Source of the DNA: Flavobacterium commune
Lineage (GTDB): Bacteria; Bacteroidota; Bacteroidia; Flavobacteriales; Flavobacteriaceae
Direction: 5' to 3'
DNA: 64,000 nt
Assembly: GCF_001857965.1 (NCBI RefSeq)
Contig: NZ_CP017774.1
Coordinates: 1,116,001 to 1,180,000 of the forward strand
Shown here: one piece after another, positions 1 to 64,000 of the stretch
How positions within the stretch are numbered: the first letter of the stretch is position 1
Layout of the letters: the number at the start of each line of letters is the position of its first letter
Position numbers and translations under genes: made by a program
The notes under the pieces: generated by a model
Databases searched by the model: none
What the model saw: the letters and a program-made list of their open reading frames with translations, nothing else
Told to the model about the DNA's origin: nothing

Positions 1-873
1 TTTTACTAAACTCACCAAATCAGATTCCTCTATGGTAATAAACAAATCACCTTTTTTCAATACAATATCATCATAAACTTCTCTAAGAACTTCATACTCC
101 AATCCTGAATCGACACAAAAACGTTTAAAACCGTTTAAAATTCGTCTTGGATAAGGATAAACAGAACTTTCGGGATAAATTAAAATTAGTTTATTGTATC
201 TTGAAATTTTTGCTAAACCTTGTTTCAAAGCACCATAAATATCATTTTCATAATCCTGACAAACTTCGATTACTGAGTCTTCTATACCTTTGTTATTGTC
301 TAAAATAACTAATTTCTCTTTCGGAATTTTATTGATTGCCTGTAGCACCCCTTCACCCGAACTAAAATGAGTTAAATCATCTGATTTAAAATGAGGCATA
401 ATTACATAATAATCATAACCCCCAAGGTATTTATCAATAAGATTTAAAAACAGCGTCTGATCACAATGATAAATATGTAAATCGGTTTGAGAGTTCCCTC
501 CAATACTGTTAATAAAAGAGTTATAAATTCTCATTTTATAGGAACTCAATTTATTAATCAGGAAAAGCACATTTACTTTTGCAATTAATTTGGTACGGGT
601 AACATAATAGCCTTTTCCCCTAATAGGAGTAATAATCTTTCTTTTTTTTAAAATATTATAGGCTTTTTCAACTGTATCTCTGGAAAGATAAAATTCCTCA
701 CTCAGCATATTGATAGAAGGTAACTTTTGATCCATCTGCAATTTGCCTGTAGAAATATTATTAATTATCGAATCTACAATTTGTTTGTATTTTGGGATTC
801 TCGAATTTTCACTTAAACTTATTGTAAAGGAAACTCCTTCATCAACCATTTCTTTTGTCAAAAACTTTTCCAT
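1..873 (-). CDS. GntR-family regulator with sugar-sensor domain (partial)
   Basis: The minus-strand frame is open from an ATG at 873 to base 1, so 291 codons are seen and the C-terminus lies outside the window. Residues about 18-85 form a GntR-type winged helix: a start like IPKYKQIVDSI, the turn LPSINMLSEEF, the recognition stretch LSRDTVEKAYNIL and the wing GKGYYV. The remainder (from about residue 95, VNVLFLINKLSSYK) resembles a periplasmic-binding-protein / LacI-like ligand domain, an architecture common in Bacteroidota regulators of sugar use. It points away from the pectin cluster, and the 311-bp gap between them could hold its operator. Likely role (inferred): a repressor or activator sensing a sugar derived from the neighbouring glycan enzymes. 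The ligand cannot be told from the sequence. Confidence 0.8.
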   Translation of the reverse strand, partial: MEKFLTKEMVDEGVSFTISLSENSRIPKYKQIVDSIINNISTGKLQMDQKLPSINMLSEEFYLSRDTVEKAYNILKKRKIITPIRGKGYYVTRTKLIAKVNVLFLINKLSSYKMRIYNSFINSIGGNSQTDLHIYHCDQTLFLNLIDKYLGGYDYYVIMPHFKSDDLTHFSSGEGVLQAINKIPKEKLVILDNNKGIEDSVIEVCQDYENDIYGALKQGLAKISRYNKLILIYPESSVYPYPRRILNGFKRFCVDSGLEYEVLREVYDDIVLKKGDLFITIEESDLVSLVK

Positions 874-1073
874 TTTACTTCTAAATTATATTTCTATTTC
901 TTTACAACACCTAAAAATCCTTTGCATTATTCTTTGCTAAAAAAAAGCAATAATCCCAAATAAAAACTTGTAATCGATTACCAAATATAAAAAATTATTT
1001 CACTATAAAAATAAAAAGACTCAAAATAAAACAAAAAACACTAAATTATGAAAGAAAACATATCATATATGCA

Positions 1074-1116
1074 AAAACCCGACTGATTTAGTACAAACTA
1101 ATCAATCGGGTTTTAG
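1074..1116 (-). terminator. Rho-independent terminator after the esterase-GH43 gene
   Basis: An imperfect inverted repeat with arms around ACCCGACTGATTTAGT and ACTAATCAATCGGGT is followed, in minus-strand orientation, by a T-run. It lies about 70 bp beyond the stop codon at 1185. The rest of the 874-1184 gap is very AT-rich, and I see no gene or clear promoter in it. Confidence 0.7.
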
Positions 1117-1184
1117 TATAAGATTAAAGTAAAAACTCCTTATAACAATCACTTTTAAGGAACTTCATCTCGTAAAAATTCTTT

Positions 1185-2987
1185 CTATTCTTTCATCAAC
1201 TGCTCAAGCATTGATTTTGGTACTTCGAAAACACTTCCATGACGAATTCCTGATGGAAAAACCATCTTATCCGAAACATCTTCCCAGCCATTATCGGTTT
1301 GTTTCAGAGCACCATATTTATGATCTCGGTATTTATCAAAATACACCAACCATTTCCCTTCAATTTTAATAGCTGTTGGCCCTTCTGCCCAATAATTCCC
1401 CGTAATTGGAGCACTTGCTTTTGAATACGGCCCTGTTAATTTATCGCTATAAGCTACTTTTAGGTTTTTCTGAGCAGGAACTTTTGTTTCGTCTTTCAAA
1501 AACATTATATAGCCTTTACCATCTTTTAAAATCGAAGAATCAATCACATTAAAACCTGGCTCATACAGCAATTTTGTTGGACTATAAGTTTTAAAATCCT
1601 TTGTGGTTGTATAATAAATTCGGTGATTGTAACCGCTATCTTCAGTAGATTGTGTCTCAGGAAATTTCCCCACGATGGTACTTGCCCAATAAATCATGTA
1701 CTCTTTATTCACCTCATCATAAGTAATTTCGGGAGCCCAGGTGTTACGAGTTCCGTTTTCATGAGCCATGACAGGCAAGAATTCCTGTTTTGACCAATGA
1801 ATCAAATCTTTAGAAGAAGCATATCCAATTCCTTTATCGGTCCAGCTTACCGTCCAAACCATGTGATACAAACCATCGCCACCTTTAATAATACAAGGAT
1901 CTCTCATTAACTTGTCTTTTCCAACTTCGGGAGTTAAAAACGAAGCATCTTTTTTTAAAGATAGCCATTTGTAACCATCCTCGCTATAAGCCAAATGCAA
2001 ACCATCTTCTCCATTTCCTTTGAAATATGAAAAAAGATAAACCGATTTTTCAGCAATTATTTTATTGGCTACCAACCAATGTTCTAAAGAAGCAGACCAA
2101 TCAGTATGTGTGCCTTTTGTTCCCAATCCAAAACCGTGACCTCCGTTTTGGTACAGGTGCATTTCGGCAGCTACTTTGTTTTTCTTTAAAACCATGTAGT
2201 AATTAATACTATTTTCTACAGGAACAGCATGATCATCAGTAGCATGAACTAAAAATGTTGGCGGCGTTTTTTCATCAACTGCATTTTCATTCGAATATTT
2301 AGCAATCAAATCAGCCGAAGCTGTTTTTCCCAAAAGACTTTCCTTCGAACCATTATGAGTAATTCCATTTTCCATTGAAATTACCGGATAAATCAACATT
2401 GAAAAATCAGGTCTGGCACTAATTTCTCCTTTCGAGTCATATACTTTATCTAAATAATGCGTGGATGCTGTTGAAGCCAAATGCCCTCCGGCAGAAAATC
2501 CCATAACTCCGATTTTTGTTTCATCCAAATTCCATTTTGCAGGATTTCTTCGCAATGTTCTGATAGCTTCCTGAACATCCTGCAATGGGCCAACAGTTTT
2601 GTCTTTCATGATTTCATCCGATGGCAAACGGTATTTCAAAACAAAAGCCGAAACGCCAATAGAATTAAACCATTTTGCCACATTGATTCCTTCTTTATCT
2701 ATAGACAAAACCGAATATCCACCACCGGGACAAATAATAACCGCTGGGTTTTTACCCGATTTATTTTCGACCAAAAAAGGCATTAAAGTAGGCTCTACTA
2801 CTTTTCTGATTCCTGTTCGATTGCCCTGAGTATCTAATCGGGCTTCTTCTTTATAAGTTTCATTTTTAATAACTCCGGGAATTTTATCCCACAAGGGAAA
2901 TGCTGCACTTTCCTGTGAAAATCCATTAATGGACAATCCTAAAAAAAGTACCAATCCAAATAGTGTTTTGTTCATTTTATTCATCAT
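1185..2987 (-). CDS. Secreted esterase (alpha/beta hydrolase) fused to a GH43-like domain
   Basis: Two-domain secreted enzyme of about 600 residues. I chose the ATG at 2987 because it places a normal signal peptide (basic start, then LFGLVLFLGLSINGFSQ) at the N-terminus. An in-frame ATG at 3029, 11 bp after the upstream stop, would add 14 residues. Numbering from that longer form, residues 75-325 are an alpha/beta hydrolase of the acetyl-xylan-esterase-like type: oxyanion PGGGY at 101, nucleophile Ser179 in GFSAGG, Asp265/266 in TDDH and His298 in GGHGFG. Residues 330-614 are a five-bladed propeller of GH43 type, with RDP at 376, WAPE at 431 and a later WAEGPTA. It is last in a three-gene minus-strand run after PL9 and GH105. 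Inferred role: removing acetyl groups and a side-chain pentose from pectic oligosaccharides. The exact substrate is not determinable. Confidence 0.85.
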   Translation of the reverse strand: MMNKMNKTLFGLVLFLGLSINGFSQESAAFPLWDKIPGVIKNETYKEEARLDTQGNRTGIRKVVEPTLMPFLVENKSGKNPAVIICPGGGYSVLSIDKEGINVAKWFNSIGVSAFVLKYRLPSDEIMKDKTVGPLQDVQEAIRTLRRNPAKWNLDETKIGVMGFSAGGHLASTASTHYLDKVYDSKGEISARPDFSMLIYPVISMENGITHNGSKESLLGKTASADLIAKYSNENAVDEKTPPTFLVHATDDHAVPVENSINYYMVLKKNKVAAEMHLYQNGGHGFGLGTKGTHTDWSASLEHWLVANKIIAEKSVYLFSYFKGNGEDGLHLAYSEDGYKWLSLKKDASFLTPEVGKDKLMRDPCIIKGGDGLYHMVWTVSWTDKGIGYASSKDLIHWSKQEFLPVMAHENGTRNTWAPEITYDEVNKEYMIYWASTIVGKFPETQSTEDSGYNHRIYYTTTKDFKTYSPTKLLYEPGFNVIDSSILKDGKGYIMFLKDETKVPAQKNLKVAYSDKLTGPYSKASAPITGNYWAEGPTAIKIEGKWLVYFDKYRDHKYGALKQTDNGWEDVSDKMVFPSGIRHGSVFEVPKSMLEQLMKE

Positions 2988-3040
2988 TTTTTTAAATTCT
3001 ATTACTACAATACGCGGTTCATTATTCATTTTACTGCTTT

Positions 3041-4375
3041 TTATTTTTGTTCAAAACAACCTAAATCAGGGGCTTTCCCTTTAAATGGAAAACCAATAGT
3101 AACTCCGGCATCAATTAAATCACTCGATGGAGCTAATTTTAAAAAATCAATATCGGGCAAACTCCCATCGGCCTGTCTTGGTGCCATCAATAATTTTTCG
3201 TCCAAACTTAAAAAATCAGCAGCTGAAATCGTAATTTGAGATAAATCAAAATAATTATTTTTCAAAATACAACGTGACTTATCAATATTAGTCAATTCTT
3301 CTGAAATTGCCCTAAAACCTAAATTATTAACCATTTCGTGATTCCATCCCGGCCCATCAGTACCAAAATCTGTTGGATTCAAAGCTACACAATTGAGCAT
3401 ATTGTAATTCCTTTTATTCAGATACGCCGTATTGTTTTGCCAATAATTGCCTTCTAAATGATGATTCGCATAAAATCCGCTTTGTTTATTTTTTACGGCT
3501 AAACAAAATCGGATTGTATTTTTAGGTATCGGAGCATAGTTTTCTATGAGATCATTATAAGGTCTCTTTCCTGCTCCATAGCCTCCAATTTTAAAACCGT
3601 TTCCATCAGCACGCCCAATAAAACCGGTAGAATAGCCATTATAAAAAGCCCAGCAATTTTCAATTATTACCGGCTCAGCATTACTAATCAAATCAAAACC
3701 ATCATCACTATTAAACCAAGCCCGGCAACCTCTAAAAACATTATTTATGCTTCCTTTTTCAAGATGACATCCAAAACCATCGGTATTTCCACCTTTTCCG
3801 CCTTCGGAAACCGAGTCCCAATTATTATAAGCATCGCAATTTAAAACTAAATTATTAGAACCACTAAGCATGTAAACTCCAATAGCCATATTGTCGTGCA
3901 TACTTAATTGTTCCAGCTTATTGTTGCTTCCACGAACTTCAAAACATTCGGATTGTGTGTGTTTTTTAAGTGTTACCTGAACGCCTACTACTTCAATTCC
4001 TTTTATATGAATATTATTCCCATCGACTAAAAAAGCAATAATACGCTTTCCAGCAGGTTTAATATTTTTATAATCAAAAACAGGTTTTTCATTTTGATAG
4101 GCTAAATACGAAATTCCGTCTTTATCTAATTTGGTAACAAAAGCCCAAATACTTTTTTGTTGTGCAATATGGTCTTCCCGCATGGTATAAACTCCGCCTC
4201 TTATAAAAACGGTATCACCTGAACTGGCTAATTCCTGCGCTCTTTTGATTGTTTCAACCGGAGTTTTAATTGCTCCGTCATTAGTATCATTTCCTGAAGG
4301 AGCGACGTAGAATTCTTTTGCTAAACAAAAGAAACTATTCAAAAAAACTACTGCAATTAGAATCTTAAATTTCAT
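3041..4375 (-). CDS. Pectate lyase, polysaccharide lyase family 9
   Basis: Secreted right-handed beta-helix protein of 444 residues with a signal peptide ending near residue 19. It opens with the family-typical EFYVAPSGNDTNDG and DTVFIRGGVYT. The calcium-site aspartates known from Pel9A-type enzymes appear as NTDGFG (Asp199) and SDDGFDL (Asp224, Asp225, Asp228). The catalytic lysine of the family corresponds to Lys262 in GNGFKIGG. PL9 enzymes cleave polygalacturonate, or in some members rhamnogalacturonan, by beta-elimination and leave unsaturated uronic acids. Those products suit the GH105 gene just upstream. It lies between GH105 (separated by a strong hairpin) and the esterase-GH43 gene (53 bp away using the chosen start of that gene). 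The key residues look intact. Confidence in the family is good; the choice between homogalacturonan and rhamnogalacturonan is open. Confidence 0.85.
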   Translation of the reverse strand: MKFKILIAVVFLNSFFCLAKEFYVAPSGNDTNDGAIKTPVETIKRAQELASSGDTVFIRGGVYTMREDHIAQQKSIWAFVTKLDKDGISYLAYQNEKPVFDYKNIKPAGKRIIAFLVDGNNIHIKGIEVVGVQVTLKKHTQSECFEVRGSNNKLEQLSMHDNMAIGVYMLSGSNNLVLNCDAYNNWDSVSEGGKGGNTDGFGCHLEKGSINNVFRGCRAWFNSDDGFDLISNAEPVIIENCWAFYNGYSTGFIGRADGNGFKIGGYGAGKRPYNDLIENYAPIPKNTIRFCLAVKNKQSGFYANHHLEGNYWQNNTAYLNKRNYNMLNCVALNPTDFGTDGPGWNHEMVNNLGFRAISEELTNIDKSRCILKNNYFDLSQITISAADFLSLDEKLLMAPRQADGSLPDIDFLKLAPSSDLIDAGVTIGFPFKGKAPDLGCFEQK

Positions 4376-4418
4376 TAAAAATCAATTAAATTAGGCGTTT
4401 TAGCAATTAATATCCATT

Positions 4419-4448
4419 AAAAAGGGAAGTTAATTAACTTCCCTTTTT
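4419..4448 (-). terminator. Strong palindromic terminator between GH105 and PL9
   Basis: A perfect palindrome with arms AAAAAGGGAAGTTAA and its complement, flanked by A- and T-runs, lies between the GH105 stop (4492) and the PL9 start (4375). It can act on either strand. It would end GH105 transcripts or set lower expression of the two downstream genes. Confidence 0.8.
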
Positions 4449-4491
4449 TTATTACAAACTATTTCAAACTTATTTAAAATAGGATTTTATA

Positions 4492-5616
4492 TTACTTCAT
4501 TTTATAAATTTCAGAACCCGCTAACAGGAAGCAACCTAATCCATAATCTTCAAAATCAGGAATTTTATCATAGCTTAATGGCATACCATCTTTTGGTTCT
4601 TTTCCTGTAGATTGTAAATATCCTAAGAATCCATTTTTATGTAAACTTTCGGTTGTTAATGCTTTCCAGGCTTTTTCAACTACAGGTAAATAGGTTTTCT
4701 TATCTAAAATTCCATTGTTAATTCCGTACGCAATTCCGTAAACAAACAACGCCGTTCCCGAAGCTTCTTTTTCTCCATAATTATTTGGATCATGCAAACT
4801 TGCATTCCAGAAACCATCGGCTCTTTGAATAGGCACTAAGGCTTTAGCCATCGCTTTTAAATCTTTTACATATTGCTCTCTGTGTGGTGCATCCTCTGGA
4901 ATAATTGTCAATACTTTTGCTAATGCGCCAATTACCCACCCGTTTCCACGACTCCAGTAACAATCTTCTCCATTTGGTTCTTTGTAAGGAGGATCAAAAT
5001 CGGCATCACGCCACCATAATCCGTCTTTTGGGTTATACAATCCGTTGTCTCCATGATTATTTCTGGAATACATGTACATTTCATACATTTTCTCATAATA
5101 ACGATTGTCTTTTTCCAAAACACCCATTTTTGCAAAAACCGGCATCCCCATTTGGATAGCATCAATCCAGGACCAATCGTCATTTTGAGGTGTATTCAAC
5201 AACATATTGATATTTGCCTTGGTATTTTTCAACTTCTTAGCATCCGGTTCTAAATTGTACAAATCAATATAAGTTTGAGCAGCACAATAATTATCGGCAT
5301 TACGAGTGGTGTTACCTCCGTTAAATCCCCATTTGTGTGATTCGGCCCAATCGTAAGCATATTTATAATATACCTCTTTAGGATAGATTTCGTGCAAAGC
5401 CATTAATCCTTCATAATAAACCCCACGAGTCCAAATATTACTTGGACGCTCTTTATTTGTAATGATGGTTTTACCTGTATCAGGCCATTTGTCCATAAAA
5501 TATTTATTAGCCAATTCCATCTGTGCCAAAACTGCTTTTTTATCTAAAGTTTGCTGAGCAACCGAAGCCGAATTGTATAACAAAAAGGATGTAAAGATGA
5601 AAACCAATTTCTTCAT
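4492..5616 (-). CDS. GH105 unsaturated rhamnogalacturonyl hydrolase
   Basis: 374 residues, the usual length for the family, with a signal peptide ending near SVAQ (residue 21), so probably periplasmic. GH105 enzymes hydrate and remove the 4,5-unsaturated uronic acid left at the non-reducing end of pectic fragments by lyases. Seen: an alpha/alpha-barrel type pattern with WTRGVYYEGLMAL near residue 62, the WSWID motif whose Asp152 matches the catalytic aspartate of YteR-type enzymes, and CYWSRGNGW near 219. It starts a minus-strand run followed by PL9 and the esterase-GH43 gene. It shares a 200-bp divergent region with GH28, and that region carries a TCCTG box. GH88 is related, but the length and RGNGW context fit GH105. 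Confidence 0.88.
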   Translation of the reverse strand: MKKLVFIFTSFLLYNSASVAQQTLDKKAVLAQMELANKYFMDKWPDTGKTIITNKERPSNIWTRGVYYEGLMALHEIYPKEVYYKYAYDWAESHKWGFNGGNTTRNADNYCAAQTYIDLYNLEPDAKKLKNTKANINMLLNTPQNDDWSWIDAIQMGMPVFAKMGVLEKDNRYYEKMYEMYMYSRNNHGDNGLYNPKDGLWWRDADFDPPYKEPNGEDCYWSRGNGWVIGALAKVLTIIPEDAPHREQYVKDLKAMAKALVPIQRADGFWNASLHDPNNYGEKEASGTALFVYGIAYGINNGILDKKTYLPVVEKAWKALTTESLHKNGFLGYLQSTGKEPKDGMPLSYDKIPDFEDYGLGCFLLAGSEIYKMK

Positions 5617-5712
5617 TTGTCTTTTGTTTTTTTTGAATTAATAATGAATTTTAGAGCTTAATAATTTTAATATAAAAATTAATCTGGTAAAAATAGTTTA
5701 GAAATCCCTATT

Positions 5713-5732
5713 TCCTGTCCTGTAGCATCCTG
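5713..5732 (-). promoter_or_regulatory. Candidate regulator box, TCCTG direct repeats (GH105/GH28)
   Basis: Three TCCTG units occur at 5713, 5718 and 5728; the last two are spaced exactly 10 bp apart. The box is about 97 bp upstream of the GH105 start (minus) and about 85 bp upstream of the GH28 start (plus). A similar pair lies at the same distance and orientation upstream of GH106. The function is inferred from position and repetition only. Confidence 0.45.
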
Positions 5733-5816
5733 CTAAATTAAAATTAATAATTAGTTTTGCTATGAAATTTTACTTCTTTAAAGAAGAATCACACTAATTT
5801 TAAGAAAATCCCCTCC

Positions 5817-7397
5817 ATGAAATTACAAACAACAATATTCCTGACATTATTAGCAGCAATAGTATTTGCTTGTAGCACTAAAAAACAACTCGACAATCCA
5901 ACTGCAACCATAAACATTCCAACAGAAAACGAAGTGGGTGTCAAAATGCTTTCGGCAGAAATTGCGCCTGTAAAAGCTCCTTTTAAAACCATACAATTTA
6001 CAAAACCAACTTTCCCATCAGAAAAAGTTACACTAACACTTTCTACAACTGAAATAAATACTGCTACAATTCAAAAAGCAATTGATCAATTAAGTATTAA
6101 AGGCGGAGGAACAATTGTTGTCCCAAATGGAAAATGGCTCACCGGAAGAATTCAACTGAAAGACAATATTAATTTTCATTTAGACAATGAAGCTCAGTTA
6201 GTTTTTAGTGGCGAAATAAAAGATTTCCTTCCTGTAGTTTTTACCCGAATTGAAGGAATTGAAGTCATGTCACTCGGCGCTTGTATTTATGCCAATGGAG
6301 CCACAAATATTGCCGTAACTGGAAAAGGAAAATTAACAGGCCCTCAAAAAGGTTCTATTCGCAACCGAATTTTAACAAAAGATGTAATCGACAATGTTAT
6401 TAATCCTAATACTCCTGTAGCCGAACGTATTATTGACGGAAAGAAACAAGACTGGATTTTTCCACCAATGTTTATTTCGCCTATCAATTGTAAAAAGGTT
6501 TATATCGAAGGTGTTTCTCTGGAAAATTCTGCTTTTTGGAATATTGTTCCTGTTTACTGTGACAATGTAATTATTCGTGGTGTAACCGTAAATTCAGTAA
6601 ATACTCCTCGTGGTGATGGAATTGACATTGAATCCAGCAAAAATGTATTAATCGAATATTGTAATCTAAGCACTGGCGACGACTGTTTTACCATGAAAGC
6701 AGGTCGCGGTGAAGATGGTATTAGAGTAAATAAATCCACCGAAAATGTAGTGGTGCGTTATTGTCTTGCCTTGCAAGGACATGGCGGAATTACCTGCGGA
6801 AGTGAAACAGCGGGAATGATTAGAAATCTATATGTTCACGATTGTGTATTTAAAAATTCGGGAGTTGGTATTTTATTCAAAACCCGAAGATCACGTGGTG
6901 GTGGTGGTGAAAACCTAACTTACGAACGCATTCGAATGAATCTTGACCTAACAGCCATCAAATGGGATATGTTAGGCGCTTCAGGCAGTGTTGGTGATCT
7001 CGCCGATCGTTTACCGGCAAGAGCAATTAATAAACTTACTCCAAAATACCGTAATATCGTTATTAAAGATATTATTGTCGAAAACTGCTCCACTTTTATA
7101 AAGGTTTTTGGCATTCCTGAATCGCCAGTAACCAATTTGACTATTAAAAATGCTAAAGTAAATTGTCAAGAATTATTTAATGCTCACGACCTTCGAGATG
7201 CCACTTTTAAGAACCTATCAATTACAACAAAAGATTCAACATTGTTTTTATTAGATTCTAGAAATATTGTTTTTAACCAAATTGATTTTAAAACACCTAA
7301 AGCAGCAAAACTCGATATCAAAGGAGAACTTTCTGATTCGATTATTGTTCGTTCTAGCTCAAATACGCAGAATACAAAATGGTTTAAAAAAAATTAA
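5817..7397 (+). CDS. GH28 polygalacturonase lipoprotein
   Basis: 526 residues; the N-terminus ends in a lipobox-like IVFACS with the lipid cysteine at residue 19, so it is probably an envelope lipoprotein. The body is a beta-helix of the GH28 type. The invariant acids are seen as DGID (Asp267) and GDDC (Asp288, Asp289), with GHGG (His322) after them. Beyond these there is FKTRRSRGG where the family usually has a basic substrate-binding stretch. GH28 enzymes hydrolyse alpha-1,4-galacturonan; long Bacteroidota members are often exo-acting or specific for rhamnogalacturonan. Residues 20-90 precede the helix and have no recognised domain. It is transcribed away from GH105 and converges on GH106 across a shared hairpin. 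The family is secure; the mode of action is not. Confidence 0.88.
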   Translation: MKLQTTIFLTLLAAIVFACSTKKQLDNPTATINIPTENEVGVKMLSAEIAPVKAPFKTIQFTKPTFPSEKVTLTLSTTEINTATIQKAIDQLSIKGGGTIVVPNGKWLTGRIQLKDNINFHLDNEAQLVFSGEIKDFLPVVFTRIEGIEVMSLGACIYANGATNIAVTGKGKLTGPQKGSIRNRILTKDVIDNVINPNTPVAERIIDGKKQDWIFPPMFISPINCKKVYIEGVSLENSAFWNIVPVYCDNVIIRGVTVNSVNTPRGDGIDIESSKNVLIEYCNLSTGDDCFTMKAGRGEDGIRVNKSTENVVVRYCLALQGHGGITCGSETAGMIRNLYVHDCVFKNSGVGILFKTRRSRGGGGENLTYERIRMNLDLTAIKWDMLGASGSVGDLADRLPARAINKLTPKYRNIVIKDIIVENCSTFIKVFGIPESPVTNLTIKNAKVNCQELFNAHDLRDATFKNLSITTKDSTLFLLDSRNIVFNQIDFKTPKAAKLDIKGELSDSIIVRSSSNTQNTKWFKKN

Positions 7398-7430
7398 TAT
7401 TACTGTCCGCTTAGCAGACTAAATAATAAA

Positions 7431-7560
7431 ACAGGCCACAGACCTGTCTGCCGACAGGCAGGTGACACTGATTGAACAGATAAAAACGGATTTTCATAGC
7501 TCTTTGTAAATCACAATCTGCGATAATCCGTTAAAATCAGTTTTATCTGTGTGCCATTTC
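7431..7560. repeat. Intergenic inverted repeat with nested palindrome
   Basis: The gap after GH28 holds an imperfect inverted repeat. The left arm has GGCCACAGA and ACAGATAAAAACGGATT; the right arm has AATCCGTTAAAA and TTATCTGTGTGCC. Inside the left arm, 7443-7462 is itself a near-palindrome (CCTGTCTGCCGACAGGCAGG). The GC-richer core stands out from the surroundings and looks like a mobile or dispersed palindromic element. A related sequence lies at 44588-44634. Confidence 0.6.
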
Positions 7561-7608
7561 AATAATTGGTACAAGAAACAGATATTCATTAAAATTATCT
7601 TAAAAATA

Positions 7609-7656
7609 AAAACTTCCTAAATACTCTATAAACCGGAGCACTTAGGAAGTTTTTTT
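7609..7656. terminator. Bidirectional terminator between convergent GH28 and GH106
   Basis: Arms AAAACTTCCTAA and TTAGGAAGTTTT are separated by a 25-bp loop, with a T-run on both strands. It lies between two convergent genes and can end both transcripts. Confidence 0.8.
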
Positions 7657-7679
7657 AGTACTAAGAATTAAAGTAAAAT

Positions 7680-10397
7680 CTAATTCTTTAAAGGAGTTAT
7701 GGTAACTGGCCCTAATAACCCAGAAGGCATTGGAGCCCATTTAGTCGCATCAAATTTGTTATAATCTTTATCTACCATATTGATTTCGTAGAAAATTTTC
7801 CATTCTTTTCCTTTCTTTTCCATATCAATCACTCTATTCGCAGAAAGATTAGTAACCTGAACTTTCAATTCGTTTTTGCCTTTCTTCAATTTCCCTAAAT
7901 TGATAGTAAATGGCACTGACCAGGTATCACCGATATATTCTCCATTCAACCAAACTTTAGCACTTTCTCTCACATCACCTAAATTTAATTGCCAGTTATC
8001 GGCAGCTACTTTTGGAGCATCAAATTGTAAAGTATATAATGCTGTTCCTGAGAAAGCTTCAGTTTCTGGGCTAATTTTAGTCCATGATTCTAAAGTACTT
8101 ACTTTTGCAGGAGCGGGTAAAGCTTGCCCACCTTTTTCAAAAGTCAATTTCCAATCTCCTTTCAAAGCAATTGGCTCAGCTGCGGCTTCGTAATATTTCC
8201 AAGGTTTTTCAGAAGCTGTATTTTCTGTTTTCAGAATAAATGATTTTCCTGATTCGATGCCCAATTTTACCAAAGTAATTTGTCCTTCCTTTTTAACAAT
8301 CGCATTACCAACATTTCTATTCAATGGATCTAAAATCAACACTTCTTTATTGGCTACAGCCAAAGGAATAAATCCTTCAATTGTTTTAGGCGTATGATTC
8401 ACTAAATAATAGATTTTTTCTCCATCTAAATCTCTTCTGATGAATTTCAAACCTGTTTTAACCAAATCTTCCGATTGAATATTAGCTTGTTGTAATGCCT
8501 GAAACAAATCGATAACCGGAGTCACAATCGATTTATTATCTGAAAGTAATGAAGTTAACTTTGTATTTTGAGCTTCATAATCTTTCAATCCCGGAACTGA
8601 TTCCGGCAATCCTTCAAAAATAATCGAAGCACCCGCTTTTTTCAATTCGATTAATTTTTCTAAAGTTGCCAATGGCATTTTATCACAATTTGGTACTACT
8701 AATGATTTATAACTACCTCCAGGCAATACAAGTATTCCGTTTTCAACTTTGGCCTGAGCAATAAAACTATCCGAAATAAAATCAACTCCATATCCATTCC
8801 CCATTAATTTTTTAGTCGTATCATAAAATGATGTTCCGTGCAACCATTCTTTTAAAGAATGAATCTTGAACTGGAAAAATAAATTCCCTTCTAAATTTTT
8901 TCCCCAAGTATCATAAACTGGATAATACAACAAGGTTTCATTATCTGGTTTTCCAGCCTGCAACATCGATTGGCAATTAGCAATATAATTGAACAATCCC
9001 GGAGCATCTTCCCAAATAGAATTCGTAGCATTAAAATTTACTGAAGCATAAAATTTCCATCCTGGCCAGGCTGCTTCTTTAGGCGAATAAGTGGAACCAT
9101 GAAGAAAGATATGATTGATTCCGTTCAGTAATAAATCCTCGGCTTCCGGCTTACATTGTGACAAAGCCGTTTTAAAGTGATCTCTTAACCAGGTAAAAGT
9201 TTCCGAAGAAGTCAATGGTTTTCCGGCAATATGTGCCGCCGAAGAAGAAAACTTCAACATTACAGGATCGGCATCACCTTCTCTAATATCTTCCTTTTCA
9301 CGTCTGAATCCCGGAATATCATACGGCATAGAACCAAAGGTTTCACACTCCGGAATATCTGCCGATGCATATAAATCAATTAAATTACCCGGCGAACCAT
9401 GCGCCTGTAATTTAGTTTTAAACTGTTTAGCATTTGCCCAATTCGTCCAAGGCAAATCAAATTTATGCAACAATAAATCCGAAATGGTTTCACGATAATC
9501 ACTTTTTACTCTGTTTCCAATTTCAGAATCTTCTTTACTCAACAACTGAGGCAAATATTTCTTCAAATCATAACCTCTAAGCTTCTCAAATTCTTGCAAA
9601 AATTGAGGCGTAAAATCGGTACCATATACTTCATAACTATCATTAAAAATAGCTCTCAATTTCCCTTCAAACCCTGCTAATGCCTTATCAAAAGGAACTA
9701 CATAAGCATTCAACGCTTCTTCTGAATAATGATCTAAAGTATAGCCTTTTCCTCCGGGTGCAACACGTTTTACCTGCTGACCTGTTTTTCCGGCAAAAAC
9801 AGCATACAGCGTATAATCTGTTTTTTTAGCTTTCCAATTTAACTGATTTCCTTTTAATTGGCTTGTCAAATCAAGATAAGAACCGTCAGTACCATAAGCC
9901 GAAACCGCCAATAATTGGGCTGGTACTTTTTCCTTTGTTGGATCTACTTTTATTTCTTTATTGAATTGTTCGTTTTTCTTAACCTCATATTTCTCAACTA
10001 CTAATTTTGTAGCTGCATGTGGAAGCGTGACCTGAGAACCTCCGTAAGGCCAACCCGTCCCAAGAACCATATCGACCTGCAATCCTAAACTATCAGCAAT
10101 TTTTACCGTGTAGCCCAGCATTTCCATATATTTTGGAGACAAATAATCGATAAAATTATTCTCCACACCTTTTACTCCATAAATAGGAGTGATTTCAACT
10201 CCTCCAATTCCCACTTTTTGAAAATCAACCAAACTGGATTTCAAATTAGGTTTATCTACTGCACTTCCCATCCACCACCAACGAGCCCATGGTTTGTTGA
10301 CGTTTTTAGTTTCTGGCCAAGGATTTGTTTGAGCCACAGCATTTAAAGAAAATAGAATCCCGGCAAAAAACGGAATGTAATTGAGTTTCTTTTTCAT
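7680..10397 (-). CDS. GH106 alpha-L-rhamnosidase
   Basis: 905 residues with a signal peptide ending at AVAQ near residue 23. The N-terminal catalytic half carries features I associate with GH106: PWARWWWMGSAVD near residue 35, then GIGGVEITPIYG and MVLGTGWPYGG. Near residue 350-370 comes CETFGSMPYDIPGFRREKED. The last 170 or so residues look like a galactose-binding beta-sandwich (LNLGDVRESAKVWLNG, LKKGKNELKVQVTN). GH106 enzymes release terminal alpha-linked rhamnose, for example from rhamnogalacturonan. It is a single-gene unit converging on GH28 and has its own upstream TCCTG box. Likely periplasmic. I am confident of the family; the linkage attacked is unknown. Confidence 0.85.
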   Translation of the reverse strand: MKKKLNYIPFFAGILFSLNAVAQTNPWPETKNVNKPWARWWWMGSAVDKPNLKSSLVDFQKVGIGGVEITPIYGVKGVENNFIDYLSPKYMEMLGYTVKIADSLGLQVDMVLGTGWPYGGSQVTLPHAATKLVVEKYEVKKNEQFNKEIKVDPTKEKVPAQLLAVSAYGTDGSYLDLTSQLKGNQLNWKAKKTDYTLYAVFAGKTGQQVKRVAPGGKGYTLDHYSEEALNAYVVPFDKALAGFEGKLRAIFNDSYEVYGTDFTPQFLQEFEKLRGYDLKKYLPQLLSKEDSEIGNRVKSDYRETISDLLLHKFDLPWTNWANAKQFKTKLQAHGSPGNLIDLYASADIPECETFGSMPYDIPGFRREKEDIREGDADPVMLKFSSSAAHIAGKPLTSSETFTWLRDHFKTALSQCKPEAEDLLLNGINHIFLHGSTYSPKEAAWPGWKFYASVNFNATNSIWEDAPGLFNYIANCQSMLQAGKPDNETLLYYPVYDTWGKNLEGNLFFQFKIHSLKEWLHGTSFYDTTKKLMGNGYGVDFISDSFIAQAKVENGILVLPGGSYKSLVVPNCDKMPLATLEKLIELKKAGASIIFEGLPESVPGLKDYEAQNTKLTSLLSDNKSIVTPVIDLFQALQQANIQSEDLVKTGLKFIRRDLDGEKIYYLVNHTPKTIEGFIPLAVANKEVLILDPLNRNVGNAIVKKEGQITLVKLGIESGKSFILKTENTASEKPWKYYEAAAEPIALKGDWKLTFEKGGQALPAPAKVSTLESWTKISPETEAFSGTALYTLQFDAPKVAADNWQLNLGDVRESAKVWLNGEYIGDTWSVPFTINLGKLKKGKNELKVQVTNLSANRVIDMEKKGKEWKIFYEINMVDKDYNKFDATKWAPMPSGLLGPVTITPLKN

Positions 10398-10499
10398 TTA
10401 TTTTATATTAATACATTTAATTTATTTATAAATCATTAAGAGGAACTAAATGATTCTAATTCTATTTGGGGAAATTATAAAACATCGGCTTCTAAAGCA

Positions 10500-10514
10500 T
10501 CCTGTTCCGTCCTG
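10500..10514 (-). promoter_or_regulatory. Candidate regulator box, TCCTG direct repeat (GH106)
   Basis: TCCTG at 10500 and again at 10510 gives the same 10-bp spacing as the box at 5718-5732. It lies 103-117 bp upstream of the GH106 start. The shared words GCATCCTG and GTCCTGT occur in both boxes, in swapped order. Confidence 0.45.
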
Positions 10515-10594
10515 TTAACGCTGCTCGATTTCTTTTCTTAAAAACAAATCCTGATTCCACAACAATAATGCCATAGACACAAAATGAAACTCAC

Positions 10595-10633
10595 AAAAAA
10601 CCCGTCTCATTCTATAAAACAAGACGGGTTTTT
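10595..10633 (-). terminator. Terminator after dnaE
   Basis: Arms AAAACCCGTCT and AGACGGGTTTT with flanking A- and T-runs, immediately beyond the dnaE stop at 10651. Confidence 0.8.
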
Positions 10634-10650
10634 ATAACTATCTCAATGGA

Positions 10651-13600
10651 TCAATTCAACTTAAAATTAACCTGCATTTTCTCTAATTCCTGTAATAATT
10701 CGGTCGAAATTTTAATTTTCAACTTTCTGCTGGCCATACTCAACTTAGTTACTACCTTTACTTCTTCTACTTCGGTAACCTGAACCGCCTTGGTTATCGG
10801 TACATCAGAAGCTTCAGAATCGTCATTTTCGTCTTCGAAAACTACTTCTTCATTATCCTCCATAACCGGAACTGTTTCGACCAGTTTCTTAATTTTTTCT
10901 ATCTCCATCACTTCAAAAGTCACCTGATTATCTCCTTTATTTTCATTAAAAAGATGACTCAACTTATGTATAAATTCAGGATACAAATCTTTTATGTTCA
11001 GCAATACGATTAGTTTTTTTGCAAAAGTTTCTAAAACATCCTGCAATTGTTTTATTTCTACAAACTGTAATCTTGGTTCTGCTCTTTTGCCAGTTTCCTG
11101 ATTCACCCAACCTTCTTTTACCGTTAATTTCATATAGGTAAAATTGTTCTGTATCAGAAAATGACGAAATTTTAAATACTCTTCTCCAAAAATCCGAAAT
11201 TCATAACTCTCATCATATCCTTCCAGTGTAAACATCCCCCAGCCTTTACCATTCTTAGCCACACGATGTTGTACATCATTGATAATTCCTCCAAAAGTCA
11301 ATGCTTTACCCACATAAGCTTCGAGATTCTTGAGTGCTTCCAACTTAGCGTTACAGAAATATTTCATTTCAAATCTAAAGTCATCCAGCGGATGCCCTGA
11401 AATATAAATACCAACAACTTCTTTCTCTTTGGCTAATTTTTCCATCGTACTCCAATCCTCACAAGGCGGCACTACAGGCTCGGCAATTTGCACTTCACTG
11501 GCTTCCCCAAAAAGACTCACCTGAGACGAATTTTCATTCTCCTGAAATTTCGAACCATAACGCATGGCTTTTTCATAAAAGGTAATTCCGTCACCTTCAT
11601 CATGAAAATATTGCGCACGGTGAGTATCCGCAAAACAATCAAATCCTCCAGCTAAAGCTAAATTCTCAAAAGCTTTTTTATTAGCGGCACGCAAATCAAT
11701 TCGCTTAGCCAAATCAAAAATTGATTTGTATAATCCGTTTTTTCTATTTTCTACAATGGTTTCCACTGCTCCGGCTCCCACTCCTTTGATAGCTCCCATT
11801 CCAAAACGAACGGCATAATCATCGTTTACTGTAAATTTATAGTAGGATTCATTAACAGAAGGACCTAAAACCTGCAAGCCCATTCGCTTACATTCCTCCA
11901 TAAAAAACGAAACCTGTTTAATATCATTCATGTTATTCGAAAGTACCGCCGCCATATATTCAGCCGGATAATGAGCTTTCAAATAAGCCGTTTGGTAGGC
12001 AATCCAGGCATAACAGGTCGAGTGCGATTTATTGAAGGCATAACTCGCAAAAGCTTCCCAGTCTTTCCATATTTTCTCCAAAACTTTTGGATCATGTCCT
12101 TTAGTAGCTGCTTGTTCTACAAATTTGGGTTTCATTTTATCCAGTACGTCCTTCTGCTTCTTACCCATCGCCTTACGCAAAACGTCGGCCTCACCTTTAG
12201 TAAAACCGGCTAAGGATTGGGACAAAAGCATTACCTGCTCCTGATAAACTGTAATCCCATATGTTTCCCCAAGATATTCTTCGCAGGCGTCCAAATCATA
12301 AACGATAGGCTCTTCTCCATTTTTTCTTCGAACGAAAGAAGGAATGTATTCCAAAGGTCCCGGACGATACAAAGCATTCATTGCGATCAAATCCCCAAAA
12401 ACCGTCGGCTTCAAATCCTTCATGTATTTTTGCATCCCGGGTGACTCGTATTGGAAAATCCCTACTGTTTCTCCTCTTTGGAACAACTCATAGGTTTTAA
12501 CATCATCAATTGGAAAAGTATCGGGATCCAATTGAATTCCTGTTCGGTATTTTACCAACTTGACGGTATCCTTTATCAAAGTCAGGGTCTTCAACCCCAG
12601 GAAGTCCATCTTCAACAATCCTGCACTTTCAGCCACCGAGTTATCAAACTGAGTCACATATAAATCAGAATCTTTTGCGGTGGTTACCGGCACATAATTG
12701 GTAATATCCGAAGGCGTGATAATTACTCCACAGGCGTGAATACCTGTATTTCGCATCGAACCTTCTAATATTTTGGCTTGTTGAATGGTTTCTCCTGCTA
12801 AATCATCTTCATTAGCAATTCCAATTAGTTCTTTTACCTTGTCAAATTCTTCCGAAGATTTCAATGACTTTTTTACATCTTCTTCGCTTTCAGAAATAAA
12901 ACGCGCCAAATTCCACTTAGATGGCATCATAGCCGGAATTAATTTCGCAATTCTGTCGGCTTCAAATAAAGGTAAATCCAGTACACGCGCCGTATCACGA
13001 ATTGCCGACTTGGTCGCCATTTTACCATAAGTGATAATCTGTGCTACCTGATTGGCTCCATATTTATTGATTACATAATCCATTACACGACCACGCCCCT
13101 CATCATCAAAATCGATATCAATATCGGGCATGGACACACGATCCGGATTCAGGAAACGCTCAAAAAGCAAATCGTACTTAATCGGGTCAATATTGGTAAT
13201 TCCTAAACAATAAGCCACCGCCGAACCTGCCGCCGATCCACGTCCTGGTCCGACAGAAACATCCATTTTCCTCGCTTCGGCAATGAAATCCTGCACAATC
13301 AAAAAGTAACCCGGATAACCAGAGTTTGAAATGGTCAGTAACTCAAAATCCAAACGTTCCTGAATATCGGGGGTTATTTCTTCGTAACGTCTTTTGGCTC
13401 CTTCCATGGTAAGGTAACGCAAATAGGCATTTTCACCACGAACACCATTGTCTTTTTCATCTTCAGGATCAACAAATTCCTGAGGGATATCATATTTTGG
13501 AAGCAATACATCACGATAAAGCGAGTAAATTTCGACCTTGTCAACTATTTCCTGTATATTGATAATGGCATCAGGCAAATCGGCAAAGAGATTTTTCATT

Positions 13601-15189
13601 TCCTCTCCCGACTTATAATAATACTCCTGATTGGGTAATCCATAACGATAGCCACGACCACGTCCTATAGGTGTTGCTTGTTTTTCTCCGTCTTTTACAC
13701 ACAATAAAATATCGTGCGCATTGGCATCTTGTTTATTTAAATAATAGGTATTATTCGTTGCAATTAACTTAACATTATGCTTTTGCGAAAACTCAATCAA
13801 AGTTTTGTTTACACGATTTTCATCTTCCTGATTATGGCGCATGATTTCGAGATAAAAATCATCTCCAAATTGTGCTTTCCACCAAAGTAAAGCTTCTTCG
13901 GCTTGGTTTTCGCCAATATTCAAAATCTTGCTCGGAATTTCTCCGTATAAATTCCCAGACAAAACCATGATGTCTTCCTTGTATTTTTCTACAACTTTTC
14001 TATCAATTCTTGGTACATAATAAAAACCATCTACATAGGCAATCGAAGCCATTTTGGCCAAATTGTGATAGCCTTTTTTATTTTTTGCCAATAAAACGAC
14101 TTGGTAACCATTGTCTTTTTTGGTTTTATCCAAATGGTTTTCGCAAATATTGAATTCGCAACCTACAATCGGTTTGATTTCGGTTTCTGTTGGCTCTTCG
14201 CCAGCTTCTACTAAAGCTTTATTTTTAGCGGAAGCCCCTTTATTGTGATTCATTACCGCACTCACAAAATGGAAAGCACCCATCATGTTTCCAGTGTCGG
14301 TCATGGCAACAGCAGGAAAGCCATTTTTAGCCGTAACCGAAACCAACGGTCCAATCCCAATAGTCGATTGCAGAACTGAAAACTGGGTATGGTTATGCAA
14401 ATGCGCAAACTTTGCCGCAGCAAAACCTTCTTTGTCGGCTGCTGAAATCGTGGTTTGCGAAACATTCGGTTCCGCTTTTTGCAGCTGCTCCCTGATTTTA
14501 TCCGAAGCCGCTTTTAAATTGATATGTTTTAATCCGATGAGTTGAATTTCTCTCGGATTTTTAGCCTGAAATTCCTGAAAATAAGAAGCTGGAACATCCA
14601 GTTCTTCCTTAGTAAAAACCTCTCTTTTAATTAATTCTAAGAAACAACGCGTGGTTGCCTCAACGTCAGCAGTTGCATTGTGCGCTTCGGCAAAAGGAAC
14701 GCTGAATAAATATTCGTGTAATTCCGTTAAAGTTGGTAGTTTAAATTTTCCTCCACGACCTCCCGGTAATTTCAACAAAGAAGCTGTTACTTCGGTACAA
14801 GTATCCAAAACCGGCATCGAAGCCATAGGCGAATCGACTCCCATTCGATGAAACTCACAGCCCATAATATTGACATCAAAACCTAAATTCTGACCCACAA
14901 TAAATTTGGCTTTGCCTAAAGCTATATTGAATTTCTCTAAAACTTCGGTTAAAGGGATTCCTTCCGCCTCTGCTAATTCGGTCGAAATACCGTGAATTCG
15001 TTCGGCATCATAGGGAATATTAAAACCTTCCGGTTTTACCAGATAATCCTGATGCTCGATGAGTTGTCCCATATCGTCATGCAACTGCCATGCAATTTGA
15101 ATACATCGCGGCCAGTTAGCCGTATCGGTTATAGGCGCATCCCAACGCTTAGGTAATCCCGTAGTTTCGGTATCGAATATTAAATACAT
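10651..15189 (-). CDS. dnaE: DNA polymerase III alpha subunit with fused proofreading exonuclease
   Basis: 1,512 residues, about 350 longer than E. coli DnaE. Residues 1-190 are a DnaQ-type DEDDh exonuclease with Asp6 and Glu8 (FDTETTG), Asp105 (NLGFD), His170 and Asp175. The PHP domain starts near residue 258 (FAHLHNHTQFS). Its usual metal ligands are partly changed, with TDTGNM where TDHGNM is common, so it is probably not itself a nuclease. The polymerase core has GPGRGSAAGS at 647 and the catalytic acids in PDIDIDF at 688-694. A clamp-binding motif QVSLF lies at 1223-1227, followed by an OB fold (LTFGGIINDV) and an acidic C-terminal tail. This is the replicative polymerase. It is a single-gene unit with its own terminator. 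The exonuclease fusion appears to be normal for this bacterial family. Confidence 0.95.
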   Translation of the reverse strand: MYLIFDTETTGLPKRWDAPITDTANWPRCIQIAWQLHDDMGQLIEHQDYLVKPEGFNIPYDAERIHGISTELAEAEGIPLTEVLEKFNIALGKAKFIVGQNLGFDVNIMGCEFHRMGVDSPMASMPVLDTCTEVTASLLKLPGGRGGKFKLPTLTELHEYLFSVPFAEAHNATADVEATTRCFLELIKREVFTKEELDVPASYFQEFQAKNPREIQLIGLKHINLKAASDKIREQLQKAEPNVSQTTISAADKEGFAAAKFAHLHNHTQFSVLQSTIGIGPLVSVTAKNGFPAVAMTDTGNMMGAFHFVSAVMNHNKGASAKNKALVEAGEEPTETEIKPIVGCEFNICENHLDKTKKDNGYQVVLLAKNKKGYHNLAKMASIAYVDGFYYVPRIDRKVVEKYKEDIMVLSGNLYGEIPSKILNIGENQAEEALLWWKAQFGDDFYLEIMRHNQEDENRVNKTLIEFSQKHNVKLIATNNTYYLNKQDANAHDILLCVKDGEKQATPIGRGRGYRYGLPNQEYYYKSGEEMKNLFADLPDAIINIQEIVDKVEIYSLYRDVLLPKYDIPQEFVDPEDEKDNGVRGENAYLRYLTMEGAKRRYEEITPDIQERLDFELLTISNSGYPGYFLIVQDFIAEARKMDVSVGPGRGSAAGSAVAYCLGITNIDPIKYDLLFERFLNPDRVSMPDIDIDFDDEGRGRVMDYVINKYGANQVAQIITYGKMATKSAIRDTARVLDLPLFEADRIAKLIPAMMPSKWNLARFISESEEDVKKSLKSSEEFDKVKELIGIANEDDLAGETIQQAKILEGSMRNTGIHACGVIITPSDITNYVPVTTAKDSDLYVTQFDNSVAESAGLLKMDFLGLKTLTLIKDTVKLVKYRTGIQLDPDTFPIDDVKTYELFQRGETVGIFQYESPGMQKYMKDLKPTVFGDLIAMNALYRPGPLEYIPSFVRRKNGEEPIVYDLDACEEYLGETYGITVYQEQVMLLSQSLAGFTKGEADVLRKAMGKKQKDVLDKMKPKFVEQAATKGHDPKVLEKIWKDWEAFASYAFNKSHSTCYAWIAYQTAYLKAHYPAEYMAAVLSNNMNDIKQVSFFMEECKRMGLQVLGPSVNESYYKFTVNDDYAVRFGMGAIKGVGAGAVETIVENRKNGLYKSIFDLAKRIDLRAANKKAFENLALAGGFDCFADTHRAQYFHDEGDGITFYEKAMRYGSKFQENENSSQVSLFGEASEVQIAEPVVPPCEDWSTMEKLAKEKEVVGIYISGHPLDDFRFEMKYFCNAKLEALKNLEAYVGKALTFGGIINDVQHRVAKNGKGWGMFTLEGYDESYEFRIFGEEYLKFRHFLIQNNFTYMKLTVKEGWVNQETGKRAEPRLQFVEIKQLQDVLETFAKKLIVLLNIKDLYPEFIHKLSHLFNENKGDNQVTFEVMEIEKIKKLVETVPVMEDNEEVVFEDENDDSEASDVPITKAVQVTEVEEVKVVTKLSMASRKLKIKISTELLQELEKMQVNFKLN

Positions 15190-15780
15190 AATTTAAAAAA
15201 AAGCCAAATTAAAAAGTTCCAAATTCCAATTTATCACCCCTATAAACCATTGATTTCATGAAATATAAAAAAATGATAAACAGAAAACAGAAGAAGTTCA
15301 AATTTAGTCTTTTTTTAAGGCCTTGAAAAGGGAAGTTATTAACAAAAGACAATATTAAAAAAAGACAAACTTTCAAACAATTAACGAATAAAAAACATAA
15401 AAAACACCTATTAAATTCAACTTTCTTATTTTTTTGGTTGTCGTAATATTTCATCAAAATAAAATCATCTTAAAAAAACAACTCACTGTAGTTTATTTTT
15501 AAACAAAAAAAGATTTTAACAAACACAACCCAAAAACAAAACCTTGTTGATTTTTTTATTTTCAATCAGACATTCAATGATTTATTAAACAAAACAACGA
15601 AATTCATCAAAAACCCTTAAAAATTCACAAAACCCAAAGCAACTACCAACTGTTACAAACGCAACTTTATAATTCTCAAACAGAAATAAAAAAACTAACT
15701 CTCTAAAACACAAGCAAGCAAAATAAAAGCATACAATCTTATTAATATAGTTTGGGTATCGTATATAATCGATAATATTA
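15190..15780. other. AT-rich intergenic region between dnaE and leuC
   Basis: Nearly 600 bp with long A- and T-runs separates two divergent genes. Two short minus-strand frames here (15209-15457 and 15585-15857) are rich in Phe, Lys and Asn and look like chance frames in AT-rich DNA. I see no RNA gene, repeat or conserved protein. Leader and promoter sequences of dnaE are expected at the left end, but I could not recognise a consensus. Confidence 0.5.
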
Positions 15781-15781
15781 A

Positions 15782-15812
15782 TTGAATACATGATTTCATT
15801 TTTATACTTTTG
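15782..15812 (+). promoter_or_regulatory. Promoter of the leu operon
   Basis: TTG at 15782-15784, a 20-bp spacer and TACTTTTG at 15805-15812 match the Bacteroidota consensus TTG / TAnnTTTG. The expected transcript start is about 65 bp before leuC. The leader has no leucine-rich peptide frame, so classical attenuation is not apparent. Confidence 0.7.
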
Positions 15813-15883
15813 CGTCCTTGTTATTACTCTGTTAGAAAACCGGGTAGTGCAAAACACAGAAATACACTAAAAAAAATTAAAAA

Positions 15884-17278
15884 ATGAGCAAGACATTATT
15901 TGACAAAGTATGGGATTCGCATGTTGTGCGTAAAATTGAAGACGGACCAGATGTGTTTTTTATTGATCGTCACTTCATTCACGAGGTTACAAGTCCAGTA
16001 GCTTTCTTGGGTCTAAAATCAAGAGGCGTATCAGTATTATATCCAGAGCGCACATTCGCAACTGCCGATCACAATACACCAACTATAAACCAACACTTAC
16101 CTGTTGCCGATGCTTTATCTGCTAATCAATTAAAAGCATTAGAAACTAACGCGGCTGAATACGGTATTTCTCACTGGGGATTAGGTCATCAAAAAAATGG
16201 AATTGTACACGTAGTAGGGCCTGAAAACGGGATTACTTTACCTGGTGCTACAATTGTATGTGGAGATTCACATACTTCTACTCATGGTGCTTTTGGTGCT
16301 ATTGCTTTTGGAATTGGTACTTCTGAAGTAGAAATGGTTCTTTCTACTCAATGTATCATGCAACCAAAACCTAAAAAAATGCGTATTAACGTAAACGGAA
16401 AATTAAGCAAAGGAGTTACTCCTAAAGACGTTGCGTTATACATCATTGCTAAATTGACTACTTCCGGAGGTACAGGATATTTCGCAGAATACGCAGGAAA
16501 TGTATTCGAAGAAATGACTATGGAAGGTCGTATGACTGTTTGTAACTTAAGTATCGAAATGGGTGCTCGTGGAGGTATGATTGCTCCTGACCAAACTACT
16601 TTTGATTTCTTAGAAGGCAGATTGTATGCTCCTAAAGGTGAAGCTTGGACTAAAGCAGTAGAATATTGGAAAACTTTAAAAACTGATGCTGATGCAGTAT
16701 TTGATGCTGAATTAAACATCAACGCAGAAGATATCGAACCAATGATTACTTATGGTACAAATCCTGGAATGGGAATTGGTATCACTAAACATATCCCAGC
16801 TGCCAACCAAGTTGAAGGTGGTGAGGAAACTTACAAAAAATCATTAGCTTACATGGGCTTCGAAGAAGACGATGTAATGATTGGAAAACAAATTGATTAT
16901 GTTTTCTTAGGAAGTTGTACTAATGGTCGTATCGAAGACTTTAGAGCTTTTGCTGAAATTGTAAAAGGTCGTAAAAAAGCAGATAATGTTACAGCTTGGT
17001 TAGTTCCAGGTTCTCACGTTGTTGAAGCTCAAATTAAAGAAGAAGGAATTTTAGATATTCTTACTGAAGCTGGTTTTGTATTGCGTCAGCCAGGTTGTTC
17101 AGCTTGTTTAGCTATGAACGATGACAAAGTACCTGCTGGGAAATATGCAGTAAGTACTTCAAACAGAAACTTCGAAGGTCGTCAAGGTCCAGGTTCAAGA
17201 ACATTGTTAGCTTCGCCTATTATGGCAGCAGCAGCAGCAGTTACTGGAAAATTAACTGACCCAAGAGATTTGTTGTAA
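15884..17278 (+). CDS. leuC: 3-isopropylmalate dehydratase large subunit
   Basis: 464 residues, full length. It forms a heterodimer with LeuD and isomerises 2-isopropylmalate to 3-isopropylmalate in cytosolic leucine synthesis; the same enzyme can act on citramalate. The three cysteines that hold the 4Fe-4S cluster are seen: Cys345 in GSCTNGR, and Cys405 and Cys408 in [20 protein letters not shown] is the conserved aconitase-type substrate stretch. First gene of leuC-leuD-leuA/cimA-leuB behind a consensus promoter. The leader before ATG is poly-A with no Shine-Dalgarno site. The codon usage looks like that of a well-expressed gene (many GCT, GGT and GTA). Confidence 0.97.
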
Positions 17279-17360
17279 TTGAATTTCAACAGCAATAACA
17301 ATTTCAAAAAAGAATAAAAATAAAAAGATTTTAAATATTCATGGTTTATTTCCCTTAATG

Positions 17361-17401
17361 GAAAATCTAAAATCTGAATTCTGAAATCTGAAATCTAAAA
17401 T
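17361..17401 (+). repeat. Short AATCTGAAATC-type intergenic repeat
   Basis: Repeated words (AATCTGAATT, CTGAAATCTG, AAATCTAAAA) fill the last 45 bp before the leuD start. A similar stretch occurs just before trmN6 at 23885-23925. The function is unknown. Confidence 0.5.
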
Positions 17402-17405
17402 AAAA

Positions 17406-18002
17406 ATGGCATACGATAAATTTAATATACTTACCAGTAGTGCAGTGCCACTACCGATAGAAAACGTAGATACTGATCAAATTATCCCGGCTCGTTTCCT
17501 GAAAGCTACAAAACGTGAAGGTTTTGGAGACAACCTTTTCAGAGACTGGAGATACAATGGAGATGACACTCCTAAAGCTGATTTCGTTTTAAACAACCCA
17601 ACTTACAGCGGAAAAATCCTTGTAGGTGGAAAAAACTTCGGTTCAGGTTCTTCTCGTGAGCACGCTGCATGGGCAGTTTACGATTACGGATTCCGCGCTG
17701 TAGTTTCTTCTTTCTTTGCTGACATCTTCAAAGGAAACTGTTTAAATATCGGAGTTTTACCAGTACAAGTTTCTCCTGAATTCTCAGATAAAATCTTTGC
17801 AGCTATCGAAGCTGATCCTAATACAGAATTAGAAATCAACTTACCAGAGCAAACAATTACTTTGAAAGCTACAGGCGAAAAAGAATCCTTTGACATCAAC
17901 GGATACAAAAAGAACAATATGATCAATGGTTTTGATGATATTGACTATTTACAAAGTGTGAAAGAAGAAATCGTAAGTTTTGCCAGCAAGCTTCCTTACT
18001 AA
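17406..18002 (+). CDS. leuD: 3-isopropylmalate dehydratase small subunit
   Basis: 198 residues, the usual length. Partner of LeuC; it contributes the swivelling domain that completes the active site. Seen: the N-terminal SSAVPLPIENVDTDQIIPARFLK and the GGKNFGSGSSREHAAWA loop that contacts the substrate, then a C-terminal NGYKKNNMINGFDDIDYL. It lies 127 bp after leuC, with an AATCTGAAATC-type repeat ending directly before the start codon. That spacing is long for two subunits of one complex, so the repeat is probably a later insertion. Confidence 0.96.
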   Translation: MAYDKFNILTSSAVPLPIENVDTDQIIPARFLKATKREGFGDNLFRDWRYNGDDTPKADFVLNNPTYSGKILVGGKNFGSGSSREHAAWAVYDYGFRAVVSSFFADIFKGNCLNIGVLPVQVSPEFSDKIFAAIEADPNTELEINLPEQTITLKATGEKESFDINGYKKNNMINGFDDIDYLQSVKEEIVSFASKLPY

Positions 18003-18023
18003 ATAATACAATCATACAAAAAT

Positions 18024-18065
18024 GCAGCTGCTAAAACATTCCACACGGAATTATCTGGCAGCTGC
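18024..18065 (+). other. GCAGCTGC inverted repeat between leuD and leuA/cimA
   Basis: GCAGCTGC at 18024-18031 and again at 18058-18065, with an inner TTCC/GGAA pair, is followed by TTTTA. It could be a weak terminator or processing hairpin that lowers expression of the next gene. The evidence is only the repeat and its position. Confidence 0.4.
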
Positions 18066-18143
18066 TTTTACCGTTTTATAAAACACACAAAATAATGATT
18101 TCGAAATAATGAAATCAGAACCTTTTTTAGCATCAAATTTATA

Positions 18144-19667
18144 ATGGGAAAAAGAAAAATTGAAATAATGGATACGACGCTTCGTGATGGTGAACAAACC
18201 TCAGGAGTATCATTTTCTGCTGCAGAAAAACTAACCATTGCCCAATTATTATTAGAAGAGTTACAAGTTGACCGCATCGAAATAGCTTCGGCTCGTGTAA
18301 GCGAAGGAGAATTTGAAGGTGTAAAAGGAATTATGACTTGGGCAGAAACAAAAGGATATACCGATAAAATCGAAGTATTAACTTTTGTTGACAAAGGGCT
18401 CTCTATTGAATGGATGAAAAAATCGGGTGCAAAAGTTCAAAATCTTTTAACCAAGGGTTCACTCAACCATCTTACACATCAATTAAAAAAAACACCTGAA
18501 CAGCATTTTTCTGAAATTGCCGAAAGCATTGCTTTAGCGAACGAAAATGGAATTTTAACCAATGTTTATTTAGAAGACTGGAGTAATGGTATGCGTAATT
18601 CACCTGAATACGTTTACCAATATTTAGATTTCATCAGCACCCAACCCGTAAAAAGAATATTGCTTCCAGATACTTTGGGCGTACTTATTCCTTCGGAAAC
18701 TTTCGAATATATTTCAGAAATCACTCAAAGATATCCCGGAATTCATTTTGATTTCCACGCACACAACGACTACGATTTAAGCGTTGCTAACGTAATGGAA
18801 GCCTTAAAAGCAGGTATTCACGGATTGCACGTGACCGTAAACGGAATGGGAGAACGCGCCGGAAATGCGCCACTGGCCAGTACGATTGCAGTAATCAATG
18901 ATTTCATGCCCGAAATCGAAATTGGTGTAAAAGAAACTTCTTTATACTCAGTTAGTAAATTAGTCGAAACCTTTACCGGTTACCGAATCCCAGCCAACAA
19001 GCCAATTGTAGGCGACAATGTTTTTACTCAAACAGCCGGAATTCACGCTGATGGAGACAATAAAAACAATTTATATTTCAACGATTTACTTCCGGAACGC
19101 TTTGGAAGAAAAAGAAAATACGCTTTAGGAAAAACTTCCGGAAAAGCTAATATTGAAAAAAACCTTCAGGAATTAGGTTTGCAATTAAATCAGGAAGATT
19201 TAAAATTGGTCACCCAAAGAATTATTGAATTGGGAGACAAAAAAGAAACAGTTACCAAAGAAGATCTGCCTTATATCATCTCTGACGTATTAGACAGTCA
19301 TACGTATCAGGAAAAAGTTACCGTAGAATCCTATTTGTTATCTCACGCCAAAGGAATGAGACCGTCAACTACTATTTGCTTAAAAATAGACGGACAAATC
19401 ATTGAGGAACACGCACAAGGAGATGGTCAGTTTGATGCTTTTATGAATGCTTTGACAAAAATTTATAAAACCAAAAAAATGACTTTACCTAAACTTACTG
19501 ATTACGCGGTAAGAATCCCTCCTGGAAGTAGTTCGGATGCTTTATGCGAAACCATTATCACCTGGGTAAACGAGGGGAAAGAATTCAAAACAAGAGGATT
19601 GGATTCTGACCAAACGGTAGCAGCTATAATTGCAACTCAAAAAATGCTCAACGTAATAGCAGTTTAA
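18144..19667 (+). CDS. 2-isopropylmalate / citramalate synthase family enzyme with regulatory domain
   Basis: 507 residues. A DRE-TIM barrel condensing enzyme that joins acetyl-CoA to a 2-keto acid. Seen: DTTLRDGEQTSG at the start (catalytic Arg14), the metal-binding HFDFHAHNDYDL, GMGERAGNAPLAS, and TAGIHADG. The last 130 residues are a LeuA-type dimerisation / allosteric domain (VTVESYLLSHAKGMRPSTT). Its place between leuD and leuB suggests leucine synthesis. From memory, Bacteroides-type leu clusters carry a canonical leuA plus a second gene of this kind in the same place, so citramalate synthase (isoleucine from pyruvate) is an alternative; LeuCD and LeuB can serve both routes. I leave the symbol blank for that reason. 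Confidence 0.85.
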   Translation: MGKRKIEIMDTTLRDGEQTSGVSFSAAEKLTIAQLLLEELQVDRIEIASARVSEGEFEGVKGIMTWAETKGYTDKIEVLTFVDKGLSIEWMKKSGAKVQNLLTKGSLNHLTHQLKKTPEQHFSEIAESIALANENGILTNVYLEDWSNGMRNSPEYVYQYLDFISTQPVKRILLPDTLGVLIPSETFEYISEITQRYPGIHFDFHAHNDYDLSVANVMEALKAGIHGLHVTVNGMGERAGNAPLASTIAVINDFMPEIEIGVKETSLYSVSKLVETFTGYRIPANKPIVGDNVFTQTAGIHADGDNKNNLYFNDLLPERFGRKRKYALGKTSGKANIEKNLQELGLQLNQEDLKLVTQRIIELGDKKETVTKEDLPYIISDVLDSHTYQEKVTVESYLLSHAKGMRPSTTICLKIDGQIIEEHAQGDGQFDAFMNALTKIYKTKKMTLPKLTDYAVRIPPGSSSDALCETIITWVNEGKEFKTRGLDSDQTVAAIIATQKMLNVIAV

Positions 19668-19706
19668 ATTAGAACAAAAACAATAAATTAATATAAACAT
19701 AAAATA

Positions 19707-20762
19707 ATGAAGTTAAATATCGCACTTTTAGCAGGGGACGGAATCGGACCGGAAGTAATTGATCAGGCAGTAAAAGTATCAGATGCAATTGCACAAAAAT
19801 TTGGACATGAAATTACTTGGAAACCAGCTTTAACCGGTGCTGCTGCAATTGATGCAGTAGGTGAACCTTATCCTGATGCAACACATGAAGTTTGTAAAAA
19901 TGCTGATGCAGTTCTTTTTGGAGCAATTGGTCACCCAAAATACGATAACGATCCTTCTGCACCTGTACGACCAGAACAAGGTTTATTAAAAATGCGTAAA
20001 GCATTGGGTTTATTTGCTAACGTAAGACCTACGTTTACATTCCCGTCTTTATTAGATAAATCTCCATTAAAAAGAGAAAGAATTGAAGGAACTGACTTAG
20101 TTTTCTTAAGAGAATTAACAGGTGGTATTTACTTTGGTGAAAAAGGAAGAAGAGATAACGGAGACACTGCTTTTGACAACTGTGTTTACACAAGAGCAGA
20201 AGTACAACGTTTAGCTAAAAAAGGTTTCGAATTAGCGATGACTCGTTCTAAGAAATTATGTTGTGTAGACAAAGCTAACGTTTTGGAAACTTCACGTTTA
20301 TGGAGAGAAACAGTTCAGGCAATGGAGAAAGATTATCCGGAAGTTGAAGTAAGCTACGAATTTGTTGATGCAGTTGCTATGCGTTTGGTTCAATGGCCAA
20401 ATTCTTATGACGTATTAATTACTGAAAACTTATTCGGTGATATCTTAACTGACGAAGCTTCTGTAATCTCAGGTTCTATGGGATTAATGCCTTCTGCATC
20501 TATGGGAGCTGAAGTATCTTTATTTGAGCCTATTCACGGTTCTTATCCACAAGCAACTGGTTTAAACATTGCTAACCCAATGGCTACTGTTTTATCAGCT
20601 GCTATGATGTTTGAAAACTTCGGATTAATGGAAGAAGGAAAAGCAATGAGAGATGCTGTAAACAAAGCTTTAGAAGCTGGAATCGTTACTGAAGATTTAG
20701 CCGATGGTGGTAAAGCATACGGAACTAAAGAAGTTGGAGATTGGTTAGCTGCTAATATCTAA
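19707..20762 (+). CDS. leuB: 3-isopropylmalate dehydrogenase
   Basis: 351 residues, full length. It oxidises and decarboxylates 3-isopropylmalate to 2-ketoisocaproate using NAD and a divalent metal. Seen: the N-terminal LLAGDGIGPEV; arginines in KMRKALGLFANVRP and LRELTGGIYFG that bind the malate part; VDKANVL with its lysine; the metal site in NLFGDILTDEAS; and EPIHGSYPQATG in the NAD pocket. Last gene of the operon, closed by a strong hairpin 20 bp on. It can also act on 3-methylmalate, which fits a dual leucine/isoleucine role if the upstream gene is a citramalate synthase. Confidence 0.97.
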   Translation: MKLNIALLAGDGIGPEVIDQAVKVSDAIAQKFGHEITWKPALTGAAAIDAVGEPYPDATHEVCKNADAVLFGAIGHPKYDNDPSAPVRPEQGLLKMRKALGLFANVRPTFTFPSLLDKSPLKRERIEGTDLVFLRELTGGIYFGEKGRRDNGDTAFDNCVYTRAEVQRLAKKGFELAMTRSKKLCCVDKANVLETSRLWRETVQAMEKDYPEVEVSYEFVDAVAMRLVQWPNSYDVLITENLFGDILTDEASVISGSMGLMPSASMGAEVSLFEPIHGSYPQATGLNIANPMATVLSAAMMFENFGLMEEGKAMRDAVNKALEAGIVTEDLADGGKAYGTKEVGDWLAANI

Positions 20763-20783
20763 TTAGTATCTTTTTATAAAATC

Positions 20784-20815
20784 AAAAAAAGCTGTCAATT
20801 TTGGCAGCTTTTTTT
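20784..20815 (+). terminator. Terminator of the leu operon
   Basis: Arms AAAAAAAGCTG-CAA and TTG-CAGCTTTTTTT around a short loop, 20 bp after the leuB stop, with a T-run on the plus strand. Confidence 0.85.
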
Positions 20816-20862
20816 ATGGCTAATTTTGTCAAGAATTACTTTTCCGAGAGTTTCCAATAAAA

Positions 20863-21252
20863 CTAAGACGTTATAGAAATAGGCAAACTATAAAGACATC
20901 TTACTTTTTGACCATTTTTCTCTCCTGGAATCCAATTAGGGCATATTGACAAAACTCTTATTGCTTCTTCCCCAGTTCCATGACCAATATCTCGTAGCAC
21001 TTTAATATTTGAAAGACTACCGTCTTTTTCAATTATAAAAGTTACATAGACTTTACCTTTTACAGATTTAGATGGGGTTTTATAATTTTTGGCAATAAAT
21101 TTATAAAAAGCCGTAACCCCTTCTGGAAACTCAGGTTTTTTTTCTAGCCCAGCAGTACTATATATGGGATCATTTGAATCAGTTGTCGTTTCTTGAGCAG
21201 AAACGAGTTCTATTGTAAAAAAAGCAATTGCGATGAATAGAATTTTTTTCAT
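20863..21252 (-). CDS. Small secreted TonB C-terminal-domain protein
   Basis: I chose the ATG at 21252 (129 residues), where a signal peptide begins (MKKILFIAIAFFTIELVSAQ); an ATG five codons upstream is also possible. The mature part is a single TonB C-terminal domain: FPEGVTAFYKFIAKNYKTP, then GKVYVTFIIEKDGSLSNIKVLRDIGHGTGEEAIRVL. There is no N-terminal membrane anchor and no proline-rich spacer, so it is unlikely to be a working TonB energy transducer. Such orphan domains are frequent in Bacteroidota envelopes and may bind receptors or peptidoglycan. A -7 like sequence (TATATTTG on the minus strand, 21281-21288) lies just upstream. The specific role is unknown. Confidence 0.75.
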   Translation of the reverse strand: MKKILFIAIAFFTIELVSAQETTTDSNDPIYSTAGLEKKPEFPEGVTAFYKFIAKNYKTPSKSVKGKVYVTFIIEKDGSLSNIKVLRDIGHGTGEEAIRVLSICPNWIPGEKNGQKVRCLYSLPISITS

Positions 21253-21521
21253 AAAGTAAATAATCAATGGTTAGTAATCACAAATATAATAGTTGTTTGG
21301 GATTATTTCTTACGCAGCTAAAATAATTAATAAAGAATTTTCTTCTTTTCAATACCGTATTGTTTCGGACTTGGGTAACGGTTGCTAAACCTCTTTCCTT
21401 TCACTAACAATTTTAAGATTTAACGACAAACTATAATCTTGTTGACTTACTTTTAATTTGTTTTTTTCTTCATAACGATTGTTTTGCGGATCGCTATTTC
21501 AGGGCGAAACATTTGCATAAC

Positions 21522-21556
21522 AAAAAAGGGGACAATTTACATTGTCCCCTTTTTTT
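21522..21556 (-). terminator. Terminator after the RRM gene
   Basis: Arms AAAAAGGGGACAAT and ATTGTCCCCTTTTT, 17 bp beyond the stop at 21573. The remaining part of the gap (21253-21521) is AT-rich, and I see no gene in it. Confidence 0.85.
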
Positions 21557-21572
21557 ATATAAAGAAAAAATA

Positions 21573-21917
21573 TTAATATCCTCCTCTGTTTCCACGGTCA
21601 CCACCACGGTTGTTACTGTAACCTCCGCGAGAATCACCTCCACGGTTGTTGTTGTAACTTCTTCTTTCACCTTCTGGTTTTGGCTCTGATTTATTTACTA
21701 CAATTGTACGCCCCTGAACAGTAGCTCCGTTCAATTCATCAATTGCTTTTTGAGCTTCAGCATCAACTGGCATCTCAACAAAACCAAATCCTTTACTTCT
21801 TCCAGTAAATTTATCAGTAATAATTTTAACAGAGTCAACTGCTCCATAAGCCTCAAAAGACTCTCTTAAATCTGCTTCCTCAATACTGAATGGAAGGCTT
21901 CCAACAAAAATATTCAT
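21573..21917 (-). CDS. RRM RNA-binding protein with RGG-rich tail
   Basis: 114 residues: one RNA-recognition motif (residues 2-80) with RNP2 IFVGSL at 3-8 and RNP1 KGFGFVEM at 42-49. It is followed by a Gly/Arg/Asn/Tyr-rich tail with several RGG and RGGY units. This small RRM plus RGG layout is common in Bacteroidota and cyanobacteria, where such proteins bind single-stranded RNA and are often cold-responsive. In Bacteroidota, which lack a typical Hfq/CsrA set in many species, they are candidates for post-transcriptional regulation. Single-gene unit with its own promoter and terminator. The low-complexity tail suggests a tendency to self-associate (inference). Confidence 0.92.
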   Translation of the reverse strand: MNIFVGSLPFSIEEADLRESFEAYGAVDSVKIITDKFTGRSKGFGFVEMPVDAEAQKAIDELNGATVQGRTIVVNKSEPKPEGERRSYNNNRGGDSRGGYSNNRGGDRGNRGGY

Positions 21918-21942
21918 ATATACTTATTTATAATAATAGTCA

Positions 21943-21971
21943 CAAATGTAATCTTATTTTTCTATAACCAA
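21943..21971 (-). promoter_or_regulatory. Promoter of the RRM gene
   Basis: On the minus strand TTG (21969-21971), an 18-bp spacer and TACATTTG (21943-21950) match the Bacteroidota consensus, 26 bp before the start codon. Confidence 0.65.
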
Positions 21972-22075
21972 CTATAAATAAGCTTATTTATATTGCAAAT
22001 GAAAATATTCAACAAAAGCACTCAATAATAAATTATTGAAAATTCTAACAAATCACCAAACAATCTAACTCACCA

Positions 22076-22555
22076 CTATTGAACAGTAACGGGAATCTTA
22101 TAAAAAACGCCATATTGAAAATTCAAAGTAGGCCCTGCTAAAGGATTATCAAAAGTATTTACAATATTAAACTTAAACGTACCAGAGATAGTCTTAGCTA
22201 CCGCATCATATTCTGTAATAACAATTTGACCATCACCCACATTAAAACCCGAAGAAAAATCAATTGTTTCTTTAGTCAAAGGATCCGTAAAAACATAAGA
22301 AGCAGTATTCATTGGAGTTGTTCCAATAGAATAAGTTCCGGCTAAGGCTGAATTTGTTTTTAAAGTAACAACTTCAGTTGCAGTATATGCCTCTATCACC
22401 AATGAACCTCCTGAATTAACCGTAGCAATGGACTGAACAGCTCTCCAGAATTCATTATCCTTCGTACCCTGAAAAGAAGGATTATTAAATCTCACGTCTT
22501 CCTGACAGGAAAACAAAGAGAACAGCACAATCAAAAACAGAAAATATTTTTTCAT
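22076..22555 (-). CDS. Small lipoprotein, possibly DUF6252-like
   Basis: 159 residues with a lipoprotein signal (MKKYFLFLIVLFSLFSCQED, lipid cysteine at 17). The rest is predicted to be mostly beta-strands: a start DNEFWRAVQSIATVNSGGSLVIEAYT, a central GTYSIGTT, and a repeat-like FDPLTK/ISGTFKF pattern. The layout (short lipoprotein, WRA near the start, GTY and ISGTF later) resembles a family of Bacteroidota lipoproteins that I know as DUF6252, but I hold this loosely. A minus-strand TATTTTTG lies just upstream (22575-22582) as a possible -7 element. It diverges from rpsP. Function unknown. Confidence 0.7.
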   Translation of the reverse strand: MKKYFLFLIVLFSLFSCQEDVRFNNPSFQGTKDNEFWRAVQSIATVNSGGSLVIEAYTATEVVTLKTNSALAGTYSIGTTPMNTASYVFTDPLTKETIDFSSGFNVGDGQIVITEYDAVAKTISGTFKFNIVNTFDNPLAGPTLNFQYGVFYKIPVTVQ

Positions 22556-22674
22556 AAATAGAAAGTTTTACAAACAAAAATAAACTTTTAATACTAAAAT
22601 CATCTAATTAATCACCAAAAAAAGCCTCAAAAAACCCCACTAAACAATTACATATCAAAATACTAAATTAACTC

Positions 22675-22703
22675 TTGTCATATAAAAAAATAATGTATCT
22701 TTG
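22675..22703 (+). promoter_or_regulatory. Promoter of rpsP-rimM
   Basis: TTG at 22675-22677, an 18-bp spacer and TATCTTTG at 22696-22703: a near-perfect Bacteroidota housekeeping promoter, about 50 bp before rpsP. Confidence 0.75.
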
Positions 22704-22753
22704 CAGCCTTAATTAATCGGGGTCGAGTACCTCAAAATTTAATCATATAGATT

Positions 22754-23305
22754 ATGTCAGTAAAAATTAGATTACAAAGACACGGTAAAAAAGGAAAACC
22801 TTTTTACTGGGTAGTAGCTGCAGATGCACGCTCAAAAAGAGATGGTAGATACTTAGAGAAAATCGGTACTTACAACCCTAATACTAACCCAGCAACTATC
22901 GACTTAAACCTTGATTGCGCAGTTAAATGGTTACACAATGGTGCTCAACCAACTGATACTGCTAAAGCAATTCTTTCTTACAAAGGAGCTTTATTGAAAC
23001 ACCACCTAGATGGAGGAGTTCGTAAAGGAGCCTTAACTCAAGAACAAGCTGATGCAAAATTAGCTGCTTGGTTAGAAGCTAAAGCTGGTAAAGTTGACGC
23101 TAAAAAAGATGGTTTATCAAAAGCGCAAGCTGATGCTAAAGCTAAAGCATTCAAAGCTGAACAAGAAGTAAACGCTAAACGTATCGCTGCTGCTGCTCAA
23201 GCTGAAGCTGATGCAATTGCTGCTGCTCAAGCTGAAGAAGCTACAACTGAAACTGAAGAAGAAGCTCCAGTTGCAGAAGAAAACAACGAAGAAACTCAAG
23301 CATAA
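22754..23305 (+). CDS. rpsP: 30S ribosomal protein S16 with long C-terminal extension
   Basis: 183 residues. Residues 1-85 are canonical S16 (VKIRLQRHGKKGKPFYWVVAADARSKRDG at the start, then LEKIGTYNPNT). Residues about 100-183 are an Ala/Lys/Glu-rich extension, probably helical with an acidic end (ATTETEEEAPVAEENNEETQ). S16 is a small-subunit assembly protein; extended forms are usual in Bacteroidota. It is first in an operon with rimM 14 bp downstream, the standard pairing of S16 with its assembly factor. Codon use is that of a highly expressed gene. Confidence 0.97.
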   Translation: MSVKIRLQRHGKKGKPFYWVVAADARSKRDGRYLEKIGTYNPNTNPATIDLNLDCAVKWLHNGAQPTDTAKAILSYKGALLKHHLDGGVRKGALTQEQADAKLAAWLEAKAGKVDAKKDGLSKAQADAKAKAFKAEQEVNAKRIAAAAQAEADAIAAAQAEEATTETEEEAPVAEENNEETQA

Positions 23306-23319
23306 TTTTAACAGCGAAG

Positions 23320-23844
23320 ATGCGTAAAGAAGATTGTTTCTATTTAGGCAAAATCGCCAAAAAATTTAGTTTTAAAGGGGAAGTTCTTATCTACTTAGAT
23401 ACGGATGAACCTGAGTTATACGAAAATCTGGAATCAGTGTTTGTTGAACAAAACAAACACTTGATTCCTTTTTTTATTGAAAACAGCTCATTACACAAAA
23501 ACGACTTTCTAAGAGTCCTTTTTGAAGACATCAATACCGAAGCTGATGCTGACAATCTTATAGGTAGCGACATTTATCTTCCTTTAAAAATGCTACCAAA
23601 ACTTAGCGGAAACAAATTCTATTTCCATGAAGTAATTGGTTTTAAAATCGAAGATAAAAGATTGGGATACGTTGGAGAAATTCAATCTATTAACGACACT
23701 ACAGCACAGCCTCTTTTTGAAGTAATAAAAGACGGAGCCGAAATCCTAATTCCAATGATTGATCATTTCTTAGTTAAAGTTGACAGAGAAAACAAAAAAA
23801 TCATCATGGATTTACCAGAAGGATTAGTGGAGATGTATCTTTAA
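23320..23844 (+). CDS. rimM: Ribosome maturation factor RimM
   Basis: 174 residues. RimM binds S19 and helps mature the 30S head. N-terminal beta-barrel (CFYLGKIAKKFSFKGEVLIYLDTDEPELY) and C-terminal PRC-barrel (EVIGFKIEDKRLGYVGEIQSI, then AEILIPMIDHFLVKVD) are both present. It follows rpsP by 14 bp. Unlike the common rpsP-rimM-trmD-rplS order, the next gene is a tRNA adenine methyltransferase. Confidence 0.95.
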   Translation: MRKEDCFYLGKIAKKFSFKGEVLIYLDTDEPELYENLESVFVEQNKHLIPFFIENSSLHKNDFLRVLFEDINTEADADNLIGSDIYLPLKMLPKLSGNKFYFHEVIGFKIEDKRLGYVGEIQSINDTTAQPLFEVIKDGAEILIPMIDHFLVKVDRENKKIIMDLPEGLVEMYL

Positions 23845-23884
23845 AAGGTTTAATCGGTTATTTGTTTATTCGGTTATTTGAAAA

Positions 23885-23925
23885 AATCTGAAATCAAAAA
23901 TCGTTAATCTACAATCTGAAATCTT
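23885..23925 (+). repeat. AATCTGAAATC-type repeat before trmN6
   Basis: AATCTGAAATC occurs at both ends of this stretch, ending right before the trmN6 start at 23927. The same word family precedes leuD. Just upstream, CGGTTATTTG is repeated directly at 23855 and 23871. Confidence 0.5.
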
Positions 23926-23926
23926 C

Positions 23927-24640
23927 ATGTCTATATTCCAATTCAAAAAATTCTCTATCGAACAAGACCGATGCGCTATGAAAGTAGGCACAGATGGTGT
24001 TTTACTTGGTGCTTGGACTCCTCTTGAAAACAATCCGTTTAGTATTTTGGATATTGGCACTGGAACCGGAATCATTGCATTGATGTTAGCCCAAAGAAGT
24101 CATGCCGAACAAATTGACGCTTTAGAAATTGATGAAGACGCTTACGAGCAAGCCACAGATAATTTTGAAAATTCCCCTTGGAATGACCGCTTGTTTTGTT
24201 TTCACGCTGGTTTAGATGAATTTGTCGAAGAACCGGAAGATGAATACGATTTAATTGTTTCCAATCCTCCTTTTTATGCTGAAGATTACAAATCCAGTAA
24301 CGACCAACGTGACTTGGCGCGTTTTCAAGACGCCATGCCTTTTGAAGATTTGATTGAAGCCGCTGCTTTATTACTTTCTGAAAACGGAATCTTCTCCGTT
24401 ATTATTCCTTTCAAAGAAGAAGAAAAATTCTTGGCTTTAGCCAATGAACATGAATTATACCCTTTAAAAATTACCCACGTAAAAGGAACACCCACTTCTG
24501 AAATCAAACGCAGTCTTTTAGCATTTAGCCGAAATGAAAATCTTAATTTCCTAGTTGATGAATTAATCATCGAAACCGCAAGACATATCTATACTCCAGA
24601 ATATATTGCTTTGACGAAAGATTTTTATTTGAAGATGTAA
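23927..24640 (+). CDS. trmN6: tRNA1(Val) (adenine(37)-N6)-methyltransferase
   Basis: 237 residues, a typical length for the YfiC/TrmN6 family. It transfers a methyl group from AdoMet to N6 of A37 in tRNA-Val. Seen: the N-terminal FQFKKFSIEQDRCAMKVGTDGVLLGAW typical of this family; the AdoMet-binding ILDIGTGTGIIALMLAQ (about residue 43); the acidic ALEIDEDAYEQA; and the catalytic NPPF motif (DLIVSNPPFYAED). It probably forms part of the rpsP-rimM transcript, 82 bp downstream, separated only by repeats. Related NPPY methyltransferases such as PrmC are less likely given the N-terminal signature. Confidence 0.88.
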   Translation: MSIFQFKKFSIEQDRCAMKVGTDGVLLGAWTPLENNPFSILDIGTGTGIIALMLAQRSHAEQIDALEIDEDAYEQATDNFENSPWNDRLFCFHAGLDEFVEEPEDEYDLIVSNPPFYAEDYKSSNDQRDLARFQDAMPFEDLIEAAALLLSENGIFSVIIPFKEEEKFLALANEHELYPLKITHVKGTPTSEIKRSLLAFSRNENLNFLVDELIIETARHIYTPEYIALTKDFYLKM

Positions 24641-24764
24641 TTGAGAAAAAAATCAATTTATCAAAAATTAACTCTATTTTTCATACACGGTTAAATTGCT
24701 TTATGTAAATTTATAGATACTTAATAACATTAGATGCTTATTAAATTTCATAAAAGCCGTAATC

Positions 24765-25943
24765 ATGAAACCAGACTTATTTCAAGCCCCGGATTATTAC
24801 AACCTTGACGAACTATTGACAGACGAACATAAATTGGTACGTGATGCCGCACGGGAATGGGTCAAACGTGAAGTTTCCCATATTATCGAAGAATATGCTC
24901 AAAAAGCAGAATTTCCCAATCAAATCATCAAAGGATTAGCCGAAATAGGCGCTTTTGGCCCGTACATTCCCACCGAATATGGCGGAGCTGGATTAGACCA
25001 AATTTCATACGGTTTGATTATGCAGGAAATAGAACGAGGCGACTCTGGCGTTCGTTCTACAGCTTCGGTTCAGTCATCGTTGGTGATGTATCCTATTTGG
25101 AAATACGGCAGCGAAGAGCAAAAATTAAAATTCTTACCCAAATTAGCCACTGGGGAATTAATGGGTTGCTTTGGACTAACAGAACCTAATCATGGCTCAG
25201 ATCCCGGAAGTATGACCACCAACTTCAAAGACATGGGTGATTATTATTTACTAAACGGAGCTAAAATGTGGATTTCTAACGCTCCATTTGCTGACATTGC
25301 GATAGTATGGGCAAAAAACGAAGAAGGAAGAATACACGGACTGATTGTTGAACGCGGCATGGAAGGTTTTTCTACTCCTGAAACCCACAACAAATGGTCG
25401 CTTCGCGCATCGGCAACAGGAGAATTGATTTTTAATAATGTAAAAGTTCCAAAATCAAATCTTCTACCTAATAAATCAGGATTGAGTGCACCGCTGGGTT
25501 GCTTGGATTCGGCGCGTTATGGAATTGCCTGGGGAGCCATTGGCGCAGCCATGGATTGCTACGATACCGCTTTGCGTTATGCCAAAGAGAGAATCCAATT
25601 CGACAAACCCATTGCAGGAATGCAATTGCAACAGAAAAAATTAGCCGAAATGATTACCGAAATCACCAAAGCGCAATTATTAACCTGGCGATTGGGAGTT
25701 TTAAAAAATGAAAATAAGGCAACTACAGCCCAAATTTCGATGGCAAAAAGAAACAATGTAAACATGGCTCTTAGCATCGCCCGTGAAGCGCGTCAGATTT
25801 TAGGAGCTATGGGAATTACAGGCGACTATTCGATTATGCGCCACATGATGAATCTCGAATCAGTAATTACTTATGAAGGAACTCATGATATTCATTTATT
25901 GATTACCGGAATGGATATCACCGGAATTTCGGCCTTTAAATAA
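24765..25943 (+). CDS. gcdH: Acyl-CoA dehydrogenase, glutaryl-CoA dehydrogenase type
   Basis: 392 residues. Very close by eye to human GCDH: RGDSGVRSTASVQSSLVM (Arg97, the residue that binds the second carboxylate), GCFGLTEPNHGSDPGSM, KWSLRASATGELIF, LDSARYGIAWGAIGA, and the catalytic base Glu371 in YEGTHDIH. GCDH oxidises and decarboxylates glutaryl-CoA to crotonyl-CoA in lysine and tryptophan breakdown, using FAD and passing electrons to ETF. Here it stands alone; no ETF or lysine catabolism gene is adjacent. The conserved arginine and the SVQSSL run distinguish it from short-chain acyl-CoA dehydrogenases. Confidence 0.88.
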   Translation: MKPDLFQAPDYYNLDELLTDEHKLVRDAAREWVKREVSHIIEEYAQKAEFPNQIIKGLAEIGAFGPYIPTEYGGAGLDQISYGLIMQEIERGDSGVRSTASVQSSLVMYPIWKYGSEEQKLKFLPKLATGELMGCFGLTEPNHGSDPGSMTTNFKDMGDYYLLNGAKMWISNAPFADIAIVWAKNEEGRIHGLIVERGMEGFSTPETHNKWSLRASATGELIFNNVKVPKSNLLPNKSGLSAPLGCLDSARYGIAWGAIGAAMDCYDTALRYAKERIQFDKPIAGMQLQQKKLAEMITEITKAQLLTWRLGVLKNENKATTAQISMAKRNNVNMALSIAREARQILGAMGITGDYSIMRHMMNLESVITYEGTHDIHLLITGMDITGISAFK

Positions 25944-26054
25944 TAGCTTTTAAAACCTTTATTCAAAAAAAATCGTAAATACCATAAAAGGAATTTAGAC
26001 ATCGAATAAAATAAACACTTATTAAAGTATTGATAAAATTGATAACTAATTCTT

Positions 26055-26082
26055 TTGAAAAATAGCATCTTTTTTATCTTTA
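26055..26082 (+). promoter_or_regulatory. Promoter of the DUF3050 gene
   Basis: TTG at 26055-26057, a 17-bp spacer and TATCTTTA at 26075-26082, one base off TAnnTTTG, 18 bp before the ATG. The TTG has also been readable as an upstream start codon, which is therefore unlikely. Confidence 0.55.
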
Positions 26083-26099
26083 CGTCAAATTATTTCACA

Positions 26100-26882
26100 A
26101 TGAACATTCAGCATATCAACAACAGCATTAAAACCCAAAAAAGTGCATTATTAGAGCATTCACTTTACAACAAGGTAAAAACTATAGAAGATCTTCACAT
26201 TTTCTTAGAAAACCATGTTTATGCCGTTTGGGATTTCATGTCTTTATTAAAAGCCTTACAAGCCCGATTAACCTGTACCACTACCCCTTGGTTTGCCACT
26301 AGCAACCCTGAAACAAGATATTTGATAAACGAAATTGTTCTGGCTGAAGAAACTGATTTAACACTGGACGGCAGACATCAAAGTCACTACGAAATGTACC
26401 TTGAAGCCATGGAAGCCTGTGGTGCCGACACTAACAAAGTCAACACTTTTCTGTCCGAAATACAATCTTTACAAAACATATTTGTCGCTATTAAAAAAAG
26501 TGACTTACACCCCAATATTAAAGCGTTTCTGGACTTTACTTTTAGAGTAATAGAAGAAGGAAAACCCCATGAAATTGCCGCGGCATTCACTTTTGGAAGA
26601 GAAGATTTGATTCCGAGTATGTTTCATGCTATATTGAAAAATTTTCAGGAGCAATTCCCGGAAACCGATTTGAGCAAATTGATTTATTATTTCGAAAGAC
26701 ATATCGAATTAGATGCTGACGAACATGGGCCTATGGCTATGCAAATGATTACAGAGCTTTGCGAAAAAGACGCTCAAAAATGGGAAGAAGTTAAAGAAGT
26801 TTCCATTTTAGCACTCGAAAAAAGAATCGAACTCTGGAATGCCATCGAAGAAATCATCACCATGAAAGTGGAAATGGCTTAA
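26100..26882 (+). CDS. DUF3050 protein (heme-oxygenase-like fold)
   Basis: 260 residues from the ATG at 26100. A TTG 45 bp upstream is in frame but coincides with the -33 box of a promoter, and the extra residues are not conserved-looking. The sequence has the features I associate with DUF3050: HSLYNKVKTIEDLHIFLENHVYAVWDFMSLLKALQ, NEIVLAEETDLTLDGRHQSHYEMYLEAM, FTFGREDLIPSMF and YYFERHIELDADEHGPMAMQMI. These His/Glu positions resemble the helical di-metal or heme-oxygenase-like superfamily, in which several members bind two metal ions. All-helical, cytosolic, no signal peptide. The reaction is unknown. It stands alone between gcdH and an SGNH lipoprotein. Confidence 0.85.
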   Translation: MNIQHINNSIKTQKSALLEHSLYNKVKTIEDLHIFLENHVYAVWDFMSLLKALQARLTCTTTPWFATSNPETRYLINEIVLAEETDLTLDGRHQSHYEMYLEAMEACGADTNKVNTFLSEIQSLQNIFVAIKKSDLHPNIKAFLDFTFRVIEEGKPHEIAAAFTFGREDLIPSMFHAILKNFQEQFPETDLSKLIYYFERHIELDADEHGPMAMQMITELCEKDAQKWEEVKEVSILALEKRIELWNAIEEIITMKVEMA

Positions 26883-26941
26883 AAAAGCAATCCGGAATTA
26901 GATAAAAAACGTAACTACTATTAAAACTCAATTTCATACTC

Positions 26942-27691
26942 ATGAGAACGACATTAAAAATAATAGTTACGTTTTTTACTTTTGTTATAAACACAAGCTG
27001 TAGCAATGAAAACTCAATTATGGAATCTGAAATAACACCGCCGAAAACCGATTCTTCTCTACAACTCCCTACTCGACCGGAAACGATAAACTACTTAGCT
27101 CTTGGCGACAGTTACACCATTGGCCAAAGTGTATGTGAAACCTGCCGATTTCCTGAACAACTCAAACAGTCTTTAAAAAACAGTAATCTGCAAAACAATT
27201 TTTCTCTGGAAATAATTGCTCAGACAGGCTGGACAACAACTAATTTAATTTCGGCAATTGAGAACAAAAAACCAGATGCCAAATTTGATTTGGTTACCCT
27301 TTTGATAGGCGTAAACAATCAATACCAAGGAATAAATTTTAGCGTTTATGAAAAGGAATTTCCAGAATTAGTTGCTAAAGCCATTAGTCTTGTCAAAGGA
27401 AACAAAGCAAAACTGATAGTAGTTTCAATACCTGATTATGCTTATACTCCTTTTGGACAAAGCTATGGAAACCCAACTATTATTTCAACAGAAATTGACA
27501 GTTACAACGCTTTTGCAAAATCCTATTGCGAAACCAATTCGATACTCTTCATCAACATCACCGATATTACTCGCCAAGGATTAAGCAACAGTAATTTAGT
27601 TGCCAGTGATGGTCTGCATCCATCAACCGATGCCTATACCTTATTTGTACAACGCCTGCTCCCGAAAGCAATTGCGATATTACAAAACTAA
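26942..27691 (+). CDS. SGNH/GDSL hydrolase lipoprotein
   Basis: 249 residues. Lipoprotein signal with the lipid cysteine at residue 20 (FVINTSC). The SGNH blocks are visible: GDSYTIG with Ser57 as nucleophile, GWTTTNL with the block II glycine, LIGVNNQYQG with the block III asparagine, and SDGLHPS with the Asp-x-x-His pair near residue 228-231. This family hydrolyses esters, acting for example on acylated sugars, lysophospholipids or peptidoglycan O-acetyl groups; the substrate here is unknown. It lies 60 bp after the DUF3050 gene on the same strand and converges on the polyamine-type operon. Confidence 0.85.
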   Translation: MRTTLKIIVTFFTFVINTSCSNENSIMESEITPPKTDSSLQLPTRPETINYLALGDSYTIGQSVCETCRFPEQLKQSLKNSNLQNNFSLEIIAQTGWTTTNLISAIENKKPDAKFDLVTLLIGVNNQYQGINFSVYEKEFPELVAKAISLVKGNKAKLIVVSIPDYAYTPFGQSYGNPTIISTEIDSYNAFAKSYCETNSILFINITDITRQGLSNSNLVASDGLHPSTDAYTLFVQRLLPKAIAILQN

Positions 27692-27755
27692 AAGCGAGAA
27701 ATTAACCCTCTGGAGATGAGACTTCAAAATTTTAGCAATTACTAAATTAATTTTT

Positions 27756-28772
27756 CTATTTTGATTTCCATATAAACCCATCTAAAATATAGTGTGTAAA
27801 CTGAGGTACCGTTAGTAACGGAACCAGCAAAAATTGCCAATTTGAAAAATCAAAATCATACCCTGAAAATTGTTCATTCCAAACAAAAATCTCCCAAACA
27901 TATTCTTCAAAAAAAGCAATTGCGAACAAAAAAGCAATAAAAAAAAGTATTCCCTTAAGTCCTTTCACAGCATTTAAAACTCCTAAATCAACTTGTTGTT
28001 TTTTATTTATTTCATTAAGATAAATCAATGCAATATAGGGTATCCCGTGTGAAACAACGTTAAGTAATGTAAAAACCAAATCATTATTAAAATACACTAT
28101 CCCAAAATACCACGACAGAAATGTCCCTATGATAATTGCATTTTTAGGAATATTAAAATAATGGGAGTTAATACTTTTATACGCCGTTCTTACAATATAA
28201 AAAACTACTATTATCCCATAAATCCAACCCAGAATCTCCAGCAACAATTGATTCTCAAAGCGAATAAAATCTTTCTCCGTGAACCAGTTAAATGCCCTAG
28301 GTGAAGATAAAAACCAATACAACATTGGATATCCTGTTGCAGTGTAAATAATTAAATTATCAATAGCTATGCTCCAATTTGTTTTCACTTCTTTCCGAGA
28401 ATATAGACGCATAAAACCATATTGTTGTCGTATGAAGTGAAAAACTGCTATGTATGCCAAAACTGACCAAAAAAAGACATTTCCAAAACTGAATAGAATG
28501 ATTCCAATAACAAAACAAACTATAGGCAGAGTAATTAATAATTTTCTTCTTTTTTTAAACTCTTCGGCAACGAAATAAGTTTTAAATAATGTGGCATAAA
28601 CATGGGCAACATCAATAAAAACAATTAAAAAAAGCCAAGTATAAAAAGAATAATTAGCTTCAATATCTTTCAACGTTTCATGAAATAAAAAAACAATAGC
28701 CACCACAACAAATGAAGGTGCTAGAATAAAAAAACCATCTGTTTGAGGTTTATCAATCCAAGGTTGAACCAT
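27756..28772 (-). CDS. Polytopic membrane protein, last gene of the SpeD/SpeE-like operon
   Basis: 338 residues, about eight or nine membrane helices. I do not recognise the family. Conserved-looking polar residues lie within or beside helices: DVAHVYATLFKTYF (residues about 55-68), FHFIRQQYGFMRLYSRKE (about 116-133), VVSHGIPYIALIYLNE (about 245-260) and QFTHYILDGFIWK at the C-terminus. The recurring His with nearby Tyr, Arg and Asp is reminiscent of membrane oxidoreductases or acyltransferases, but this is a guess. Its ATG lies 20 bp inside the end of the flavoprotein gene, so the two are translationally coupled. It may transfer, carry or anchor the product of the upstream enzymes. Confidence 0.75.
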   Translation of the reverse strand: MVQPWIDKPQTDGFFILAPSFVVVAIVFLFHETLKDIEANYSFYTWLFLIVFIDVAHVYATLFKTYFVAEEFKKRRKLLITLPIVCFVIGIILFSFGNVFFWSVLAYIAVFHFIRQQYGFMRLYSRKEVKTNWSIAIDNLIIYTATGYPMLYWFLSSPRAFNWFTEKDFIRFENQLLLEILGWIYGIIVVFYIVRTAYKSINSHYFNIPKNAIIIGTFLSWYFGIVYFNNDLVFTLLNVVSHGIPYIALIYLNEINKKQQVDLGVLNAVKGLKGILFFIAFLFAIAFFEEYVWEIFVWNEQFSGYDFDFSNWQFLLVPLLTVPQFTHYILDGFIWKSK

Positions 28773-30378
28773 CTATAATTTGATTTACAATATTAATTCC
28801 CTGATGAAAAGCTTCTTCAAAAATTGAAATCCCGGACAAATCGGAATGTGCAAAGAAAATTTTGTTCTCGATATTTTGTGCGGCTTGTTTTTTAGCTTCA
28901 CCAAAGATAAAACCAACCACAGGGCTAATCATTCCATGCCCTAAAAGATGAATATTTATTTCCTCGGTAACTTTTTCAATATCAGGATGGGCTATTTTCA
29001 AATCATCAAAAACTAATTGTTTCCAATACGTACTTTTTTTAGAATATAAATCCTTTCTACTTTTCCTTACATCTGCAGAAGAAAAACTATGGTAATAGGT
29101 AATTACTTTTTTAGACTGCACTTGTTGCAAAGATTGATGTTGGTCATAAACATAACCTAACCCCTTTGATCCATAAATAACATTATCCCAACACAAAGGA
29201 AAACTTTCATTATCTCTTAAATCAGAAACAACCAAAGTTGCCAAAAGCCACGGAGCATAATGAAAATTTTGCGCTAACGTTTTTCCACCCTTAATTATAT
29301 ATTGATTTACAAATTGTGGTGTAGCCATAATTACTTTATCGGCAATTATCTCTATTGTTCTCTCTTCTTCTGCATCAAAAACAGTAGCAACAACTTTCCC
29401 ATCAGTAGTTTTGACTTCATAAACCAAATGATTTTTTAGCGTTTTATTTCCTGCATATTTTTGCAAATGATGGGCTAATCTGGCATTTCCTTCTGGCCAG
29501 GTAAGAACATTATCTTTAGCATCTTCTGTCGCGTCTTGCTTTCTTGCTGCGAAATAATGAATACCAGCCCAAGCGGACACATACTTAATTCCTAACCCAA
29601 AATCATCTCTACAACAATAATCTATATAATCAAATAATGGTTTAGAATTAAATCCCTCTTTCTCAAACCACTGTTCCATTGTAATAGTATCTAAAACTCG
29701 AATCGATTCTTCATTCGAAGACAATGCTAATGGAATATCAAAAAAATATTTCCCGTCAATTCCTTTTCCCGCACGAAAAGCATCCATTTTTAAAAAGAAC
29801 TTTTTAAACTGGATATCATCCTCTAAAGAATTTCCTGTTTTAGGAACCAATCCTTCCTGCCAATTGTTCCTATAAAACAACCGTTCATCAGGTGCAAAAG
29901 TGAGCTGTAGTTCATCAAATTCAGGAAAGCCTTTTGAATCATAACCCAAAATTATTTTCTCTTCTTCAAGAAATTGAAACAAAGCCTTATCCTGCTTATT
30001 AGGCAGCGGTAAATAGTGTGCCCCCAATGGAAATTTAGAATATTTATTCTCTCCATTAGAAGAATTTCCTCCCAGATGATTTTCTAATTCTATCAACAAA
30101 AAATCATCAATCCCTTTTTTAGAAAATTGACGTGCAGCGCTCAAACCCGAAATTCCTCCGCCTACAATTAAATAAGGAATATGAATTTGACTTGTCGGTT
30201 TTGGAAAATTTTTAACCCGTAACCGATGTCCTAAAATATGATTAGTTCCCGACAAACGAATAAGCAAAGTGATTACTTTTTCCTGACACGCTTGAAAAAA
30301 TGGAATCACGAGTAAGGAAGCTGCAATACTTTTCAGAAAGAAACGTCTGGAATGCTTATAATTTTCCCCACTCTTCAT
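28753..30378 (-). CDS. Tat-exported flavin amine-oxidase-like lipoprotein
   Basis: 541 residues. A twin-arginine motif SRRFFLK at 10-16 is followed by a hydrophobic run ending in FFQAC, so the protein is probably folded with FAD in the cytosol, exported by Tat and lipid-anchored at Cys31. The dinucleotide-binding motif IVGGGISGLSAARQF is at about 68-83, then the ELENHLGGNS stretch seen in flavin monoamine oxidases and related dehydrogenases; VIMATPQFVNQYI and a C-terminal FAHSDLSGISIFEEAFHQG close the FAD site. The start overlaps the spermidine-synthase-like gene by 23 bp, and the end overlaps the polytopic protein gene. Known relatives oxidise amines, including polyamines; the substrate is inferred only from the neighbours. 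Confidence 0.82.
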   Translation of the reverse strand: MKSGENYKHSRRFFLKSIAASLLVIPFFQACQEKVITLLIRLSGTNHILGHRLRVKNFPKPTSQIHIPYLIVGGGISGLSAARQFSKKGIDDFLLIELENHLGGNSSNGENKYSKFPLGAHYLPLPNKQDKALFQFLEEEKIILGYDSKGFPEFDELQLTFAPDERLFYRNNWQEGLVPKTGNSLEDDIQFKKFFLKMDAFRAGKGIDGKYFFDIPLALSSNEESIRVLDTITMEQWFEKEGFNSKPLFDYIDYCCRDDFGLGIKYVSAWAGIHYFAARKQDATEDAKDNVLTWPEGNARLAHHLQKYAGNKTLKNHLVYEVKTTDGKVVATVFDAEEERTIEIIADKVIMATPQFVNQYIIKGGKTLAQNFHYAPWLLATLVVSDLRDNESFPLCWDNVIYGSKGLGYVYDQHQSLQQVQSKKVITYYHSFSSADVRKSRKDLYSKKSTYWKQLVFDDLKIAHPDIEKVTEEINIHLLGHGMISPVVGFIFGEAKKQAAQNIENKIFFAHSDLSGISIFEEAFHQGINIVNQIIDGSTLD

Positions 30379-31873
30379 CGAAATAACGTACTAGAATTTG
30401 ATTGTCCAAACGATTAATTTCAATGTTTTTTGAAATCATATCCTTAGAAAAATAATTGAATTTATCAAACTGATAATTATAAAAACGTAACCCTTGAACT
30501 TCTCTGTTTACTTTATTAAAATTAGTTTCAAAACCATTCATAGCAATAGAGAAACCCCATTCTCCGAAAGATGGAACATAGGCGTGATAAGCATCGACTT
30601 GAGGAAAAATTTCCATTAAAGTTTTGTTGATACACCAAAAAGATTTTGGTGCAAAATAAGGAGAAGTAGTCTGTACTACCACCACTGCATCTGGAGTAAG
30701 AAGTTGTTTTAAAGTATTATAAAAACTCAAAGAATATAATTTCCCTAAACTATAATTAGATGGATCAGGAAAATCGACAATTACTACATCAAACTTGATT
30801 TCAGTGTTTTTTGCCCAAACAAAAGCATCCTTATTATAAACTTTCACTTTAGGATTATTGAGTGAATTACGATTAAAATCAGTTAAAATGGTATTCGTTT
30901 TAAACAACTGCGTCATTCCTTCATCCAAATCCACAAGAATAACATTTTTCACATCATTGTATTTTAATATCTCCCGAACAGCTAAACCATCTCCTCCACC
31001 AAGAACTAATACATTATCGACTTTCTTTGCCATTGACATTGCAGGATGCACTAACGCTTCGTGATAACGATATTCATCCAAAGAACTGAATTGAAGGTTA
31101 TTATTCAGATACAACCGATAATCACTTTTATTGTGTGTTAAAACAATTCTTTGGTATGGAGTAGAATTGGAATAAATAACATTCTCGCCATACAACTTCC
31201 CTTCCGAATACGACAAAATAGTATTCGAAAATATAAAAACAACAAACAATAAAAGAAAAGCTGCAATTGCTTTAGTACGGAGCAAATAGACCTTCTTTAG
31301 CTCTGATTTTAACAAAAAGCATAGCACGATGGCTATACTTATATTAATCATACCAAAAAACAATGAAGTTCCCATAATCCCTAATTGAGGAACTAAAACC
31401 AAAGGAAACAATATAGAGGCCAATAAAGCCCCTATATAATCAAAGGTAAATACATTAGAAACCAAATCCCTAAACTGTACTTTATCTTTAAGAATATTCA
31501 TTAATAACGGGATTTCCAATCCTACCAAACAGCCCGTTACAAAAACCAACAAGTAAAGAATAAACTGAAAAGAATACACACTTTCAAACAACAGAAAAAG
31601 CACTACTGAACTCAGCCCTCCAATCAAACCTACCAAAACTTCAATTTCAACAAAAGTGTTGAGCATATTCTTTGTCAGAAATTTTGAAAAATAAGACCCC
31701 ACTCCCATCGAAAAAAGATACACTCCAATGATGAATGAAAATTGTTTTACGGAATCCCCAAGAAGATAACTGGCTAAAGTACCTGCTACCAATTCATAAA
31801 CTAATCCACATGTTGCAATAGTAAATACCGCAAAAAGAAGTAAATATTCAAATCTTAAAAACTTCTTACCCAT
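30356..31873 (-). CDS. Membrane-fused spermidine-synthase-like aminopropyltransferase
   Basis: 505 residues from the ATG at 31873, which overlaps the DUF350 stop by 8 bp; a GTG four codons earlier is in frame but less likely. Residues 9-222 contain about seven membrane helices. The rest is a class I methyltransferase fold of the spermidine synthase type: DEYRYHEALVHPAM, GGGDGLAVREIL at about 292, the acidic DLDEGM that binds the nucleoside ribose, and the catalytic DFPDPSNYSLGKLYS at about 367. Known role of the fold: transfer of an aminopropyl group from decarboxylated AdoMet to an amine. The AdoMet decarboxylase gene lies four genes upstream in the same operon. The acceptor is unknown; the membrane part suggests a membrane-associated acceptor or product export. 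Confidence 0.85.
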   Translation of the reverse strand: MGKKFLRFEYLLLFAVFTIATCGLVYELVAGTLASYLLGDSVKQFSFIIGVYLFSMGVGSYFSKFLTKNMLNTFVEIEVLVGLIGGLSSVVLFLLFESVYSFQFILYLLVFVTGCLVGLEIPLLMNILKDKVQFRDLVSNVFTFDYIGALLASILFPLVLVPQLGIMGTSLFFGMINISIAIVLCFLLKSELKKVYLLRTKAIAAFLLLFVVFIFSNTILSYSEGKLYGENVIYSNSTPYQRIVLTHNKSDYRLYLNNNLQFSSLDEYRYHEALVHPAMSMAKKVDNVLVLGGGDGLAVREILKYNDVKNVILVDLDEGMTQLFKTNTILTDFNRNSLNNPKVKVYNKDAFVWAKNTEIKFDVVIVDFPDPSNYSLGKLYSLSFYNTLKQLLTPDAVVVVQTTSPYFAPKSFWCINKTLMEIFPQVDAYHAYVPSFGEWGFSIAMNGFETNFNKVNREVQGLRFYNYQFDKFNYFSKDMISKNIEINRLDNQILVRYFDEEWGKL

Positions 31874-32081
31874 GTATAGCTGCACTAATAATCATTGAAA
31901 TCCCAATAATAAAGGCAGCAAAAACAATGGCTACAGCAATATTATTCTTTTGAGTCACTTCTTTCCATGTATTTTCAGGAGTAAGTTTTTCAATGATAAA
32001 ATAAGCAACTAATAAAATAATGATTCCCAAAAAAGAGAAAATAAGCGAATTTAAAATTGGTTTTGACGCGATAAAATCCAT
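31866..32081 (-). CDS. DUF350 membrane protein
   Basis: 71 residues with two membrane helices (about 10-31 and 47-68). The sequence ENTWKEVTQKNNIAVAIVFAAFIIGISMII matches the DUF350 signature (E-x-x-NNIAVAI followed by a Gly-rich helix), as in E. coli YjfL. DUF350 genes often lie beside aminopropyltransferase, AdoMet decarboxylase or glutathionylspermidine-synthase-like genes, but their biochemical role is not known to me. This is a single-repeat form, half the size of many family members, so it probably dimerises. 20 bp after the small membrane peptide gene, and overlapping the next gene by 8 bp. Confidence 0.85.
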   Translation of the reverse strand: MDFIASKPILNSLIFSFLGIIILLVAYFIIEKLTPENTWKEVTQKNNIAVAIVFAAFIIGISMIISAAIHG

Positions 32082-32101
32082 GTTATGTAAGTTTATATTA
32101 T

Positions 32102-32284
32102 TTATTTATGATAAAAATGATTCACACCTCCGCGATAAGACCCAGTCGGTCTATAACTTTCGGTAGTTTCGCAGTCACACAACTGACTCCCTGATGTATT
32201 GTAATACAAGAACAAAACATAAAACAACAAACCTACTCCAAGAGAAAGATAATTGTTTTTAAAAAATTCCATTAGTTTATCCAT
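32102..32284 (-). CDS. 60-residue single-helix membrane peptide in the SpeD operon
   Basis: 60 residues. One membrane helix (residues about 11-29, YLSLGVGLLFYVLFLYY), then a 30-residue tail with Cys-x-Cys (LCDCETTES) and a Tyr/Gly/Arg-rich end (SYRPTGSYRGGVNHFYHK). The basic N-terminus suggests that the tail faces outwards. It starts 3 bp after the DUF4178 stop, so it is part of the operon and very probably real. No family recognised. The tail composition makes it a candidate substrate or scaffold for modification, though that is speculation. Confidence 0.7.
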   Translation of the reverse strand: MDKLMEFFKNNYLSLGVGLLFYVLFLYYNTSGSQLCDCETTESYRPTGSYRGGVNHFYHK

Positions 32285-32287
32285 AAT

Positions 32288-33511
32288 CTATTCGTTATTA
32301 TATGGTGAATAACTACTATCACTCCATCTTTTTATTTCAAAATTTTTCTCAAAATAGTAAACCACTATTAAAAAACCGATCATAATTATAGAAATTAGCC
32401 AAACATTCCTTGATGATGGAGCACTCCAAGTGGCTTTAACCTGAACAAAACTACTCGATCTGTCTTCTACTGCTTTAGATGGCGTTATGGTTAAATGGTA
32501 TTTACCTGCAGGCACTCCACATAAATTAAAGTTTTCGGAATTAGAACCTTCTGCCCAATTTTCTCCATCTGTGTAACCGTGATAATATTCAATATCCTTG
32601 CTCGCATATATTTCTTCTCCATTATTTTCATTAACCAAAGCCACTTGAACATTTGCCCAGGAATTATCAACTGGCGAGTATAATGAAATCGAAAGCGGAG
32701 CAGCACTGCCCTTTAAAACGAAACTTGGACTCACAAAATCTTTAACCCCATAATGATCAAAAGGTATTTGTGTATCCAGGACATCGGTCTTTATTCGGTC
32801 TTTATTTAAATACCAATTTGAAATTAAAATCAGTAATGCAACAGTACATAAAATAATGGCTAAATCCCTTAAATTAAACAAAAATGGCTGTACCAAACCA
32901 ACACCTCTTTTTGTTGGTAAAATGCTCGTTTGAAAAGCTTTCTTAATAGCTCTTTTAGAAATATGTTTTCCTAAAAAAACAGTTTGTTGCTTGCCTAATT
33001 TTTCAAAAGAAAGTAATAGTGGAGGATTTATATACTCTATCAGCTCGGATTTTTCAAAAATATCAAAATCAAAAAAACCTCTGGCGGCTAATAATTTAGG
33101 ATAACAATAATCATAACAGTCGAAGGTAATATCATTGTATTCAACAGTTGCCGGATGATTGCCAACATTTTCATCTAACGTTATTTCTTCTAAAACAATC
33201 CAATGTCCATCTGCCTCAGACAAATACAAATAATCCTCTTTGCTTTGCAAAATGTATTCTGTCCATTCAAAACCTTGATTGTCTTTTACAAGAATTCCGG
33301 TTATTATGTAGTTTTTATCATTAAAAACACCTTCTTGCCCTACCTCTAATTTTTCATCAAAAGAATAGGGTCTGAATTGATCTTTGACCTTAAACCCATC
33401 TTGGTTTTTATAAACAAAAACACAATTGGTACAAGCATAAATATTTACTTCAAAATTTAAATCAATTTGAGTAGTATGTTTGCAATTAATACAGCTAACT
33501 TCCATAAACAT
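32288..33511 (-). CDS. DUF4178 membrane protein with N-terminal zinc ribbon
   Basis: 407 residues. The ATG overlaps the speD stop (TAATG); an ATG two codons later is also possible. Residues 6-35 have CINC and CTNC about 24 residues apart, a zinc ribbon. Residues about 50-115 match the DUF4178 pattern (LEVGQEGVFNDKNYIITGIL, WTEYILQSKEDYLYLSEADGHWIVLEE); a second, weaker unit may follow. One helix near 233-252 (LAIILCTVALLILISNWYL), an extracytoplasmic beta-rich domain of about 120 residues, then a second helix near 371-390. DUF4178 is found with AdoMet decarboxylase, DUF350 and aminopropyltransferase genes in many bacteria; its function is unknown to me. Confidence 0.82.
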   Translation of the reverse strand: MFMEVSCINCKHTTQIDLNFEVNIYACTNCVFVYKNQDGFKVKDQFRPYSFDEKLEVGQEGVFNDKNYIITGILVKDNQGFEWTEYILQSKEDYLYLSEADGHWIVLEEITLDENVGNHPATVEYNDITFDCYDYCYPKLLAARGFFDFDIFEKSELIEYINPPLLLSFEKLGKQQTVFLGKHISKRAIKKAFQTSILPTKRGVGLVQPFLFNLRDLAIILCTVALLILISNWYLNKDRIKTDVLDTQIPFDHYGVKDFVSPSFVLKGSAAPLSISLYSPVDNSWANVQVALVNENNGEEIYASKDIEYYHGYTDGENWAEGSNSENFNLCGVPAGKYHLTITPSKAVEDRSSSFVQVKATWSAPSSRNVWLISIIMIGFLIVVYYFEKNFEIKRWSDSSYSPYNNE

Positions 33512-33873
33512 TACCTGTTAATTTCAAAATCTTTCAAAACAATTCCTTCAAAATAGGATATATACTGCTCTGTAACATCTTTTACTTTTTGAGTATTATC
33601 CTGAAGATAATTACACAAATAAACATCCAAAGTTAACTGATTAAATTCTGGCCAAGTGTGAATACAAATATGTGATTCTTTTAAACAAACTGAAATAGTA
33701 AAGCTACTATTATCAAAATCATGCACAATAACACCTACTTGTTCTAATCCGTATCTATTCAAAATTTTATTTGTAACAGCTATATATCCTTTGCTGTCGG
33801 TAAGTTTTTGAATATTATCAACCTGAAGAGTAACTAGCTTATGTAAACCTGGGGAATACGAATTTGAATTCAT
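33511..33873 (-). CDS. speD: S-adenosylmethionine decarboxylase (pyruvoyl type)
   Basis: 120 residues, the size of the prokaryotic class 1B enzyme. It self-cleaves before Ser67 in KESHICIHTWPE, giving the pyruvoyl group; the proton donors and acids correspond to His72 and Cys87 (DVYLCN). All three positions are present, so it looks active. Product: decarboxylated AdoMet, the aminopropyl donor. First gene of the seven-gene operon; its stop shares a base with the next start. It follows the ferredoxin gene by about 110 bp, with a strong terminator between. A weak -7 like TACATTCG lies at 33907-33914 on the minus strand. No ornithine or arginine decarboxylase gene is nearby. Confidence 0.92.
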   Translation of the reverse strand: MNSNSYSPGLHKLVTLQVDNIQKLTDSKGYIAVTNKILNRYGLEQVGVIVHDFDNSSFTISVCLKESHICIHTWPEFNQLTLDVYLCNYLQDNTQKVKDVTEQYISYFEGIVLKDFEINR

Positions 33874-33930
33874 TTAAAAACATCAATTGATTTACTTAAA
33901 AGGTTACGAATGTATGGCATTTATATTACA

Positions 33931-33966
33931 AAAAAAAATGTCCCAATTATTTGGGACATTTTTTTT
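33931..33966 (-). terminator. Terminator after the ferredoxin gene
   Basis: Arms AAAAAAAATGTCCCAA and TTGGGACATTTTTTT, loop TTAT. It separates the iron-sulfur genes from the speD operon. Confidence 0.9.
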
Positions 33967-33982
33967 ATATAAGAATCATTTA

Positions 33983-34300
33983 TTAACTCTCAGGAGCTAA
34001 TTCTAACTCAAGACCTTCTAAGTCAACTGTGATTGGAATTTGGCAACCCAAACGACTATTTGACTTCACATAGAAAGCTTCAGAAAGCATTGCTTCTTCA
34101 TCTTCTCCCATTTCAGGCAAACTTACATCATTTAAAACATAACACTGACAAGAAGCACACATGGCCATTCCTCCACAGGTTCCCTCTACAGGCAATTCAT
34201 AAGCCTTACAAAGTTCCATGATATTCATAGCCATATCCGTAGGAGCCTGTAATTCGTGAACAACTCCTTCTCTATCTTTAATTTTTATTAATACATCCAT
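33983..34300 (-). CDS. 2Fe-2S ferredoxin (adrenodoxin type)
   Basis: 105 residues. Cys42, Cys48 and Cys51 in GTCGGMAMCASCQC plus Cys86 in RLGCQI form the 2Fe-2S site with the spacing of the adrenodoxin/ISC ferredoxin group. The acidic stretch (LPEMGEDEEAMLSEAF) and hydrophobic LELELAPES end are also typical. Cytosolic electron carrier. It follows nfu and mrp on the same strand, all linked to iron-sulfur chemistry, so a role in cluster assembly or in feeding a redox enzyme is likely. Confidence 0.9.
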   Translation of the reverse strand: MDVLIKIKDREGVVHELQAPTDMAMNIMELCKAYELPVEGTCGGMAMCASCQCYVLNDVSLPEMGEDEEAMLSEAFYVKSNSRLGCQIPITVDLEGLELELAPES

Positions 34301-34372
34301 TTTTCACTATTTGGAATTGATTGATTTTAAGAATATAACAGTTTAAGCAAATAATCCAAGACTAAATTAGCC

Positions 34373-34612
34373 TTACAAGATATTTACAACAGTTTCTATT
34401 TGCGGAGCAAACTTTTTAATAGTAGTCTCAACACCCGCTTTAAGCGTCATTTGATTCACACTACAATTAGTACAAGCACCTTCAAGACGCACTTTTACAT
34501 GCTTATCTTCTTCAATAGAGATAAGGGTAATATTACCACCATCTGACTCTAAAAAAGGTCTGATTTCGTCAAGTGCTTTTTGAACTTCGATTGTTAATTC
34601 TTCTGTTGTCAT
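34373..34612 (-). CDS. NifU C-terminal-domain iron-sulfur scaffold
   Basis: 79 residues, a stand-alone Nfu domain: EVQKALDEIRPFLESDGGNITLISI, then the cluster-binding Cys47 and Cys50 in ACTNCSV. Nfu proteins hold a 4Fe-4S cluster, usually at a dimer interface, and pass it to apo-proteins. It starts 14 bp after the mrp stop, so the two are co-transcribed; Mrp-type ATPases are also cluster carriers. The ferredoxin gene follows. Confidence 0.93.
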   Translation of the reverse strand: MTTEELTIEVQKALDEIRPFLESDGGNITLISIEEDKHVKVRLEGACTNCSVNQMTLKAGVETTIKKFAPQIETVVNIL

Positions 34613-34626
34613 TTTCTTTTATTAAA

Positions 34627-35754
34627 TTATTTTTTTACTGCTGAACAACCAGCCATAGTAGTAATTTTTATTGCTTCGGTAGCAGGTAAATTTTCGTTTC
34701 GGCTTACCGTTTCTTCAACTACTTTACGTGTAATATTTTCAAAAACAGTTTCAATTACTGAACCTGTTTGCATAGCTGCCGGACGACCGTAATCTCCCGC
34801 TTCACGAATAGATTGAACAATTGGTACTTCACCTAAAAATGGTACTGCTAAATCTGCTGCAAGATTTTTTGCTCCTTCCTGACCAAAGATATAATACTTA
34901 TTGTTAGGCAATTCTTCAGGTGTGAAGTAAGCCATATTTTCGATAATTCCAAGTACAGGTACATTAATAGCTTCTGATAAAAACATCGAAACTCCTTTTT
35001 TGGCATCAGCCAAAGCCACAGCCTGAGGTGTACTCACTACAACTGCTCCGGTAACCGGAAGTGATTGCATGATTGACAAGTGGATATCGCCTGTTCCCGG
35101 AGGTAAATCGATTAACATAAAATCTAATTCTCCCCAATCGGCATCAAAAATCATCTGGTTTAAAGCTTTAGAAGCCATCGGCCCTCTCCAAATTACCGCC
35201 TGACTTGGCGAAGTAAAAAACCCGATTGAAAGCAATTTTATCTCATAACTCTCAATAGGTTTCATTTTTGATTTTCCGTCAACAAGAATCGAAATTGGTT
35301 TCTCGTTTTCTACATCAAACATAATTGGCATAGATGGACCATAGATATCGGCATCAAGAACACCAACACTGAATCCCATTTTAGCTAAACTAACTGCTAA
35401 GTTTGCTGTAACAGTAGATTTTCCTACTCCTCCTTTTCCAGAAGCTACAGCAATAATATTTTTAATTCCCGGAATTGATTTCCCTTTAATTTCAGGCTTC
35501 TCCGGAACTTCTACCTTGATATTTACCTTAACCTTAGCTTCGGCGTTCACTAAATCGTGAATTGTTTTTTTGATATCGTCCTCTGCACGTTTTTTTATGT
35601 GCATTGCCGGTGTACCCAAAACTAAATCAACCACCACCTCGTCGCCAAAAGTGATTACATTAGTAACAGCACCACTTTCTACCATATTTTTTCCTTCTCC
35701 CGCAACAGTGATTGTTTCTAGGGCTTTCAGAATTTCTTTTCTATCTAATTTCAT
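34627..35754 (-). CDS. mrp: Mrp/ApbC-type iron-sulfur carrier ATPase
   Basis: 375 residues. N-terminal MIP18-like (DUF59) domain, residues 1-85, then a P-loop ATPase with a deviant Walker A GKGGVGKS at 106-113, LDADIYGPSMP, and the DLPPGTGD motif. Family members bind a 4Fe-4S cluster at a dimer interface through a CxxC placed shortly after the ENMxxF motif. Here that place reads IENMAYFTPEELPNNKYYIFG, without either cysteine; the only nearby candidate is Cys371 in the tail (TMAGCSAV). I believe this is common in flavobacterial Mrp. A -7 like TATCTTTG lies upstream at 35826-35833. It heads the mrp-nfu unit. Confidence 0.9.
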   Translation of the reverse strand: MKLDRKEILKALETITVAGEGKNMVESGAVTNVITFGDEVVVDLVLGTPAMHIKKRAEDDIKKTIHDLVNAEAKVKVNIKVEVPEKPEIKGKSIPGIKNIIAVASGKGGVGKSTVTANLAVSLAKMGFSVGVLDADIYGPSMPIMFDVENEKPISILVDGKSKMKPIESYEIKLLSIGFFTSPSQAVIWRGPMASKALNQMIFDADWGELDFMLIDLPPGTGDIHLSIMQSLPVTGAVVVSTPQAVALADAKKGVSMFLSEAINVPVLGIIENMAYFTPEELPNNKYYIFGQEGAKNLAADLAVPFLGEVPIVQSIREAGDYGRPAAMQTGSVIETVFENITRKVVEETVSRNENLPATEAIKITTMAGCSAVKK

Positions 35755-35936
35755 TACTAAGTTTACTGTTTTTCAATTGCTAATCTCAGTCAAAACAAGT
35801 ATTTATTTAAACTGATTTGAGATTGCAAAGATAAGAGATTAAGTTCTTAATTTAAAGGATTTAAATTGGATTTATTAATAGCCAAATTAGTTCTAACTAT
35901 TAAGTACTTTACTGTGATTTTTATCATCAAAACAGA

Positions 35937-36269
35937 CTAATCTTTATCTGCCGGATCCCAAAAGTATTTTTCAAAATCGACTATTTGGTTATCAACTACT
36001 TTCAAACCTTCACTTTCTAATAATTGCTGCATCAAATTAGTTCCGTCAAAATGAAATTTACCTGTAAGCAAACCTTTTCTATTAACAACTCTGTGTGCAG
36101 GAACATCTTCCATTGCATGCGATGCATTCATAGCCCAACCCACCATTCTTGCCGAGCGGGCAGCACCTAGAAATTTTGCTATAGCACCATAAGAAGTTAC
36201 TCTTCCATATGGAATTTGCTTAGCCACCTCATAAACTCGCTCAAAAAAATTAGTCTGATTTGAATCCAT
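35937..36269 (-). CDS. Alkyltransferase-like protein (MGMT family, no active cysteine)
   Basis: 110 residues, matching the DNA-binding half of O6-methylguanine-DNA methyltransferase: FFERVYEVAKQIPYGRVTSYGAIAKFLG, then the arginine-finger stretch SARMVGWAM. The active-site motif PCHR is replaced by PAHRVV (Ala58), which defines alkyltransferase-like (ATL) proteins. ATLs bind O6-alkylguanine without repairing it and flag it for nucleotide excision repair. The start lies 20 bp inside the upstream AraC-type gene, so the two are translated together. Confidence 0.9.
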   Translation of the reverse strand: MDSNQTNFFERVYEVAKQIPYGRVTSYGAIAKFLGAARSARMVGWAMNASHAMEDVPAHRVVNRKGLLTGKFHFDGTNLMQQLLESEGLKVVDNQIVDFEKYFWDPADKD

Positions 36270-37404
36270 TATAATTTATTTTTTCATATTCCTGCGGAAT
36301 CACTCCTGTAACTTCTTTAAAACTAATCAAAAAAGGATCATAGGAAGAAAAACCCGCTTTTTTAGATAATGATTGCAATGTTTTTGATTGTAAATAACCC
36401 TCATCTATCAAATCAATAGAATCATAAATTTGAACAATTCTCTTAAATTCTACAAAACTAACATTGGCATGATACTTAAAAATATAAATCAAATGGCTCT
36501 TAGGAATATCTAATTTAACCGCAAAATCACTTAAAGAAACTGATGGAGTTCTAAAATATAATTGCTTCAAAGCCATTCGCTCCATTTCCTGAAGATAGAT
36601 CAATAATTTTGTCTCGACAATATACTTAAGTTTCAAATCCTCAGTATCAACCGAAACAGGCTTAGACAAAATCCAAAAATCATCAAAAACTAAGGCTAAT
36701 TTTACCTTAACATCCCTTTTTACAGCCAAATGAAGCAAGTTTTCGTCAGTCAATAAAATTTTGAAAAACAAAACACTAGCTACTACAGCTGTAATCCACA
36801 AACAGGTTTCCCCATCCGAATAAGTCGCAACCCACAAATCAAAGAAAAGTGTAATTACTAAACGCAATATTATTAATACACAAACAACGAAAAAAAAGAA
36901 TGCCCAATTTCGAATCAGCAACTCCTGTTGATTATCGCTACTACCTTGCAGTTCCTGTGTCCAAAATTTATCTTTCAGTACTACATAGCTTAAAAACAAA
37001 TAGAACAATGCAATTCCTGCAAACAAAAAATAATAATACAACACTAAAAAAGGAGCGTATTCACGAATCCAAAAAATCGAACAACCAAATAATAACGGCA
37101 CTACAAAATGAAATAAATCAACATGAGATGGATTTTTTTTATCCTCTATTAAATTTTTGAAATACAAATAAATACAAGGAAAAACAGCACAACCGAAAGA
37201 CCTGAAAAACATCCCAATATTTTCATCAATTGGAAAAGGAATCAAAATATGAATTCCGTTAAAGAAAAACCGAAATGAGGCGGCTAAAAGTAAAATTAAA
37301 AGATAAAAATTCACCTTTCTGTTCCATTGATATTGCGCAGCCACAACAGTAAAAGTCAGAAAACCCAACAATCCTGTTACAAAAAACACAAGACTTAAAA
37401 ACAT
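36250..37404 (-). CDS. Membrane-bound AraC-type transcription factor
   Basis: 384 residues. Residues 1-220 contain about seven membrane helices (start FLSLVFFVTGLLGFLTFTVVA). A linker leads to an AraC-type double helix-turn-helix at about 285-380: the first helix pair around VSLSDFAVKLDIPKSHLIYIFKYH, the second around QSLSKKAGFSSYDPFLISFKEVTGVIPQEY. Seven-helix AraC regulators are frequent in Flavobacteriaceae; the ligand is generally unknown. It overlaps the ATL gene by 20 bp. Together they echo the domain pair of Ada (AraC HTH plus alkyltransferase), but as two proteins. Confidence 0.88.
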   Translation of the reverse strand: MFLSLVFFVTGLLGFLTFTVVAAQYQWNRKVNFYLLILLLAASFRFFFNGIHILIPFPIDENIGMFFRSFGCAVFPCIYLYFKNLIEDKKNPSHVDLFHFVVPLLFGCSIFWIREYAPFLVLYYYFLFAGIALFYLFLSYVVLKDKFWTQELQGSSDNQQELLIRNWAFFFFVVCVLIILRLVITLFFDLWVATYSDGETCLWITAVVASVLFFKILLTDENLLHLAVKRDVKVKLALVFDDFWILSKPVSVDTEDLKLKYIVETKLLIYLQEMERMALKQLYFRTPSVSLSDFAVKLDIPKSHLIYIFKYHANVSFVEFKRIVQIYDSIDLIDEGYLQSKTLQSLSKKAGFSSYDPFLISFKEVTGVIPQEYEKINYNGFKSD

Positions 37405-37583
37405 ACTTGACTACAATTTACTTAGGATAAAAAAATAAAGGTATACAATTATCCAACTTTCTTATCAATCGCAAAAAAACATTCGACATATAACCTAAAA
37501 AAAGGATGATTTGGAATTATTTACATTATTTTCAATACGTAAAATACTGCAAAACAATTCAATTGAATGCGATAACAAACTAA

Positions 37584-38219
37584 TTATCCCAAATAATATT
37601 CCAGGATATTAATTAAAGTAATCACCGAAACCAATCCGGTAATACCTCCAATAATTGTATTCATATTTTTAAGAATGAAATCGGCTTTCTTTTCTATTTT
37701 TTTAAAAAAACCAATATAAAAATAAAACACAAGTAAAGAACCTAAAACAGCTCCACTCACAAAAATTGAGACAGAAGTAAAATCGAAAGAAAAAATAGCA
37801 TAAGACGACAACCAAATGCTTACAAAAACATAATAAGGAATAGGAAAAAAATTGAGTCCCGAAAGCAGCATTCCCATAAAAAAACGCTTCTTTTGACTGT
37901 GTTTCTTAATTTTAGGCTGTTTTAATTTTGGCTGCTTAGCAATCCACAAAAAATAAACCGTTAAAACGGTAAAAATTACAAAGCCTACTTCACGCAACAA
38001 CAAGATAATATCAGGTCGGGCATTAATAATTCGGGCAAATAAAACCGCAATATAGACCTGACAAAAAATAACCAATACTGCACCTAAAACAAACCAAAAA
38101 GCATTGCGTTTTCCCTCCTTCATACTCACTTTGGCCGCTGTCATATTAAGCAAACCAGGAGGAGTAATTCCTATGAAAGCCGAAATAAAACCAGAAAAAA
38201 GGGAGATAATTAAGTTCAT
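37584..38219 (-). CDS. LysE-type amino-acid exporter
   Basis: 211 residues, six membrane helices. The N-terminal FSGFISAFIGITPPGLLNMTAAKVSMKEGKRNAFWFVLGA has the Pro-Pro/Gly-rich first helix and the basic loop of the LysE/RhtB family. A central basic loop (LKQPKIKKHSQKKRFFMG) separates the two halves. Such carriers export amino acids or related small molecules. It lies 36 bp before the trmB end on the same strand. The substrate is unknown. Confidence 0.8.
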   Translation of the reverse strand: MNLIISLFSGFISAFIGITPPGLLNMTAAKVSMKEGKRNAFWFVLGAVLVIFCQVYIAVLFARIINARPDIILLLREVGFVIFTVLTVYFLWIAKQPKLKQPKIKKHSQKKRFFMGMLLSGLNFFPIPYYVFVSIWLSSYAIFSFDFTSVSIFVSGAVLGSLLVFYFYIGFFKKIEKKADFILKNMNTIIGGITGLVSVITLINILEYYLG

Positions 38220-38255
38220 AGGAAAGTTTATAAAAGGTTTTGAAATTCCCGAGAA

Positions 38256-38933
38256 CTACTCTTTAATTTTAAACCGAATGTACGTGATTGCTTTATTAAT
38301 TTCTAAATATTGTTTCTCATAAAAAGTTTGAAAAGCAGTCACTTCCTCAGGACTTCCCTCGTTTACATAAACATTATGATTAGCATACAATACCTCATGT
38401 CCTTCACCATGAAGCAATCCTAAAGTATAACCGTGCATGAATTCACTATCGGTTTTAAGATTGACTACACCATCTTTTTTAAGGATTTTTTTATACAACT
38501 GCAAAAACTCAGAATTAGTCATTCTATGTTTGGTACGTTTGTATTTTATTTGAGGATCCGGAAAAGTAATCCAGATTTCATCTACTTCGTTTTCGGCAAA
38601 AATATGATTAATCAATTCGATTTGAGTACGAACAAAAGCAACATTATGCAAGCCTGTTTCTACAGCAGTTTTAGCACCACGCCAAAAACGCGCTCCTTTG
38701 ATATCAATTCCGATAAAGTTTTTATTAGGGTATCTCTCGGCTAAACCAACAGAATATTCGCCTTTTCCACAACCTAATTCTAACACTACAGGATTATCAT
38801 TTTTAAAGAAATCAGTATTCCATTTCCCTCTTAAAGGAAACAAATTACCTACTACTTCTTCTCTTGTTGGCTGAAAAACGTTATTAAATGTCTCGTTCTC
38901 CTTAAATCGCTTTAATTTATTTTTACTTCCCAC
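38256..38933 (-). CDS. trmB: tRNA (guanine(46)-N7)-methyltransferase
   Basis: 225 residues. Methylates G46 in the tRNA variable loop with AdoMet. Seen: VLELGCGKGEYSVGLAERYPNKNFIGIDIKG (motif I and the next acidic end), the TrmB-specific ITFPDPQIKYKRTKHRMTN with its catalytic Asp and the tRNA-binding basic run, and EVTAFQTFYEKQY at the end. Full length. A -7 like TAATTTTG lies at 38953-38960 on the minus strand, close to the start codon. Confidence 0.95.
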   Translation of the reverse strand: MGSKNKLKRFKENETFNNVFQPTREEVVGNLFPLRGKWNTDFFKNDNPVVLELGCGKGEYSVGLAERYPNKNFIGIDIKGARFWRGAKTAVETGLHNVAFVRTQIELINHIFAENEVDEIWITFPDPQIKYKRTKHRMTNSEFLQLYKKILKKDGVVNLKTDSEFMHGYTLGLLHGEGHEVLYANHNVYVNEGSPEEVTAFQTFYEKQYLEINKAITYIRFKIKE

Positions 38934-38976
38934 TGTTTTTTAAATATTTGCGCAAAATTAATCAAATAAATAAGAC

Positions 38977-39013
38977 CTCGGGCAAGCTTTTACAAAATAA
39001 AAACTTGCCCGAG
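38977..39013 (-). terminator. Hairpin after the ammonium transporter gene
   Basis: A 10-bp perfect stem CTCGGGCAAG / CTTGCCCGAG lies 26 bp beyond the amt stop. The T-run after it is weak on the minus strand. Confidence 0.65.
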
Positions 39014-39038
39014 CCTATAAACTGAACTTAGAAACAAC

Positions 39039-40403
39039 CTAATCAGCGCACTCAATAGGAAATAAGGTTTCATCATGTTGTGATAAATCCAATCCCATAC
39101 TTTCTGATTCTTCCGAAACACGCATTGGAATAATCTTATCGGTAATTTTAAACAACAAATAAGCTCCAAAGAAAGTATAAATAGAAACCAATAGCAAAGC
39201 CGTCATGTGATGTCCAAAAACTCCCCAGCCACCGTGCAACAAACTGGCATCTTCACCATGAGCAAAAATAGCCGTCAAAATCATTCCCATAATTCCGCCT
39301 ACACCATGACAGGCAAAAACATCCAAGGTATCATCAATTCCTTTTAAATATTTAGAATATACCACATTATTAGAAACCAAAGCAGCAATAAAACCAAAGA
39401 ACATACTCTCCGGAACCGTTACATAACCAGCTGCCGGCGTAATAGATACCAATCCTACCACTGCCCCGATACAAGCACCAAGAGCTGAAACTTTTCTTCC
39501 ATTGATTCTGTCAAAAAATATCCAGGTTAACATAGCTGCTGCCGAAGCTGTAGTGGTTGTTCCAAAAGCCATGGCTGCAACACCATTAGCCTCCATGGAA
39601 GATCCCGCATTAAAACCAATCCAACCAAACCAAAGCATTCCTGTTCCCAATAAAACAAAAGGAATATTCGTTGGCACATGATTATTATTTTTTCTTTTTC
39701 CTAAAACCAAAACTCCTGCTAAAGCTGCAAATCCTGCACTCATGTGTACTACAGTTCCTCCTGCAAAATCCTTAACACCAAAGAAAGAGCCTAAAATCCC
39801 AGTAGGATACCAAACCGCATGACACAAAGGAGAATAAATAAAAATGCTAAACAAACAGATAAAAAGCAGATACGAAATAAAACGAACGCGCTCAGCAAAC
39901 GAACCCGTAATGATAGCCGGAGCAATAACGGCAAACTTCATTTGGAACAAAGCAAAAAGCATAAACGGAACTGTTTTAGCAATAGCTTTATGAGGCAAAA
40001 CCCCCACAAAATCCATAAAAGTAAAAGTAGCCGGATTACCTACAAAACTGTAAAAACCGTCTCCTATCTGAACGCCAAGGGGTTCTCCAAAAGCCAGACT
40101 AAATCCAACCACAACCCATATTAATGTAACAACTCCCATACAGATAAAGCTTTGCAACATCGTAGAAATTACGTTTTTCTTCCCTACCATTCCACCATAA
40201 AAGAAAGCCAAACCCGGTGTCATAATCAACACCAAACAACAGGAGGTAAGCATCCAGGCAACATCAGCAGCAACAATTTGGTCAGTTGTTCCAAATTGTG
40301 AATGAACAGCTTTAGGTTCTAAAGGCACTTCCCAAAAAAGTCCTGAAATACAAACAATACTAATAATTACAAAAGAAATGATCCAACGTTTCTCGATTTT
40401 CAT
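39039..40403 (-). CDS. amt: Ammonium transporter (Amt family)
   Basis: 454 residues. N-terminal signal-like helix, then about eleven membrane helices. Amt landmarks: ADVAWMLTSCCLVLIMTPGLAFFYGGMVGKKN, the first pore histidine in SPLCHAVWYPTG, GGTVVHMSAGFAALAG, and the second pore histidine in VFACHGVGGIMG. Trimeric channel for ammonium / ammonia in the inner membrane. No glnK or glnB gene is next to it, unlike the usual pair. A minus-strand TAAATTTG (40436-40443) is a candidate -7 element. The short cytoplasmic tail ends in LDLSQHDETLFPIECAD. Confidence 0.94.
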   Translation of the reverse strand: MKIEKRWIISFVIISIVCISGLFWEVPLEPKAVHSQFGTTDQIVAADVAWMLTSCCLVLIMTPGLAFFYGGMVGKKNVISTMLQSFICMGVVTLIWVVVGFSLAFGEPLGVQIGDGFYSFVGNPATFTFMDFVGVLPHKAIAKTVPFMLFALFQMKFAVIAPAIITGSFAERVRFISYLLFICLFSIFIYSPLCHAVWYPTGILGSFFGVKDFAGGTVVHMSAGFAALAGVLVLGKRKNNNHVPTNIPFVLLGTGMLWFGWIGFNAGSSMEANGVAAMAFGTTTTASAAAMLTWIFFDRINGRKVSALGACIGAVVGLVSITPAAGYVTVPESMFFGFIAALVSNNVVYSKYLKGIDDTLDVFACHGVGGIMGMILTAIFAHGEDASLLHGGWGVFGHHMTALLLVSIYTFFGAYLLFKITDKIIPMRVSEESESMGLDLSQHDETLFPIECAD

Positions 40404-40719
40404 ATTTTTTAGCTTTAACCCATTAAAATTCGGGGCAAATTTAAAAATAATTTATATTTATAACATCCATACCCCTAAAATAAGTAAGTCCGTAACAAAT
40501 AACCTTATTTTAACATAGCAGAGACAATTTTGTTTAAAAAAATTATCAATTTTAAAGATTTTCAATCTTTTCAATGAGAAAAATATTTTTCCGTTTTTTA
40601 GAAAAATCAAACAAAAAAGATTTCTAACTCTAAAATTTGAAAAAAAAGTTGTAATTTTTCATAAAACAAGAACTCTTTATTCTGTTTTGCATCACAGTAT
40701 TAACCTAAAAAGTTGCTAC
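40404..40719. other. AT-rich divergent intergenic region
   Basis: About 315 bp between amt (minus) and the L,D-transpeptidase gene (plus). It holds the likely amt promoter at its left end and many A-runs. I see no gene or strong hairpin. Confidence 0.5.
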
Positions 40720-42303
40720 ATGAAAAAAATAGTTTTCAATTTTTCAATTATTACACTGCTTGTTTTCTCCACATTGTTATCCTGTAAAAACGCAAAGGAA
40801 CAAAATGAAAACATCCAGCCTCTTGCTGTAATTGAGGAACACGAGACTACTTTTGACAGCACGGCTATTAACGATTTCTTTGAAACCTATCCCAAACTAA
40901 AAGAATACCAACCAGAGGTAAAAAAACTCTATCAAAAACACCAATACCATTACATTTGGTTTGATCAAAACGGCATCAACGAATTTGCCAACCTTTTATA
41001 CGACAAAACAAACAATCTGGAAGAAGAAGGCGTTGCTATAAATGTACCTTATAAAGCTAAATTTGACGGAATTCACAACAGCTTAAACGGAAACTCAAAA
41101 CCCAATATTGAAACCGAACTATTGCATTCATCGCTGTATTTTTTCTATGTGATGAATGTTTACCATGGTCTGGACAGCAATAAATCAAAAGAGGCCGAAT
41201 GGTATATTCCCCGAAAAAAACAATCTTACATTAACTATCTGGATTCTCTGTTAACCAATCCTACTTTAATCAATAAGGATGAAAAAAATCTAATTGGTCA
41301 ATATTCTTTACTTAAAAAAGCCCTCCATAAATACCGCCAAATAGAAAAAAAAGGCGGCTGGAACTCAATTACAATTGACACCGCTGTTGCTTCATACAAA
41401 ATTGGCGATAGTGCTGCAATTATTGCCGACATCAGAAAACGACTATTTCTTTCCGAAGATCTCAAATCCAATTCAGAAAGCCCTGTTTATGATACGGAAT
41501 TATCTAAGGGAATTTTGCATTACAAACTAAGACGAGGCTATCTGGCCAACAATATTATTTCAAAAGAATTGATTCAGGATCTAAACATTCCCATCAGCGA
41601 ACGTATTAAAACCATTATGATTAATATGGAACGCTGCAGATGGGTTTCGAGCGATATTCCAAAATCCAAAGAATTAATTGCTATTAATATCCCTTCTTTT
41701 CAATTGTCTTATTTTAAAAATCAGGAGGTGGTTTTGCGTTCAAAAGTTGTGGTTGGTAAAATCCTGAACAAAACCGTTATCTTTAGTGCTCCTATGAAAT
41801 ATATTGTTTTTAGTCCGTACTGGAATGTCCCCGCAAGCATTAAGAAAAACGAAATTCTTCCGGCCATAGCCAAAAACCCCAATTATTTAGCCGAACACAA
41901 TATGGAATGGAACGGCAACAACATCAGACAGAAACCGGGACCTAAAAACTCTCTGGGATTGATTAAATTTTTATTCCCCAATTCGAATGATATTTACCTG
42001 CATGACACGCCTTCTAAAAGTCTTTTTGAAAAAGAAACCAGAGCCTTTAGTCATGGTTGTATTCGTGTGGCAAAACCAAGAGAATTGGCTATAGAAATCC
42101 TAAAAGACAATCCCGAATGGACTCCCGAAAAAATTGATTCGGCAATGCACAGCGGCAAAGAAAGCTGGCTCACCTTAAAAGAAAAAATCCCTGTATATAT
42201 TGGCTATTTTACAGCCTGGGTTGATAATGACGGAACGATTCATTTTTACAATGACATTTATAAAAGAGATGAATTACTGGCTTCGATGTTATTTGTTAAA
42301 TAA
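40720..42303 (+). CDS. L,D-transpeptidase (YkuD/YcbB type) lipoprotein
   Basis: 527 residues from the ATG at 40720, which starts a lipoprotein signal (MKKIVFNFSIITLLVFSTLLSC); an in-frame TTG 33 bp upstream is not needed. The large N-terminal part resembles the YcbB-type scaffold (YHYIWFDQNGINEFANLLY, then a peptidoglycan-binding-like stretch). The YkuD domain covers about 310-480 with IAINIPSFQLSYFKNQEVV, HDTPSKSLF and the catalytic SHGCIRV, Cys447. It forms 3-3 cross-links in peptidoglycan or attaches proteins to it. Single gene. The catalytic His and Cys are intact. Confidence 0.9.
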   Translation: MKKIVFNFSIITLLVFSTLLSCKNAKEQNENIQPLAVIEEHETTFDSTAINDFFETYPKLKEYQPEVKKLYQKHQYHYIWFDQNGINEFANLLYDKTNNLEEEGVAINVPYKAKFDGIHNSLNGNSKPNIETELLHSSLYFFYVMNVYHGLDSNKSKEAEWYIPRKKQSYINYLDSLLTNPTLINKDEKNLIGQYSLLKKALHKYRQIEKKGGWNSITIDTAVASYKIGDSAAIIADIRKRLFLSEDLKSNSESPVYDTELSKGILHYKLRRGYLANNIISKELIQDLNIPISERIKTIMINMERCRWVSSDIPKSKELIAINIPSFQLSYFKNQEVVLRSKVVVGKILNKTVIFSAPMKYIVFSPYWNVPASIKKNEILPAIAKNPNYLAEHNMEWNGNNIRQKPGPKNSLGLIKFLFPNSNDIYLHDTPSKSLFEKETRAFSHGCIRVAKPRELAIEILKDNPEWTPEKIDSAMHSGKESWLTLKEKIPVYIGYFTAWVDNDGTIHFYNDIYKRDELLASMLFVK

Positions 42304-42430
42304 GATTTACCCTGTTTTTAGCATGCAATTTGAACAAAAAAACCGCCACTCGAGGCTTTAGCCGAACTGGCTGAAAGCAATCTCCCGACTGACGGCTTGT
42401 AAAAAGACAAATTCATTCTGCTCCTAAATA

Positions 42431-44545
42431 TTATTTCGGTAATTGGGTAATTCCCATATTAAACAAAGTAAAAGCCTGAATATCGACATTTTCCTGTATG
42501 GTTGCTGTGACTGATTTTCCGGCACCATGACCGGCTTTTACATCGATACGGATTAAAACAGGATTTTCTCCGGATTGTTTGGCTTGCAATTCGGAAGCAA
42601 ATTTAAAACTATGTGCCGGCACTACTCTATCGTCATGATCAGCTGTAGTAACAAGCGTTGCGGGATATTGCACTCCTTCTTTTATATTGTGCAAAGGCGA
42701 ATAGCCTTTGAGATAATCAAACATTGCTGCGCTATCCTGAGCCGTTCCGTAATCGTAAGCCCAACCGGCACCTGCGGTAAAAGTATGGTAACGCAACATA
42801 TCCAACACACCCACAGCCGGCAAAGCCACCTTAGCCAAATCAGGACGTTGGGTCATTACAGCTCCTACCAGCAAACCTCCGTTAGAGCCTCCCCTGATTG
42901 CCAAAAAATCAGAAGAAGTATATTTTTCTTTAATCAAATATTCGGCTGCGGCTATAAAATCGTCAAACACATTTTGCTTACGCATTTGTGTTCCCGCATC
43001 GTGCCATTCTTTACCGTATTCGCCACCACCACGCAAATTAGGCACTGCAAAAACACCTCCGTTTTCCATCCACACCGCATTAGAAATACTAAAACTTGGC
43101 GTTAAACTAATATTGAATCCGCCGTAACCGTATAAAATAGTTGGATTTTTGCCATCAAGTTTCAATCCTTTTTTATGGGTAATCAGCATCGGAATCCGGG
43201 TTCCGTCTTTCGAAGTGTAGAATATTTGTTTCGATTCATAATCTTCTGTTTTAAATTGGGCTTTCGATTTTTGATACAGCATTGATTTCCCGGAATTCGG
43301 TTCTAATGCAAAAATAGTTGCCGGAGTAATATAATTGGTAAACGAATAATACACCATTTTGTCTTTCTTCTTGCCACTAAAACCATCCGCTGTCCCCGGT
43401 CCTGACAACTCAATTTCACGCAAAAATTTCCCTGAATAATCGTATTGCTTTACCACAGAAACCGCATCTTTCATATAATGTGCAAAAATATAACCACTAC
43501 AAGTTGTTGGCTGTAAAACCTGAGTCGTTTCGGGAATTAAATCTTTCCAGTTTTCGGGTGTTGGATTAGTAACATCTACCGTTACAATTCGCTTGTTGGG
43601 CGCATTCCTGTCGGTTACAATCAATAACTTCGTTCCATCATTATCGATAATTGTATGGTCACTGTCAAAATTATCAACAATAGTTACAATAGGGTTTTCC
43701 GGATTTGACAAATCCTGAATGTATAATTCATTTCCATAAGTCGAAGTTGCCGCCGTGATTACCAAAAACCGATTATCTTCGGTAACACTTCCACCTACAT
43801 ACCTTCTTTTTTGGCTTTCGCCAAAGATAACCTTGTCTTCTTTTTGAGCAGTTCCCAGTTTATGAAAGTACAATTTATGTTGGTCGGTTTTAGCCGATAA
43901 TTCGCTGCCTTTTGGCTTTTCATAACTGGAATAATAAAAGCCTTCATTACCATTCCAGGACAAGCCGCTGAATTTAACGTCAACCAGAGTATCTCCTAAA
44001 ACCTGCATAGACAAAGCATCTAAAATGATCACCTTTCGCCAGTCGCTGCCACCTTCGGAAATGGAATAGGCTACTTTTCTACCATCTTTAGAAAAAGCAA
44101 ATTCTCCCAAAGAAGTCGTTCCTTCTTTAGAAAAAGTATTCGGATCTAAGAAAACGGTTTCTTTACCTGCGTTGTCTTTTCGGTATAAAACCGATTGATT
44201 TTGCAGCCCGTTATTTTTGAAATAATAAGTAAAATCTCCTTCGATAAAAGGCTCACTGATTTTTTCATAATTCCACAATTTTTCCAGTCTTTCTTTCAAT
44301 TGATTTCGAAATGGAATTTGGTCTAAATAGGCATTGGTTACTTTATTTTGGGCAATTACCCAATGAGTTGTTTCAGCCGAACGGTCGTCTTCAAGCCAGC
44401 GATAGGGATCTTTGACTTTGGTTCCAAAATAATCATCTATTGTATTGTCTTTTCTGGTTTCAGGATATTGAATAGGCTTTGATTTTTGGGCAAATGATGT
44501 CATTACAGAACTGATAATTGTGGTTATAATAATTGTTTTTCGCAT
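42431..44545 (-). CDS. Prolyl oligopeptidase (family S9A), secreted
   Basis: 704 residues, typical length, with a signal peptide ending at SFAQ (residue 20). The N-terminal [27 protein letters not shown], the seven-bladed propeller in the middle and the C-terminal hydrolase domain are all present. Catalytic triad by motif: Ser554 in GGSNGG, Asp638 in DHDDRVVP and His673 in AGHGAG. It cuts short peptides after proline. The signal peptide suggests a periplasmic role in peptide use. A TATTTTTG -7 like site lies at 44569-44576 on the minus strand. Confidence 0.94.
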
Positions 44546-44587
44546 AGTAATAGAACTATTGATTTAGACAAAAATAGGGATAAAAAA

Positions 44588-44634
44588 TACCGCAGATTCA
44601 CAGATTAAAAATTTTAATTTGCGAATTTGCGGTA
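44588..44634. repeat. Intergenic inverted repeat (TACCGCA arms)
   Basis: Arms of 24 bp, TACCGCAGATTCACAGATTA on the left and its near-complement on the right, match at 20 positions. A third partial arm (TTTTGCGGTAAA) follows at 44641. The words CAGATT and GCGAATTTGCGG recall the larger repeat at 7431-7560. Confidence 0.65.
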
Positions 44635-44660
44635 AATATTTTTTGCGGTAAAAAAACGTT

Positions 44661-46916
44661 TTACAAATTAAAATTCATTCCCAAGACAATATTTCGTCCA
44701 ATATTAGGAATTCCATCGGTTTTTAATCTGGAAAGATGGGCAATGTATTTTTTATCAAATAAGTTATTCCCGTTTAAACTAACATTCAACGCCGTTTTTC
44801 CCCATTTTATTTTTCCTCCAAAACCTAAATTCACCAAAGTATAGCCGTTAGAACTGGTCTCAAAACCGCTTACATTGTCTTGATTGAAAGTAGTATTAAC
44901 ATTCAAACTGGCAAATCCTTCTTCAAACCAGTTTTTAATTTTGAATTCGGTTCTGATGGTATTATTCCAATTGTTAGCCGGAATTAATGGCAAATAATCG
45001 CCTTTATCTTTTTTTCCTGTAACCGATGCAAAACTGGTTTCGTAATGCAACCAATCCAACGGATGCGGATGAAAATGCAATCCTACTTCGCCTCCATACA
45101 ATCTGGCATTATCCTGAACATAGGCAAAAACATCACTATCATCCATAATTTCACCCGTAGGCGAAGTATAAATATAATTATTAATGTGATTGTAAAATCC
45201 GTTTACAAAAAACTCAAAATGTGTATTTCCGTACTCTAAATTAATATCCGTTTGTACATTTTGTTCCGTTTTCAAATTAGCATTTCCTATCTCGTAACGA
45301 TTCGTTCCATGATGCACCCCATTAGAAGTCAACTCGGCCAAATTAGGAGCTCTGAAACCCGAAGCTACATTCATGCGTAGCACCAAGGTTTCTGAAAGAT
45401 TTGTTTTGTATCCTAATGAAGCATTAATACTGTTGAAAGATCGACTCAAAGCATCAATATCTCCTCCATGATGTTCGTGTTCTTCATGCTCTTCCTCAGT
45501 TTCTTCATGATGTTCTTCCTCTCCGGCTTCATGTGCCAGGGAATTCAAATTACGATTATCAAAACGCAATCCTGCCTGCAAAACACTTTTTCCCCATTCG
45601 TAATTCACTGTTCCAAAAACACCAAAATCATTCGTAGTCGCATCCGGAATCAAATATTCTTCACCCGAATTTTTATTGGTTTGGTGCATTCCCTGAACTC
45701 CTAAAACAGCCTCAAACTGCCCCATTTTAGGCAAATGGTATTTAGTATTATAATTGTATGTATTCAATAGCATATCCAAAGAAGCCTCATTGCCATCTTC
45801 AAATTCCATACGATTATTAGAAATATAACCTAAATCGACATCTAATTTTGAATGACCAAAATAAATCACACTATTCAAACTCAACAAATGATTATCAACT
45901 TCCTGACGAGGAGATTCAGGATCTTTACTGTAAGTTTGCTCAGCAATACCTTCTTCGGGAATACCTAAATCCAGTTTGTTAAAATTGTATCGGACAACAG
46001 TAGAAAATTTGCTGTTATTGTATCCTATTCCGGTTTTAAAATCGGTTTCATTGTAGCGGCTGTTGGTTACTCTATCTCCTTGTCCAATTTTATAATCCGA
46101 ATGCGTATTGTAAGTTCCTCTGGCTAAAAACTTCCAATTATCCGTTGATGTTTTCACTCCCATGGAAGCATTACTTCCCAGCGTATTGCTGAAATATTTT
46201 TGATTAAAATTAGCCTTAAAAGTATGAGCGTCGGCAAATTTTTCAGGATTAAAATACAAAACTCCTCCCATTGCATCCGAGCCATACAATAAGGAAGCCG
46301 GACCTTTGATAACCTCAACACTTTCAACTCCGGCATCATTTAAGCCCAAGCCATGTTCTGCTCCAAACTGCTGATTTTCGATACGAACGCCTTGTGAATA
46401 CACTAAAACTCGGTTTCCACTCAAACCACGAATCACAGGTTTACCTATTGAAGTTCCTGTAGCAATTTGTGAAACTCCGGGAATAGTTGCCAGTCCTTCT
46501 ATTAAAGTCGAAGTTCCTTTTTGTTGTAAACTTTCAATGCTTTCGTGCTCCACTTTCATTACGTTTTGTGATTGCATTTTGTTAAAAGGAGTAGAAACAA
46601 TCACCTCGTCTATCTCAAGAACCGCATTTTCCATGCGGATATTGACAACGGTGTTTTTAGTGAGTTTTTCTATCCATTGATTTACGGTCTTAAAACCCAC
46701 ATACGAAAAAACAATTCTAAAACTTCCGTTGGGTAAATTTTTAAAAGCAAATTTCCCATCGGCATCAGTAGTTGTTCCTTTGTGCAATTCCGGAATATAA
46801 ACTGAAGCACCAATTATAGGCTGATTTAAAACATCAGTTACTGTTCCTGAAACTGCATTTTGAGCTTGCAGCATAGCCGAAAAACCCAAGAATAGGGCAA
46901 TTATATATTTTTTCAT
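44661..46916 (-). CDS. TonB-dependent receptor with His-rich loop, metal uptake candidate
   Basis: 751 residues. Signal peptide to AQ near 19; CarboxypepD-regulatory-like domain about 20-105 (SGTVTDVLNQPIIGASVYI); plug about 115-225 (IEGLATIPGVSQIATGTSIGKPVIRGLSGNRVLV); then the beta-barrel ending in GMNFNL. An outer loop near residues 462-490 is packed with His and Glu (EEEHHEETEEEHEEHEHHGG), and FHPHPLDWLHY occurs near 630. His/Asp-rich loops of this kind occur in zinc receptors such as ZnuD, so uptake of zinc or another transition metal is likely. The gene follows a small His/Cys-rich protein gene on the same strand, 200 bp upstream. Confidence 0.88.
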   Translation of the reverse strand: MKKYIIALFLGFSAMLQAQNAVSGTVTDVLNQPIIGASVYIPELHKGTTTDADGKFAFKNLPNGSFRIVFSYVGFKTVNQWIEKLTKNTVVNIRMENAVLEIDEVIVSTPFNKMQSQNVMKVEHESIESLQQKGTSTLIEGLATIPGVSQIATGTSIGKPVIRGLSGNRVLVYSQGVRIENQQFGAEHGLGLNDAGVESVEVIKGPASLLYGSDAMGGVLYFNPEKFADAHTFKANFNQKYFSNTLGSNASMGVKTSTDNWKFLARGTYNTHSDYKIGQGDRVTNSRYNETDFKTGIGYNNSKFSTVVRYNFNKLDLGIPEEGIAEQTYSKDPESPRQEVDNHLLSLNSVIYFGHSKLDVDLGYISNNRMEFEDGNEASLDMLLNTYNYNTKYHLPKMGQFEAVLGVQGMHQTNKNSGEEYLIPDATTNDFGVFGTVNYEWGKSVLQAGLRFDNRNLNSLAHEAGEEEHHEETEEEHEEHEHHGGDIDALSRSFNSINASLGYKTNLSETLVLRMNVASGFRAPNLAELTSNGVHHGTNRYEIGNANLKTEQNVQTDINLEYGNTHFEFFVNGFYNHINNYIYTSPTGEIMDDSDVFAYVQDNARLYGGEVGLHFHPHPLDWLHYETSFASVTGKKDKGDYLPLIPANNWNNTIRTEFKIKNWFEEGFASLNVNTTFNQDNVSGFETSSNGYTLVNLGFGGKIKWGKTALNVSLNGNNLFDKKYIAHLSRLKTDGIPNIGRNIVLGMNFNL

Positions 46917-47017
46917 GAAATGATTGTATTGTTTATTTCATCCCGTTTTAATTAAAACAGGAGAAAGTAAAATTAGAATTGACTTTAATTACAACATAAA
47001 CCATTGTAATATTCTAA

Positions 47018-47078
47018 ACCATTAAGTTTTTAAGTTTCATTAAGAATAAAATCTTAACTCCCTTAATTTCTTAATGGT
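47018..47078. repeat. ACCATTAAG-type inverted repeat, copy 1
   Basis: Arms ACCATTAAGTTTTTAAG and CTTAATTTCTTAATGGT; same family as 54074-54127 and 59572-59625. It lies between the TonB receptor and the small His/Cys protein. Confidence 0.65.
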
Positions 47079-47119
47079 GAAAACAAAAGATTTTCGCGGT
47101 AATTTTAAAAGTAATAGTA

Positions 47120-47473
47120 TTAAACAATACTTTGAGGAGGCCCCCGGAGTGCATACAAACTCCCCGGAAAAAAAATAATCTCTTTTTGTTCTTTACTGAA
47201 AAAAGGGATTGCCCTAAAATCAGAAAAGAAATGGTAACTTATAAATTTAGGACAAAGACTGCTCCCAAATTCAAAATGACAAACAGCACATTGTTCAAAT
47301 ACCTTGTGCTGGTGGGTCAGTTCGGCTTTATTTTGTGTATGATTGTGAACACAGAATTTATGCGAAAGTTGTTTTTCTAAATGCTCGTAACCGTGAAAAG
47401 ACTGAAACAGTATCGAGAACAATACCGCCGCTGCCAGAGTAAAACTATATAGAAGCTGTTTTCTTTTCATCAT
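47120..47473 (-). CDS. Small His/Cys-rich membrane or secreted protein
   Basis: 117 residues from the ATG at 47473 (a second ATG follows directly). A longer frame to 47647 exists, but its N-terminus does not look like a protein start. Residues 4-20 are hydrophobic (QLLYSFTLAAAVLFSILF), then come many metal-type residues: FHGYEHLEKQLSHKFCVHNHTQ, LTHQHKVFEQCAVCHF. These CxxC and His-x-His groups suggest metal binding. Proteins of this size and composition are often found just upstream of metal TonB receptors in Bacteroidota. Probably co-transcribed with the receptor gene. Family not named. Confidence 0.65.
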   Translation of the reverse strand: MMKRKQLLYSFTLAAAVLFSILFQSFHGYEHLEKQLSHKFCVHNHTQNKAELTHQHKVFEQCAVCHFEFGSSLCPKFISYHFFSDFRAIPFFSKEQKEIIFFPGSLYALRGPPQSIV

Positions 47474-47659
47474 TTGCAAAGTTAAGCGGTGGAAATAAAA
47501 AATCCTAATGAGTAAAACAAACATTAGCTTTTCAAAATAATTTGTAAAAAATATTTTGATATATTTGATTTTAAATATTACGGTGATTTTTTCTACACTT
47601 AATACTACAGTTTGCATTAATCTTAGCTCAAAATCAGAAAACAACATAATCTAAATCAA

Positions 47660-48076
47660 ATGAATGTTTTAATTATTCCTTTTCTTTTAATATCTGGATA
47701 TGTTGCGACAATTAGCAGATCAACACTAAAAGAAAGGTATAAGAAAAGAATAATATTATCAATTGTAAGTTTAATTTTTGGAATAGTATTGGAAATATTT
47801 TCTAAAGGAGATAGAAAATTTTCTTATTTCGTTTTTGGATTACTACCATTACTCTACGTTTTTTATTACGAAATACTTCGGATTATTTTCATGCCTCTCA
47901 TAGGTAAATATCCATATTCACCATATAGGGAAAAAATTGGATCAAAAGTATTAGGTTCAGGTTACCCAAAAAACAGAAAAGTGACATTCACAGATTACAT
48001 TTTTGGGATGACTCTAATCTTTCTTCCATTAGTTACGATAATTTTATTAGGCATTTTATTGAATCACTATTTTTAA
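47660..48076 (+). CDS. Hypothetical membrane protein
   Basis: 138 residues with about four membrane helices (residues about 2-20, 31-47, 54-75 and 112-135). Between the third and fourth helices there is a hydrophilic stretch with Pro, Tyr and Gly (GKYPYSPYREKIGSKVLGSG). No family recognised. It stands alone, divergent from the His/Cys-rich protein gene. A clear start, reasonable composition and lack of a competing frame make it likely real. Confidence 0.6.
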   Translation: MNVLIIPFLLISGYVATISRSTLKERYKKRIILSIVSLIFGIVLEIFSKGDRKFSYFVFGLLPLLYVFYYEILRIIFMPLIGKYPYSPYREKIGSKVLGSGYPKNRKVTFTDYIFGMTLIFLPLVTIILLGILLNHYF

Positions 48077-48344
48077 ACCCCGACCGCACTGATATTCACA
48101 AAAGTTAGCGTAGTCCCGAAGTTTCGGGAGTATTCAGTACCCGCAACAATGAGAAAAAAAAGCTTCTATTCCAGAAGTTTTTTTTGTTTTTAAGTATCGC
48201 CAGTATTAAACTAAGTTATATCCCGATAGCGCGGATTTGCAATCCTTGCCCACAAAGATGAGATTCCTCGTTCCTCGGAATGACAAGATTGCGCACTCTG
48301 ATTACCTCTTAATCCTTTCTTTTGACATTAACAATTTAACCCAT
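48077..48344. other. GC-richer intergenic patch with short palindromes
   Basis: The gap after 48076 contains a CCCGAA/TTCGGG stem (48115-48128), a weak CTTCT/AGAAG hairpin with flanking A- and T-runs (48154-48186), and a patch around 48235-48295 that includes TTCCTCGTTCCTCGGAATGA. Base composition differs from the neighbouring intergenic DNA. This looks like debris of dispersed repeats; no coding frame is supported. Confidence 0.45.
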
Positions 48345-48372
48345 AAAAAAAGCTTCTCAATCGAGAAGCTTT
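48345..48372 (-). terminator. Terminator after asd
   Basis: Stem AGCTTCTC / GAGAAGCT, loop AATC, followed on the minus strand by a T-run, 25 bp beyond the asd stop. Confidence 0.85.
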
Positions 48373-48395
48373 CCGTTTATAAAAAGTATTTAGTA

Positions 48396-49391
48396 TTAAA
48401 CTAATTTGTTAGCTACTAAATATTCAGCAATTTGAATAGTATTTGTAGCAGCTCCTTTTCTTAAGTTATCAGCAACAACCCACATGTTTAAAGTATTCGG
48501 TTGAGACTCATCTCTTCTTAAACGACCAACAAATACTTCGTTTTTACCTTGAGCAAAAAGTGGCATTGGGTATTCAAACTCTTTTAAGTTGTCCTGAACC
48601 ACTACTCCGTCAGTGCTTTCAAGAATGCTTCTTACTTCGTTGATGTCAAAATCATTTGAGAACTCTACATTGATTGCCTCAGAGTGTCCACCTACGATAG
48701 GCACACGAACAGCAGTAGCGGTAACTGCAATAGTATTATCACTTAAGATTTTTTTAGTCTCACGAACTAATTTCATCTCTTCTTTAGTGTATCCGTTGTC
48801 TTCAAAAACATCACATTGAGGAATCGCATTGCGGTGAATTTGGTATTTATAAGCCATATCTCCGTCAATTCCTGCATATTCGTTTTCTAATTGTTTTACC
48901 GCTTTTACACCAGTTCCTGTGATTGATTGGTAAGTAGAAACGATAACTCTCTTGATGTTGTATTTTTTATGCAAAGGTGCTAAAGCCAAAACCATCTGAA
49001 TAGTAGAACAGTTTGGGTTAGCAATAATTTTGTCTGCTGCAGTCAATTCACCCGCGTTGATTTCAGGAACAACTAATTTTTTAGTTGGATCCATTCTCCA
49101 AGCCGAAGAGTTATCTACCACTGTAGTTCCTACTGCAGCGAATTTTGGTGCCCATTCTAATGAAGTGTCTCCACCCGCAGAGAATAAAGCAATTTCCGGT
49201 TTCATATCCACAGCAGTAGCTAATCCTACCACTTTATATGTTTTCCCTTGAAATTCCATTTCTTTACCTACTGAACGCTCAGAAGCTACAAGAATTAATT
49301 CGTCATTAGCAGTAACAAAATTTCTTTCTGCCAATACTTGTAACATTACTTCTCCAACCATTCCGGTTGCACCTACAACTGCAATTTTCAT
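48396..49391 (-). CDS. asd: Aspartate-semialdehyde dehydrogenase
   Basis: 331 residues. Makes aspartate semialdehyde from aspartyl phosphate with NADPH, the branch point to lysine/diaminopimelate, threonine and methionine. Seen: the N-terminal AVVGATGMVGEVML nucleotide-binding loop, DNSSAWRM, the catalytic cysteine Cys128 in NPNCSTIQM, and RVPIVGGHSEAINVE with the catalytic histidine. Full length. It has a perfect-spacing promoter and its own terminator, so it is a single-gene unit. Confidence 0.96.
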   Translation of the reverse strand: MKIAVVGATGMVGEVMLQVLAERNFVTANDELILVASERSVGKEMEFQGKTYKVVGLATAVDMKPEIALFSAGGDTSLEWAPKFAAVGTTVVDNSSAWRMDPTKKLVVPEINAGELTAADKIIANPNCSTIQMVLALAPLHKKYNIKRVIVSTYQSITGTGVKAVKQLENEYAGIDGDMAYKYQIHRNAIPQCDVFEDNGYTKEEMKLVRETKKILSDNTIAVTATAVRVPIVGGHSEAINVEFSNDFDINEVRSILESTDGVVVQDNLKEFEYPMPLFAQGKNEVFVGRLRRDESQPNTLNMWVVADNLRKGAATNTIQIAEYLVANKLV

Positions 49392-49432
49392 ATGCTATAT
49401 CTTTATTTTATTAAAATTCAAATTTTGAACTG

Positions 49433-49462
49433 CAAAAGTAATTAATATTCAAACGAAAACAA
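49433..49462 (-). promoter_or_regulatory. Promoter of asd
   Basis: On the minus strand TTG (49460-49462), exactly 19 bp, and TACTTTTG (49433-49440): the consensus Bacteroidota promoter, about 42 bp before the start codon. Confidence 0.75.
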
Positions 49463-49510
49463 GCGCGTTCACAAAAAGTAACAAAAAGTTACAAATATAA
49501 CATAAAAGAA

Positions 49511-49536
49511 AAACCATGCGCCGCGGCGCATGGTTT
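49511..49536 (-). terminator. Perfect 26-bp palindrome after mscL
   Basis: AAACCATGCGCCG and its exact complement, 25 bp beyond the mscL stop. GC-rich core with A/T ends; there is no long T-run, so termination may rely on the stem alone. Confidence 0.65.
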
Positions 49537-49560
49537 AGTTGAACATATAGTGAAGCGGTA

Positions 49561-49977
49561 TTACTTTTTCAACAAGTCTCTGATTTGAGTAAGCAATTCT
49601 TCCTGAGTTGGCCCGGCTGGTGCAGCTGGTGCAGCCTCTTCTTTCTTTTTCATTTTCTCGGCAGCTCTTAAAACCACAAAGATAAAAAATGAAATAATCA
49701 CGAAATTGATAATCGCCTGAACCAAATTACCATAAGTAATCACAGCAGCTCCTGCAGTTTTGGCAGCAGCCAAATCGGCATAACTATTTCCATCTAAAGA
49801 AATAAACTTAGTCGTAAAATCGATTCCACCGGTTAGCAAACCTACGATTGGCATGATAACATCATCAACGGCCGAACCCACAATTTTACCAAAAGCTCCA
49901 CCAATTACTACGGCAGTAGCTAAACTCAACACATCGCCTTTCATTAAAGAGGCCTTAAAATCGCTAAAAAATCCCAT
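49561..49977 (-). CDS. mscL: Large-conductance mechanosensitive channel
   Basis: 138 residues. N-terminal amphipathic [46 protein letters not shown] covers the pore-lining first helix with its Gly/Ala packing surface. The second helix is about residues 85-107 ([19 protein letters not shown]), followed by the charged C-terminal bundle and [11 protein letters not shown]. It opens under membrane tension to save cells from hypo-osmotic shock. Standard length and single gene. Confidence 0.96.
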
Positions 49978-50073
49978 ATTTTAATATTTTTAAAAGATTA
50001 AACTTCTTTTTTGAATTTCTAAATTAACATTTTTTTTGACAAAAAAGTATTATTAGAATCAAAAAAAATATTC

Positions 50074-52518
50074 TTAACGATAAAAAACGCGCTTAACTCG
50101 TTGAGAAATACTCGTTAAGATTTCATACGGAATGGTATTTAATTTTTCGGCTATGAACGAAACACTAGGATTTTCACCAAAGATAATTACCTCATCGCCT
50201 TCGATACAATCAATATTGCTTACATCCACCATCAGCATATCCATACAAACACTGCCCAGAATAATTGCTTTTTGTTCTTTGATATTTACAAAACCCACAC
50301 CATTACCCCAGGCGCGCGAAATTCCATCGGCATAACCAATAGGAATCGTAGCTACCTTTGTATGTTTATCGGCCATAAAACGCCGGCCATAACCCACACT
50401 GTCTCCGGCGGGAATATTTCTAACCTGAGAAATAATAGATTTTAGAGTCCCTACATTTTCTAACTGTTTTTGCTCTTCGGCATCATTAGAAACACCGTAC
50501 AAACCGATTCCTAAACGAACCATATCAAATTGTGTGTCAGGAAAATTACTAATCCCCGAAGTATTCAAAATATGACGAATAGGATTTATTCCTAATTCGG
50601 AAATTATCTTTGAAGACAGGCTGTCAAACAAACGTATTTGCGATTGTGCAAACTCATAATGATTGGGATCATCGCTGGTAGCCATGTGCGACAAAATACT
50701 TTGCACTTTTACGGTCGAATTTCCTTTTAAAGTTGCAATCAACTCATCGACCGTATCTTCCTCAAATCCCAGACGGTGCATGCCGGTATCCACTTTGATA
50801 TGGATAGGAAAATGATGCAGATTTTTTTGCTTTGCTATTTTAAGAAAAGCATGCAAGCCTTTCAAACTGTAAATTTCGGGTTCTAAACCGTACTGAATAA
50901 TGGCCGAAAAACTGGTACTCTCCGGATTCAAAACCATAATAGGCAATTTGATTCCGCCGTTTTTTAACGAAATTCCCTCATCAGCAAAAGCCACACCCAG
51001 ATAATCTACTTTGTGATGTTCCAGTAATTTGGCTATTTCGAGTCCGCCGTTTCCATAACCAAAAGCCTTTACCATCACCATGATTTTCACCTTAGGTTTT
51101 AGCTTCGATTTAAAAAAATTCAGATTATAACTAATCGCATTCAGGTTGATTTCCAAAACCGTTTCATGGGTTTTCTCTTCAAGCAAAGTCACGATTTCTT
51201 CAAACTGAAACGAACGCGCTCCTTTTATCAAAATGCTTTCATTGGAAAAATCCAGTTTTTCAAAATTCGAAATAAACTCAGCCGTAGTTTTAAACGTAAT
51301 ACAATTCGAAAATTGCTCTTTAAACTCCGAAATAGTTTCCCCAATTCCGATTACGCGATTGATTTTATTGGAAACAATCAACTGGGCTACCTTAGCATAC
51401 AATTGTTCATTAGGAAAACCACTTTGAAAAATATCCGAAAGAATTACCGTCTTCTTTTGAAATTGATTCTGACTTTCCAAAACATCCAAGGCAATCTTCA
51501 AAGACTGAAAATCCGAACTGTAACTATCATCAATAATACTGCAATTATTGATTCCGTTTTTTACTTCCAAACGCATTTCGACCGGAAAAAGCATTTCCAT
51601 TCTCGACTGGATAACATCACTTTCATAATCAAAATACAACAACACCATCAAACTCGAAATGGCATTTTCTATAGAAGCCTTATCCACAAAAGGGATCTTT
51701 AACTGATAAGAGTTGTCTTTGTATTTATAAGACAATGTGGTTTCATGATTTCCAATCTCTTTGTGAAACACAAAAACATCGGCATTCTCTTCTTTAAAAC
51801 TCCACGAAAATGCTTTTGTATTAGGACTTATATACTTTTCAATCTGACTGTTTTTTTGATAAATCAAAACGGCAGCATCTTGAAACAAAAGCATTTTTTG
51901 TTGGATTTTTTCTTCTAAATCGGCAAAACCTTCGTCGTGGGAAGAACCAATATTGGTCAAAACACCAAGAGTCGGTTTGATTATTTTTTCTAACTTATCC
52001 ATTTCAGCAACGGTAGAAATACCCGCTTCAAAAATCCCCAGATTGTGTTTTTCATTAATGGCAATTACTGACAAGGGTACGCCCACTTGCGAATTGTAAC
52101 TTTTAGGACTTCGGATTACATTATAATCCGGACTCAACAGAAAATTAAGCCATTCTTTGACAATGGTTTTTCCGTTGCTACCCGTTAAACCGATAATAGG
52201 AAAATGAAAAAGACTGCGGTAGTATGCCGCAAATCGCTGAAGCGCAACAAGCGTATTTTTAACCACTAAAAAGTTAGCCTGATCGTTACATTCTTCAGGA
52301 ATATGAGTCACAACAAAATTTTGTACCCCGATAGCAATTAAATCCTTGATATAATGATGCGCATCATTATTAGGCCCTACCAAAGCAAAAAACAGTGTAT
52401 GTTCGCTATTTTGCAAGGAGCGGCTATCAATCGAAATATTATCTATTATTGCTTCGGGATGGTTTCCAAACCATTTTGCATCCAGAATTGGAATACTGTT
52501 TTTTATTATTATACTCAT
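50074..52518 (-). CDS. murF-alr: Bifunctional MurF ligase / alanine racemase
   Basis: 814 residues. N-terminal half (about 1-450) is UDP-MurNAc-tripeptide:D-Ala-D-Ala ligase, with the ATP loop GLTGSNGKTIVKEW and a Mur-ligase central domain. The C-terminal half (about 455-814) is a PLP alanine racemase: VKAFGYGNGG carries the PLP lysine, HIKVDTGMHRLGF, and IPIGYADGISRAWGNG. The fusion couples D-alanine supply to the last cytoplasmic step of the peptidoglycan precursor and is typical of Bacteroidota. The lysine motif reads VKAFGYGNG where free racemases usually have VKANAYGHG. Confidence 0.95.
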   Translation of the reverse strand: MSIIIKNSIPILDAKWFGNHPEAIIDNISIDSRSLQNSEHTLFFALVGPNNDAHHYIKDLIAIGVQNFVVTHIPEECNDQANFLVVKNTLVALQRFAAYYRSLFHFPIIGLTGSNGKTIVKEWLNFLLSPDYNVIRSPKSYNSQVGVPLSVIAINEKHNLGIFEAGISTVAEMDKLEKIIKPTLGVLTNIGSSHDEGFADLEEKIQQKMLLFQDAAVLIYQKNSQIEKYISPNTKAFSWSFKEENADVFVFHKEIGNHETTLSYKYKDNSYQLKIPFVDKASIENAISSLMVLLYFDYESDVIQSRMEMLFPVEMRLEVKNGINNCSIIDDSYSSDFQSLKIALDVLESQNQFQKKTVILSDIFQSGFPNEQLYAKVAQLIVSNKINRVIGIGETISEFKEQFSNCITFKTTAEFISNFEKLDFSNESILIKGARSFQFEEIVTLLEEKTHETVLEINLNAISYNLNFFKSKLKPKVKIMVMVKAFGYGNGGLEIAKLLEHHKVDYLGVAFADEGISLKNGGIKLPIMVLNPESTSFSAIIQYGLEPEIYSLKGLHAFLKIAKQKNLHHFPIHIKVDTGMHRLGFEEDTVDELIATLKGNSTVKVQSILSHMATSDDPNHYEFAQSQIRLFDSLSSKIISELGINPIRHILNTSGISNFPDTQFDMVRLGIGLYGVSNDAEEQKQLENVGTLKSIISQVRNIPAGDSVGYGRRFMADKHTKVATIPIGYADGISRAWGNGVGFVNIKEQKAIILGSVCMDMLMVDVSNIDCIEGDEVIIFGENPSVSFIAEKLNTIPYEILTSISQRVKRVFYR

Positions 52519-52687
52519 CGAATTGAAAAGAAATTAAGGCAAACTATGCTTCATCAAAAATAAGACTTCTTTTTAAATTGAAACCATACAGCGTGCGTTA
52601 AAAAAAGGGACTCAGCATAAATCTAATCACAATAGACAATGTCATTTTATAAGTTTCGTTATATTTGTGAGTCTAAGTTATTTTACA

Positions 52688-53314
52688 ATGCCAAAAAGAA
52701 TCCTTCCGTTTTTCTCTTATCTTTTTCATCCGGTATTTATACCGATATATGCAACCCTTTTTTATCTTTTTTCAAATCATTCTTATTTTATAAATAAAGA
52801 AAAATATTTGGTTTTACTTCAGGTAAGCATCATCACATTTGTAATTCCAATGCTGTTTTTTTTGCTGTTGCGATTAACCGGAAAAATCACTTCGGTTATG
52901 GTTCCTGAATTATCAGAGCGAAAATTCCCTTTAATCATTCAATGTTTTCTAATCATACTTTTGGTTCGAAAAAGCATCACTCTGGAACTTTATCCCGAAC
53001 TGCATTTTTTTCTGCTAGCCGCCTTATTCAGTACTCTGATAGCATTGTCGCTTTTGTTTTTTAACATTAAAGCAAGCTTGCACATGATGGGGATCAGTGC
53101 CTTAACTTTTTTTGTATTCGGTTTGAGCCTGCATCACCAAACTCCGAATACTATTCTAATGATTTTTCTGGTTTTAATGAATGGATTTGTAGCCTCATCA
53201 AGATTAATCATGAAAGCTCATACTCCCAAAGAGTTAATTATTGGAGTACTTTTAGGCAGTATTCCACAAATTCTTTTATTATTTGTATGGCTGGGCTATG
53301 GCTATAATATATAG
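52688..53314 (+). CDS. PAP2-like membrane protein with degenerate motifs
   Basis: 208 residues from the ATG at 52688; an in-frame GTG at 52667 overlaps the last base of a TATATTTG promoter element (52660-52667), so it is not used here. About six membrane helices. The C-terminal SSRLIMKAHTPKELIIGVLLGSIPQ has the spacing of the third phosphatase motif of PAP2 enzymes (SR-x5-H-x3-(D/E)-x2-G), and KASLHMMGISAL stands where PSGH is usual. The first motif is not clear. It could be a diverged lipid phosphatase or a non-catalytic relative. Its end overlaps the convergent PorT-family gene by 13 bp. Confidence 0.7.
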   Translation: MPKRILPFFSYLFHPVFIPIYATLFYLFSNHSYFINKEKYLVLLQVSIITFVIPMLFFLLLRLTGKITSVMVPELSERKFPLIIQCFLIILLVRKSITLELYPELHFFLLAALFSTLIALSLLFFNIKASLHMMGISALTFFVFGLSLHHQTPNTILMIFLVLMNGFVASSRLIMKAHTPKELIIGVLLGSIPQILLLFVWLGYGYNI

Positions 53315-54027
53315 AAAATAACACCTACTGTAACTGCATTCATGTCTATTTTTTGACCGTCAATTTTAGCCGATTTAAAAATAGGATTTAAACCATAATA
53401 AGCATACACGTTAAAGGTATTATAGCCCGCTGAGACGTACAATCCGTAGAGGAATTTGTTAAAATCGGCATTGTTAGTAATCACTACTCTGTCTTCACTG
53501 TTTTCAAGAACCGATTTACTATACGCCAAATAACTCAATTTCATTCCGCCGTAAATTCGCCAAAACTTATAACTCTCATACGTTGATGTTCTCCATCTGA
53601 ATTCGATTGGCACATCAATCAACAACTGTGTGAATTTGTTTTTATCAAAAGCAGACGAACCTAAAATAGTATAAACAGCTTCCTTAGCCGTCCCGCTAAT
53701 TCCGATATTTTGGTTGTAATTATTATAACTAAGTCCTAAACCAGATGCAAAAGCTACGGTTCTGTCTTTATTAATAGGCATATCTCTCAAAAAACCGCCC
53801 GAAATCCCAATGGAGAATTTTTGCTGAGAGGCAGCTTCCGGCATTTGTTTCAACGTATTGTATGTAAACCCAAAATAAAACTGATCTTCTCTGTACAAAG
53901 AATCTATTTTTACTACTTGTGTTTCTTTAGATTTTTTTTCTCCTTGCGCAAAAGCACTGAAAAATGGCAATAGTAGCAAAACACTAAAAAATAATTTTTC
54001 TCTAAACTGGTTTTGAAGTAGATTCAT
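53302..54027 (-). CDS. Outer-membrane beta-barrel protein, PorT family
   Basis: 241 residues from the ATG at 54027, which gives MNLLQNQFREKLFFSVLLLLPFFSAFAQ as signal peptide. Frame continuation to 54096 runs into an inverted repeat and is probably not translated. The mature part alternates strand-like segments ending in aromatic residues and closes with VTVGVIFYIL, as in outer-membrane barrels; the pattern FSIGISGGFLRDMPINKDRTVAFASGLGLSYN is typical of the PorT-like group. Some relatives serve the type IX secretion system, but nothing else here ties it to that. It follows no other gene closely. Confidence 0.72.
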   Translation of the reverse strand: MNLLQNQFREKLFFSVLLLLPFFSAFAQGEKKSKETQVVKIDSLYREDQFYFGFTYNTLKQMPEAASQQKFSIGISGGFLRDMPINKDRTVAFASGLGLSYNNYNQNIGISGTAKEAVYTILGSSAFDKNKFTQLLIDVPIEFRWRTSTYESYKFWRIYGGMKLSYLAYSKSVLENSEDRVVITNNADFNKFLYGLYVSAGYNTFNVYAYYGLNPIFKSAKIDGQKIDMNAVTVGVIFYIL

Positions 54028-54073
54028 CGTTTGTTGTTTTCTTTTAAATTCCACCATTAACACTTTTATTTTT

Positions 54074-54127
54074 ACCATTAAGAAATTAAGGTTCATTGAG
54101 TCTAAATTCCCTTAATTTCTTAACGGT
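54074..54127. repeat. ACCATTAAG-type inverted repeat, copy 2
   Basis: Arms ACCATTAAGAAATTAAGG and CCTTAATTTCTTAACGGT match at 17 of 18 positions. Upstream of the PorT-family gene. The inner 18 bp resemble those of copy 3. Confidence 0.7.
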
Positions 54128-54296
54128 AAAAATAGCTGTTTTAAAACATAACTGTTAAACTATTTAAACAAAAAAGGAGCAAAAAAAATTGCTCATTTCC
54201 TCAGTCTTTGAAAAAACAACAATCAGCCTCTTGAGAATCTCATATTTGAAATTTTTATTTGGTAAAATCATAGTAATCGATTGGGGTTGTTTTTAA

Positions 54297-54692
54297 TTAA
54301 TCAAACCAAATTCCTTCATCTATAAAAGCTAAACTGTATGATTTGCATTTTGGACAGAAGTTTTTACTTTTTTTAAAACATTTACCACCCCAATAATGAT
54401 TTTCAATTTCCAAATCATCAGTAAACATACTTGGCTCGTAATACGGAATATATTTTTCATCCATTGTTTCAATTTCAATGGCACTGCTTTTGGAAAAAAA
54501 GTACAGAAATTTCTTTTTAACAATTACAGTTTTTTTATAAGCATATAGGTTGATTTGCTCAATTTCGTTAGATTCAGTATTCAAAGCTGGTGCGCCAAAA
54601 TTAGTAAGATGACTTAACCTTCCTCCGCCAATTGCTATTGACTTTGTTTTGTAACCACAATTGGAACAAATTGGTAAAATTTTAAAGCCCAT
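54297..54692 (-). CDS. Hypothetical protein with two CxxC pairs
   Basis: 131 residues, no signal peptide. CSNC near residue 9 and CPKC near residue 113 could form one zinc site across the protein. In between there are GGGRLSHLTNFGAP and a hydrophobic/charged middle (YKKTVIVKKKFLYFFSKSSAIEIETMDEKYIPYYEPSMF). No family recognised. It lies in an AT-rich patch with tandem repeats next to an HNH nuclease gene on the same strand, which suggests accessory, possibly acquired DNA. Confidence 0.6.
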   Translation of the reverse strand: MGFKILPICSNCGYKTKSIAIGGGRLSHLTNFGAPALNTESNEIEQINLYAYKKTVIVKKKFLYFFSKSSAIEIETMDEKYIPYYEPSMFTDDLEIENHYWGGKCFKKSKNFCPKCKSYSLAFIDEGIWFD

Positions 54693-54733
54693 AACATCTA
54701 TATTTTAAAAAATTTTAATTTTTCTATGAACAA

Positions 54734-54783
54734 TAATTCCTTATGCTAATTCCTTATGCTAATTCCTTATGCTAATTCCTTAT
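54734..54783. repeat. 13-bp tandem repeat, 3.8 copies
   Basis: Unit TAATTCCTTATGC occurs three times in full and once to its eleventh base, without mismatch. It lies between the CxxC protein gene and the HNH gene. Perfect copies suggest recent slippage. Confidence 0.9.
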
Positions 54784-54950
54784 TTTTAATTAAACTATCT
54801 GTTTCAATATAAAAAATGAAGAACTTTCTTGTCTTATATGAAGTTTGAAATTAAAGAGGCGAGTTTTTTCCATTACCCACAAGTTTTCCTTGTACAAGAC
54901 CAATTTAAAATTAAACATAATACCCAAATAGCTTGTAGTATGTTGGCCAG

Positions 54951-55712
54951 TTATGTCATAAAAACTCCTTCGCCCTTGCATTGGAAGCATATCCCGTTCT
55001 GAACGTGTTTATAGCATTCTAATATTCTTTTCCCATTACATCTTGGACAAGGTTTCATATATTGATAAATTCTACCAACTTCATCATAGTATGGAATTAG
55101 TTGATTTATATGAACAATTTGATGACAAACATTACAAAGTGAGACATAATCGTCATCATCTTGATTCCAAATCTCATAATTTTTTCTATAACATTTATGA
55201 TGAACGTGCAGTGCTTGGGAATTTTTAGAAAATTCTTCTTCGTTTTTTTTCTCAACAAACCAAATACCTTCCAAATCTATCGCTAGAGTTGATTTATGTT
55301 TTTCTAAAGCTTTAATCAAAGCTGAATTTGTTCCTGGAGAAATGAAAATATTATCTTTTAAATTATTTACTGTAGCCCCATTGTATGGGTATTTAATGAA
55401 GTTTTTAATTGCGAAATTAACTAAAATTGTATATTCTGTAGTTAAATTAATTTGATATTCTGCGAGTGATGTTTTGCATATAATTTCTTGTCCTGTATTT
55501 TTCACCAAACGGATTATTTTTGTATTTGAATCTTCATTAATGTATTCTATACCAAAATTGGTTTGAAAATTTGTTCCTAGTTTAAATGAGGTAGCGTTAA
55601 AATTTGAACTTGGACTTATTCCACAACGTTGGCAAGTATGTTTATCTCTAACCAAAATTTGATTTCTTTTAGTTCTCCATCTCTGATCGTTGAGTAATTC
55701 GTTATAGCTCAT
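54951..55712 (-). CDS. HNH endonuclease with internal insertion and zinc-ribbon tail
   Basis: 253 residues. The start YNELLNDQRWRTKRNQILVRDKHTCQRCG is a normal HNH opening with its first CxxC (near residue 28). The rest of the HNH core appears only about 130 residues later: LHVHHKCYRKNYEIW, then LCNVCHQIVH. A segment of strand-like sequence is therefore inserted inside the nuclease fold. The C-terminus adds a DnaJ-like zinc pair, CPRCNGKR and CFQCKGEG. It may be a stand-alone nuclease of a mobile or defence element; no methyltransferase or ATPase partner is present. Its catalytic histidines are intact. Confidence 0.75.
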   Translation of the reverse strand: MSYNELLNDQRWRTKRNQILVRDKHTCQRCGISPSSNFNATSFKLGTNFQTNFGIEYINEDSNTKIIRLVKNTGQEIICKTSLAEYQINLTTEYTILVNFAIKNFIKYPYNGATVNNLKDNIFISPGTNSALIKALEKHKSTLAIDLEGIWFVEKKNEEEFSKNSQALHVHHKCYRKNYEIWNQDDDDYVSLCNVCHQIVHINQLIPYYDEVGRIYQYMKPCPRCNGKRILECYKHVQNGICFQCKGEGVFMT

Positions 55713-55917
55713 TTAATATATTTTTGATTCTGCGTTATAATTGCTACCAACTCTTTTATACACTCAGTTTTTCACTCACTTATTGTGCTTATCAATCGTT
55801 TTAATAGATATTGGCCTTACTGGTAACGAGGATTATTTTTTTCGCTAATATATAAATAAATCTTACAAAATTCCTACTTATATTATTTCTCTTAAGGTTT
55901 CAAATTAGACATTGCAA

Positions 55918-55947
55918 AAAAAAGGAGCAAAAAAATTGCTCCTTTTT
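55918..55947 (-). terminator. Terminator after uxuA
   Basis: Arms AAAAAAGGAGCAA and TTGCTCCTTTTT, 9 bp beyond the uxuA stop. A shorter copy with the same GGAGCAA/TTGCTC core lies at 54176-54194. Confidence 0.85.
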
Positions 55948-55955
55948 AATACTAT

Positions 55956-57140
55956 TTAATTTTGATTTCCTCTGATTCCTCTTTCAAGACCTCTTAACTC
56001 AGCAAGACCTCTTAATCGACCGATAGCAGAATAACCCGGATTCATTTTCTTGTCTAAATCATCAAGCATCTGGTGACCGTGATCCGGACGCATTGGCAAT
56101 CGGTAATCCGGACGACCATTAGCGATTCTTTTATCTTGTTCTTCAACAATTGCTTTCATCACACCATACATATCTACATCGCCATCTAAATGATCTGCTT
56201 CATAGAAATTACCTTCCGCATCGCGTTTAGTTGCTCTTAGGTGAATAAAGTTAATACGGTGACCTAATCGTTTTACCATTCCTACCAAGTCATTGTCTTC
56301 TCTTACACCGTAAGAACCTGTACAAAAACACAATCCATTGCTTTTGCTATCCACAACTTCAATCAATTGTTTTGCATCAGCTTCGGTACTTACAACTCTT
56401 GGTAAACCTAAAATAGCATAAGGCGGATCATCAGGATGAATTGCCATCACAATTCCTGCTTTTTCAGCCGCCGGAATAATTTCTTTCAGGAATTCATAAA
56501 GATTATTTCTCAATTCAGCATCTCCAATTTCAGCATAATCATCTAAAGCAACTTGTAATTGCTCTACTGTATACCCTTCTTCGGCTCCCGGCAATCCTGC
56601 AATAATATTTTTAACCAATAATGTTTTTTGGTCTTCAGTCATTGCTTCGAAAACGGTAGTAGCTTTAGCAATTTCTTCGGCAGTATAATCGTTTTCAGCT
56701 CCTTTTCTTTTTAGCAAAAACAATTCGAAAGCAGCAAATTCCATTCTGTCAAAACGCAAGGCTTTAGAACCATCTTCAACTTCAAAAGACAAATCGGTTC
56801 TTGTCCAGTCTAAAACTGGCATGAAGTTATAACATACTGTATCAATACCACAAGCTCCCAGATTAAGGATACTTTGACAGTAATTTTCAATATATTTTTT
56901 ATAATCTCCTTTACGGGTTTTAATATTCTCATGAACCGGGATACTTTCAACAACTGACCAGGTCAATCCCGCATCTTCGATTTCTTTTTTTCTTTTTTGA
57001 ATTTCTTCAACACTCCATACTGTTCCGTTTGGAATATGGTGCAATGCAGTTACAATCCCTGTAGCTCCTGCCATTTTAATATGAGAAAGTGGCACTGTAT
57101 CATTTGGACCGTACCATCTCCAAGTTTGTTCTATTCCCAT
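55956..57140 (-). CDS. uxuA: Mannonate dehydratase
   Basis: 394 residues, typical length. Dehydrates D-mannonate to 2-keto-3-deoxygluconate in glucuronate breakdown; cytosolic, needs Fe2+ or Mn2+. Seen: the N-terminal [50 protein letters not shown], the AIHPDDPP metal-site stretch, [13 protein letters not shown], and [26 protein letters not shown]. It is last in a minus-strand run and starts 26 bp after the SDR stop. The SDR probably makes its substrate. Confidence 0.95.
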
Positions 57141-57166
57141 TGTATTTTTGATTAATTTATGTGTTT

Positions 57167-58003
57167 TTAAACTCCAGAATAAGCTAAAAATCCTCCATCC
57201 ACAGCAACAACAATTCCTGTTACAAAACGAGAATCCGGATTACAAAGCCAAAGTAATGTACTATCTAAGTCATTTGGCTGACCAAATCGTCCCATTGGTG
57301 TTTGTGAAAGAATCTTATTTCCTCTTTCAGTCAAACTTCCGTCTTCGTTAGTCAATAAAGTTCTGTTTTGTTCTGTTAAGAAAAAACCAGGAGAAAGTGC
57401 ATTCACACGGATTCCTTCTTTAGCAAAATAAACAGACAACCATTCTGTTAAATTACTGATAGCGGCTTTGGCAGCGCTGTAAGCAACCACTTTTGTCAAA
57501 GGATGAAAAGCACTTACCGAAGAAATATTCAAAATACTGCAACCTTCTCTCCCTATCATATCGGCAGCAAAAACCTTAGTTGGTAACAAGGTACCAATAA
57601 AATTAAGGTCGAATACAAAACGTAAACCTTCAGTATCTAAACCAAAAAATGTTTGCAATCCTGATGTATTATTTCTATCGAAAAAAACATCGGCAGTAGT
57701 TCCTTTTGGGTGATTTCCTCCAGCACCATTGATTAAAATATCAACTAAACCTAATTGCTCATTAATTGCCGCATGTGCTTTTCTTAAACTCGCTTCATCA
57801 CAAACATCGGCTGAAACTCCTAAAGCTTTTCCGCCTGCATTATTAATTTCTTCAGCTAATTTTTGTGCTTTTACTAAGTCTCTTCCTAATATTGCTACTT
57901 TAGCTCCTTGTTTTGCTAATGCGTTTGTGAATCCGGCACCTAATACTCCAGCACCTCCGGTTATTACGACTACCTTATCTTTTAGTCCTGCAATTATATC
58001 CAT
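57167..58003 (-). CDS. SDR oxidoreductase, probable D-mannonate oxidoreductase
   Basis: 278 residues, short-chain dehydrogenase. Nucleotide loop [11 protein letters not shown] near residue 15, NGAGGNH, the active-site Ser in NISSVSAF and Tyr-x-x-x-Lys in AYSAAKAAI, then the closing [13 protein letters not shown]. Its place just before uxuA and its length match the SDR-type fructuronate reductases (YjmF/UxuB-like) that replace the classical UxuB. It would reduce fructuronate to mannonate with NAD(P)H. The class is secure; the substrate comes from context. Confidence 0.85.
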
Positions 58004-58052
58004 TTCAATTTTTTTAGTTTTTTTAGTTTTTAGCGAAACTACAAAAAAAGAT

Positions 58053-59252
58053 TTATTTATCTCCTTTTATAGTCACCCGAAGGGGATTAGCTAACATTTT
58101 AGCCTTTTTTTGTAATAAAGCATCCCAATCTGATTCGTTCGAAATCTGACCGCTTTTTTGCCAGGCAAAACCAGCATAATAAGTTAGTTTATTTTCTTTT
58201 GGCTGCATTACAACCAACAAATCACTACGGTCTTTCTCTTTTGAAACATTCGAAAAAGCATCATTAACTAACTTTGGATTCAGTACAATTCCTTCGCCTA
58301 ATAAAACGCCGTCAATCTTCTCGGCATGACGAAACCAACCTTCTTTTTTATTGATTTTTACTTCGCCTTTATTTTCATGTAATGTGATACCTGTGGTATA
58401 ATTTGGTAATGCTTTTTGGACATCAATCGAAATTTCGAACTTAGAAAAATTCGAACCTAAATCTAATGAAATCCTTTTGGTTTCCTTAACTTCATACGGA
58501 CTGTATGCCGCATACTGCAATTCGAAAACAGTACGTAAAGGTCCAACAGCAATGGTTTTATAACTGACGAAATTTTTAGAAACCAATAATTTATTGTCTT
58601 CCCAAATCCCGGTTCCTCCGGTTCCACGACTTGGTCCTACCTGATACGGATCATAACCTTCGCCGTGATCAATATGATAATAGCCTGATTTTTTAGCATT
58701 CTCGGCATACCATTTATTGATAATGGGTTTATCGGTTCTTTTTAACCAAAGATCAATTCCGCTGGTTAATGTTCCTTCCTGTCTTTTTTCTTCGACTCTT
58801 TTTTGAGCATCAGGACCATAAGTTCTAAAAGCTACTTTATCATTTTCCCAGGCATAATCATCGGTTCGCTCGGGTACAAAACGAGAATAAGTTGCTATTC
58901 TGCTTTCAGCTAATGGAATGTTTCCATCAAAAACCACTTGATAATTTGCTTTGGCTTTAGCCGGAACCTCAGCCTGAAACAACAATTCATAAGCCACTCC
59001 ATCCTGATCGAAATCGATCCATTGCAAAACCACATATTGCTGCGTACCTTCTTTTTTAATTCGCAAATCGTTTGCTTTATTTCCTTTTATCAAATCCGAA
59101 AGTTGCTTGCCTGAAACAACCACAATTTCTTTTCGCAAAAAATCGAGATTGTTTTTTACCGAAATTGTTGCTGATTTATTTTGGGCATTAGCCAAAATTG
59201 AAAACAAAAAAAACACCGACAAACTCTTAAATATCAAATTGTAGTTTCTCAT
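58053..59252 (-). CDS. DUF4861 secreted protein
   Basis: 399 residues with a signal peptide ending at ANAQ near residue 24. Matches the DUF4861 pattern: ATISVKNNLDFLRKEIVVV, VLQWIDFDQDGVAYELLFQAE, FVPERTDDYAWENDKVAFRTYGPDAQ, then YHIDHGEGYDPYQVGPSRGTGGTGIW and VGPLRTVFELQY. Proteins of this family occur in sugar-acid and polysaccharide clusters of Bacteroidota. I know of no settled activity; a lyase or hydrolase acting on uronate-containing oligosaccharides is a fair guess. It is followed by the SDR and uxuA genes and preceded by a repeat-filled gap. Confidence 0.82.
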   Translation of the reverse strand: MRNYNLIFKSLSVFFLFSILANAQNKSATISVKNNLDFLRKEIVVVSGKQLSDLIKGNKANDLRIKKEGTQQYVVLQWIDFDQDGVAYELLFQAEVPAKAKANYQVVFDGNIPLAESRIATYSRFVPERTDDYAWENDKVAFRTYGPDAQKRVEEKRQEGTLTSGIDLWLKRTDKPIINKWYAENAKKSGYYHIDHGEGYDPYQVGPSRGTGGTGIWEDNKLLVSKNFVSYKTIAVGPLRTVFELQYAAYSPYEVKETKRISLDLGSNFSKFEISIDVQKALPNYTTGITLHENKGEVKINKKEGWFRHAEKIDGVLLGEGIVLNPKLVNDAFSNVSKEKDRSDLLVVMQPKENKLTYYAGFAWQKSGQISNESDWDALLQKKAKMLANPLRVTIKGDK

Positions 59253-59299
59253 TATTTATAAATTAATTTGCACCTAAACTGGATTATAAAAAACATATC

Positions 59300-59528
59300 G
59301 CTCCAATGGAGCTTAAACCTAACAACGTTAATTTCTATAAACATTACGCTCCTACGGAGCTAAAACACCAAACTAATAAAACTCAGAATGACAAAATGCT
59401 TATAGAAATAATAAAAATTTTATATAGACATAGGCTCTACAGAGCTTAAAAATAAAGCTGATAAGCCACAGAGTGGCAATATATCTATAGAAAAAAAACA
59501 ACAAAAACATTTAAGCTCCGTAGGTGCG
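59300..59528. repeat. Array of short GCTCC-GGAGC palindromes
   Basis: The 388-bp gap between DUF4861 and the double-GH43 gene contains five 12-13-bp palindromes: GCTCCAATGGAGC (59300), GCTCCTACGGAGC (59348), GCTCTACAGAGC (59434), GCCACAGAGTGGC (59465) and GCTCCGTAGGTGC (59515). Each sits in AT-rich spacers that share words such as TATAGAAA. No coding frame is supported. This resembles the dispersed short palindromes of Bacteroidota genomes. Confidence 0.75.
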
Positions 59529-59571
59529 AAATAATAAAAACACCTGAATTCACCTTGAAACATTTAATTTC

Positions 59572-59625
59572 ACCATTAAGAAATTAAGAGACATTCAATC
59601 TAAATTTTCTTAATTCCTTAATGGT
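59572..59625. repeat. ACCATTAAG-type inverted repeat, copy 3
   Basis: Arms ACCATTAAGAAATTAAG and CTTAATTCCTTAATGGT, just beyond the stop of the double-GH43 gene. No T-run follows, so it is not a classical terminator. Confidence 0.7.
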
Positions 59626-59640
59626 TAAAAATGGTTTAAT

Positions 59641-61809
59641 TTATCTCTTAACAGGCTGAATTCCTTCTAATGTAGGTTTCGCAGCAATGATATTTCCTTC
59701 TTCATCAAAATAAAGTCGGTCAATACATACTTCTCTATTATATCCGGCTGCACGCCCCATGGTGATTCCTTTTGGGATAGTAAAACGGTGGTACACAATA
59801 TACCATTCGTCAGTACCCGGAATTTGGATTACCGAATTATGACCTGTTCCATAGATTCCCTGAGAAGGATCTTTAGCCAATATCAAATTATCTTTTGGAA
59901 TGTTAAAATCTCCTAGTGGCGAAGTGGATGTAGCATAACGCACCCTGTAATTCTCGCTTCGGGTATCGTCTTCTGACCATAAGAAATAATACTTCCCTTT
60001 TCTATAGAAAACCTCTGTCCCTTCCCTAAAAGTCTTATCCGGTTTTAAAACTGTCAAAGTATTCTCTTTCACCGAAATCATATCGTCATTCAATTCGACT
60101 CCCACCATAAATCCGTTTCCATAATACAAATAACTTTTTCCCGAAACAGGGTCAGTGAATACATCCGGATCAATAATTTGACCTCTGGTAATTCCGTTAG
60201 GTTTTGCAGCTACTAATGGTTTTCCAATATCCGTAAACGGCCCTTGCGGATGATCACTTGTCGCCACACCTATTTTTGCATCGCCAGTGTAATAGAAGAA
60301 ATAACGGTATTGCCCATTTATTTTTTTCTCGGCTGCTGCAGGTGCCCAGGCTTTTACATCAGTCCAGGAAACATCTTTTTTCAAATCTAACAAAACTCCA
60401 TCATCAACCCAATCCACCAAATTAGTTGACGAAAAACTCTTGAAATAATCGCCGCTCCATTCATGAAAACCATCGCTGGTAGGATACAAATGAAAGCGAT
60501 TATCTTTATTTGAATACAAAATTTCAGGATCGGCATAATAACCCGTCAATGAAGGATTATTTCTAACCGCCACTTCGACATCAAAAGACATTTTCCCTAA
60601 ATCGCCCATTTCAAAATCATACTTTACCGCTTGTTTTGAAAAATCCTGCGCTCCTGACGGACTCACAGTTGCTCCCTGATTTACTTTGAATTCAGGGTCA
60701 AAATGTTTCAAGTCGGTTCCGTTCTTTACTGGAAGCAACATCTTTTTGTTTTCAATATCAATTATAACGTTGTTTTGTTTAATTGCCGCCGACTGCGCTT
60801 TAACCGTTCCTTCAGTTGCAAACCAGCCATAAGCTTTAATCAAAGATTCGGCTTCCGCTTTGGTTATTGGCAAAACAGTACCATGTCTTGGATGGAAATT
60901 CATCGAAACATTCTCATCAATCACCTTGAAATTTTTCAAATCAGTTGAAGAGGTGAATTGATATTTTCCTTTTCTATACATATCGTACATCAAAATATAA
61001 GTATCCGAATTGTTTAGTTTGAAAACTCCTGAACCTTCAACCGATTCATTCGTTTGGTCAACATACTCTTCTTTCAACACATATCCTGAAGTCAGCTTAT
61101 CTGAAATTGCCACTTTAATCCCTTTATCGGCAGTGTCTTCCGTTTTTAAGAACAAATGAAATTTCCCGTCTTTTTCTATAATATCAGCATCGATACAAGA
61201 TCCTTTTGTAGGACTGAAAAACAATTGTTTTGGAACGGTTTCTAAGGCTGTAAAATCTTTATTGGCATAAGAATAATAAACAATGTCTTTTCCTCCAGGC
61301 TGCAACATAGAGAAGTACACCATGTATTTTTTAGCCTTAGCGTCATAAATAGTTTGAGGTGCCCACACACGAGTTACGTCTTTAAATCCGGCAAACACTT
61401 TTGAAATATCTACTTTGGAAGAAGTCCAATTCACCAAATCAGTAGATTTCAACAATATCATAGCCTGGTTATCCCAACCATTTGCCGTTTGTAAATCGGT
61501 AACGGTCATGTAAAAAGTTTTGCCATCGGCAGCTCTTAGAATATGAGGGTCACGAACACCGCCAGTTGTACTTATTGTTTCCGAAGCGATAACGGGTTTG
61601 TTATCATTTAAAGCATAATAATTGTAGCCATCTTTACTGATTGCAAAACGAATGGCTTCTTCGGTTTTTGCATTTCCGGTGAAGTAAACAAATAAGTAAG
61701 CACTGTTATTTTCGGTTACTTTTTTAGTAGCACTACAAGACGAAAAGAAGACTAAAACCAGACTTATCGAAATCATTAAAAATGCAGATTGTATTCGTTT
61801 TATATTCAT
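59641..61809 (-). CDS. Lipoprotein with two GH43-type propeller domains
   Basis: 722 residues. Lipoprotein signal with the lipid cysteine at 25 (FFSSCS). Domain 1 (about 35-335): GGVRDPHILRAADGKTFYMTVTD, VWAPQTIYDAKAKKYMVYFS and SVEGSGVF. Domain 2 (about 415-722): YYADPEILYS, VKAWAPAAAE, GQIIDPDVFTDPVSGKSYLYYG and FREGTEVFYRKGKYYFLWSE. Domain 2 keeps the base Asp, the pKa-setting Asp and the acid Glu expected in GH43. Domain 1 has RDP and EGSG but is less typical. GH43 enzymes remove arabinofuranose, xylose or galactofuranose. It follows the GH2 gene by 24 bp on the same strand. Confidence 0.88.
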   Translation of the reverse strand: MNIKRIQSAFLMISISLVLVFFSSCSATKKVTENNSAYLFVYFTGNAKTEEAIRFAISKDGYNYYALNDNKPVIASETISTTGGVRDPHILRAADGKTFYMTVTDLQTANGWDNQAMILLKSTDLVNWTSSKVDISKVFAGFKDVTRVWAPQTIYDAKAKKYMVYFSMLQPGGKDIVYYSYANKDFTALETVPKQLFFSPTKGSCIDADIIEKDGKFHLFLKTEDTADKGIKVAISDKLTSGYVLKEEYVDQTNESVEGSGVFKLNNSDTYILMYDMYRKGKYQFTSSTDLKNFKVIDENVSMNFHPRHGTVLPITKAEAESLIKAYGWFATEGTVKAQSAAIKQNNVIIDIENKKMLLPVKNGTDLKHFDPEFKVNQGATVSPSGAQDFSKQAVKYDFEMGDLGKMSFDVEVAVRNNPSLTGYYADPEILYSNKDNRFHLYPTSDGFHEWSGDYFKSFSSTNLVDWVDDGVLLDLKKDVSWTDVKAWAPAAAEKKINGQYRYFFYYTGDAKIGVATSDHPQGPFTDIGKPLVAAKPNGITRGQIIDPDVFTDPVSGKSYLYYGNGFMVGVELNDDMISVKENTLTVLKPDKTFREGTEVFYRKGKYYFLWSEDDTRSENYRVRYATSTSPLGDFNIPKDNLILAKDPSQGIYGTGHNSVIQIPGTDEWYIVYHRFTIPKGITMGRAAGYNREVCIDRLYFDEEGNIIAAKPTLEGIQPVKR

Positions 61810-61833
61810 TGAAACATCAATTTTGATTTAATA

Positions 61834-64000
<2,167 letters not shown>

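Follow-up and report, generated by a model that had tools for sequence, protein, structure and literature searches.

A conserved SpeD/membrane-fused SpeE operon of Flavobacterium commune and its lysine-ended peptide, a candidate aminopropyl acceptor

The window analysed here, a stretch of 64,000 nucleotides from the genome of Flavobacterium commune, contains seven ORFs at positions 27756-33873, every one of which lies on the minus strand in the ORF list of the window (Table 1). The junctions are tight, with four overlaps of 1, 20, 23 and 20 bp and two gaps of 3 and 20 bp; the coordinates, strand and spacing of the overlapping operon described in an earlier note on this DNA were all reproduced. 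In 82 of 97 loci all seven genes are present, and in all of these 82 they are colinear and on one strand, a grouping that exceeds chance. The co-occurrence across genomes on which the earlier reading depended was thus found, with gene order and strand kept as in a conserved unit. The flavoprotein and the last membrane protein, whose constant presence had been an additional question, are not constant members: the latter is missing in 4 of the 86 flavoprotein loci (L037, L115 and L117, of the Sphingobacterium type, and L039), and in seven loci from outside Bacteroidota the flavoprotein occurs in four and the profile of the last protein matched nothing.

Table 1. Genes and features of the operon, with positions in the window
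Feature	Position	Strand	Basis
speD, class 1b S-adenosylmethionine decarboxylase, 120 aa	33511..33873	-	Pfam PF02675, catalytic residues
DUF4178 protein, 407 aa	32288..33511	-	Pfam PF13785
60-aa single-TM peptide, flexible tail ending ...NHFYHK-COOH; proposed aminopropyl acceptor	32102..32284	-	conserved C-terminus
Lys60 codon (C-terminal, invariant) of the 60-aa peptide	32105..32107	-	comparison of relatives
DUF350 membrane protein, short, 71 aa, two TM by eye	31866..32081	-	Pfam PF03994
TM-SpeE, 509 aa, seven predicted TM helices and fused aminopropyltransferase domain	30356..31885	-	
FAD amine-oxidase-like protein, 541 aa, twin-arginine-type signal and lipobox-like Cys	28753..30378	-	Pfam PF01593
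Polytopic membrane protein, 338 aa	27756..28772	-	alignment of 33 sequences

The catalytic motifs of both SpeD and TM-SpeE are intact, as had been claimed. SpeD, which is the sole SpeD in the genome, matches Pfam AdoMet_dc with 66.1 bits (cut-off 25), and its Ser, His and Cys are spaced as S63, H68 and C83 of the T. maritima enzyme; the proline of the HTWP motif, said to distinguish true AdoMet decarboxylases (PMC10407285), is also present. The window belongs to the 90 of 93 loci that keep these Ser, His, Pro and Cys residues; in three, Cys is replaced by Ser. SpeD scores under the cut-off of the NCBIfam model (59 vs. 75.65), an observation that weighs against the acceptor model discussed below.

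TM-SpeE, whose start codon is GTG with an ATG 12 bp further inside, carries its SpeE domain behind an N-terminal multi-TM domain in one protein. It matches Pfam Spermine_synth with 140.4 bits (cut-off 22.9) and is named 'polyamine aminopropyltransferase' by NCBIfam (PRK03612, 645.9 bits, cut-off 472), and the fold predicted for its SpeE domain is intact as well. The triamine/agmatine aminopropyltransferase of Thermus thermophilus (PDB 1uir, 3anx) was matched as a 309-residue chain that, unlike TM-SpeE, is without a TM domain. The seven predicted helices and the K/R-rich loops suggest that the SpeE domain lies outside the cytosol; in the structure model, however, residues 134-187 form a single unbroken helix, which makes the helix count less firm.

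Among the remaining members, the DUF350 and DUF4178 proteins match their Pfam families with 52.7 bits (cut-off 26) and 51 bits (cut-off 25), respectively. The latter begins with a four-Cys zinc ribbon, in which C7, C10, C27 and C30 are invariant in 26 sequences, followed by DUF4178, a TM segment, a beta-rich domain and a second TM segment, the layout beyond DUF4178 being assigned by eye. The flavoprotein matches Pfam Amino_oxidase with 43.3 bits (cut-off 19.8) and gives profile matches to a putative aminooxidase (2b9w), the polyamine oxidase FMS1, L-amino-acid oxidases, MAO and LSD1; in 30 sequences, R11 and F14 of the signal region and G73, G75 and G78 of the FAD-binding stretch are invariant and C31 is conserved in at least 90%, so that it is probably a Tat-type flavin amine-oxidase-like lipoprotein. 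No Pfam family was found for the polytopic protein of the window, whose structure model has a pLDDT of 81.7 and which, in the 33-sequence alignment, has invariant His57, His112, His242, His327, Asp54 and Asp331; its gene also occurs in a F. johnsoniae record.

The smallest gene encodes a 60-residue peptide without any Pfam match and with a strikingly constant C-terminus: all 79 distinct operon peptide sequences end in YHK, and 93 of 94 database relatives, collected by sequence irrespective of genomic context, end in HK, the exception extending beyond FYHK. The terminal lysine is kept where the peptide itself is replaced. Across the 97 TM-SpeE loci, 94 have a C-terminal Lys on an anchor protein of one of several unrelated kinds, several tail proteins having been identified by eye: 84 loci with the peptide, three of Sphingobacterium type in which a Lys-ended tail is fused to the DUF4178 protein, L039 with a divergent 71-aa protein, L042 with a 76-aa protein and the distant operons L044-L048 with lipoproteins of about 245 aa. 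Relatives of the L045 lipoprotein, counted irrespective of context, have the terminal Lys in 120 of 120 among the matches listed, of 318 found. The tails look extracytosolic by eye, from lipoprotein signals and charge pattern. Outside Bacteroidota, seven loci, drawn from 12 records whose coverage was 80% or higher (Gemmatirosa, two Novosphingobium, Burkholderia, Ensifer, Tritonibacter and Alteromonas) all have the terminal Lys, the Burkholderia tail protein (L131) having first been found by a search that demanded a terminal K; without that demand, the search again singled out the one candidate already identified in each of L128-L132, picked a different frame in L133 and found nothing in L134. 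As background, 117 of 626 neighbouring genes encode a terminal K.

Three loci of the 97 deviate. L049 falls outside this TM-SpeE type, and in L041 and L043 TM-SpeE occurs with a GSP_synth gene and a tail ending in GG, so TM-SpeE and terminal Lys are not strictly paired. Nor is terminal Lys exclusive to TM-SpeE, since in four DUF350 loci (L148, L158-L160) with neither TM-SpeE nor GSP_synth in the fetched stretch the adjacent protein ends in AK or KK, without a Gly/Ser-rich tail. The identity of the terminal residue nevertheless correlates with the type of enzyme beside the tail: of 18 tails chosen by eye beside GSP_synth/YjfC/YgiC genes, none has K at its end, the last residue being G in 10, S in six, A in one and L in one. 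With loci as units the contrast gives a Fisher p of about 1e-21, which is too small because the loci share kinship, and with 10 and 6 anchor classes as units, class counts that are a matter of judgement, p is about 1e-4. The genome of F. commune itself has no GSP_synth match.

The invariant lysine, which the earlier note had passed over, suggests an acceptor for the enzyme encoded beside it. We propose that the C-terminal Lys of the 60-aa peptide is the aminopropyl acceptor of TM-SpeE, a tentative reading whose chance of being right we place slightly short of even. SpeD would provide decarboxylated AdoMet, and TM-SpeE would transfer the aminopropyl moiety of this donor to the C-terminal Lys, at its side-chain amine, in place of free putrescine, which the -(CH2)4-NH2 arm of the residue resembles. 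The membrane-anchored tail would thereby acquire a polyamine-like end. Outside the cytosol, the flavoprotein, once exported, and the polytopic protein might then oxidise, trim or use this end. What we infer here is the lysine modification, the order of the steps and the parts played by the flavoprotein, DUF350, the DUF4178 protein and the last protein. It counts against the proposal that the tails seem to lie outside whereas decarboxylated AdoMet is made inside; either the enzyme would need to act before export or its SpeE domain would need to be outside. The earlier suggestion of an aminopropylated compound made at the membrane and then oxidised outside the cytosol stands in so far as the enzymes point to membrane aminopropyl chemistry accompanied by a Tat-type flavin amine-oxidase-like lipoprotein.

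An invariant C-terminus could also signal docking or recognition. TM-SpeE might aminopropylate a lipid in the membrane or some small molecule of the envelope, and the Lys-ended peptide would then be a docking, sensing or chaperone subunit whose C-terminus is kept for binding. This alternative, which we consider rather doubtful, would suit the predicted TM helices that place TM-SpeE at lipids, the resemblance of DUF350, the DUF4178 protein and the last protein to membrane proteins, the link of such operons to membrane dynamics made in the available part of Ravi 2024 (PMC11237479), the occurrence of TM-SpeE without terminal Lys in L041 and L043 and the Lys-ended neighbours of some DUF350 genes that have no TM-SpeE; however, it leaves unexplained both why Lys is found beside TM-SpeE and Gly, Ser, Ala or Leu beside the peptide-amine ligase relative, and why otherwise dissimilar anchors share their last residue. 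Improbable, in our view, is that the terminal Lys undergoes a different covalent step, such as oxidation by the flavoprotein to a cross-linking aldehyde or linkage to an envelope polymer, while the aminopropyl chemistry is directed elsewhere. The flavoprotein does have an export signal and an FAD region like those of polyamine oxidase, MAO and LSD1, and among 247 Bacteroidota genomes it is found at full length in ten, each time beside this TM-SpeE type, but the terminal Lys is just as constant in L042, L044-L048 and L132-L134, whose fetched stretches yielded no flavoprotein.

With regard to polyamine supply, the genome encodes a PLP Orn/Arg-type decarboxylase adjoining a deoxyhypusine-synthase-like gene about 2.3 Mb from the operon, and so this supply need not rest on the operon. 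The claim that ornithine, arginine and carboxynorspermidine genes are lacking nearby holds for the neighbourhood and does not extend to the whole genome, and the view that this is not an ordinary spermidine pathway survives in that the operon is probably not the only polyamine route of the cell; neither a soluble SpeE nor a putrescine source was found in the cluster. An ordinary spermidine or norspermidine pathway with a membrane-bound synthase, compatible as it is with the NCBIfam name and with the intact SpeE motifs and fold, is very improbable given that separate gene pair, five further operon genes unneeded for free spermidine and the finding, reportedly made by Li et al. in 2019, that membrane SpdSyn fusions fail to complement a speE deletion, spermidine being absent. 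A role in defence, also raised earlier, gained no support: PADLOC gave no gene-set match on the operon, only similarities of TM-SpeE to mad2 (65.7 bits, residues 285-431), of DUF350 to Csx27 (E 0.022) and of the flavoprotein to a desaturase model (E 0.024).

The operon is almost certainly the Bacteroidota version of known SpeD/membrane-fused SpeE/DUF350 systems. Li et al. in 2019 are said to have described thousands of genes for 'polyamine-independent' AdoMetDC and membrane-fused synthases, with clusters of AdoMetDC, an MFS/SpdSyn fusion and DUF350 for which a non-putrescine acceptor was proposed; that a SpeE-like domain acts on a substrate other than putrescine is thus an idea already in print for this class. 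SpeD, membrane-fused SpeE and DUF350 are common to those clusters and the window, which, going by the reported cluster content, adds DUF4178 with its zinc ribbon, the Lys-ended peptide, the Tat-type flavoprotein and the polytopic His-rich protein. For the C-terminal Lys pattern in the smallest gene no published description was found in the literature consulted, and, relative to the earlier non-putrescine proposal, the lysine supplies a candidate acceptor. In P. aeruginosa, PA4773-PA4775 (speD2/speE2) is likewise said to be an additional SpeD/SpeE pair with a link to the envelope and, unlike what we propose for the window, reportedly yields spermidine or norspermidine.

A second group of relatives is formed by the PSP-linked operons which, in the available part of Ravi 2024 (PMC11237479), comprise a 7TM spermine/spermidine synthase, DUF350, DUF4178 and the Ctha_1186 lipoprotein, with a polyamine oxidase mentioned in related operons. 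The first three are shared with the window, to which, against that part of the source, the polytopic His-rich protein is peculiar, and the distant Bacteroidota loci with Lys-ended lipoproteins resemble this group; no Pfam match to PspA or CesT/Tir was obtained in the seven operon genes or the two scanned downstream of them. E. coli YjfM-YjfC and YgiB-YgiC, peptide-spermidine ligase systems by their RefSeq names, combine, as in our proposal, an anchored partner bearing a Gly/Ser/Arg-rich tail with polyamine chemistry, and YjfM has the DUF350 neighbour YjfL, as the window has DUF350; however, YjfC and YgiC are ATP-grasp ligases and the tail beside them ends in GG, whereas the window has SpeE and a tail ending in Lys. 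Peptide-spermidine ligases are reportedly also the subject of Pederick et al. 2023.

The contrast between Lys and Gly/Ser tails unites two separately described operon groups in one proposed chemistry. Bacteria may carry a general device of polyamine-ended tails, in which the flexible, Gly/Ser/Arg-rich tail of a membrane-anchored protein has a last residue that fits the adjoining enzyme: TM-SpeE would aminopropylate a C-terminal Lys directly, and a GspS-type ligase would join a polyamine by an amide bond to a C-terminal Gly or Ser carboxylate. In the window, the SpeE domain may act outside the cytosol, its transporter-like TM half letting decarboxylated AdoMet through and the Tat-type flavoprotein serving as eraser or activator of the product. 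We regard this extension as possible, with the balance leaning against it. The peptide of the window offers a candidate for the acceptor of 'polyamine-independent' AdoMet decarboxylases and membrane-fused spermidine synthases and, if this is true, it would add to the bacterial repertoire a modification of proteins with polyamine, similar in kind to eukaryotic hypusine.

The operon that the earlier note described as seven overlapping genes was recovered with the same order, junctions and gaps, and its gene names were matched by Pfam and NCBIfam. Its reading frames are transcribed in the order speD, DUF4178 protein, 60-residue peptide, DUF350, membrane-fused spermidine-synthase-like protein (TM-SpeE), FAD amine-oxidase-like protein and polytopic His-rich protein, with four overlapping junctions (1, 20, 23 and 20 bp) and two spaced ones (3 and 20 bp). 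TM-SpeE scored 645.9 bits against the PRK03612 aminopropyltransferase model (NCBIfam), SpeD lay under its NCBIfam cut-off (59 vs 75.65), and no Pfam family matched the peptide or the last protein.

Coordinates of the operon and associated features (G000, genome containing the window; L182, fetched locus)
Feature	Position	Strand	Observation
Operon, seven open reading frames	27756-33873	minus	
SpeD C-terminus	about 33514-33516		arginine in 88/93 loci
DUF3050/haem-oxygenase-like protein and GDSL-lipase-like protein	26055-27691	opposite to operon	just past operon; lipase-like protein has lipoprotein-like start
PLP Orn/Arg-type decarboxylase adjoining deoxyhypusine-synthase-like protein	3.441-3.444 Mb of genome (G000:C1; L182:2686-5158)		

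The co-occurrence that the earlier note proposed looking for across Bacteroidota is borne out. When the window's operon and 96 other loci (a few genomes being represented twice) were scanned with iterated profiles, TM-SpeE was found in 97/97, SpeD and DUF350 in 93 each, the DUF4178 protein in 89 and the peptide in 84; the complete set is present in 82 of the 97 loci and is colinear and on one strand in all 82. The flavoprotein and the last protein, whose constancy had been queried, are frequent (86/97 and 82/97 loci, respectively), neither being universal. A named-genome scan, limited to its best 80 matches, had contributed 78 additional loci in Flavobacterium, Chryseobacterium, Epilithonimonas, Sphingobacterium and other relatives. 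Among 247 genomes spread evenly over the phylum, 64 have a SpeE-like match of some kind and 18 a TM-SpeE match above 300 bits along most of its length. A full-length flavoprotein (>680 bits; next-best match only 49 bits) occurs in exactly the 10 genomes in which TM-SpeE exceeds 580 bits, with the genes adjacent every time, and eight of these also carry the last protein (>440 bits). The operon is present in 5 of the 15 genomes of the genus sample, the window's included, and its distribution is therefore patchy. Two side observations concern individual proteins. In three divergent flavoprotein-type loci (L038, L039, L040) the SpeD catalytic Cys is replaced by Ser, while the Ser, His and HTWP/HTYP proline are kept. 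Open reading frames of 390-441 aa at four other loci (L177, L178, L183, L185) are distant relatives of the last protein sharing its His motifs (HVVRQHYG, HHYFLDQFIW-like); the three that were scanned gave nothing above Pfam cut-off, and perhaps all belong with it to a broader unnamed family of His-rich membrane proteins.

The peptide is most conserved at a glycine, a CDC motif, TE and the final YHK, which is the C-terminus of all 79 distinct peptide sequences; 93 of 94 database relatives end in HK, and the remaining one extends beyond FYHK. A terminal lysine is also found where the peptide is replaced. Locus L039, without a profile-detectable relative, has a 71-residue protein ending NRYYHK in its place; at three Sphingobacterium-type loci lacking a separate peptide gene, the DUF4178 protein has an additional hydrophobic stretch and a tail ending SHK/GHK; a 76-residue protein in L042 ends PSFGK; and the counterpart at the distant Bacteroidota loci L044-L048 is a lipoprotein of ~240-254 residues, K-terminated after a Gly-rich stretch. 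The L045 lipoprotein has 318 relatives, of which all 120 listed end in K (by sequence ends alone, whatever the gene neighbours), 111 of them with an RGG-type motif within the final 30 residues.

Outside Bacteroidota, 12 plasmid records carry at least 80% of TM-SpeE, and the seven loci examined have tails ending HGK (Gemmatirosa), SHK and THK (two Novosphingobium), SHK (Burkholderia), SGK (Ensifer and Alteromonas) and RVK (Tritonibacter). The flavoprotein profile matches the first four of these loci, with no match in the examined stretches of Ensifer, Tritonibacter and Alteromonas, and the last-protein profile matches 0/7. The annotated Novosphingobium ES2-1 locus reads SPFH, DUF4178, DUF4178, 48-residue protein, DUF350, TM-SpeE, FAD oxidoreductase, speD; the DUF4178 gene is doubled in L129, L133 and L042, and an SPFH-domain gene is annotated in L129.

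Altogether a tail protein with terminal lysine accompanies TM-SpeE at 94/97 loci and 7/7 plasmid loci, most having been identified by eye and the Burkholderia one first by a search requiring terminal K; among neighbouring genes the background is 117/626. A search without that condition gave one candidate per locus in L128-L132, every one K-terminated; in L133 it picked out an overlapping frame and in L134 it gave no candidate, the tail proteins of these two having been seen beforehand without the filter. The exceptions are L049, whose 849-residue SpeE-like protein is of a different type, and L041 and L043, where a GSP_synth gene (the ATP-grasp type of E. coli YjfC/YgiC) is present and the tail ends RSYGG. 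Terminal lysine also occurs at four DUF350 loci (L148, L158, L159, L160), with neither TM-SpeE nor GSP_synth detected in the short stretch examined; there the adjacent protein ends AK or KK and has no Gly/Ser-rich tail.

GSP_synth, found in 18 of the same 247 genomes, provides the contrast. An adjacent tail protein was seen at 16 of the 20 loci returned and not at L201, L204, L205 and L206; adding E. coli YjfM and YgiB gives 18 tails, whose last residue is G in ten, S in six, A in one and L in one, never K, and several also contain RGGFG or RGGYG. At five loci (L198, L199, L200, L202, L203), four with DUF350 within the stretch, a distant GSP_synth gene adjoins proteins of 459-472 aa with Gly/Ser/Arg-rich tails ending G, S or L. 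RefSeq names the E. coli enzymes beside YjfM/YgiB peptide--spermidine ligases, an assignment that reportedly goes back to Pederick in 2023. A peptide-amine ligase should use a carboxyl end, whereas an aminopropyltransferase requires an amine, and the last residue thus suits the adjoining enzyme type in each case. Our principal result is this correlation, read from sequence, between terminal residue and enzyme type.

Provision of ordinary polyamines by the operon is a different reading. speD is single-copy in the genome (3.85 Mb, one contig), in which GSP_synth and NspC have no match. The genome also encodes a 464-residue PLP decarboxylase (PF02784, 47.2 bits; under the speA model's cut-off) and, adjoining it, a deoxyhypusine-synthase-like protein (PF01916, 145.2 bits), a pair that argues against the operon as the cell's sole polyamine source and suggests a separate route, probably, as we assume from general pathway knowledge, homospermidine-type.

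Mean K+R in the TM-SpeE loops of 35 sequences (helix limits set manually from hydropathy) is 2.5 (N-terminus), 0.7, 2.4, 0.1, 3.1, 0.4, 4.3 and 1.1, and seven helices would hint at a non-cytosolic SpeE domain, facing the same side as the tails and the flavoprotein. The hint is faint because the structure model has residues 134-187 as a single helix and because dcAdoMet would need a way across the membrane; it would be simpler for the tail to be modified before export.

The general kind of operon (SpeD, membrane SpeE, DUF350) is already known, and Li and colleagues reportedly proposed in 2019 that SpeD, where it occurs with membrane SpeE fusions and DUF350, acts independently of polyamines. The earlier note's idea of aminopropyl chemistry at the membrane was partly right and partly in print already. 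The PSP operons with 7TM-SpeE described by Ravi et al. have PspA and CesT/Tir partners, whereas none of the nine genes scanned here matched these. What this analysis adds is a single conserved block that includes both this flavoprotein and the last protein, together with the terminal-residue pattern, of which no published account was found in literature that leaves out most subscription papers. The likely acceptor is the end of the peptide, a gene product that the earlier note had listed without remark; that TM-SpeE transfers the aminopropyl group of dcAdoMet to this C-terminal lysine is a tentative proposal, to which we give slightly less than an even chance.
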